Part shown: positions 1 through 22,791 of the stretch, piece by piece
How the letters are laid out: every line of letters begins with the position of its first letter
Numbering within the stretch: position 1 is the stretch's first letter
IMG/VR virus record: IMGVR_UViG_3300032284_003024
Span: 1-22,791 of that record
Length of the DNA stretch: 22,791 bases
DNA from: a virus
Direction: 5' to 3' (one strand)
Notes under the pieces: generated by a model
The model's database searches: none
What the model was told of the DNA's origin: nothing
Seen by the model: only the letters and a program-made list of their open reading frames with translations
Made by a program: the position numbers and the translations under genes

Positions 1-2
1 TA

Positions 3-1172
3 ACATTACCGTTTGGTGCTACTATCTCAACAAACATAGTTGAACCTAACAATATTGGTCCCGTAGCAGCAATTGATATTAAACCATATGGGATAGATCC
101 AAATCAATTATTAAGAATTTATGCAACTGTAAATGAAGGCAATCATATCCATCTTACCAGTGGAAATCTAAAGGTAACTGATGCCTATTTTGGCGATGAC
201 ATGCAGTATGTACGTACAACTATTGATGGTAACATACACGTAGGTACCAGCGGCGGCGAAAATTGGGGAGGTTACGCATATAAGTTTGGTAATGATGGTA
301 TATTAAATCTTCCTAGCATAAATGGTGGAATACTTTTCCCAGACGGACAGGTTCAAACCACAGCATACACAGGTGGTGGTGGTGGGACTGGACCAACCGG
401 TCCTATCGGTCCCACCGGACCCACAGGAGATACTGGGCCCACAGGAGATACTGGGCCTACTGGGCCTACTGGTCCGTCTGTAGAAATTGTAAGTAATCTT
501 ACAGTAAACAATACATTATTTTTCCATGATTACAACGACAATACAGATCCAATGTTCATTCAGAAAAAAGATGTTGATGTTAACCTATCAATGTTGGAAA
601 TATATTTGGCAGACGATGGATCAGGCAGCGTCATATCAGAACCGTCCGGAGTAATAACAGATTATCTAGCGTTGAAAACTACAAATCAAGATATACATCA
701 TTTGTTTGGATCGGACGGTACTTATGCTCTAGGGGCTAATATTATCTTCCCTAATAATCATAAGTTCAAAGTGGTTAATGTACCGGCTTCAAGTACTGGT
801 CAAGTAGGTGACTTTGCTGGAATGGTGGCATTTGATAGTTCCTATATCTATTATTGCACAGCTGACTATTCAGGAGTCACAATAATTGGCAACATGTATT
901 CACCTGTTGATCATTTTGACTCTTATTTACAAGCCACATATGGATTTGCAAAAATCAATACTGATATCACTGGGTGGACTTTAACTGTTCCCGGGCAAAG
1001 CATGAGTGTAACGGTTCATAGTGTGGATCAATCTTTCAGCGGCGGTGGAGAAACAGGACTATCGTTTAGTGATGCTGTTACATTTACATCAACAGACACA
1101 TTTACATTTACAGCTCCGTCGGCAGGAAATATTTGGAAACGTGTACAGTTGAGCAATGATACTTGGCCATAA
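3..1172 (+). CDS. Phage fibre/virion structural protein with collagen-like segment (5' partial)
   Basis: The reading frame is open from the left edge, so the gene begins before the window; the first in-window ATG (201) is internal. The protein ends at a TAA at 1170-1172. It has a beta-rich N-terminal part, a Gly-X-Y collagen-like stretch (GPTGPTG, GDTGPTG) encoded at 384-476, and a C-terminal part with a motif ([17 protein letters not shown], later IWKRVQL) that recurs at the ends of structural proteins in large tailed phages. Collagen-like triplets are common in phage tail fibres, where they trimerise the shaft. The role as a fibre or fibre-associated virion protein is inferred; the host ligand cannot be read. 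A strong terminator follows directly. Confidence 0.82.
384..476 (+). repeat. Collagen-like Gly-X-Y codon repeat
   Basis: About ten Gly-Pro/Asp-Thr type triplets. Two 18-base units encoding PTGDTG (420-437 and 438-455) are almost identical tandem copies, a place where repeat number could change by slippage or recombination. Confidence 0.85.
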
Positions 1173-1192
1173 AATACAAGTAAAAATCTAAA

Positions 1193-1227
1193 ATAATAAA
1201 AAGCCACGCGATGTGGCTTTTTATTAT
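1193..1227 (+). terminator. Rho-independent terminator after the fibre gene
   Basis: Long perfect stem (AATAAAAAGCCAC / GTGGCTTTTTATT) around loop GCGAT, with a U-tract built into the 3' arm. It begins 20 bases after the stop codon. The A-tract on the left arm would let it work on the minus strand too. Confidence 0.9.
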
Positions 1228-1273
1228 GATTAATGATCCAAACTTATTACCAAAACTCTCCATTTTAAATAAA

Positions 1274-1316
1274 ATGGCATTGCAGGGATGAGAGATCATC
1301 CCTGCAATGTTTTATT
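1274..1316 (+). terminator. Second strong hairpin, probable terminator
   Basis: A 14-bp perfect stem at 1278-1291 / 1296-1309 with a GAGA tetraloop, followed by TTTTATTT. It separates the fibre gene from the tRNA region. The stretch 1228-1273 between the two hairpins shows nothing recognisable. Confidence 0.75.
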
Positions 1317-1338
1317 TGTATGATAGGAAAAACTGTAG

Positions 1339-1346
1339 TATAAATA
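1339..1346 (+). promoter_or_regulatory. T4-type late promoter (TATAAATA)
   Basis: An exact match to the T4 late promoter box, ten bases before the first tRNA. It would start transcription at about the tRNA 5' end or just upstream. Confidence 0.6.
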
Positions 1347-1355
1347 TGTTACGAT

Positions 1356-1482
1356 GGGGGTATAGCTCAGCGGCAGAGCGGAGGTCTCCGAGAATGCAGG
1401 TTAGCCTTGCAAGGGTTCGATTCCCTAAGTTCTTGTCCGAATAAACCTTTGGTCCCTGGTTCGAACCCAGGTGCCCCCACCA
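1356..1482 (+). tRNA. tRNA with a ~52-nt insertion in the anticodon loop (anticodon uncertain)
   Basis: The ends form a normal tRNA: acceptor GGGGGTA (1356-1362) with TGCCCCC (1472-1478), discriminator A, encoded CCA; a D arm; anticodon stem GAGGT (1381-1385) with ACCTT (1445-1449); T arm CCTGG-TTCGAAC-CCAGG. The anticodon loop is 59 nt (1386-1444) instead of 7, so about 52 nt must leave. The identity depends on the cut: CTC|ATAA gives anticodon CAT (Met or Ile2), CTCC|TAA gives CCT (Arg), CT|AATAA gives AAT. CAT and CCT tRNAs are known intron hosts in bacteria, but through much larger group I introns. Whether the tRNA is matured or is dead cannot be decided here. Confidence 0.8.
1389..1440 (+). 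ncRNA. Small structured insert (intron-like) in the tRNA anticodon loop
   Basis: Boundaries are drawn for the CAT reading. The insert folds by eye into a three-way junction: closing stem CGAGAA (1389-1394) with TTCTTG (1430-1435); hairpin TGCAG-GTTAGCC-TTGCA (1395-1411), with a 7-nt loop like an anticodon arm; and hairpin AGGG-TTCGATT-CCCT (1412-1426), a canonical T-arm sequence. It thus resembles a tRNA lacking the D arm, nested in another tRNA. No group I core elements fit in 52 nt. It could also be the relic of a tRNA recombination. Confidence 0.6.
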
Positions 1483-1541
1483 TTACAGTATTTATCGTTG
1501 ATTTTCCTACATATTAGTATATAATACAACATAGAATTTAA

Positions 1542-1628
1542 GCACGGTTGGCCGAGAAGGTAGGCACGCCTCTCATAAAGGTGGACTTTTACTAGTCAAG
1601 GCAGGGGCAGTACCTGCACCGTGTACCA
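1542..1628 (+). tRNA. Class II tRNA with CAT anticodon and non-standard T loop
   Basis: Acceptor GCACGGT with ACCGTGT, discriminator A and encoded CCA. Anticodon stem CGCCT/AGGTG with loop CTCATAA, so CAT at 1574-1576. A hairpin GACT-TTTACT-AGTC forms a long variable arm, normal only for Leu, Ser and Tyr tRNAs. The T stem is GCAGG/CCTGC, but its loop is GGCAGTA instead of TTCRANN, losing the T54-A58 pair. A long variable arm with CAT does not match any standard isoacceptor; this is either an unusual or a decaying tRNA. Confidence 0.65.
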
Positions 1629-1644
1629 ACTTTTATAGGATGTC

Positions 1645-1851
1645 ATGCTAAAGGTCAGTACACGATATCAAAGACTTAAGGCCAAGGCTGATAAAATTCA
1701 GCAAGCTATCAAAGATCTTCAAAACGAATGTACACATCCTAACGCTTTGCGAGAATCAAAATCTTTTACAGGTAGCTATACAGAATCAGATTCATATTGG
1801 TATGAATTTAAGTGTCCAGATTGCCAAAAATTTTGGAGCAAGGATCAATAG
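1645..1851 (+). CDS. Small protein with CxxC motif, unknown function
   Basis: 68 residues starting 17 bases after the preceding tRNA, with AGGA five bases upstream of the ATG. The N-terminal half is a basic helix (coiled-coil-like, residues 1-28). Then come C29, H31 and a CPDC motif (C57, C60), which could hold one metal ion. The pattern of aromatic and charged residues looks like real coding sequence. The function is not recognised; a small zinc-ribbon protein is a guess. Confidence 0.65.
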   Translation: MLKVSTRYQRLKAKADKIQQAIKDLQNECTHPNALRESKSFTGSYTESDSYWYEFKCPDCQKFWSKDQ

Positions 1852-1873
1852 TTATTTGAAGAGGAGTAGGACT

Positions 1874-2062
1874 ATGTGGAATGACGGTTCAGACGACAAG
1901 CAAGATCCTGACGTTTATAACGGCTGGCGATTGATTAACGGTGATGCCACCAACACTACCATGAAAGATCTGATGACAGATACCAGCGGTACGTGGAACA
2001 TTAGCTTGGATCTAGGTAATTTTCGAGTATATCAACGTAACAATCGACAAGGTACATTTTAA
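1874..2062 (+). CDS. Small hypothetical protein
   Basis: 62 residues (MWNDGSDDKQDPDVYNG...). I chose the ATG at 1874 because GAGGAG lies at 1861-1866 with good spacing; a longer version starting at 1802 would overlap the previous gene by 50 bases without a ribosome site. Acidic N-terminus, no cysteines, no membrane segment. It lies 22 bases after the CxxC gene and is probably co-transcribed with it. Function unknown. Confidence 0.6.
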   Translation: MWNDGSDDKQDPDVYNGWRLINGDATNTTMKDLMTDTSGTWNISLDLGNFRVYQRNNRQGTF

Positions 2063-2113
2063 CATTGCTTTTTACATAGTTAGCTGTTATGTTACTAATA
2101 GGTTGTACAATGT

Positions 2114-2190
2114 GGGGACGTAGTCCAACAGGAAGAGACAAAGGACTTAAAATCCTTGTGTTGTGGGTTCGAATCCCACCGTCCCTACCA
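2114..2190 (+). tRNA. tRNA-Leu (TAA)
   Basis: Acceptor GGGGACG/CGTCCCT, anticodon stem AAGGA/TCCTT with loop CTTAAAA (anticodon TAA), T arm GTGGG-TTCGAAT-CCCAC, discriminator A and encoded CCA. The variable region is only 5 nt, whereas bacterial Leu tRNAs are normally class II with a long arm. It closely resembles the tRNA at 4528 (same acceptor 3' strand and variable loop), so the two are probably duplicates. The stop codon of the antisense endonuclease gene lies inside its 3' end. Confidence 0.85.
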
Positions 2191-2784
2191 ACTTTTAATA
2201 CGATCTAATAGCTCCTGATAACTAATAGAAGATTTAGATCCTTTTTTACAATTTTTCTCATTTAACATTATTTCACAATTAGCAGGATGAGCGATAATAT
2301 TTGGATCAATTTTATTTTTATATCCGTCAGAAATGCTATACATATGATCCAAAACAACACCCACAATTATGTTTTTATTGGGACAATACATTTTATATTC
2401 AGCTAATAATTCATTGCCTTTGATTTTTAATAAATCATAATCAGTCCATTTTTTAAAAGCACAATTTCTTTTATAAGTTTCTTTCTCCCTTGTTCTTGCT
2501 TTACCTGTAATCTTTAAAGTTTTTAATAAACTTTCTCGTTGTTTCCTACGACTTGTTTTATCTCTTATTTTATTTGTGTAAATAGCACTACACGATTGGC
2601 AACAAAACTTTTTTTGATCTTTGTCAAGTGAAATTCCACAATTTACGCAATGAGTATGATATTCATATTTTCGTCTGTATGTAGTCGAACAAACTGGGGA
2701 ACAAAACTTTTGTTTTTTCCTTTTAGCAATAACTGAAAAATTTTGCTTACAATGTAAACATTCTTTATTATATAAAGTACCCAT
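2185..2784 (-). CDS. HNH homing endonuclease with N-terminal zinc motifs
   Basis: 199 residues. The N-terminus has paired CxxC-type motifs (C9/C12, C28/C32, then C46/C49, C61-C65), typical of DNA-binding zinc ribbons in homing enzymes. Residues 105-199 form an HNH nuclease of the DHxxS...P...NC...N..K type (D146-H147, N169, N178, K181). The same block recurs in the gene at 4619. The start ATG has GGAG upstream (CGGAGATAGGTA). The stop codon overlaps the 3' end of tRNA-Leu by six bases, so gene and tRNA converge with no gap. Homing enzymes cut cognate alleles lacking them and spread by repair; the target is probably the tRNA locus, by position only. Confidence 0.85.
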   Translation of the reverse strand: MGTLYNKECLHCKQNFSVIAKRKKQKFCSPVCSTTYRRKYEYHTHCVNCGISLDKDQKKFCCQSCSAIYTNKIRDKTSRRKQRESLLKTLKITGKARTREKETYKRNCAFKKWTDYDLLKIKGNELLAEYKMYCPNKNIIVGVVLDHMYSISDGYKNKIDPNIIAHPANCEIMLNEKNCKKGSKSSISYQELLDRIKSW

Positions 2785-2796
2785 TACCTATCTCCG

Positions 2797-2877
2797 AATA
2801 AATAAATTGTGGGACAGCCCGGATCTCCGAACTGGGTTTTTGATTGCGCGAACAATCAAATCACCACAATATTTATT
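2797..2877 (-). ncRNA. Structured 5' leader of the HNH gene (motif copy A)
   Basis: A long two-part outer stem (2797-2804 with 2870-2877; TTGTGG 2807-2812 with CCACAA 2864-2869) encloses two hairpins: CCC-GG-ATCT-CC-GAACT-GGG (2818-2836) and GATTG-CGCGAA-CAATC (2842-2857). The copy at 15592-15673 keeps the fold while changing the paired bases. The ribosome site of the HNH gene begins directly after the stem on the minus strand. Confidence 0.7.
2870..2877 (-). promoter_or_regulatory. Late promoter for the HNH gene (AATAAATA)
   Basis: Read on the minus strand this is TATAATAAATA, directly before the structured leader, and it forms the outer arm of the leader's inverted repeat. A late transcript starting here would lack part of that arm, whereas read-through RNA would contain the whole hairpin. 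Confidence 0.5.
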
Positions 2878-2889
2878 ATAGCTAGTGCA

Positions 2890-2917
2890 TTGACATATCT
2901 GCAAATATCTATAACAT
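2890..2917 (+). promoter_or_regulatory. Possible host sigma70-type early promoter
   Basis: Perfect -35 TTGACA (2890-2895) and a 4/6 -10 TAACAT (2912-2917) with a 16-base spacer, just before the small gene at 2924. Other -10 registers are possible in this AT-rich stretch. Confidence 0.45.
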
Positions 2918-2923
2918 ATAACT

Positions 2924-3013
2924 ATGTCACGCTGGTTTTTAGCAGTTAATACTGTTCCAGAGGAACTTGAACGATTCATTAAAAACCTAATCATAGATGA
3001 AACAAATGTCTAA
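2924..3013 (+). CDS. Possible 29-residue leader peptide / small protein
   Basis: ATG TCA CGC TGG ... encodes MSRWFLAVNTVPEELERF and ends with TAA at 3011-3013, inside the first codons of the next gene (ATGTCTAAC). This overlap is typical of translational coupling and supports the start at 3006 for the next gene. There is no clear Shine-Dalgarno sequence, and the ATG lies only a few bases after the putative -10, so it might be leaderless. Function unknown. Confidence 0.4.
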   Translation: MSRWFLAVNTVPEELERFIKNLIIDETNV

Positions 3014-3275
3014 CAAAACAATTATTCATGTTAATAGACAGCATATTGCTGCAAATCTCAAACGCGAAGGTCGAACTCCTCTGCCTGTCTACACTGTAAA
3101 GCGTGGTAGCAAGAATACATATGGATATAGTGTAAAGATTACAGGTCCATGTGTTCTAGTTGATCCACGTGAAAGTGGTCAGCTTAGCTGTGGTGCCAGA
3201 GCTTGGATTGAAACCGAAGGTCCAGTTGAAATTATTGGTGCAATGACATTTCAAGATGTGCAGAAAATAAAATAG
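3006..3275 (+). CDS. Conserved small phage-type protein (unknown function)
   Basis: 89 residues, beginning MSNKTIIHVNRQHIAAN. I recognise the layout, 'TIIHVN...I..N...G...P..TVKRG.KNTYG..V.I.GP' then a 'LSCGARAWIETEGPVEI' end, as a small protein found in many large phages and some bacteria with no assigned function. I took the second ATG (3006) because it overlaps the stop of the upstream small gene; a start at 2997 adds three residues. It is followed immediately by a terminator whose stem includes the stop codon. Confidence 0.75.
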   Translation: MSNKTIIHVNRQHIAANLKREGRTPLPVYTVKRGSKNTYGYSVKITGPCVLVDPRESGQLSCGARAWIETEGPVEIIGAMTFQDVQKIK

Positions 3276-3305
3276 GCTTGATATTTCTACCAAGCCTATT
3301 TTTCT
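3271..3305 (+). terminator. Rho-independent terminator
   Basis: Stem AATAGGCTTG (3271-3280) with CAAGCCTATT (3291-3300), 10-nt loop, then TTTCT. The stop codon of the preceding gene lies in the left arm. The structural gene on the other strand ends 24 bases further on. Confidence 0.85.
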
Positions 3306-3323
3306 ATTAAATCTCAATTGTTA

Positions 3324-4415
3324 TTATGCTGTTTCTATTCTTGCTTGATTAGAAGCTGTGAGATCTTCGTCTGGAAGCAACCATTCATATGTGTTTTTAT
3401 CCCAGGTTGTAACTGTACGATCACGTATTTCCTGAGCATATTGAATGGTATCAGATGGAGATATTGATACACTCGGAGGAGTGTTAGTATAAGGACCGCC
3501 TGGATCTGTTACTACCACTGATGTTACTCCACCCGCAGCATTAGTAACGGCAGATGCTGCTGCGGTTCCACTTGAGAATATTACTGCCGGAGCATCATAG
3601 TTAGCACCGCCATTTGTTACAGCAACGCTGCTAATCAACCAACTTAATGTTGTTGATGCATTTTGTCCGTGTGTGCTACCGCTCAATGTTAATGTTCCAC
3701 TTGGTGCGGTTGTATAATCTCCTGGATTTACAACATTTAATGATTGAACATCCCAGCGTATGCTAAATGTTGCACCGTGTGCCCAGCTATTGGCTAATGT
3801 TGCGCTGCTATACGGTGTTGTGTTTGATAGATTTATATTACTAACTGATCCAACACTTGAGTAGGTAACACCATTGACATTTCCATTTGCTGTAGTACTG
3901 GCCACTGTAAGAACCACTGGGCTTTCATAATTTGCATAATTCCAGATAAATTTATCGCCCACTGTGTAGCCATTGCCATTACCAACAACACTAGCACTGC
4001 CAAGTTGTACGGTTTCTACCACAAGATTTCCTCTTGGTGAGAAAGAACCGCTGCTGCTGTAGACAATTTCACCTGGTACATAGTAATGTGTAGTATCTCC
4101 ATTACCACCTGATATAACTGTTGCTGACTGAATACCAAGATGTGCTACTGCGCTGGCTCCACTTCCACTAGCACCATATGGTGTAACTTTTATGTTGGCT
4201 TCACCGGGTTGCAAGGCAACTCCTCCTTGGACAAGCTGACAACGACCAAGTTCAACGCCGGCAACATTTGCCATATTATATGTGTTTGTGGCTACTTGGC
4301 GTTGAATCCATGCAGTTGTTGGTCCATTTGAATCAGGTATATAAGCTGTTGCAACTATTTGTTGTCCTGTACCTTGAATATTTCCAATAAATTTTTTACT
4401 AAGCGGGCGGCCCAT
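3324..4415 (-). CDS. Virion structural protein, Gly/Ser/Thr-rich with beta repeats
   Basis: 363 residues starting MGRPLSKKFIGN, a start I associate with virion structural proteins of large phages. The body contains degenerate repeats such as GGANYDAPAVIFSSGTAA and GGPYTNTPPSVSIS, typical of beta-strand decoration or fibre proteins. The start has an excellent ribosome site (AAAAGGAGACATATA ATG) and a late promoter (GATAAATA) 23 bases before it. No signal peptide or membrane segment. The exact place in the particle is not readable. Confidence 0.75.
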   Translation of the reverse strand: MGRPLSKKFIGNIQGTGQQIVATAYIPDSNGPTTAWIQRQVATNTYNMANVAGVELGRCQLVQGGVALQPGEANIKVTPYGASGSGASAVAHLGIQSATVISGGNGDTTHYYVPGEIVYSSSGSFSPRGNLVVETVQLGSASVVGNGNGYTVGDKFIWNYANYESPVVLTVASTTANGNVNGVTYSSVGSVSNINLSNTTPYSSATLANSWAHGATFSIRWDVQSLNVVNPGDYTTAPSGTLTLSGSTHGQNASTTLSWLISSVAVTNGGANYDAPAVIFSSGTAAASAVTNAAGGVTSVVVTDPGGPYTNTPPSVSISPSDTIQYAQEIRDRTVTTWDKNTYEWLLPDEDLTASNQARIETA

Positions 4416-4437
4416 TATATGTCTCCTTTTATACGAA

Positions 4438-4445
4438 TATTTATC
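4438..4445 (-). promoter_or_regulatory. Late promoter (GATAAATA) for the structural gene
   Basis: Minus-strand GATAAATA upstream of GTATAAAAGGAG and the ATG at 4415; spacing suits a short leader. Confidence 0.6.
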
Positions 4446-4516
4446 TTTACACCCACAGATTTGATAACAAATCTATTGCAAAGATACACAATACTTTTAT
4501 AATAAAAATGCAGGTT

Positions 4517-4527
4517 GCGGGTGTGGT
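4517..4527 (+). pseudogene. 5' acceptor fragment of a split tRNA-Leu
   Basis: GCGGGTG (4517-4523) followed by TGGT is the exact complement of the acceptor strand CACCCGC at 5464-5470, about 940 bases downstream. It abuts, or partly overlaps, the complete tRNA-Leu(CAA) that starts at 4528; whether the following GTGGGGATGTAGAC once served both tRNAs as a D arm cannot be decided. Confidence 0.55.
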
Positions 4528-4604
4528 GGGGATGTAGACCAATCGGCAGAGTCAAGGGCCTCAAAATCCCTGTGTTGTGAGTTCGAATCTCACCGTCCCT
4601 ACCA
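4528..4604 (+). tRNA. tRNA-Leu (CAA)
   Basis: Acceptor GGGGATG/CGTCCCT, D stem GAC/GTC, anticodon stem AGGGC/TCCCT with one C-T mismatch next to loop CTCAAAA (anticodon CAA), variable loop GTGTT, T arm GTGAG-TTCGAAT-CTCAC, encoded CCA. As in the TAA tRNA at 2114, the variable arm is short for Leu. It sits inside another tRNA-Leu split by this insertion. Confidence 0.8.
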
Positions 4605-4618
4605 ATTTTTGACAAGTA

Positions 4619-5404
4619 TTATGAAAGCTTTTTCTTTTTAGTTAAACCTTGTCTCCATCCGTTTGGAATATGAGAATTTTTCAAAACTCTCATATTTTTA
4701 ACTCCGTTGGTTATATTCATATATTTTTTATTGGTTTGTCTTATTTTTTCTCTAGTGGAAAGAGATTTTGGCAAACGAATGGATACATTTTCAATTACTG
4801 TAAAGATATTTTTGTTTATTCTTTCTTGCAACATATCTAAAGTAATGCAAGATTTATCACCTTTTTGAGAATTTTCACTATTGCTTATGAATCGACAATT
4901 CATAAAATGAGAAATTATTGTAGGATCAATTTTATTACGCCATCCATATTCTACAGATACCATATGGTCTCGACAAACACCATTTTGATTTTTGGTTGGA
5001 TGAAATATTCCCCATGATAATAAAAGGTCATAACCGGGTATTTGAGGCATGCTATATGGATCAAATTGAAAAGCACATCTTTTTTTATACTGCGCTTTTT
5101 CATCGGTTAGTGATCTGCCAGTTTTTTTATACCAGTTATTAATGGCATCTTTGGTAGATAACAGTTTCATGTTAAGACATTTTTTCAAAAACATTCCAAA
5201 ATCAGAATATTCGATGCCATATTCTTTTTTAATATCAGACGGTGACATTCCTGATTTCAAGTGTTCTTGAAAAATTGCCCTGACTTTACTAACATGTTCT
5301 TCTGTCACTAATATATTTGATTTTAGATTTAAAACATTAACACAAAGTTTTATAAGTGCATGCTTCTTTTTTGGTACAAGTTTTTTCATATATGTATTTA
5401 TCAT
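4619..5404 (-). CDS. HNH homing endonuclease
   Basis: About 261 residues. The C-terminal two thirds share the HNH block of the gene at 2185: YKKRCAFQF, then CRDHMVSVEYGWRNKIDP, then NC...NSENSQKGDKS; the DH pair, the NC asparagine and the later asparagine are all present. The N-terminal part differs: no zinc motifs but a helical, probably DNA-binding region, followed by a basic tail rich in Arg/Lys. The start is uncertain: ATG at 5404 and ATG at 5389 are both possible and neither has a ribosome site, because the flanking tRNA half begins four bases upstream. A late-promoter box (5395-5402) overlaps the start, so the late message may be leaderless or start at 5389. Confidence 0.8.
   Translation of the reverse strand: MINTYMKKLVPKKKHALIKLCVNVLNLKSNILVTEEHVSKVRAIFQEHLKSGMSPSDIKKEYGIEYSDFGMFLKKCLNMKLLSTKDAINNWYKKTGRSLTDEKAQYKKRCAFQFDPYSMPQIPGYDLLLSWGIFHPTKNQNGVCRDHMVSVEYGWRNKIDPTIISHFMNCRFISNSENSQKGDKSCITLDMLQERINKNIFTVIENVSIRLPKSLSTREKIRQTNKKYMNITNGVKNMRVLKNSHIPNGWRQGLTKKKKLS
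5395..5402 (-). promoter_or_regulatory. Late-promoter-like box overlapping the HNH start
   Basis: GATAAATA on the minus strand at the extreme 5' end of the HNH reading frame. Unlike the other endonuclease genes, no leader or ribosome site lies between the box and the gene. Confidence 0.4.
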
Positions 5405-5407
5405 CAA

Positions 5408-5474
5408 TGGATGATTTTTGTCTCAAAATCATTTGCTTCACAGCGTGGGGGTTCAAGTCCCTCCACCCGCACCA
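5408..5474 (+). pseudogene. 3' part of a split class II tRNA-Leu
   Basis: Contains an anticodon-like arm ATGATTTT...AAAATCAT with TCAAAA in the loop (Leu CAA-like), a short variable arm (GCT-TCAC-AGC), T arm GGGGG-TTCAAGT-CCCTC, acceptor CACCCGC, A and CCA. The TTCAAGTCCC context is typical of Leu tRNAs. The 5' half is missing locally; only GCGGGTG at 4517 matches. The anticodon loop is also several bases too long, so the gene is probably dead unless the parts are joined in trans. Confidence 0.65.
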
Positions 5475-5475
5475 A

Positions 5476-6018
5476 CTATTTTGGAACGAAAAGTATATTA
5501 AGGATTTTGTAATCCTTGCTTTTGTTTATTTCGATAATTGAGTATATAAGTTCAGCAACACTGTTAGGTGACATTTTTGCTGAATGTGTAACCTGTGCAA
5601 CACTGTCAGTATCAACATATCCTGGTCTAACAATAATTATTGTGGGATAACCTGGTATATTTTGCATTTGTTTAGCAGCAGACTCCAAGGCTAGTTTTTC
5701 AATTTGATAAGGATGTGGCCATGTTTTGGTGGTTTCTGTACTTTGACTACCAATTATCACAATAGTTTTGTTAGTTTGTCCCTTGCATATTTGACAAATT
5801 TGATATAAAAGGCCAATTGAATTAAAGCCGAGATTTGCATTTAGCACTATTATATCATTTGTAAGAGATGCAATAACAAATTGGTCTCGTTCCAGCTGAG
5901 AAGATAAATCTTTGTTATTGCTGCGAGAAAATCCAGTTATTTCATAATTTCTTTGGCCAAAATACTCAGCTATTGCATGGCCAATACCACGACTATGTCC
6001 ACTTATTAAAATTTTCAT
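5476..6018 (-). CDS. Short-chain dehydrogenase/reductase (SDR)
   Basis: 180 residues, a compact SDR. The N-terminus has the dinucleotide-binding glycine motif GHSRGIG (7-13), a NANLG counterpart of the NNAG motif (60-64), a Ser in GSQS (about 91) and the catalytic YxxxK (Y104, K108), then the RPGYVDT segment after the active site. At 180 residues it is shorter than the usual 240-250 and lacks the usual C-terminal substrate lid. It would reduce or oxidise a small carbonyl/alcohol with NAD(P)(H); the substrate is unknown. It follows the kinase-like gene at 6037 on the same strand with an 18-base gap, so the two are likely co-transcribed. Confidence 0.85.
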   Translation of the reverse strand: MKILISGHSRGIGHAIAEYFGQRNYEITGFSRSNNKDLSSQLERDQFVIASLTNDIIVLNANLGFNSIGLLYQICQICKGQTNKTIVIIGSQSTETTKTWPHPYQIEKLALESAAKQMQNIPGYPTIIIVRPGYVDTDSVAQVTHSAKMSPNSVAELIYSIIEINKSKDYKILNILFVPK

Positions 6019-6036
6019 ATTATATTATGCTGAATT

Positions 6037-6660
6037 TTAGAAAGGATCAGTAATTACTAATGTATTTCCGCGTAACATTAAATTTTCGTTGTGTGTATCT
6101 AAAAAATCAATATCATTTGCGTAGGCGAAATCAACCAACTTTCTAGAAATATCTACCCAACTAGGCCTAGGACTTTTATTCAATGCGGCCCACAACGCTG
6201 AAAAATCAACTTTTCGCAAAATGTTTGTCCCCATATGCAAATTATTCAGGATAGTTTTAATGTTATCTTCATCCGGGTTACTTATATCAATGTCATTTTT
6301 AATACCTAACAAGGTCAAATATAACATTTCTGGCTGATATTTTGTCCATAGGTCCTGCTCTGAGATAGGTATTAATCTTTCCATTCTGATGTAGTACATA
6401 GGTGTATCTGGAATTTGTCTTAGGTTCTTGTTAATAACAGGTAAATGTTTATTGCCTTGATTTTGCTCGACAAATTTGATAAACTTTTGGTAACGTTGAT
6501 CCCTGGTAAACAATTTTAGCACATATGGCTTCTTAGGATGTTGTGCTACGGTACCGTTTAGTCCAGATCCTAATATAGTCCAGCCATATTTTTGCAAAAT
6601 CTTTGCCGGTGTTCTTCCGGCTTTAATTTCTTGTTTTAAAGAGATTTCATCCAAATGCAT
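6037..6660 (-). CDS. Protein-kinase-like protein
   Basis: About 207 residues from the ATG at 6660; a TTG five codons upstream is an alternative start, and neither has a clear ribosome site. Kinase-fold features in order: a glycine-rich loop GSGLNGTV, a lysine in YVLKLF for the beta-3 lysine, a hinge-like YYIRMERL, and at the very C-terminus DTHNENLMLRGN followed by ITDPF, resembling the catalytic D-H-N loop and a DFG-like DPF. The protein ends right at DPF, so no C-lobe follows the metal-binding Asp. It may be a minimal or atypical kinase. Substrate unknown; paired with the SDR gene. Confidence 0.65.
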   Translation of the reverse strand: MHLDEISLKQEIKAGRTPAKILQKYGWTILGSGLNGTVAQHPKKPYVLKLFTRDQRYQKFIKFVEQNQGNKHLPVINKNLRQIPDTPMYYIRMERLIPISEQDLWTKYQPEMLYLTLLGIKNDIDISNPDEDNIKTILNNLHMGTNILRKVDFSALWAALNKSPRPSWVDISRKLVDFAYANDIDFLDTHNENLMLRGNTLVITDPF

Positions 6661-6683
6661 GATATATTTAATCAAACATATAC

Positions 6684-6716
6684 TTGCTTTGTATCTTGCG
6701 TGTGTTATATTAACAC
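6684..6716 (+). promoter_or_regulatory. Promoter with palindromic operator-like site
   Basis: TTGCTT (6684-6689), 16-base spacer, TATATT (6706-6711), a reasonable sigma70-type pair before the secreted-protein gene. The -10 lies inside a perfect palindrome, GTGTTA-TAT-TAACAC (6702-6716), a likely repressor site. The region is divergent to the kinase-like gene. Confidence 0.45.
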
Positions 6717-6751
6717 GGTAAAATTTTGTAACCTTATAAGGATACGACGAT

Positions 6752-7726
6752 ATGCGTTATATTACTAGAAGCATTGCTGTTGCTGCAATTTTGGCAATCT
6801 TTTCGGCTGGAATCACCGATGCCGATGCAGGTAGCAAGCCCGGCGGAGGCGGAAGTCACGACAGTGGATCAAGCAGCCGTCCTAGCAGCGGCGGAGGCAG
6901 CGGATATAGCAAGCCCAGCTCACCTAGCCCTAGCAGCGGTGGATCTGGTTATTCAAAACCAAGTACAACACCCTCTTCTGGTTCAAATGGATATGCAAAG
7001 CCCGCAACTCCATCTGCAACTACAAATAGTCAACAAGGCTACACCAAGCCTAGTACGCCAAGTCAACCTAATACTGGTTCACCTGCTGGACAAAGTACTC
7101 TGGGATCGGCTAGCACCAAATCTATGAGCCAAGACAGTCTCAAGGCATATCAAGCAGAACGTGCCACTGCTAGCAAGCCTCCGCAGACAATTAACACAGC
7201 AGATGCTAAAAATAATCCCGCTCGGTCAACTTATAAGAGCACTGACCAGTATATGAGCAACAGGACTACTATTGTAAGTAATTATTATAATACGTATCCT
7301 GGATTGGGTGGCATTACCTATCACATGCATCCAAATTATGGTATCTATGATAGTGGATTTTTGACTGGTATGGTTATGGGTTATGTTGGCGGATCCATCA
7401 TTAACAATGCAATGTGGATGTATAGTCACAGTCACGAACCTTGGTATTCGGGATACAGAGCTGACCTGGAAGCGCAGGCTGCTAATAATGCAGATCTACG
7501 TGCAAGGCTGAATCAGATGGATGCCGAAATGGCTAAACTGAAAGCCCAGAATGTTCAACCTCAGCCGGTGAATACATTGCCAACCGGTGTGGATCCTGCA
7601 CTGGCTATTGCACCTGAAGCTATGATGACAGCGGATGCCGACGAGGGTATGAGCTGGTGGTGGGCAGTGGTATTCTTCGGCGTAGGCTTGCTAGCCGCAC
7701 TGATTGCTGTTAAACTATTTAAATAG
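6752..7726 (+). CDS. Secreted/membrane-anchored low-complexity protein
   Basis: 324 residues with AAGGA ten bases upstream. The N-terminus is a signal peptide (RYITRSIAVAAILAIFSAG, cleavage probably near DADAG). Residues 27-120 are Gly/Ser/Pro-rich with repeated GYSKPS and GYAKP units. A Tyr/Gly-rich region follows (about 180-230), then a helical segment (about 235-265), and a C-terminal transmembrane helix (WWWAVVFFGVGLLAALIAV) ending in KLFK. So most of the chain would lie in the periplasm with a C-terminal anchor. It heads a run with the DUF2491 gene 7 bases later and the coiled-coil gene after that, suggesting an envelope role. Exact function not recognised. Confidence 0.7.
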   Translation: MRYITRSIAVAAILAIFSAGITDADAGSKPGGGGSHDSGSSSRPSSGGGSGYSKPSSPSPSSGGSGYSKPSTTPSSGSNGYAKPATPSATTNSQQGYTKPSTPSQPNTGSPAGQSTLGSASTKSMSQDSLKAYQAERATASKPPQTINTADAKNNPARSTYKSTDQYMSNRTTIVSNYYNTYPGLGGITYHMHPNYGIYDSGFLTGMVMGYVGGSIINNAMWMYSHSHEPWYSGYRADLEAQAANNADLRARLNQMDAEMAKLKAQNVQPQPVNTLPTGVDPALAIAPEAMMTADADEGMSWWWAVVFFGVGLLAALIAVKLFK

Positions 7727-7733
7727 GTGAAAT

Positions 7734-8492
7734 ATGGGACTACTCAATATTCTTAAAACAGTTGTGAAAAACAACACCAGTCTAGGATACTCAAAAGGTA
7801 CTGAGACTATTGAAAAAACCTTAACCCCTCTGGGTATGCATCAGGGCAGTGCTGTAACGCTGTCAGAAATTGATACTGCACTAGCTGCGGCAGATGGTTC
7901 TATCTGTCCCATGCCCAAAGGTTCGCTGGTGGTGCATGCTGTGGGCAAATATTCGCTTTGGGGTAGAGACGTTTACCATTGCTATTTTGGCAGCACAGGC
8001 GAGTTTGTGCAATTAGTCACCGCTGCAGACAGCCAAACTGTTCTACAAGCTAGATATTGGCATCTACGCAGTGAGATTCAGCCAACTACCGGAGAAGAGT
8101 GGGAGTTCTGGCTAGGCAGCTGGCAAAAAGATGAACGAGGAGAATTTATCCGTGACAATAAAGGTATCGCAATCAAAAAAGAAGACGGGCTTATTGGATT
8201 TCCACAGTTTCAAGTAGATACTGTGCCTGCTATTGTATATGATCGAGAATGGCAAGCTGGATCTAACGCAGTTGATCCAGTAAAATTTACTGAGACTCTG
8301 CTTGACGCTAGTGGTCATAAGCACTATATTAAGCACGAGGCTATGGAATATTCAAGAAAGCTATCCGATGATGCCGATAGCAAGGTCGAGAGTTTGTTGG
8401 CTAGTGTGGTAGAGGACAACGGGAGTGCATCAATCAATATTTGGATTGGTATACCCTTGGATCACACAGCAATTAAAGTCCTGGCAAGTTAA
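7734..8492 (+). CDS. DUF2491 (YjfK-like) protein
   Basis: 252 residues with AGGTGA before the ATG. I recognise features of the DUF2491/YjfK family: LTPLGMHQGSAVTL near the start, IGFPQFQVD and VYDREW in the middle, and SRKL...LLASVVED...IWIGIPL at the end. In E. coli yjfK follows yjfJ, a PspA/IM30 paralogue; here the next gene is a coiled-coil protein of similar size to YjfJ. The molecular role of DUF2491 is unknown; the gene pair suggests membrane or envelope maintenance. No signal peptide or membrane helix, so probably cytoplasmic or peripheral. Confidence 0.75.
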   Translation: MGLLNILKTVVKNNTSLGYSKGTETIEKTLTPLGMHQGSAVTLSEIDTALAAADGSICPMPKGSLVVHAVGKYSLWGRDVYHCYFGSTGEFVQLVTAADSQTVLQARYWHLRSEIQPTTGEEWEFWLGSWQKDERGEFIRDNKGIAIKKEDGLIGFPQFQVDTVPAIVYDREWQAGSNAVDPVKFTETLLDASGHKHYIKHEAMEYSRKLSDDADSKVESLLASVVEDNGSASINIWIGIPLDHTAIKVLAS

Positions 8493-8509
8493 TATAGAAA
8501 GGTACTACA

Positions 8510-9229
8510 ATGAGCATTGTTTCAAGTATTGTTACTACAAAGGCACGTGAGCTGCACGATGGAGCCATCAAGCTAATGGCCAAGTGGGATCCGGACAGCG
8601 TGGGCGAGGCCCAGATTACTGAATGGGATAATCAAGCACGAGATCTTGCTAGATCAGCTGCTAAGGCAGCTACCGATGCAAAGACCGCACAGGAAAGCCT
8701 GGCAACTATTCAGGCTAATGTTGCTAAGTACACCGCTGCTGCGGAAAAGCTTGCAGCTACCAATGAGAGTGCTGCTGAAAAAGCTGCCGATACAGCGCTG
8801 GAATGGCAGAGCAAGCTTGCTGCTGCTGAAACGGAAGCCAAGGATGCCGGTGATTATGCTGCAGAAGTGAAGGCTGCTGCAGAACGTGCTCAGCAATTGG
8901 TTGTGGAAGGTCGTGAGAAGATCGAACACGCCAAGCGAGAGCAGGCTCGCGCTGCTAACGAAGCTGCTGTTGCTGCTAGCCGTCGTGCAGAACGCGAACG
9001 TATCGCAGGCATTACCAAAGGTCTAAATGGTGCAGATGCTGTGCTGGATGCTATGGCTGCTAATACACAGAAGGCACGCGAATCTGCTGCTGCAGATAAT
9101 CTCCGCAGTGGAGTACTTGGCAAGACTACTGAAACTGATGATGCTATCAAGGCAGCATTGGCAGAAGTTGAAGGCACCAAAAAGCCTCAAAGTCTTGCAG
9201 ATAAGCTTGCAGCACTGAAGAAGAATTAA
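8510..9229 (+). CDS. Coiled-coil protein, PspA/IM30 (YjfJ)-like by context
   Basis: 239 residues, almost entirely alpha-helical, Ala/Glu/Lys-rich coiled coil with no cysteine. The N-terminus (SIVSSIVTTKARELHDGAIK) is short and amphipathic, as in PspA-like proteins that bind membranes. The C-terminus (LADKLAALKKN) resembles the end of YjfJ. Assignment to PspA/IM30 rests on this layout and on the DUF2491 neighbour 17 bases upstream; the sequence alone could be another coiled-coil protein. Codon use is more GC-rich than in the endonuclease genes. A terminator follows within 12 bases, so this gene ends the operon. Confidence 0.55.
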   Translation: MSIVSSIVTTKARELHDGAIKLMAKWDPDSVGEAQITEWDNQARDLARSAAKAATDAKTAQESLATIQANVAKYTAAAEKLAATNESAAEKAADTALEWQSKLAAAETEAKDAGDYAAEVKAAAERAQQLVVEGREKIEHAKREQARAANEAAVAASRRAERERIAGITKGLNGADAVLDAMAANTQKARESAAADNLRSGVLGKTTETDDAIKAALAEVEGTKKPQSLADKLAALKKN

Positions 9230-9240
9230 CTTTTGCAAGG

Positions 9241-9273
9241 AAGATGGCAGGCTAATAACCTGCCATCTTTATT
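9241..9273 (+). terminator. Rho-independent terminator
   Basis: Stem AAGATGGCAGG (9241-9251) with CCTGCCATCTT (9259-9269), loop CTAATAA, T-rich tail. It closes the operon begun near 6684. Confidence 0.85.
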
Positions 9274-9275
9274 AG

Positions 9276-9848
9276 ATGTTTTGTTTTAGAATTGATCCCG
9301 ACGAGTTGTACCTACAAGTTAGTATGAACTGGCCTGATTGGCTGCCTTGGTGGAACAATACATATCGGTGGTATAAGGATTGGCTATGCACTGAACACAG
9401 TGCAGCCGAAATCCAAATTGAGGGCAATTGGAACTGCTTGTTTGACTTTACATTCCAAATGACCCGTCGCAGTGATCATGGCGGAGTTAGACTGCATCTA
9501 GGGTTGCTCAAGCATTGGATCGCCTTGAGTTGGTACGATACCAGGCATTGGAACCACGATGAGAATCGTTATTATAATAAGGAAGATTATGATAACCAGA
9601 TGTATACCGTAGAAGATGCTGCAAAGATGATTAATGATCTTGCACAGCAAATCAAAGGTGGTATGAGCGACAAGGATCTTGCTCAATTGCACAAAAATCT
9701 TCCACATAAATCTTGGGCAACAGCTATTGTTGGCAAGCTTGCCGAGTGGCAATATTCCACCGAAGCCAAACGACTGGCAGATATTATCTGGAATAACGAA
9801 GTGAAATATGCATGGTGGAAGATAGAAAAAGGTCCTAAGGCTCAATGA
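9276..9848 (+). CDS. Hypothetical protein, Trp/Tyr-rich
   Basis: 190 residues, unusually rich in Trp and Tyr in the N-terminal 110 (WPDWLPWW, WYKDWL, HWIALSWYDTRHWNHDENRYY), followed by a helical C-terminal part. The ATG at 9276 has no ribosome site and lies only three bases after the terminator; the ATG at 9324 is the alternative. I kept the longer form because RIDPDELYLQV looks coding. Its stop codon overlaps the next start (ATGA). No cysteine pattern, signal or membrane segment. Function not recognised. Confidence 0.6.
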   Translation: MFCFRIDPDELYLQVSMNWPDWLPWWNNTYRWYKDWLCTEHSAAEIQIEGNWNCLFDFTFQMTRRSDHGGVRLHLGLLKHWIALSWYDTRHWNHDENRYYNKEDYDNQMYTVEDAAKMINDLAQQIKGGMSDKDLAQLHKNLPHKSWATAIVGKLAEWQYSTEAKRLADIIWNNEVKYAWWKIEKGPKAQ

Positions 9849-10099
9849 GCGAAGTTGAATATGATTATTTGACCGAAAAGGAAGTGTTAAATGAAGCAAA
9901 AACCTATTGCTTCATGCGCGATACATTATATTTATATAGAGGTTTAACTTCTGGCAGAAAATCAAAAGATCCTATGCCTAAGGCTATCTTGAAAAGCCTA
10001 AATTTAGAAGAAGTTCGTACAATTATTACAGTTGTTAAATCAGATGGGTCAGAACAAACCAATAAACAGGTTGAATGGCGTAGGCGAAAAGTTATATAA
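9845..10099 (+). CDS. Hypothetical protein coupled to the preceding gene
   Basis: 84 residues; the start overlaps the preceding stop as ATGA, so translation is likely coupled. It contains charged helices and a basic end (WRRRKVI). No known motif. tRNA-Val starts nine bases after it. Confidence 0.6.
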   Translation: MSEVEYDYLTEKEVLNEAKTYCFMRDTLYLYRGLTSGRKSKDPMPKAILKSLNLEEVRTIITVVKSDGSEQTNKQVEWRRRKVI

Positions 10100-10108
10100 T
10101 AACAGCAT

Positions 10109-10184
10109 GGGCGGTTGGTTTGAGAGGTGAGACGCATCCTTTACACGGATGATTATGCAGGTTCGAGTCCTGCACCGCCCACCA
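10109..10184 (+). tRNA. tRNA-Val (TAC)
   Basis: Complete class I cloverleaf: acceptor GGGCGGT/ACCGCCC, D stem GTTT/AGAC, anticodon stem CATCC/GGATG with loop TTTACAC (anticodon TAC), variable ATTAT, T arm GCAGG-TTCGAGT-CCTGC, discriminator A and encoded CCA. This is the only fully ordinary tRNA in the window. Confidence 0.92.
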
Positions 10185-10200
10185 ACTAAGGAACAAACGT

Positions 10201-10386
10201 GTGGGCCGTGTACCCGATAAAATTTCTGACAAAATTACCTATTATGCTCTAGCATATTGTTTGGTATTTGTATATTATATTTCAAAACCCGTTCTTTATT
10301 TTTCTAAATGGATGAGAGAAAAACTAAAGCCAAAACATCGAGAACTAAACTGGTTAAGAAAGTTATCTGGTATACCACCAAAGTAA
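10201..10386 (+). CDS. Small membrane protein
   Basis: 61 residues from GTG with AAGGA at spacing about nine. A central hydrophobic segment (ITYYALAYCLVFVYYI) is followed by a strongly basic C-terminus (MREKLKPKHREL), which predicts a single membrane helix with the basic side in the cytoplasm. The arrangement is similar to the small protein at 17793. Function unknown. Confidence 0.55.
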   Translation: MGRVPDKISDKITYYALAYCLVFVYYISKPVLYFSKWMREKLKPKHRELNWLRKLSGIPPK

Positions 10387-10397
10387 GGAGTTGCATT

Positions 10398-10586
10398 ATG
10401 GAATTTATGAAAACCGAAGGAGACCGTTCAGGAGTAGAAATTCCTGACCACTCTCACAAGGCAGCTAATGTTATCCATGCTATGATTAAACAACTCGAAG
10501 GTAAGGAAATTTACACCTTGGAAGATATCGATGCTGCTTGGAGTGCTCTCAGTCGTGCACGACTGCATATGGATATGGAAGAGTAG
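10398..10586 (+). CDS. Small hypothetical protein
   Basis: 62 residues from the ATG at 10398, with AAGGAG at 10385-10390. The frame is open further upstream, but that part would overlap the membrane-protein gene and lacks a ribosome site. The sequence (EIPDHSHKAANVIHAMIKQLEGKEIYTLEDIDAAWSAL) is acidic and helical, without cysteines. Function unknown. Confidence 0.6.
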   Translation: MEFMKTEGDRSGVEIPDHSHKAANVIHAMIKQLEGKEIYTLEDIDAAWSALSRARLHMDMEE

Positions 10587-10596
10587 TTGACGATAT

Positions 10597-10604
10597 TATA
10601 AATA
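10597..10604 (+). promoter_or_regulatory. Late promoter (TATAAATA) before tRNA-Gln
   Basis: Exact TATAAATA, lying inside a palindrome CGATATT-ATA-AATATCG, 22 bases before the tRNA. Confidence 0.55.
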
Positions 10605-10626
10605 TCGTGTAGTATATATTTGTTGC

Positions 10627-10775
10627 TGGGGAATCGTCTAATGGTAGGACCAGGGACTGGGTGAAAGTGTGCTATTCATACGCACATAGAACTAACATTA
10701 TGTTAGAGAGTGCAAATCTCAAATCACCAAAGATTGAATCCCTTTGTCTAGGTTCGAATCCTAGTTCCCCAGCCA
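10627..10775 (+). tRNA. tRNA-Gln (TTG) interrupted by a 75-nt intron-like insert
   Basis: Acceptor TGGGGAA (10627-10633) with TTCCCCA (10765-10771), discriminator G and encoded CCA, as in bacterial tRNA-Gln. D arm GTCT-AATGGTA-GGAC. Anticodon stem AGGGA (10652-10656) with TCCCT (10739-10743), T arm CTAGG-TTCGAAT-CCTAG. Removing 10659-10733 leaves the loop CTTTGAA with anticodon TTG, exactly canonical for Gln, and this is the only cut that does so. The interruption is therefore between positions 33 and 34. Confidence 0.85.
10659..10733 (+). ncRNA. 75-nt structured tRNA intron, cloverleaf-like
   Basis: By eye the insert forms a closing stem GGTGA (10660-10664) with TCACC (10724-10728), enclosing three hairpins: GTGTG...CGCAC (10667-10685), CTAACA-TTA-TGTTAG (10692-10706) and GAGA-GTGCAAA-TCTC (10706-10720, a T-arm-like 7-nt loop). 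This is a four-way junction, like a small tRNA. It has neither the size nor the ends of a group I intron (the last base is A, not G). The excision mechanism is unknown. Confidence 0.7.
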
Positions 10776-10777
10776 TT

Positions 10778-11461
10778 CTATTTTTCATATAACTGGTCTA
10801 TATTTTTAACTTTATATTTTTCTTTAACCCATTGAATATAAGGTTGTATTTTTATTTTATCAATTACATTGATATGAGAATTTTGCGCTAGTTTAGCTTT
10901 TGCTCTATTACACATATATCCTTTTATTTCGTACTCATCTGAATCAATAATAAAATCAGGAATATATTTTGATATTTTCCCTTTGTATTCATATGAATAT
11001 ATATTTTTTGATCTTTTTATATCAAAATTGTGATCTAGATGCCAAATTAAAAAAGCAAGCTCATATGTGCTATCACAGATAAAACCTTTATATTTTCCTT
11101 TACGCCCGCCGCCGTGCTTCTCCTGTATTAATGCATTAGTTGTAGCTAACTTTTTAAAACACTCACGCGAGCAGGTTTTTAATTTAGGTTTATTTTTTGT
11201 AGATCCACATACAGCACATACAGTAGAATTTCTTTTTATTATACCGCGTTCTATTTTTGTTTGTACTCCTCTTTTAATAGCAGTTGGGTCTTTCTGTACC
11301 CCTGTATAAAGTTCTTTCATACGTTTTTTAAATTCTATAGATCGAGGACCTCTACTATTTGCACAAGATTTACTGCAATAGGATTTAGTTCCCCATTTTG
11401 AATAGGCATTAAAAACTTTATTACACTTAAGACAGGGTTGGTAAATAGATTTGCTGATCAT
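10778..11461 (-). CDS. Homing endonuclease of PD-(D/E)XK fold with zinc motifs
   Basis: 227 residues. N-terminal paired cysteines (C10/C13, C29/C33; then C82/C85, C97/C101) form two likely zinc ribbons. The C-terminal domain has a conserved Glu (STYE, about 134), then YIPDF with D169 and YEIKG with E178 and K180: a PD-(D/E)XK nuclease site. PD-(D/E)XK homing enzymes are known from tRNA introns (I-Ssp6803I in a tRNA-fMet intron). The gene ends two bases after the CCA of tRNA-Gln on the opposite strand. The ATG has GAGGA upstream, a structured leader and a late promoter. Confidence 0.8.
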   Translation of the reverse strand: MISKSIYQPCLKCNKVFNAYSKWGTKSYCSKSCANSRGPRSIEFKKRMKELYTGVQKDPTAIKRGVQTKIERGIIKRNSTVCAVCGSTKNKPKLKTCSRECFKKLATTNALIQEKHGGGRKGKYKGFICDSTYELAFLIWHLDHNFDIKRSKNIYSYEYKGKISKYIPDFIIDSDEYEIKGYMCNRAKAKLAQNSHINVIDKIKIQPYIQWVKEKYKVKNIDQLYEK

Positions 11462-11480
11462 GAATTTTCCTCATATTAGA

Positions 11481-11510
11481 GCGATTGGAGTTGGCAGACT
11501 CGCGAATCGC
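11481..11510 (-). ncRNA. Hairpin leader of the PD-(D/E)XK endonuclease gene
   Basis: On the minus strand GCGATT...AATCGC (11505-11510 / 11481-11486) encloses GAGT-CTGCCA-ACTC. It lies between the late promoter and the ribosome site. The fold is simpler than, and unlike, the shared leader of the two other endonuclease genes. Confidence 0.55.
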
Positions 11511-11515
11511 ATTTT

Positions 11516-11523
11516 TATTTATC
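11516..11523 (-). promoter_or_regulatory. Late promoter (GATAAATA) for the endonuclease gene
   Basis: Minus-strand GATAAATA, six bases before the leader hairpin; same box as at 4438 and 5395. Confidence 0.55.
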
Positions 11524-11570
11524 TAGACATACACATCTATTCGATGTAAACTAATAACAATATCTGTATG

Positions 11571-11652
11571 GGAGTTGGCTTAGAAGCAGCCAATAAGAGA
11601 TAAAGACCAACTTACCTTTAAAAAGATTTCAAGTTATAGACAAAAGGTAAGA
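11571..11652 (+). ncRNA. Leader with 23S rRNA helix-43-like element and anti-SD stem
   Basis: Bases 11574-11592 (GTTGGCTTAGAAGCAGCCA) equal, as I recall it, the E. coli 23S rRNA segment around 1059-1077: helix 43 of the GTPase-associated centre, bound by L11. The hairpin TGGC-TTAGAAGCA-GCCA is complete, and a UAAAGA-like segment follows. Two further pairings are visible: AGTTGG (11573-11578) with CCAACT (11607-11612), which would break the helix-43 hairpin; and CTTACCTTT (11611-11619) with AAAGGTAAG (11643-11651), which covers the ribosome site of the next gene. The two share bases 11611-11612. The layout is that of a translational switch. Confidence 0.7.
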
Positions 11653-11653
11653 T

Positions 11654-12517
11654 ATGATTAATAACAAAGATAAGGCCCTAGGTTCATTTATTGGATTAGC
11701 TGTTGGTGATGCTCTAGGGGCACCAGTTGAGTTTAAAGAACCTGGTGAGTTTGAACCAGTTACAGATTATAGAACTGGCGGTGTTTGGCGATTGCCACTT
11801 GGTTATTGGACCGACGATACAAGCATGGCGATTTGCTTGGCTAAAAGCATATTAGATACCGACACCATTGACCATGTAAATCTTCTTGAATATTTTTCAC
11901 GTTGGTGGTTAAAAGGAGAAAATAGTTCAACTGGTAGATGTTTTGACATTGGAAATACTACCAAAAATGCTATCCATAAATTTAATAACGACAACAGAAA
12001 TAACACGGTAAAAGTCTATACTCCTGCACCAGATCGGCATGATTTGTCTGGCAATGGTAGTATAATGCGATTAGCACCTGTTGCTATACGCTGGCATAAT
12101 GACAAAGAATTGCTGATAAAAAACAGCATAGAACAAAGTCTTACAACTCACGGAAGCAAAGAATGCCAGCAATGCTGTGCTGAGCTTGGAACATTAATTG
12201 CTCGTGCGATTAATGGTGAGGATATTAAGTCAGAGCTAACAGCATTTGCATCTGTTCAGAATAAAGTACCAAACTCAGGTAGAGCATTAGATACAATGAT
12301 TGCTGCAAAATGGGCGGTTGGTTCTACTTCAAACTTTAATGATGCTGTATTAGCTGCTGTTAATCTTGGTGGTGATGCAGATACTATTGCTGCAGTGGCA
12401 GGACAGATCGCTGGTGCAGTATATGGGCTAGATTCCATTAAAAAAGAATGGGTTAACCAGTTATATATGGTCGACGATCTAAAGACGCTAGCTGAGAAAC
12501 TATATAATCGAGCATAG
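11654..12517 (+). CDS. ADP-ribosylglycohydrolase (ARH/DraG family)
   Basis: 287 residues, the usual length for the family. N-terminal GSFIGLAVGDALGAPVEF, the metal-binding TDDTSM (D54, D55), GNGSIMRLAP, and C-terminal GGDADTIAAVAGQIAGA (D241, D243) are the hallmark motifs; the acidic residues hold two Mg ions. The family removes ADP-ribose from proteins, nucleic acids or small ADP-ribosylated molecules. In a phage it could reverse ADP-ribosylation placed by the host or by the phage itself; the target is not readable. The ribosome site AAAGGTAAG is paired in the leader described at 11571. Confidence 0.92.
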   Translation: MINNKDKALGSFIGLAVGDALGAPVEFKEPGEFEPVTDYRTGGVWRLPLGYWTDDTSMAICLAKSILDTDTIDHVNLLEYFSRWWLKGENSSTGRCFDIGNTTKNAIHKFNNDNRNNTVKVYTPAPDRHDLSGNGSIMRLAPVAIRWHNDKELLIKNSIEQSLTTHGSKECQQCCAELGTLIARAINGEDIKSELTAFASVQNKVPNSGRALDTMIAAKWAVGSTSNFNDAVLAAVNLGGDADTIAAVAGQIAGAVYGLDSIKKEWVNQLYMVDDLKTLAEKLYNRA

Positions 12518-12563
12518 CAAGCATTTGAGCTTCCGTTATGGATGACTGGTACACTTTGTAATT

Positions 12564-12571
12564 AATAAATA
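12564..12571 (+). promoter_or_regulatory. Late promoter (AATAAATA)
   Basis: TTAATAAATA, 25 bases before the structural gene at 12596, followed by an AGAGGGA ribosome site. Confidence 0.55.
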
Positions 12572-12595
12572 CATGTATATTCAGAGGGAATATGC

Positions 12596-14206
12596 ATGCG
12601 TCCATTACAAAAATCCGTACTTAATCTTCTACGCCCTACTGCTAATGTAGTAAATGGTAGCAGTGAATTACCTGCTAGAGTTTTAAGACAAGAATCCAGC
12701 ACAAGTTTTACAGTTGAAACAGCTGACGGCACAAATATCTGCTCATTAACCAGTGAAAATCCTCAACCAGGACAAATGAGATTAAAAGCATTTGCTGCAG
12801 ATGAATCCAGCTATTATGTTACACATATAAGTAAAGAACTTATAACTGTTGAACAAGACTCTGGAACAGAAATATCACCAGGAAATGAAGTACGGTGGAA
12901 TGTATCAACCGGGAATGACAAAGATCTGGTGTTAGACAACTACTCATATTGGTCATGGCTTAGCTTATTAAATGGCGTATCTATGGAGGATTTTAAAATA
13001 AATCCAGATAGTTCAATATATATTGTTGGTTCTGCGCTAGATGGCGGTCAAGTCTCAGTATTAAAGATATCAGCATCTGGTGATGTTATGTGGTCTAGAC
13101 AATTTACAGGTATTAATAATCCAATTGGCGGCAGTGGCATTGTTGACTATGATGGAAACATGTATGTTTCAATCTCAGAGTTCAACGGATTGACATACTT
13201 TGCTAAGATAAGCCCATTTGGTGAGCTATTATGGCAAAGAAAATCAAATGTTGCCCCTTATTCTTACAATGCAAGTGTATATAGTTTTGCTATAGATAGC
13301 CAGAATAATTTTTATTTTCTTGGTCAACCAGTTGACGGTGATGGATACCACAGCGCCAGTTATAAAATATCACCAGACGGTGATCTATTATATCAAAAGA
13401 TAACTCATTCACTTGGATTAACATTTTCATATGATCAATATGGTGCATGGTGCATGTTGCCAGATGATACATTTATGGTATCTGTGAATCAAAGCTCAGC
13501 GCCAGATTATAAAAATGCAACTTCTAACATTGTTAGATATAATCCAGACGGTTCTGTTTTATCACTATATGCATTTGTAAATGCAGATGATCCGGTCAAT
13601 GATCGAGTAGATACTTATCAAATACTATTTGATAGTGAATCAAATCTTATTTTTGTAGGATCAACTGGTAACTATCCAACTAATGGCGGTTTTATCATGA
13701 AAACGGCATTGAACGGGGATATTTTATGGCAGCATGGATATGGAAAGGTAGGTGCGTCTGGATTTTTTTATAGTGCTGCAATAGATGCAGATGATAATGT
13801 TTATGGAGTGTGGAACTCCAACGATGACGGCTCAACATACTTCACTAAATGGGATACAGATGGTAATCTAATTTGGCAGAAACATATTTTTAATTCTGAT
13901 AACACCTTATTGTTCGTGGGTAGTATACAGGTAGCTAAAGATCATGTTTATCTATACCTCTATACAGATGCTGGTGATCAAGCTATATTACGTTTCAATA
14001 AAATAGATCCACAAGAAGGATCATTTACAGAGCCCTTTCAATATTCTGTTACAAACGCAGCAGATGACGGATATGGAATTTTAGCAGTAAATGTTGGCAG
14101 CGGCACCCCTACTATTCGTGTCGATCAAAATAATACTGATTGGCTACCAGCAGATTTTGCACAGGAAGATATTTTAATCAATTATGAATTTGGATTTCAA
14201 TCATGA
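12596..14206 (+). CDS. Virion-type structural protein with propeller-like repeats
   Basis: 536 residues. An N-terminal domain (1-105) of beta type is followed by repeats of about 45-55 residues built on 'D..GN.Y..G......F..K....G..LWQ' (for example YFAKISPFGELLWQRK, TALNGDILWQHGYG, KWDTDGNLIWQKH), the pattern of SBBP/PQQ-like beta-propeller blades. It has no signal peptide. With its late promoter and its coupling to the M15 peptidase gene it is probably a tail or fibre component, perhaps binding cell-surface glycans. The start at 12596 has AGAGGGAA upstream; an out-of-frame ATG lies at 12592. Confidence 0.7.
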   Translation: MRPLQKSVLNLLRPTANVVNGSSELPARVLRQESSTSFTVETADGTNICSLTSENPQPGQMRLKAFAADESSYYVTHISKELITVEQDSGTEISPGNEVRWNVSTGNDKDLVLDNYSYWSWLSLLNGVSMEDFKINPDSSIYIVGSALDGGQVSVLKISASGDVMWSRQFTGINNPIGGSGIVDYDGNMYVSISEFNGLTYFAKISPFGELLWQRKSNVAPYSYNASVYSFAIDSQNNFYFLGQPVDGDGYHSASYKISPDGDLLYQKITHSLGLTFSYDQYGAWCMLPDDTFMVSVNQSSAPDYKNATSNIVRYNPDGSVLSLYAFVNADDPVNDRVDTYQILFDSESNLIFVGSTGNYPTNGGFIMKTALNGDILWQHGYGKVGASGFFYSAAIDADDNVYGVWNSNDDGSTYFTKWDTDGNLIWQKHIFNSDNTLLFVGSIQVAKDHVYLYLYTDAGDQAILRFNKIDPQEGSFTEPFQYSVTNAADDGYGILAVNVGSGTPTIRVDQNNTDWLPADFAQEDILINYEFGFQS

Positions 14207-14640
14207 CAACAATTTTAACACCACATGTAACACTAGAAGAAATGTTAGCTAGCCAAACTGCTGCTAGACTAGGTATTGACAACACTCCAACCGATCCTGT
14301 CATCCTAGACAATCTCAAAAAAACTGCTGAGATGCTAGAACAGGTTAGAACCTTATTGGGATCTAGACCAATCATAATCAGTAGCGGATATAGATGCTTG
14401 GCCGTTAATACAGCAGTAGGCAGCTCTCCAACCAGTGCACACGTTCAAGGACAGGCTGCAGATTTCACCTGCCCGGGATTTGGTAATCCATACCAAGTTT
14501 GTCAAGCCGTAGCTGCTAGCAATATTCAGTTTGATCAACTGATTTTTGAGTTTGCAAGCTGGACACATATAGCATGGAGGGATAACCCTCGTAGACAGCT
14601 ATTAACCATTGACAACTCAGGCACTAGATACGGTATATAA
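14203..14640 (+). CDS. Peptidase M15-family (D-Ala-D-Ala carboxypeptidase-like) lysin
   Basis: 145 residues. The zinc-site pattern of M15A/VanY-like peptidases is present: SSGYRCLAVNTAVGSS...SAH (H80), GQAADF (D87) and WTHIAW (H122). These enzymes cut cross-bridge or stem peptides of peptidoglycan. The start overlaps the stop of the structural gene (ATGA), so the two are made together; that fits either a virion-associated wall-digesting enzyme or an endolysin. There is no signal peptide. The Cys-rich NPYQVC segment has no assigned role. Confidence 0.88.
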   Translation: MTTILTPHVTLEEMLASQTAARLGIDNTPTDPVILDNLKKTAEMLEQVRTLLGSRPIIISSGYRCLAVNTAVGSSPTSAHVQGQAADFTCPGFGNPYQVCQAVAASNIQFDQLIFEFASWTHIAWRDNPRRQLLTIDNSGTRYGI

Positions 14641-14646
14641 TAATAT

Positions 14647-14703
14647 GCTCTCGTGGTCCAATGGATGGGCACTTTATTGTTTTAGATGTACATGTTATTA
14701 GAG
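14647..14703 (+). pseudogene. 5' half of an interrupted tRNA
   Basis: Acceptor-like GCTCTCG, D arm GTCC-AATGGAT-GGGC, then anticodon-type stem CTTTA (14672-14676) with TAGAG (14699-14703) around a 22-nt loop. Flanking GTT repeats in this loop would allow a 15-nt excision leaving TTGTTAT. The T arm and 3' acceptor are about 990 bases downstream at 15691-15718; the acceptor strands match at 6 of 7 positions. The endonuclease gene lies between. Confidence 0.55.
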
Positions 14704-14705
14704 TA

Positions 14706-15576
14706 TTAACAACTATATAAAACATTAGATAATAAACTTTGTTTAATATTATCTCTTTTATGCTTGTTATTCCATTCTTTTACTTTTATTCGTATGATTT
14801 GTATGTTATGAACCCTGTTCATCCATTCATCACGAATAGTATCTCGTTCTATTTGTTCAACTCGTTCATGATGACTGCCATCAAGTTCAATATTTAAGTT
14901 AAGTTTTGGAAACCAAAAATCCATAATATAAGAAGTGTTCTTTTCATCATTGTACAATGTATAATTTAATGCATAATAATCGTCATTTTTTATATAACCA
15001 ATAGACATTAACCATTCATCAAAACATGTTTCAACATAATTTAGTTTTCCTTTACGAATCCAATTAAATGTTCCGGCATTATCTTTAAGATATTGAATCC
15101 TTGCAGTTCTGATTATTTGATTGCAACAAACTGTTGAGCATGTTTTTCTAATCGTTAATGAGTCAAACGTATTTTGACACGACACACACTTTAATTTATG
15201 AATAATTTTTACTTTTTGTTGTGTTTTTGAAATAGATTTTTTGTTTGTATGGTAGTACAATTTCACACTATTTGATATTTTTAGCCTGCTTTTAATAGAT
15301 TTAACTTTACCTGTATTATTAAATGAACTAGAGCAGGAAGAAGAACAAAATTTATTTTTTTTCTTGCTGAAAGGTATGATATTTTTATATTGTTTACACA
15401 AAATAGGACATTTCAAATAACGTTCTTCGTTTAATTTGCGATTATGGTTAGCTTTCTCTCTATAAACAATACTGCTATTTGCAGCAGAGCACGACAGTGA
15501 ACAAAATTTACCTTTGCTGCCAGATTTTGGCATAAAAATAATATTACATTGTGCACATATAGATGATTTTTTTCAT
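14706..15576 (-). pseudogene. Vsr/DUF559-like homing endonuclease with an A7 frameshift near its start
   Basis: The open frame 14706-15533 begins at an internal Met. Upstream, an ATG at 15576 with CGGAG at proper spacing is followed by seven As (15567-15573 on the plus strand); with six As the frame would read MKKSSICAQCNIIFMPK and run into the downstream frame, restoring a first CxxC motif. So the natural gene is about 289 residues. Domains: several zinc-ribbon pairs (CSLSC, CPILC, CSSSC, CVSC, CSTVC) and a C-terminal Vsr-like nuclease: E168/E173, MDFWFP (D205), NIELDGSHH (E216, D218, H221). The gene may be broken, expressed by slippage, or affected by a sequencing error. Confidence 0.75.
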
Positions 15577-15591
15577 TTATAATCTCCGAGT

Positions 15592-15673
15592 AATAAATAT
15601 ATCTGTGGGACAGCCCCGACTTCGAGCTGGGTTTTGATTTGTTGCATCAAATCAATTACCACTTATATTTATT
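15592..15673 (-). ncRNA. Structured 5' leader of the Vsr-like endonuclease gene (motif copy B)
   Basis: Same architecture as copy A: outer stem AATAAATATA (15592-15601) with TATATTTATT (15664-15673), GTGG/CCAC (15605-15608 / 15659-15662), the invariant GTGGGACAGCCC, the hairpin CCC-CG-ACTT-CG-AGCT-GGG, and GATTTG-TTGCAT-CAAATC (15636-15653). Paired positions change in a compensatory way relative to copy A while the loops differ freely. Confidence 0.7.
15666..15673 (-). promoter_or_regulatory. Late promoter (AATAAATA) for the Vsr-like gene
   Basis: Minus-strand TTTAATAAATA forms the outer arm of the leader inverted repeat, as in copy A. Confidence 0.5.
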
Positions 15674-15690
15674 AAATTAGTCTGATTTAT

Positions 15691-15718
15691 ATAGGTTCGA
15701 GTCCTACCAAGAGCTCCA
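15691..15718 (+). pseudogene. 3' part of the interrupted tRNA (T arm and acceptor)
   Basis: T arm ATAGG-TTCGAGT-CCTAC (four good pairs), acceptor strand CAAGAGC pairing with GCTCTCG at 14647, discriminator T and CCA. It lies just downstream of leader copy B. A T discriminator is usual for Gly or Cys tRNAs, but no matching anticodon is visible. Confidence 0.6.
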
Positions 15719-15726
15719 TTTTAATA

Positions 15727-15758
15727 CTAGCGATACGCTTATAGTTACGTTATGCTAG
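15727..15758 (+). promoter_or_regulatory. Imperfect hairpin just before the cysteine-protease gene
   Basis: CTAGC(g)ATACG pairs with CGT(t)ATGCTAG with two single-base bulges; it ends three bases before the ATG. No Shine-Dalgarno sequence is visible, so the hairpin may affect start-site access. Weak support. Confidence 0.3.
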
Positions 15759-15761
15759 CTT

Positions 15762-16271
15762 ATGCGAAAGTTTTTACAGCAAGGTAAGCTAGATGGGCTA
15801 TGTGGTTTATACAGTGTTCTTAACTGTTTAGATTATTTGTGTGGTCCATTTGATGAAAGTTATCATAACGAACTCTTTTCAACACTAGTAAAAAAACAAC
15901 CTGAGATTTTTCCTGCTTGTGTATATGAAGGCACAGAAAAATCTCATGTTATTAAATGGTTGAAAATTGGCAGCAGGACACTTGGCGTTAAGCTAGCCGT
16001 TATTACTGCATACGAATCTAGATATTTCATCAAAAATATAGAATACTGGCGAGAAATGCAGCAAATAACTAGAACTAGAAACACCTGTGCTGTGATAGGA
16101 CTCGGTGATCCTTGGAACCATTGGACTGTGTTAACACATATTAAGAACAACAGAGCGCATTTTCTAGATAGTTATGGGATTAAATCGCGTAGCCTGTCAT
16201 GGTTTGGTAATGGCAACAAGCAAACGCAGATTCTAACAGATGAAACCTTGTTAGTTCAACGATTGGACTAG
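15762..16271 (+). CDS. Papain-like cysteine peptidase-fold protein
   Basis: 169 residues. LDGLCGLYSVLNCLDYL near the N-terminus carries a nucleophile candidate C14 at the start of a helix; GDPWNHWTVL holds H120 and AHFLDSYG holds D136. Cys-His-Asp in this order and spacing is the pattern of papain-like folds (compare C39-type peptidases). No propeptide or signal peptide, so it would act in the cytoplasm, perhaps on host or phage proteins. Substrate unknown. Its stop codon shares the palindrome CTAG with the stop of guaC on the other strand. Confidence 0.65.
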   Translation: MRKFLQQGKLDGLCGLYSVLNCLDYLCGPFDESYHNELFSTLVKKQPEIFPACVYEGTEKSHVIKWLKIGSRTLGVKLAVITAYESRYFIKNIEYWREMQQITRTRNTCAVIGLGDPWNHWTVLTHIKNNRAHFLDSYGIKSRSLSWFGNGNKQTQILTDETLLVQRLD

Positions 16272-17326
16272 TTGCCAATCGTTAAACTCTCAAAACTTGT
16301 ATTCAACTGTCTATTCACTCTAACAAAAGTTGCACACTTTGGCATGTCTTTTATTTTTTCGGCACCAATATATGTGCAAGCTGATCTCACACCTCCAAGT
16401 ATAGTTTGAATGGTATTTTTAACTGGCCCACGATATGGTACTTTAATGGTTCTACCCTCGCTGGCTCTATGCTCTGCCACACCACCGTGGTATTTGTTCA
16501 TAGCTGTTTCACTGCTCATACCATAAAATAGTTTGTATTTCTTACCATCTTCTTCTATAACTTCGCCACCACTTTCATCATGGCCGCTCAGCATCCCACC
16601 TAACATGCTAAAGTCAGCACCCGCAGCAAAGCTCTTGGCAACGTCACCTGGTGTGACACAGCCGCCATCTGCACAGATATATCCACCTAGACCGTGTGCA
16701 GCATCTGCACATTCATTTATAGCACTGAGCTGAGGATAGCCAACGCCACTGACCAATCGTGTGTAACATGCACTGCCACTACCTATACCAACCTTTACCA
16801 CATTAGCTCCAGCCAGTATAAGTGCTTCAGTCATTTCTGCGGTGACTACATTGCCAGCCATAATTGTTGCACATGAATTTTCATCACGTATCTTTTTGAC
16901 ATAATCCAAAAATCTTTCAGTGTAGCCATTTGCAACATCAATGCATATTTTTACACTCCAATTATATTTGCCTGTCACACGTTCTTTTACACGCTGATAT
17001 TTGGTGTAATCGTCCTCAGTAATACCCATTGTGTACCAGCTGTATGTACTAGGATAACTATATTGAAAAAACTTATGAAGTTGTTCTACTGTATAATGTT
17101 TGTGTAGTGCAACATTAAGCTTATCTTTGTGAAATGCCTCGGCCATTTCTATGGTGCCAGTGGTGTCCATGTTAGCGGCTATGATTGGAATACAGGTATA
17201 TTCATCATCAGATTGAATTTTAAAAGTCCGTTCTAAATCAACTTCGTTTCTACTTTTTAATGTGCTGCGTTTTGGTTTTAGCAACACATCGTTATAATCT
17301 AGCTTAACACTGTCTTCAATACGCAT
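16268..17326 (-). CDS. guaC: GMP reductase
   Basis: 352 residues from the ATG at 17326, chosen because CCAGGAG lies seven bases upstream; this matches the E. coli GuaC length (347) and avoids a 29-residue extension across the promoter of the next gene. IMPDH/GMPR TIM barrel: YNDVLLKPKRS at the start, ANMDTTGT, CIDVANGY, KVGIGSGSACYTR with the catalytic Cys (C187), then ADGGC, GADFSMLGG and YHGG...EG. No CBS domains are present, and the sequence between the barrel motifs fits GMPR rather than IMPDH. It converts GMP to IMP with NADPH, feeding guanine nucleotides from degraded host nucleic acid into adenine nucleotides. Confidence 0.9.
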   Translation of the reverse strand: MRIEDSVKLDYNDVLLKPKRSTLKSRNEVDLERTFKIQSDDEYTCIPIIAANMDTTGTIEMAEAFHKDKLNVALHKHYTVEQLHKFFQYSYPSTYSWYTMGITEDDYTKYQRVKERVTGKYNWSVKICIDVANGYTERFLDYVKKIRDENSCATIMAGNVVTAEMTEALILAGANVVKVGIGSGSACYTRLVSGVGYPQLSAINECADAAHGLGGYICADGGCVTPGDVAKSFAAGADFSMLGGMLSGHDESGGEVIEEDGKKYKLFYGMSSETAMNKYHGGVAEHRASEGRTIKVPYRGPVKNTIQTILGGVRSACTYIGAEKIKDMPKCATFVRVNRQLNTSFESLTIGN

Positions 17327-17372
17327 ATTGTGCTCCTGGTTACATTGTAGTATAAACAATAATATTCTGATC

Positions 17373-17380
17373 CATAAATA
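17373..17380 (+). promoter_or_regulatory. Late promoter (CATAAATA)
   Basis: CATAAATA, 23 bases before the DUF3307 gene, followed by ACGGAGGT as ribosome site. Confidence 0.5.
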
Positions 17381-17403
17381 TTTTTTGAACACGGAGGTAT
17401 CAG

Positions 17404-17766
17404 ATGAGCTCATTGCTGTTACTTTTACTGCTTATTCAAATTAAACATTTGATTATTGATTGGTTTTGGCAGCCTGAGTATGAATGGAAAAACAAAGGCA
17501 CTTACGGTCATTTAGGCGGTCTTAGGCATGCTGCTAAAAATGCTGTTGGTACCGCATTGGTGTTTTGCTTATTTGTTCCAAATCTAGCATGGCTTGTGTT
17601 GCTGATTGATTTCATTGCTCATTATCATATAGATTGGATGAAGATGAACATTAACCGTATTAAGGGGTGGGGTCCAACTACACATGAACAGTTCTGGTGG
17701 TTGACAGGATTCGATCAATTTCTTCACCAAATTACATATCTATTTTTAATCTGGCTTGTTGTATAA
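17404..17766 (+). CDS. DUF3307 integral membrane protein
   Basis: 120 residues with three to four hydrophobic segments (SSLLLLLLLIQIKHLIIDW; VGTALVFCLFVPNLAWLVLLID; a C-terminal ITYLFLIWLVV) and the conserved polar features of DUF3307: H14 in the first helix, then GHLGGLRHA, and HYHIDWMKMN. The family is common in phages and bacteria; its role is unknown, and inner-membrane location is predicted. A GGAGG ribosome site and a late promoter precede it. Confidence 0.8.
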   Translation: MSSLLLLLLLIQIKHLIIDWFWQPEYEWKNKGTYGHLGGLRHAAKNAVGTALVFCLFVPNLAWLVLLIDFIAHYHIDWMKMNINRIKGWGPTTHEQFWWLTGFDQFLHQITYLFLIWLVV

Positions 17767-17792
17767 TAGCTACATAATACGTGAGGAAGACT

Positions 17793-17984
17793 GTGGAAAA
17801 AGTTCGAGATCAGATTTTGTTTGTATGTGAGAAGGTGTTTTTTGCTATATTGGCTGGGTTTTATTGGTCTGAAAAACAGTATGATCAATTTCTAAAGCCA
17901 AAACTACAGAAAATGTCGGCTAAATGTTGGATAGGAACTGTTGCATTAATAGCACTAGGTTATATGTTAGCTAAGATTTTATAG
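17793..17984 (+). CDS. Small basic membrane protein
   Basis: 63 residues from the GTG at 17793, preferred over the GTG at 17781 because GAGGAAG sits just upstream of it. It has an N-terminal amphipathic half (VRDQILFVCEKVFFAILAGF), a basic middle, and a C-terminal membrane helix (WIGTVALIALGYMLAKIL). It follows the DUF3307 gene by 26 bases and is probably co-transcribed. Function unknown. Confidence 0.55.
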   Translation: MEKVRDQILFVCEKVFFAILAGFYWSEKQYDQFLKPKLQKMSAKCWIGTVALIALGYMLAKIL

Positions 17985-18017
17985 GAGCTATCTTGTAAAC
18001 AGCTTAGTGATCTATAT

Positions 18018-18025
18018 AATAAATA
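18018..18025 (+). promoter_or_regulatory. Late promoter (AATAAATA)
   Basis: TATAATAAATA about 55 bases before the outer-membrane protein gene, with AAAGGAAGG as its ribosome site. Confidence 0.5.
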
Positions 18026-18078
18026 GAGCATGGCTTTTGCACTCGCAAAAGTTAATTTTAAACAAAGGAAGGTATGAA

Positions 18079-18549
18079 ATGACAATGATGAAGAAGCTTA
18101 CTGCTATGGCTGTTGGAGCACTTGCTCTAGTTGCCGCTGGATCAGCTCAGGCTGGTGATAACAAGTTCTTCGCTGGCCCAACTGCCGGTGCTGGATTTGC
18201 TGGTGGACCTACAATGGGTTTGAATGGCGGATATGAGTTCAGCAAGTACGGCCGTGTTGAAGCCACTTATGATCACATGTTTATGACCAGCAGCTACAAT
18301 ATGGATGTGCTTGGCATGAATCTAGTTGGTCAGATTCCAACTGGAACTTTTGTCACTCCATATGCACTAGCCGGCATGGGCTATCAGTGGCAGAATGGTA
18401 TTAACCAGGGCATGTTCAATGTCGGTGCTGGTCTCCGTATGGAAGTCACCAAGCAGTTCGACGTTGATCTGCGCTACCGTTACATCCAGGGTCTTTACAA
18501 CCAGACCAACAACAACTTTGTTGGCATTGGAACTACCTTTAAGTTCTAA
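18079..18549 (+). CDS. Outer-membrane beta-barrel protein
   Basis: 156 residues from the ATG at 18079 (AAAGGAAGG upstream; a longer frame exists but would put the signal peptide inside the chain). Signal peptide MMKKLTAMAVGALALVAAG with AxA cleavage at AQA. The mature part alternates Gly/aromatic beta-strands (GLNGGYEFSKYGRVEATYDH; YALAGMGYQWQNG; DVDLRYRYIQG) and ends in TFKF, whose terminal Phe is the usual outer-membrane insertion signal. About 130 mature residues suit an eight-stranded barrel. The GC content is higher than in most neighbours, which suggests acquisition from a bacterium. Phage barrels of this kind (Lom-like) alter the host surface; that role here is inferred. Confidence 0.85.
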   Translation: MTMMKKLTAMAVGALALVAAGSAQAGDNKFFAGPTAGAGFAGGPTMGLNGGYEFSKYGRVEATYDHMFMTSSYNMDVLGMNLVGQIPTGTFVTPYALAGMGYQWQNGINQGMFNVGAGLRMEVTKQFDVDLRYRYIQGLYNQTNNNFVGIGTTFKF

Positions 18550-18570
18550 TATCTAGACGTTGGCTCAGAT

Positions 18571-18600
18571 AAAAAAGGCGGCTTTATGCCGCCTTTTTTG
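18571..18600 (+). terminator. Rho-independent terminator
   Basis: AAAAAAGGCGGC / GCCGCCTTTTTT with loop TTTAT: a perfect, probably bidirectional terminator after the barrel gene. Confidence 0.93.
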
Positions 18601-18624
18601 TTGTGTGTATATTCAAAAATGCAA

Positions 18625-18632
18625 CATAAATA
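18625..18632 (+). promoter_or_regulatory. Late promoter (CATAAATA) of the prkA operon
   Basis: CATAAATA, 24 bases before the TTG start; it isolates the operon from the barrel gene together with the terminator. Confidence 0.5.
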
Positions 18633-18656
18633 TACTACACAACATGAGGTGACGCC

Positions 18657-20591
18657 TTGTCCGCAGACATTACAAAGCTGTTCAAAGAAAACTATTCAGC
18701 CACTAAAGAAGAAAGAATCAGTATCCTAGACTACTTAACTCTCTGCAAAAACGATCCTATGGCCTATGCCACTGCAGCAGAAAGAATGGTAGCTGCTATC
18801 GGTGAACCACAAAAAGTAGATACCAGTGGTGATCCAAGATTAAGTAGAATATTCCTTAATAGAACATTGAGAGTGTATCCAGCATTCAAAGACTTTTATG
18901 GTATGGAAGATACAATTGAAAGAATCGTAGGCTATTACAAGCACGCAGCGCAGGGTCTAGAAGAACGTAAACAGGTTCTTTACTTACTTGGACCAGTTGG
19001 CGGTGGTAAGAGCAGTCTAGCTGAAAGACTAAAGGAACTGATGGAAACATATCCTATCTATGTTCTTTCTACAGATGATGAAATCAGTCCAGTATTTGAA
19101 ACTCCTCTGGGTCTTTTTCAAAGTTCAAAATATCATAATCTTCTAAAAGATGAATATGGCATTGACAAACGTTATCTTTCAACCATTCCGAGTCCATGGG
19201 CTGTTAAGAGACTTAAAGAGTTTGATGGTGATATTTCAAAGTTTTCAGTTGTGAGACTACAACCAAGTAAACTTGAGCAGATTGCTGTGGTAAAAACTGA
19301 ACCAGGTGATGAAAATAACCAAGATATTTCATGTTTGGTTGGTAAAACTGATATTAGACAACTAGAAAAGTTCAGCCAAAACGATCCAGATAGCTATAGC
19401 TTCAGTGGAGCACTCTGCCGAGGAAATCAAGGACTTGTTGAGTTCGTTGAAATGTTTAAAGCACCAATCAAAGTGCTGCATCCACTACTCACAGCAACAC
19501 AGGAACAGAACTATGTGGGCACAGAAGCTATCTCCGCCATACCATTTAACGGCATGGTATTAGCACACAGCAACGAAGCAGAGTGGCAGAGCTTTAAGAG
19601 CAACAAAAATAATGAAGCCTTCCTCGATCGTATTTGTGTAATTAAAGTACCTTACTGTCTCAGAGTCACAGAAGAGCAAAAGATATATGAAAAGATGTTA
19701 GATCACAGTGACTTACGTAATGCACCATGCGCTCCTGAGACATTGAGCTTACTAAGTCGTTTCTGTGTTTTAACTCGCTTGAAAGAACACGATAACAGCA
19801 ACATCTACAGCAAGTTAAAGGTTTATAACGGCGAAAACATCAAGGAAACTGATCCACGTGCTAAAAGCATGCAGGAATATCGTGATTCTGCAGGCCAAGA
19901 TGAAGGTATGACTGGTATCAGCACACGTTTTGCTTTCAAAATACTGTCAAGTACCTTTAACTATGATGCAGATGAAGTAGCAGCCGATCCTGTGCATTTT
20001 ATGGTAATGTTGGAAAACGCCATTATACGTGAGCAGTTTAATGCCGACACCGAAGACAAATATCTAGAATACATACGTGATTATTTGATCAAGGAGTATG
20101 CTGAGTTCATTGGACATGAAATACAGCAGAACTATCTAGAAGCATATCACGATTATGGACAAAATCTCTTCGATCGTTATATTCTCTACGCCGATCACTG
20201 GCTAGAAGAGATCGACTATAAGGATCCAGATACTGGTAACTTGTTTAACAGAGAAGATTTGAACCAAGAGCTGGAAAAGATTGAAAAGGCAGCTGGCTTT
20301 GGTAATCCAAAAGACTTTAGACAGGAAGTTGTCAAGTACGTTCTACGTCAACGTGCTAAGAAAGAAACTGTTAGCTGGACCAGTTATGAGAAACTGAAAA
20401 AAGTCATCGAAAAGAAGATGTTTGCTTCAACGGAAGACTTGTTACCTGTTATCAGCTTTGGTACCAAAGCCAGCAAGGACGATCAAAAGAAGCACGACGA
20501 CTTTGTGCAGAGAATGGTGGCTAAAGGCTATACCGCAAAGCAAACCAAACGGTTGGTGGAGTGGTATATGAGGGTTAACAAGGCAGGATAA
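18657..20591 (+). CDS. prkA: PrkA/YeaG serine protein kinase
   Basis: 644 residues, the full length of E. coli YeaG, and collinear with it as I recall that sequence. The start is TTG with GAGGTG upstream. The N-terminal AAA+ domain has a Walker A GPVGGGKSS (112-120) after HAAQGLEERKQVLYLL. Conserved blocks SPWAVKRLKEF, KTEPGDENNQDIS, GALCRGNQG, EFVEMFKAPIKVLHPLL and FNGMVLAHSNEAEW follow, and the C-terminal kinase-like part keeps EKIEKAAG, NPKDFR and TSYEKLKKVIEKKMF. In bacteria the kinase acts in starvation and stress responses together with the YeaH product. No key motif is missing, so it is probably active. Confidence 0.97.
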   Translation: MSADITKLFKENYSATKEERISILDYLTLCKNDPMAYATAAERMVAAIGEPQKVDTSGDPRLSRIFLNRTLRVYPAFKDFYGMEDTIERIVGYYKHAAQGLEERKQVLYLLGPVGGGKSSLAERLKELMETYPIYVLSTDDEISPVFETPLGLFQSSKYHNLLKDEYGIDKRYLSTIPSPWAVKRLKEFDGDISKFSVVRLQPSKLEQIAVVKTEPGDENNQDISCLVGKTDIRQLEKFSQNDPDSYSFSGALCRGNQGLVEFVEMFKAPIKVLHPLLTATQEQNYVGTEAISAIPFNGMVLAHSNEAEWQSFKSNKNNEAFLDRICVIKVPYCLRVTEEQKIYEKMLDHSDLRNAPCAPETLSLLSRFCVLTRLKEHDNSNIYSKLKVYNGENIKETDPRAKSMQEYRDSAGQDEGMTGISTRFAFKILSSTFNYDADEVAADPVHFMVMLENAIIREQFNADTEDKYLEYIRDYLIKEYAEFIGHEIQQNYLEAYHDYGQNLFDRYILYADHWLEEIDYKDPDTGNLFNREDLNQELEKIEKAAGFGNPKDFRQEVVKYVLRQRAKKETVSWTSYEKLKKVIEKKMFASTEDLLPVISFGTKASKDDQKKHDDFVQRMVAKGYTAKQTKRLVEWYMRVNKAG

Positions 20592-20592
20592 C

Positions 20593-21870
20593 GTGAATCC
20601 GCCAATCATCATAGACCGACGAAAAAATCCAAAACAGAAAAGCCTTAGCAATAGGCAGCGATTTTTGGAGCGTTTTCGCGGCAAAATAAAAGATGCTGCA
20701 AGGAAACACGTCAACAACCGCAGCATCAAAAGCAACAGCGGTCAAGATGTAAACATCTCAGATACTGGAATTGATGAACCACGTTTTACTCACAATACAG
20801 GTAACGGTAACTGGGAATATGTGCTGCCCGGTAATGAAGATTACGTACCGGGGGATCATATCCCCAAACCACAAGGCGGTAGTGGAGGTGCTGGTGGCAA
20901 GCAAGGCGGTAAAGGCAGCGTAGGCGAAGATGAGTTTAGCTTCTACCTTTCTTATGATGAATATTTGGATTTGATTTTTGATGATTTAGAGCTGCCAGAT
21001 CTCATCAAAGCCAGTGAAAAAACAATACTAAGTCATCAGATGCGACGTGCTGGTTTCACCAACGCTGGCGTGCCAAGCAATCTAAACATAGAACGCACGG
21101 CTATTTCCGGTTTAGGCAGGAGAATAGCTCTAAAATATCCAAAATTGAAAAGAATAAGAGAGTTAGAACTAGAACTTGAGACGGAAACCGATCCAGCTAG
21201 ACGTTTAGCCATAGAAGAAGAAATAGCTGCATTAAGAATCAAAGCTGCTGCTATTAACTATTTGGACAAACCGGATTTACGTTACAATAACTTTGTTCCA
21301 CAACCACATCCTATCACTCAAGCTGTGATGTTTTGCATTATGGACGTAAGTTATAGTATGGGCGAAACTGAAAAAACCATCAGTAAAAAGTTCTTTATGT
21401 TGTTACATTTGTTCTTACAGCGCAGATATAAGAACATAGAAGTGGTTTTTATTAGACATCATGAAACAGCAGAAGAATGTGATGAAGAAACATTCTTCAC
21501 TAAAAAGGAAACTGGCGGAACTATTGTCAGCACAGCATATGAGTGTGCCAACAAAATCATTACCGAACGATACAATCCCGGTGATTGGAACATTTACATA
21601 GCACAATGCAGTGATGGTGACAACTATAGCAATGATAATGACGAGCTTAATAGTTTAATACGCAGTATAATTGATGATGTACAGTTTTTGGCGTACTTGG
21701 AAATAGATCAACATCCAGCGAATGCAATGTACAATGTTAAAAGCAATCTCTGGGAAACAATAGAAGACGTACAGGCGGATCATCCTCAGATTGCAATGCA
21801 TAATATACAAGATGAAAAAGATATACTAACCATCTTCCGTAAGTTTTTCAAAAGGAAAGACAATGGCTGA
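20593..21870 (+). CDS. yeaH: YeaH / DUF444 protein with VWA-like domain
   Basis: 425 residues (E. coli YeaH 427), starting with GTG one base after the prkA stop codon. Layout: basic N-terminus (PIIIDRRKNPKQKSLSNRQRFLERF), a Gly-rich linker (about 97-110), a helical middle, and a C-terminal VWA-like domain whose MDVSYSMGETEK gives the DxSxS metal site, followed by FIRHHETAEECDEETFF and QCSDGDN. The protein partners PrkA in bacteria; the biochemical role is unknown. It overlaps the next gene by eight bases, so the three genes form one translationally linked operon. Confidence 0.95.
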   Translation: MNPPIIIDRRKNPKQKSLSNRQRFLERFRGKIKDAARKHVNNRSIKSNSGQDVNISDTGIDEPRFTHNTGNGNWEYVLPGNEDYVPGDHIPKPQGGSGGAGGKQGGKGSVGEDEFSFYLSYDEYLDLIFDDLELPDLIKASEKTILSHQMRRAGFTNAGVPSNLNIERTAISGLGRRIALKYPKLKRIRELELELETETDPARRLAIEEEIAALRIKAAAINYLDKPDLRYNNFVPQPHPITQAVMFCIMDVSYSMGETEKTISKKFFMLLHLFLQRRYKNIEVVFIRHHETAEECDEETFFTKKETGGTIVSTAYECANKIITERYNPGDWNIYIAQCSDGDNYSNDNDELNSLIRSIIDDVQFLAYLEIDQHPANAMYNVKSNLWETIEDVQADHPQIAMHNIQDEKDILTIFRKFFKRKDNG

Positions 21871-22791
21871 TTTATTATGGACTGGTAATGACTGGAACTT
21901 TGATGCTATACAGCGTGTTTATTCTGCTTGCGAAAACATTGCTGTAAACGATCTTAAACTAAACTGCTACCCAAATCAACTAGAAGTCATAAACTCAACT
22001 CAAATGCTAGATGCTTATACTAGTGTTGGCATGCCCATATATTACAAGCATTGGAGTTTTGGCAAACATTTTGTGCGTGAACAAAAAAGCTATCAAAGTG
22101 GAAGAAGTGGACTGGCCTACGAGTTAGTTATAAATTCAAATCCTACGATAAACTACCTCATGGAAGACAACACCATGACCACACAAGCATTAGTGATAGC
22201 ACATGCAGCGTTTGGACATAATCATTTCTTCAAAAACAACTATCTTTTTCAACAGTGGACAGATGCCGGTGGTATTGTTGATTATTTGATATTTGCCAGA
22301 GACTATATTGATAAACAAGAAACCAAACATGGCAAAAAAGCCGTTGAAGAATGGTTAGATAGCTGTCATGCACTTATGGATTATGGTGTTAATAGATATA
22401 AACGTCCTGGTAAGTTAAGCATGGAAAAGGAAAAAGCTCGTCAAAAGGAACGCAGCGAGTTTTTACAAAGCCAAGTTAGTGATTTGTACAGGATTCTACC
22501 AAAGGCCAAAGAAAAGACAGCAGAAGTTAAGAAGTTTCCAGCCCAACCAGAAGAAAACTTACTGTATTTCTTTGAAAAGTACAGCCCGGATATTGAAGAT
22601 TGGCAGCGAGAGATACTGCGTATTGTACGCAAAATCGCACAGTATTTTTATCCACAAGGTCAAACTAAAGTTATGAATGAAGGATTTGCCAGTATTGTTC
22701 ATTACAAGATAATGAATATGCTACACAAACGTGGTATGACACCGGATGGCGCACATCTAGAGTTTTTAGCACTGCACACCAACGTACTATA
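21863..22791 (+). CDS. spoVR: SpoVR/YcgB family protein (3' partial)
   Basis: The ATG at 21863 (AGGAAAG upstream) lies within the last codons of yeaH, and the frame runs off the window after about 309 residues, so roughly 200 of the usual 510 or so are missing. Family blocks are clear: CYPNQLEVINSTQMLDAY, SVGMPIYYKHWSFGK, GLAYELVINSNP, AHAAFGHNHFFKNN, DSCHALMDYGVNRYKRP, WQREILRIVRKIAQYFYPQ. Where I recall YcgB having MNEGWATFWHY, this protein has MNEGFASIVHYK. It lacks the N-terminal extension of YcgB. SpoVR proteins often sit with PrkA and DUF444; SpoVR was first known from spore cortex formation in Bacillus. Confidence 0.95.
   Translation, partial: MADLLWTGNDWNFDAIQRVYSACENIAVNDLKLNCYPNQLEVINSTQMLDAYTSVGMPIYYKHWSFGKHFVREQKSYQSGRSGLAYELVINSNPTINYLMEDNTMTTQALVIAHAAFGHNHFFKNNYLFQQWTDAGGIVDYLIFARDYIDKQETKHGKKAVEEWLDSCHALMDYGVNRYKRPGKLSMEKEKARQKERSEFLQSQVSDLYRILPKAKEKTAEVKKFPAQPEENLLYFFEKYSPDIEDWQREILRIVRKIAQYFYPQGQTKVMNEGFASIVHYKIMNMLHKRGMTPDGAHLEFLALHTNVL

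Follow-up and report, generated by a model that had tools for sequence, protein, structure and literature searches.

A covarying RNA family opposite phage nuclease genes, with a loop matching the neighbor's translation start, as a probable antisense cassette

The window analyzed here is a complete IMG/VR virus record (IMGVR_UViG_3300032284_003024; 22,791 nt), covered in full, and it holds two copies, A and B, of a small structured element. At copy A, the 3′ end of a tRNA-Leu(taa) gene (2114 to 2190, plus strand) overlaps the stop of gene A (2185 to 2784, minus strand), which encodes 199 aa with a treble-clef zinc finger and a C terminus that is HNH-like by eye. Next to the start of gene A, a plus-strand late-type promoter box, AATAAATA (2797 to 2804; called from sequence and from box statistics over 53 elements), lies 4 nt before the first G of RNA A, whose folded core is a three-way junction (2809 to 2867, plus strand; models R1 and R2, covariation). 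The P2 loop carries the stretch ATCTCCGAA (2823 to 2831, plus strand), a 9-bp match to the gene A ribosome-binding site; its target in the mRNA, TTCGGAGAT (2790 to 2798, minus strand; sequence and loop/TIR scoring), includes the Shine-Dalgarno sequence. An opposing AATAAATA box (2870 to 2877, minus strand; box statistics) is the probable gene A promoter.

Copy B sits between the two halves of one tRNA, the 5′ half to the left of the cassette (14647 to 14680, plus strand; right end approximate) and the 3′ half to its right (15690 to 15718, plus strand; left end approximate). Gene B (14706 to 15576, minus strand) is DUF559/PvuRts1I-like. The late-type box of RNA B, AATAAATA (15592 to 15599, plus strand; sequence and box statistics), lies 5 nt before the RNA's first G, and the folded core follows (15605 to 15662, plus strand; models R1 and R2). 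Here the loop stretch CTTCGAG (15620 to 15626, plus strand) forms seven pairs, one of them a wobble, with CTCGGAG at the gene B ribosome-binding site (15584 to 15590, minus strand; sequence and loop/TIR scoring), and the opposing box AATAAATA (15666 to 15673, minus strand; box statistics) is the probable gene B promoter. Gene B opens with ATG (15576 to 15574) followed by seven A (together 15567 to 15576, minus strand), one base out of frame with a 275-aa zinc-finger ORF (14706 to 15533), so that it may be a pseudogene, hold a slippage site, or reflect a sequencing error. Rejoining the tRNA halves failed to locate the insertion point, since 199 of 1350 cut-point pairs gave a tRNA call.

Both copies stand where the original prediction had put them, as confirmed by re-reading the window sequence, and their shared 12-mer, GTGGGACAGCCC, has exactly two matches in the window (eight further matches, each with three mismatches, are at about chance level). 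The predicted interval ran from the plus-strand box to the minus-strand box at each copy; the folded RNA proper is narrower. Likeness between the copies is limited to paired and junction bases and the neighboring genes differ, which rules out a recent duplication with its even similarity. Elsewhere in the window, ATAAATA boxes precede other ORFs on both strands (e.g., at 12564 on the plus strand, 18625 on the plus strand, and 4445 on the minus strand), as expected of late promoters. A minus-strand zinc-finger ORF (10778 to 11461) is preceded by an ATAAATA box and by a hairpin of another kind (11440 to 11530), and lacks this RNA.

Further members were sought by pattern scans of IMG/VR viral contigs, with covariance models R1 (built from 28 sequences) and R2, and by whole-record scans, yielding a working set of 57 elements from 37 virus records. 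Identical copies were counted once (the L032 element, for example, recurs on 14 more contigs), and 47 distinct P2 loops were obtained with L021 and L376 set aside. Copies A and B scored 71.3 and 71.5 bits with R1 and 68.3 and 70.4 bits with R2, scores that are not independent because both copies are members of both models. At least four members were added by R2 and by a scan on the 3′ half alone; the latter gave few new members among the matches listed, pointing to a close family of limited size in the IMG/VR collection. A 543-kb record (G005) holds 6 copies, and an 82-kb record (G034) holds 8 above 27 bits. Loci dropped before counting as chance or doubtful were L118 (37.0 bits, without a divergent gene start), L127 (26.1), L137, L138, L094, L174, L412 (24.3 bits), L605, L580, and L540. 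Also dropped were a 127-nt window match (5638 to 5764; 18 bits with R1, absent with R2 unfiltered), G034:13586, G033:79303, and G015:14966 (20.3, 17.8, and 15.2 bits), other R1 matches below 30 bits, and pattern hits lacking the fold. Model scoring covered all but viral loci L449 to L500, genome loci after L608, and 14 new pattern-scan loci, the last of which were read by eye only.

At the gathering threshold, Rfam 15 matched only tRNA-type families in the window and eight other loci, and a permissive search of copies A and B returned only subthreshold hits, in line with the original statement that no known ribozyme or riboswitch class was recognized. Sixteen distinct annotated phage records, scanned whole (8 with R1 and 11 with R2, 3 in common), held no good match, the best isolated-phage score being 15.2 bits (E value, 0.05) in Det7. 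When four elements were compared with 50,697 phage records by blastn, the hits were all short and partial. Among at least 119 pattern stretches in cellular genome contigs, the best of 100 scored with R1 reached 23.9 bits, which was taken as chance. The RNA family is not described in the CC-licensed titles and abstract openings on RNA control of homing endonucleases, HNH proteins, or TnpB, a sample that leaves its absence from the literature unproven.

On the plus strand of the window, the order of the fold is GUGGGACA-P2-P3-AUUACCAC. P1 is GUGG/CCAC, its second pair being U-A in 38 and C-G in 12 of 50 sequences; P2 is AGCCC/GGGUU, usually AGCCC plus two bases with CUGGGUU; and P3 is a hairpin of 8 pairs, all of which covary. 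The compensatory changes claimed from two copies hold across 28 aligned members (MAFFT), in which 95.3% of cells are paired and 100 cells change on both sides (31.1 ± 5.3 in shuffles, with statistics that ignore kinship); sliding the partner by 1 to 3 columns reduced pairing to 33 to 50%. Over 50 sequences, in an alignment fitted to the model and therefore leaning toward it, 97.0% of cells are paired and two-sided changes occur at 15 of 19 pairs. An outer stem with the two end boxes as its arms was set aside because the boxes vary independently by eye. Covariation and differing neighbors thus bear out the view of a selected RNA structure common to genes of different nuclease families, and the compensatory changes across independent members mark the element as a structured RNA family of its own, outside Rfam.

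The original prediction made this structure a sense leader of the nuclease genes. That strand is probably wrong: wobble pairs, promoter spacing, and tRNA orientation favor the other, from which the P2 loop is complementary to the neighbor's ribosome-binding site. An excess of G-U over A-C tells the strands apart because both classes swap on the opposite strand; outside one P2 pair, itself G-U in 47 of 50 sequences, we counted 44 G-U and 11 A-C cells (50 sequences), or 27 and 8 in the 28-sequence set. The search pattern fixed part of the P2 3′ side, but this cannot account for a preference of the free partner for T (column 16: 11 T, 1 A, and 0 G). Among 53 elements, a box resembling TATAAATA lies upstream of the RNA at a distance of 5 nt (23 elements), 4 nt (11 elements), or 6 or 7 nt (12 elements). 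From the T4 late TATAAATA, placed at −13 to −6 in an excerpt of PMC1524935, transcription is predicted to start on or at most 2 nt from the first G of GUGGG, as in 46 of the 53. Match and spacing of the RNA-strand box over these 53 elements are compatible with a putative late promoter. For the opposite-strand box, the distance is 3 nt in 34 of 53 elements, which would place the start of its transcript inside P1. Folding energy gives no clear preference, the RNA strand having the lower value in 34 of 53 elements. The neighboring tRNAs share the RNA strand without exception (24/24 on the nuclease side and 14/14 downstream). The functional RNA is therefore most likely the plus strand, antisense to the nuclease gene.

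The P2 loop varies from locus to locus and is complementary to the mRNA of the adjacent opposite gene at or just before its start codon, in the translation initiation region (TIR). Against its own TIR, the loop had a mean score of 19.46 (14.56 ± 0.35 permuted, with a maximum of 15.92 in 10,000; n = 51), and the longest exact complement averaged 7.43 nt over the 47 distinct loops (5.12 ± 0.14 permuted; maximum, 5.68). Controls were at chance: P2 in the sense orientation (4.51 versus 4.41), P3 against the TIR (5.06 versus 5.15), P2 against the other flank on the gene strand (4.72 versus 4.62) or the RNA strand (4.70 versus 4.71), and P2 against early coding sequence (4.47 versus 4.40). The match is not a Shine-Dalgarno effect only, because the 24 loci without GGAG/CTCC still gave 7.04 versus 5.05 (7.83 versus 5.41 for the 23 loci with it). 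Mean duplex energy was −14.89, against −11.49 ± 0.36 permuted, and the own TIR ranked first among 46 in only 4 cases because TIRs resemble each other. Loop stretches are mostly unpaired (0.65 versus 0.32 elsewhere). A wobble bias in loop/TIR mismatches was not clean, with 8 of 10 flank-C mismatches C to T and nearly all mismatches at match edges.

At copy A, AUCUCCGAA can pair with UUCGGAGAU (9 bp; score, 22.0), equaled by none of 50 other TIRs; copy B is weak on its own because its score of 16.5 is reached by 24% of other TIRs. Other loops match over 9 bp (L007), 10 bp (L017), and 12 pairs including wobble (L040). The paired stretch is typically at −14 to −7 relative to the AUG, which it covers in L368, L369 (TnpB), and L372; a fourth flagged duplex, at L063, proved an artefact of an ATG upstream of the real start. 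The TnpB genes at L368 and L369, both in the 543-kb record, lack a clear Shine-Dalgarno sequence, and the loop matches the start codon itself. Four members came to light with R2 only after the rule had been noticed. Two of them, L673 (19.0, other TIRs averaging 14.6) and L733 (18.5, other TIRs averaging 14.5), are independent and obey it; for each, 13% of the other TIRs reach as high a score. The remaining two, L686 and L716, nearly duplicate the L326 locus. The exceptions to TIR complementarity are L367:3560, whose loop has no TIR match, and L021 (3935 to 3995, minus strand) and L376 (1286 to 1347, plus strand), where a gene lies downstream on the RNA's own strand and the loop match is missing. 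These two, the latter with a gene that is GIY-YIG-like by eye, may represent another use of the same fold.

If the structure acted instead in the sense orientation, within the nuclease mRNA, its loop could be a Shine-Dalgarno decoy or standby copy. The opposing box is well placed for this (in 43 of 53 elements it agrees with TATAAATA at 7 or 8 positions) and folding energies are alike on both strands, and we still regard it as unlikely: the G-U and A-C counts and the start inside P1 speak against it, as does a match that exceeds the anti-ribosome bases and takes in the AUG at three loci. In L021 and L376, the fold is retained on what is then the sense strand of the gene, and the opposing box is poor (6 and 5 of 8 positions matched).

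An antisense RNA would face genes of several kinds, namely HNH, GIY-YIG, DUF559/PvuRts1I-like, TnsA-like, and TnpB. Among 40 adjacent ORFs of at least 90 aa, 19 matched a nuclease, homing, or TnpB model at a Pfam E value of 0.01, several of them below curated cut-offs: HNH (8), DUF559/PvuRts1I-like (2), TnsA-like (1), GIY-YIG (2), NUMOD3 alone (2), HNH_repeat (2), and TnpB (OrfB_IS605; 2). Six ORFs had only DUF723 or DUF7487 among informative models, and 15, gene A included, had zinc fingers only or no match. In the window, the two genes are indeed different, B having the DUF559/PvuRts1I-like match and A only a treble-clef model below its cut-off. By eye, L006 and L172, both unassigned, are GIY-YIG-like and L377 is HNH-like. 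L072 and L112 have nearly identical RNA and loop next to proteins with different N termini, which suggests that the RNA module may be exchanged between genes.

Of the 57 elements, at least 28 have a tRNA within 2 kb (a lower bound because many loci are short), and in 6 a tRNA follows downstream within 150 nt. The usual order is tRNA, reversed nuclease gene, RNA, and then further genes or tRNAs. On the 82-kb record (G034; L366 and L367), a long tRNA array is broken by eight cassettes, with every RNA in the tRNA orientation. Within the window, a plus-strand tRNA gene (10627 to 10775) has an insertion of about 75 nt in its anticodon loop (tRNA-His(gtg) by ARAGORN with introns, the anticodon depending on how the insertion is cut), and a plus-strand tRNA 3′ part with T arm and CCA end (5413 to 5472) adjoins a minus-strand ORF (4619 to 5407) without the RNA element. 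At L036 (8476 to 8545, plus strand), the neighbor's start codon is followed by two codons, a stop, and then a tRNA; the RNA there seems to have outlived its nuclease gene.

This setting would also suit an outward promoter or leader with which the cassette restores transcription of separated tRNAs and genes, antisense control being secondary or absent. The uniform tRNA orientation, the tRNAs close downstream, and the retention of the RNA at L036 would fit, and T4 endonuclease genes can carry promoters for neighbors (PMC2988022, excerpt). The conserved fold and the loop/TIR match would be left unexplained, and for 29 of 57 elements no tRNA turned up within 2 kb (many of the loci being short), making such a primary role quite improbable. 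Less probable again is a DNA-level operator, in which the nuclease, as its own repressor, would bind a direct repeat made up of the loop and TIR copies, as T4 I-TevI autorepresses at an operator resembling its homing site (PMC2988022, excerpt). It would need a new DNA specificity at each locus and yet always be centered on the TIR, and it explains neither the covarying P3 nor the G-U excess. Least probable is an RNA guide directing the nuclease to DNA, suggested by a variable, guide-like loop beside nucleases that include RNA-guided TnpB: the folds of the neighbors are unrelated, the site that the loop matches lies in the TIR of the same element and would amount to self-targeting, and TnpB guides derive from the 3′ side of the tnpB gene.

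We therefore return to the antisense strand and propose, with good though not full confidence, that the element is an antisense RNA cassette accompanying phage selfish nuclease genes. Transcription from a late-type promoter (ATAAATA) would begin at the first G of GUGGGACA and proceed away from the nuclease gene, giving an RNA of at least about 60 nt that folds into the three-way junction. The P2 loop would present about 6 to 12 nt complementary to the neighbor's TIR, usually the Shine-Dalgarno sequence and sometimes the AUG, and the pairing, as predicted from sequence comparison, would stop ribosome loading and keep the nuclease low, presumably to the phage's benefit. The fold would be the common scaffold and the loop the part rewritten at each locus. 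One difficulty is that an mRNA begun at the opposing box would contain a full complement to the RNA, and antisense pairing could then, strictly speaking, do without a dedicated loop match. The loop rule would be easiest to understand if fast pairing over a short stretch of the TIR is what counts, or if the RNA works in trans. Neither a 3′ end nor a terminator was identified for the RNA. On balance, if by a narrow measure, we favor the fuller picture of a portable antisense scaffold with a loop rewritten per locus, one chassis for unrelated homing endonuclease folds and TnpB, often in the tRNA regions of large phages, whose late transcript may serve downstream tRNAs too.

Type I toxin-antitoxin systems combine a small toxic protein with an unstable antisense RNA whose loss kills the cell; the likeness is in logic only, as the neighbors here are mostly nuclease-type proteins of 100 to 430 aa, not small peptides. 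The closest precedent is IS10 RNA-OUT, which blocks translation of its transposase (PMC5006887, excerpt). It too is antisense, on the opposite strand of a mobile element's nuclease gene, and pairs with the TIR, but it has 69 nt and pairs with its own target through a 35-nt perfect overlap (PMC5006887, excerpt), whereas in the present family the match is made by a short loop to a TIR that lies beyond the folded core, and one scaffold, with phage late-type promoters, faces many unrelated genes. Asr9 of ISPpu9 is likewise antisense to the 5′ untranslated region of a mobile element's nuclease gene; unlike our proposal, it favors expression, so that an antisense RNA need not repress, and the abstract describes no scaffold common to unrelated genes (PMC8450116). 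The nearest phage case, as far as the excerpt of PMC12197685 goes, is CfrI of cyanophage S-PM2, an antisense RNA beside the homing endonuclease gene F-CphI (printed F-ChpI); unlike the present RNA it is linked to psbA, and that excerpt gives no common fold or initiation-site loop. In T4, homing endonucleases are restrained by ribosome-binding-site hairpins, late promoters, and autorepression, which establishes the need for a low nuclease dose (PMC2988022, excerpt). There, as proposed here, RNA structure at the ribosome-binding site keeps translation low or late, but the T4 hairpins act in cis in the sense mRNA, whereas here the RNA would be antisense and the loop would do the matching (PMC2988022, excerpt).

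What is new, in the sequences compared, is that the P2 loop complements the neighboring gene's ribosome-binding site or start codon and varies between loci as that gene does. How selfish nucleases keep their dose harmless to the phage is an old question, answered mostly from T4, gene by gene. If the proposal is true, unrelated nucleases would be controlled in one common way, by an RNA whose target loop can be exchanged, and nature would have provided a compact antisense scaffold open to re-targeting, in which a change of about 8 nt in the loop should redirect the RNA.

Follow-up and report, generated by a model that had tools for sequence, protein, structure and literature searches.

How a phage tRNA can function when 75 nucleotides interrupt its anticodon loop is the question raised by the tRNA-Gln gene of IMG/VR record IMGVR_UViG_3300032284_003024. 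The window, the whole stretch of 22,791 nucleotides that was analysed, is a linear 22.8-kb fragment with genes for PrkA (YeaG-like), DUF444, an ADP-ribosylglycohydrolase, an IMPDH-like protein and several HNH-type endonucleases. Because its PrkA was 58-60 % identical to the PrkA of three uncultured phages of ~635 kb and 78-82 % identical to that of five short viral contigs, the window is probably a fragment of a large phage; apart from PrkA, its gene content had little in common with these relatives. Forty dinucleotide-shuffled windows gave neither plain nor intron-bearing tRNA calls, the real window three of each. One of the three intron-bearing calls, 1994-2190, was a misparse of a plain tRNA-Leu. 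The neighbouring protein 9276-9845 had no matches when used as search bait. The HNH-type gene next to tRNA-Gln is convergent to it, with its stop codon 3 bp behind the CCA. Together with 2185-2784 and 4619-5407 it forms a set of three HNH-type genes, all on the minus strand and convergent at the 3' ends of tRNA-Leu, tRNA-Leu and tRNA-Gln, and on a second contig treated below (L262) another HNH-type endonuclease gene (9502-10275, minus strand) adjoins an intron-bearing CAT tRNA. These pairs suggest tRNA-plus-endonuclease mobile units. Upstream of the ADP-ribosylglycohydrolase reading frame, at 11565-11620, lies GTTGGCTTAGAAGCAGCCA inside a longer stem GGgAGTTGG/CCAACTTaCC; the motif appears identical to helix 43 (the L11/GTPase-centre loop) of 23S rRNA. 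The element is a possible rRNA mimic and had no match in Rfam.

The tRNA-Gln gene, 10627-10775, reads TGGGGAA...TTCCCCA-G-CCA. All four stems are complete: acceptor 7/7, D 4/4 with one G-U, anticodon 5/5 (AGGGA/TCCCT) and T 5/5. Unspliced, the gene was missed by default ARAGORN and by Rfam. Exact removal of the insert yielded a clean 74-nt tRNA-Gln(TTG) that was accepted by ARAGORN, and restored the loop CTTTGAA, the commonest loop among phage tRNA-Gln in the fetched loci (18/51); as originally predicted, a tRNA-Gln(UUG) thus does carry a 75-nt insert in its anticodon loop. ARAGORN in intron mode moved the boundary by one and read a tRNA-His(GTG) cut at 34/35. This reading was ruled out by the identity elements U1-A72-G73, which, among phage tRNAs with encoded CCA in the fetched loci, were present in 8 of 11 Gln(TTG) and in none of the listed His(GTG). 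The best BLAST matches of the tRNA body were mostly annotated tRNA-Gln. Coordinates are collected in Table 1.

Table 1. Features of the two insert-bearing tRNA genes of the window and their surroundings
Feature	Position	Strand	Basis or remark
Sigma-70-like promoter TTGACG-17-TAGTAT upstream of tRNA-Gln	10587-10615	+	weak evidence
tRNA-Gln 5' exon: acceptor 5', D arm, anticodon stem AGGGA (10652-10656), C32, U33	10627-10658	+	direct reading
Gln insert (intron), 75 nt, between positions 33 and 34	10659-10733	+	exact removal restores tRNA-Gln(TTG)
Gln insert, closing (acceptor-like) stem GGTGA, partner TCACC at 10724-10728	10660-10664	+	MFE and centroid fold
Gln insert, first hairpin GTGTGC-9 nt-GCACAT, D-arm-like position, without GG	10667-10687	+	fold
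Gln insert, second hairpin CTAACA-TTA-TGTTAG	10692-10706	+	fold
Gln insert, T-arm-like hairpin GAG-TGCAAAT-CTC	10708-10720	+	fold
Gln insert, 5-nt tail AAAGA from closing stem to 3' exon	10729-10733	+	direct reading
tRNA-Gln 3' exon: anticodon TTG, anticodon stem 3', T arm, acceptor 3', G73, CCA	10734-10775	+	
HNH-type homing endonuclease gene	10778-11461	-	phrog_1271 HNH endonuclease, E 5e-8
CAT tRNA 5' exon, ends CTC	1356-1388	+	
CAT insert, 52 nt, between positions 34 and 35	1389-1440	+	L262 homologue
CAT insert, closing stem CGAGAA/TTCTTG, 6 bp	1389-1394/1430-1435		starts exactly at exon boundary
CAT insert, D-like hairpin TGCAGG..CCTTGCA, contains GG	1395-1411	+	
CAT insert, canonical T-arm AGGG-TTCGATT-CCCT	1412-1426	+	
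CAT insert, 5-nt tail TCCGA	1436-1440	+	
CAT tRNA 3' exon: ATAA, anticodon stem 3', T arm, acceptor 3', CCA	1441-1482	+	

Folded alone, the Gln insert reached -18.1 kcal/mol (z -2.9), and one of 200 shuffles was as good. The minimum-energy structure of the full-length precursor kept all four insert helices and paired the anticodon strand differently, thus prediction leaves the exon fold of the Gln precursor unsettled. That the insert is no group I intron was borne out by its size of 75 nt, its final A instead of G and the lack of an Rfam match at E 10. The predicted T-arm-like hairpin was found as well (GAG-UGCAAAU-CUC), with a stem of 3 bp. The description as cloverleaf-like is only loosely fair: a 5-bp acceptor-like stem and a T-like hairpin are present, but the T-like stem has just these 3 bp and the D-like loop lacks GG. 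Searches of IMG/VR with exact insert patterns and with tRNA-Gln exons separated by a gap of 60-90 nt revealed no relative of the insert, the helices of which are predicted from one sequence. The three 635-kb phages with a related PrkA have several tRNA-Gln genes, and all those recognised were intronless. The search with a covariance model of the Gln gene, a kind of check suggested along with the original prediction, detected the Gln insert in none of 58 PrkA-baited loci, but retrieved from the window itself a second insert-bearing tRNA, 1356-1482, which the original prediction did not contain.

This second gene is a CAT tRNA (Met or Ile2) with an insert of 52 nt. Its boundary was placed at 34/35 rather than 33/34, on the basis of sequence, because removal then restores the loop CTCATAA, found in 65 of 89 phage CAT tRNAs. 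The fold of the CAT insert was unremarkable by energy alone (z about -0.9). None of 84,980 prokaryote species genomes contained its core. A further CAT tRNA of the window, 1545-1628, with a long variable arm and the odd T-loop GGCAGTA, was overlooked by ARAGORN. A pattern search for CAT tRNAs with a gap of 35-65 nt found the same CAT tRNA on L262, a 14.2-kb contig from another sample, at 9371-9500, with a 51-nt homologue of the insert at 9406-9456. The two genes form a 131-nt stretch of 88.6 % identity, the sole DNA similarity between the window and this contig; one protein matches at 34 %. As the CAT tRNA is the only DNA common to two otherwise different contigs, this distribution suggests horizontal transfer of the intron-bearing gene. 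Compensatory changes were observed in the exons (acceptor stem, G-C to C-G; anticodon stem, A-U to G-C), and in the closing stem of the insert one A-U pair had become G-C and two other pairs switched between G-U and G-C (wobble changes); one anticodon-stem pair was broken. Altogether 98.6 % of the cells in the alignment were paired, in contrast to at most about 52 % when the sequences were slid; for two sequences the shuffle control of covariation is weak, with 55 of 500 shuffles reaching the score. The closing helix and the exons keep their pairing in L262, and this supports, short of proof, that the CAT insert is a maintained RNA element and no chance insertion.

An alternative is that the inserts inactivate the genes in which they lie, either dead tRNAs on the way to loss or genes carrying the remains of a degenerate group I intron or a tRNA insertion. 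The 5' exon taken with a portion of the CAT insert scored as a weak tRNA (Rfam, 22.4 bits), thus the inserts could stem from partial tRNA copies, and homing endonuclease genes adjoin tRNAs in the window. However, the exons are flawless with CCA encoded, and in the unrelated L262 both the CAT tRNA and its insert survive, with compensatory changes. In addition, the insertion sites of two different inserts are no more than one anticodon-loop position apart. We regard inactivation as quite improbable.

Introns of comparable kind have been known from phages since 2019, and the unprecedented status claimed at first is not supported in that form. The accessible text of Devoto et al. (2019, PMC6784885) describes tRNAs with 'enigmatic introns' in Lak megaphages, one of which 'itself may encode a tRNA', and both intron-containing and intronless alleles, with the intron precisely absent in some; the accessible text of a study from 2026 (PMC13037316) reports tRNA introns 'that could encode another tRNA' from many alternatively coded jumbo phages. 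A mechanism for phage tRNA introns was given neither in these portions of the two papers nor in the later literature searched. New here is that six introns of Lak-A2 and one other phage, a 235-kb IMG/VR phage (G047, L241), in tRNAs Gly, Tyr, Tyr, Thr, Lys and Arg, have a common plan. The anticodon is followed by a 4-6-bp hairpin with a mostly 6-nt loop and an A/U-rich linker; then comes an acceptor-like helix of 7-9 bp, enclosing a D-like GG stretch and a T-arm, and after 1-2 nt the 3' exon. Five of the six are inserted at 36/37, and the Arg intron fits 33/34. Anticodon stems were paired 5/5, acceptor-like helices 7/7 to 9/9 and T-stems 4/4 or 5/5, in a count by hand that favours pairing and was adopted because MAFFT gave no structural alignment of the six. 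None of the six acceptor-like helices contained an unpaired position, and each position showed 3-4 types of pair. Energy z-scores were -2.4 to -3.3 in four introns and about -0.6 to -0.9 in two, and a canonical TTCRA T-hairpin occurred in five of eight tested inserts versus 0.05-1.4 % of shuffles. Acceptor-like helix and T-stem add up to 13 bp in five of the six, nearly the same as the 12 bp found in a tRNA. The tRNA-like part of these introns is thus the 'top half' of a tRNA, an acceptor-like helix stacked on a T-arm, and this is the part that RNase P and RNase Z recognise. The nested tRNA-like domain proposed for the Gln insert gains weight from the CAT insert, its L262 homologue and the Lak-type introns.

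Several ARAGORN intron calls with inserts of 15-38 nt were set aside; by eye they appeared to be class II tRNAs, the variable arm being long. Additional T-arms inside or close to tRNAs (L079 9170-9325, L141, L185, L125, L139, L153, L169) had exon boundaries too vague for inclusion, and this set is biased, since most were found with a pattern demanding two T-arms. Two RNAs of ~141 nt, L241 10041-10181 and L124 5162-5302 (minus strand), have tRNA ends (acceptor, T-arm) around an odd middle, in which AGAAAAAGA and GTTACTTC..GGTTAA are common to both; they are possibly a conserved tRNA-like RNA of large phages. Two tRNA-Leu-like genes of L247 (minus strand, 550-727 and 2533-2728) carry a D-loop hairpin insert flanked by ACAAGC/GCTTGT and also an apparent insert in the anticodon region.

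The inserts might also stay in the mature RNA, as a tRNA body with an enlarged anticodon arm, e.g., an anticodon-nuclease decoy or a regulatory tRNA-like RNA. Both inserts are folded, the structure of the CAT insert is conserved, and we know of no splicing enzyme for such inserts; host anticodon nucleases are a documented defence (PMC7824862). Retention is nevertheless unlikely, as canonical loops return on exact removal in both window tRNAs and in the Lak-type genes, the exon stems including the acceptor are kept by compensatory change, and the intron is precisely absent from some Lak alleles according to the accessible part of PMC6784885. For the two tRNAs to work, the window inserts would have to be excised. 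The analysis shows that the exons are intact, that the inserts fold and that the CAT insert has a homologue bearing compensatory changes; we infer that splicing of the window inserts is likely to occur.

A self-splicing RNA smaller than known intron ribozymes would agree with inserts that are compact and structured and with the little variation of the ends within the Lak type. No ribozyme or intron family of Rfam, group I and group II introns included, was matched at E 10 or E 5, the Gln and CAT inserts have no conserved core in common, and to our knowledge all splicing ribozymes are far larger than 52 nt. Moreover, a CAT tRNA of phage contig L260 has at the same 34/35 site a plain hairpin of 35 nt, which leaves no room for a catalytic core, and self-splicing is therefore very improbable. 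As L260 holds a plain hairpin, a T-arm is not needed for an insert at this site. Least credible of all is an intron of archaeal/eukaryal type, cut by a splicing endonuclease at a bulge-helix-bulge. Position in the anticodon loop and size are similar, but no bulge-helix-bulge was present at the boundaries (central pairs at most 3/4 for Gln and 1/4 for CAT), the window sites are 33/34 and 34/35 and not 37/38, and we know of no bacteria with a tRNA splicing endonuclease of this type.

We consider it probable that the inserts are small introns whose tRNA-like fold is seen and cut by endonucleases and that a phage ATP-dependent RNA ligase seals the exons. In the precursor the tRNA would fold, and the intron would form its own tRNA-like domain, composed of closing helix, T-arm-like hairpin and D-like hairpin, which hangs from the anticodon stem. 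Cellular or phage endoribonucleases would recognise this domain and cut it off at the base. The anticodon stem would keep the exon ends together, and a ligase of the Rnl1/Rnl2 type could then join them. As for the enzymes, we infer a more specific version only tentatively and think it rather doubtful: excision of the nested domain by host RNase P and RNase Z (or a 3' activity), with sealing of the exons by phage RNA ligase. The 5' cut, where the acceptor-like helix begins, would be made by RNase P, and the 3' cut by an RNase Z-like activity. Both enzymes leave 3'-OH and 5'-P ends, thus no Pnkp (kinase) would be required. At its 5' end the helix falls exactly on the exon boundary in the CAT insert, with an offset of 1 nt in the Gln insert; at its 3' end the offset is 1-2 nt in Lak-type and 4-5 nt in window-type inserts. 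If RNase P cut at the Lak-type helix, the 5' exon would retain about 27 additional nt; after a plain RNase Z cut in the window inserts, 3-4 nt would stay attached to the 3' exon. The boundaries taken together are not explained by any one simple scheme with two known enzymes.

The original prediction also involved pnk and rnl genes, of which none was recognised among the scanned reading frames of the window. ATP-dependent RNA ligases were encoded in all eight larger phage records, namely five with clear inserts or candidates (Lak-A2, Lak-C1, G047, G050 and G051) and the three 635-kb phages, whose tRNA clusters held no recognised insert of this kind. In G047, one ligase gene is located inside the tRNA region. 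Three fragments of 54-71 kb showed no RNA ligase gene. Enzymes of this type seal 3'-OH to 5'-P ends and are common among jumbo phages (PMC7824862), thus their presence fits the proposed route but cannot discriminate.

Bacterial tRNA introns are thought to be self-splicing ribozymes. The phage inserts are too small for this, yet their fold is kept and the tRNA exons remain undamaged. Should they be spliced, phages would possess a protein-based route of tRNA splicing not known so far from bacteria, and repair of damage from host defence may not be the sole role of the abundant phage RNA ligases. If the reading with RNase P and RNase Z were true, the intron would be excised as if it were a tRNA. 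The pair of CAT tRNAs and the common Lak-type plan offer small, testable substrates for a question dating from 2019.

Among known systems, group I introns of bacterial and phage tRNAs share the insertion in the anticodon loop. The window inserts differ from them in their lengths of 75 and 52 nt and in having no core, no terminal G and no Rfam match. An apparent group I intron, with core-like motifs read by eye, was seen in L114 (19445-19755), a tRNA with a 235-nt insert. The archaeal/eukaryal bulge-helix-bulge introns are likewise small tRNA introns, spliced by proteins, but differ in site and in the motif itself, which is absent here. The jumbo-phage introns of PMC13037316 represent the same phenomenon, with neither structure nor mechanism given in the accessible part of that paper. 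Like the Lak introns, the window inserts are small, lie in the anticodon loop of a phage tRNA, contain a tRNA-like domain with a T-arm (weaker in Gln), restore the tRNA by exact removal and belong to no Rfam intron class. The Lak-type plan has a 5' hairpin and linker, then a helix that stacks on the T-arm, and reaches its 3' boundary 1-2 nt after this helix. The window inserts are smaller, sit at 33/34 and 34/35, start the closing helix directly on the 5' boundary or 1 nt away from it, lack a separate 5' hairpin, carry a 3' tail of 4-5 nt, and reach 8-10 bp instead of 13 bp for acceptor plus T helix. A 5-6-bp helix with 3 nt before it and a 5-nt tail set them outside the Lak-type subgroup. Since T-arm and closing helix are common to both and the remaining plan is not, the two window inserts belong, as a variant, to the broad kind of 'enigmatic' tRNA introns of Lak and jumbo phages.
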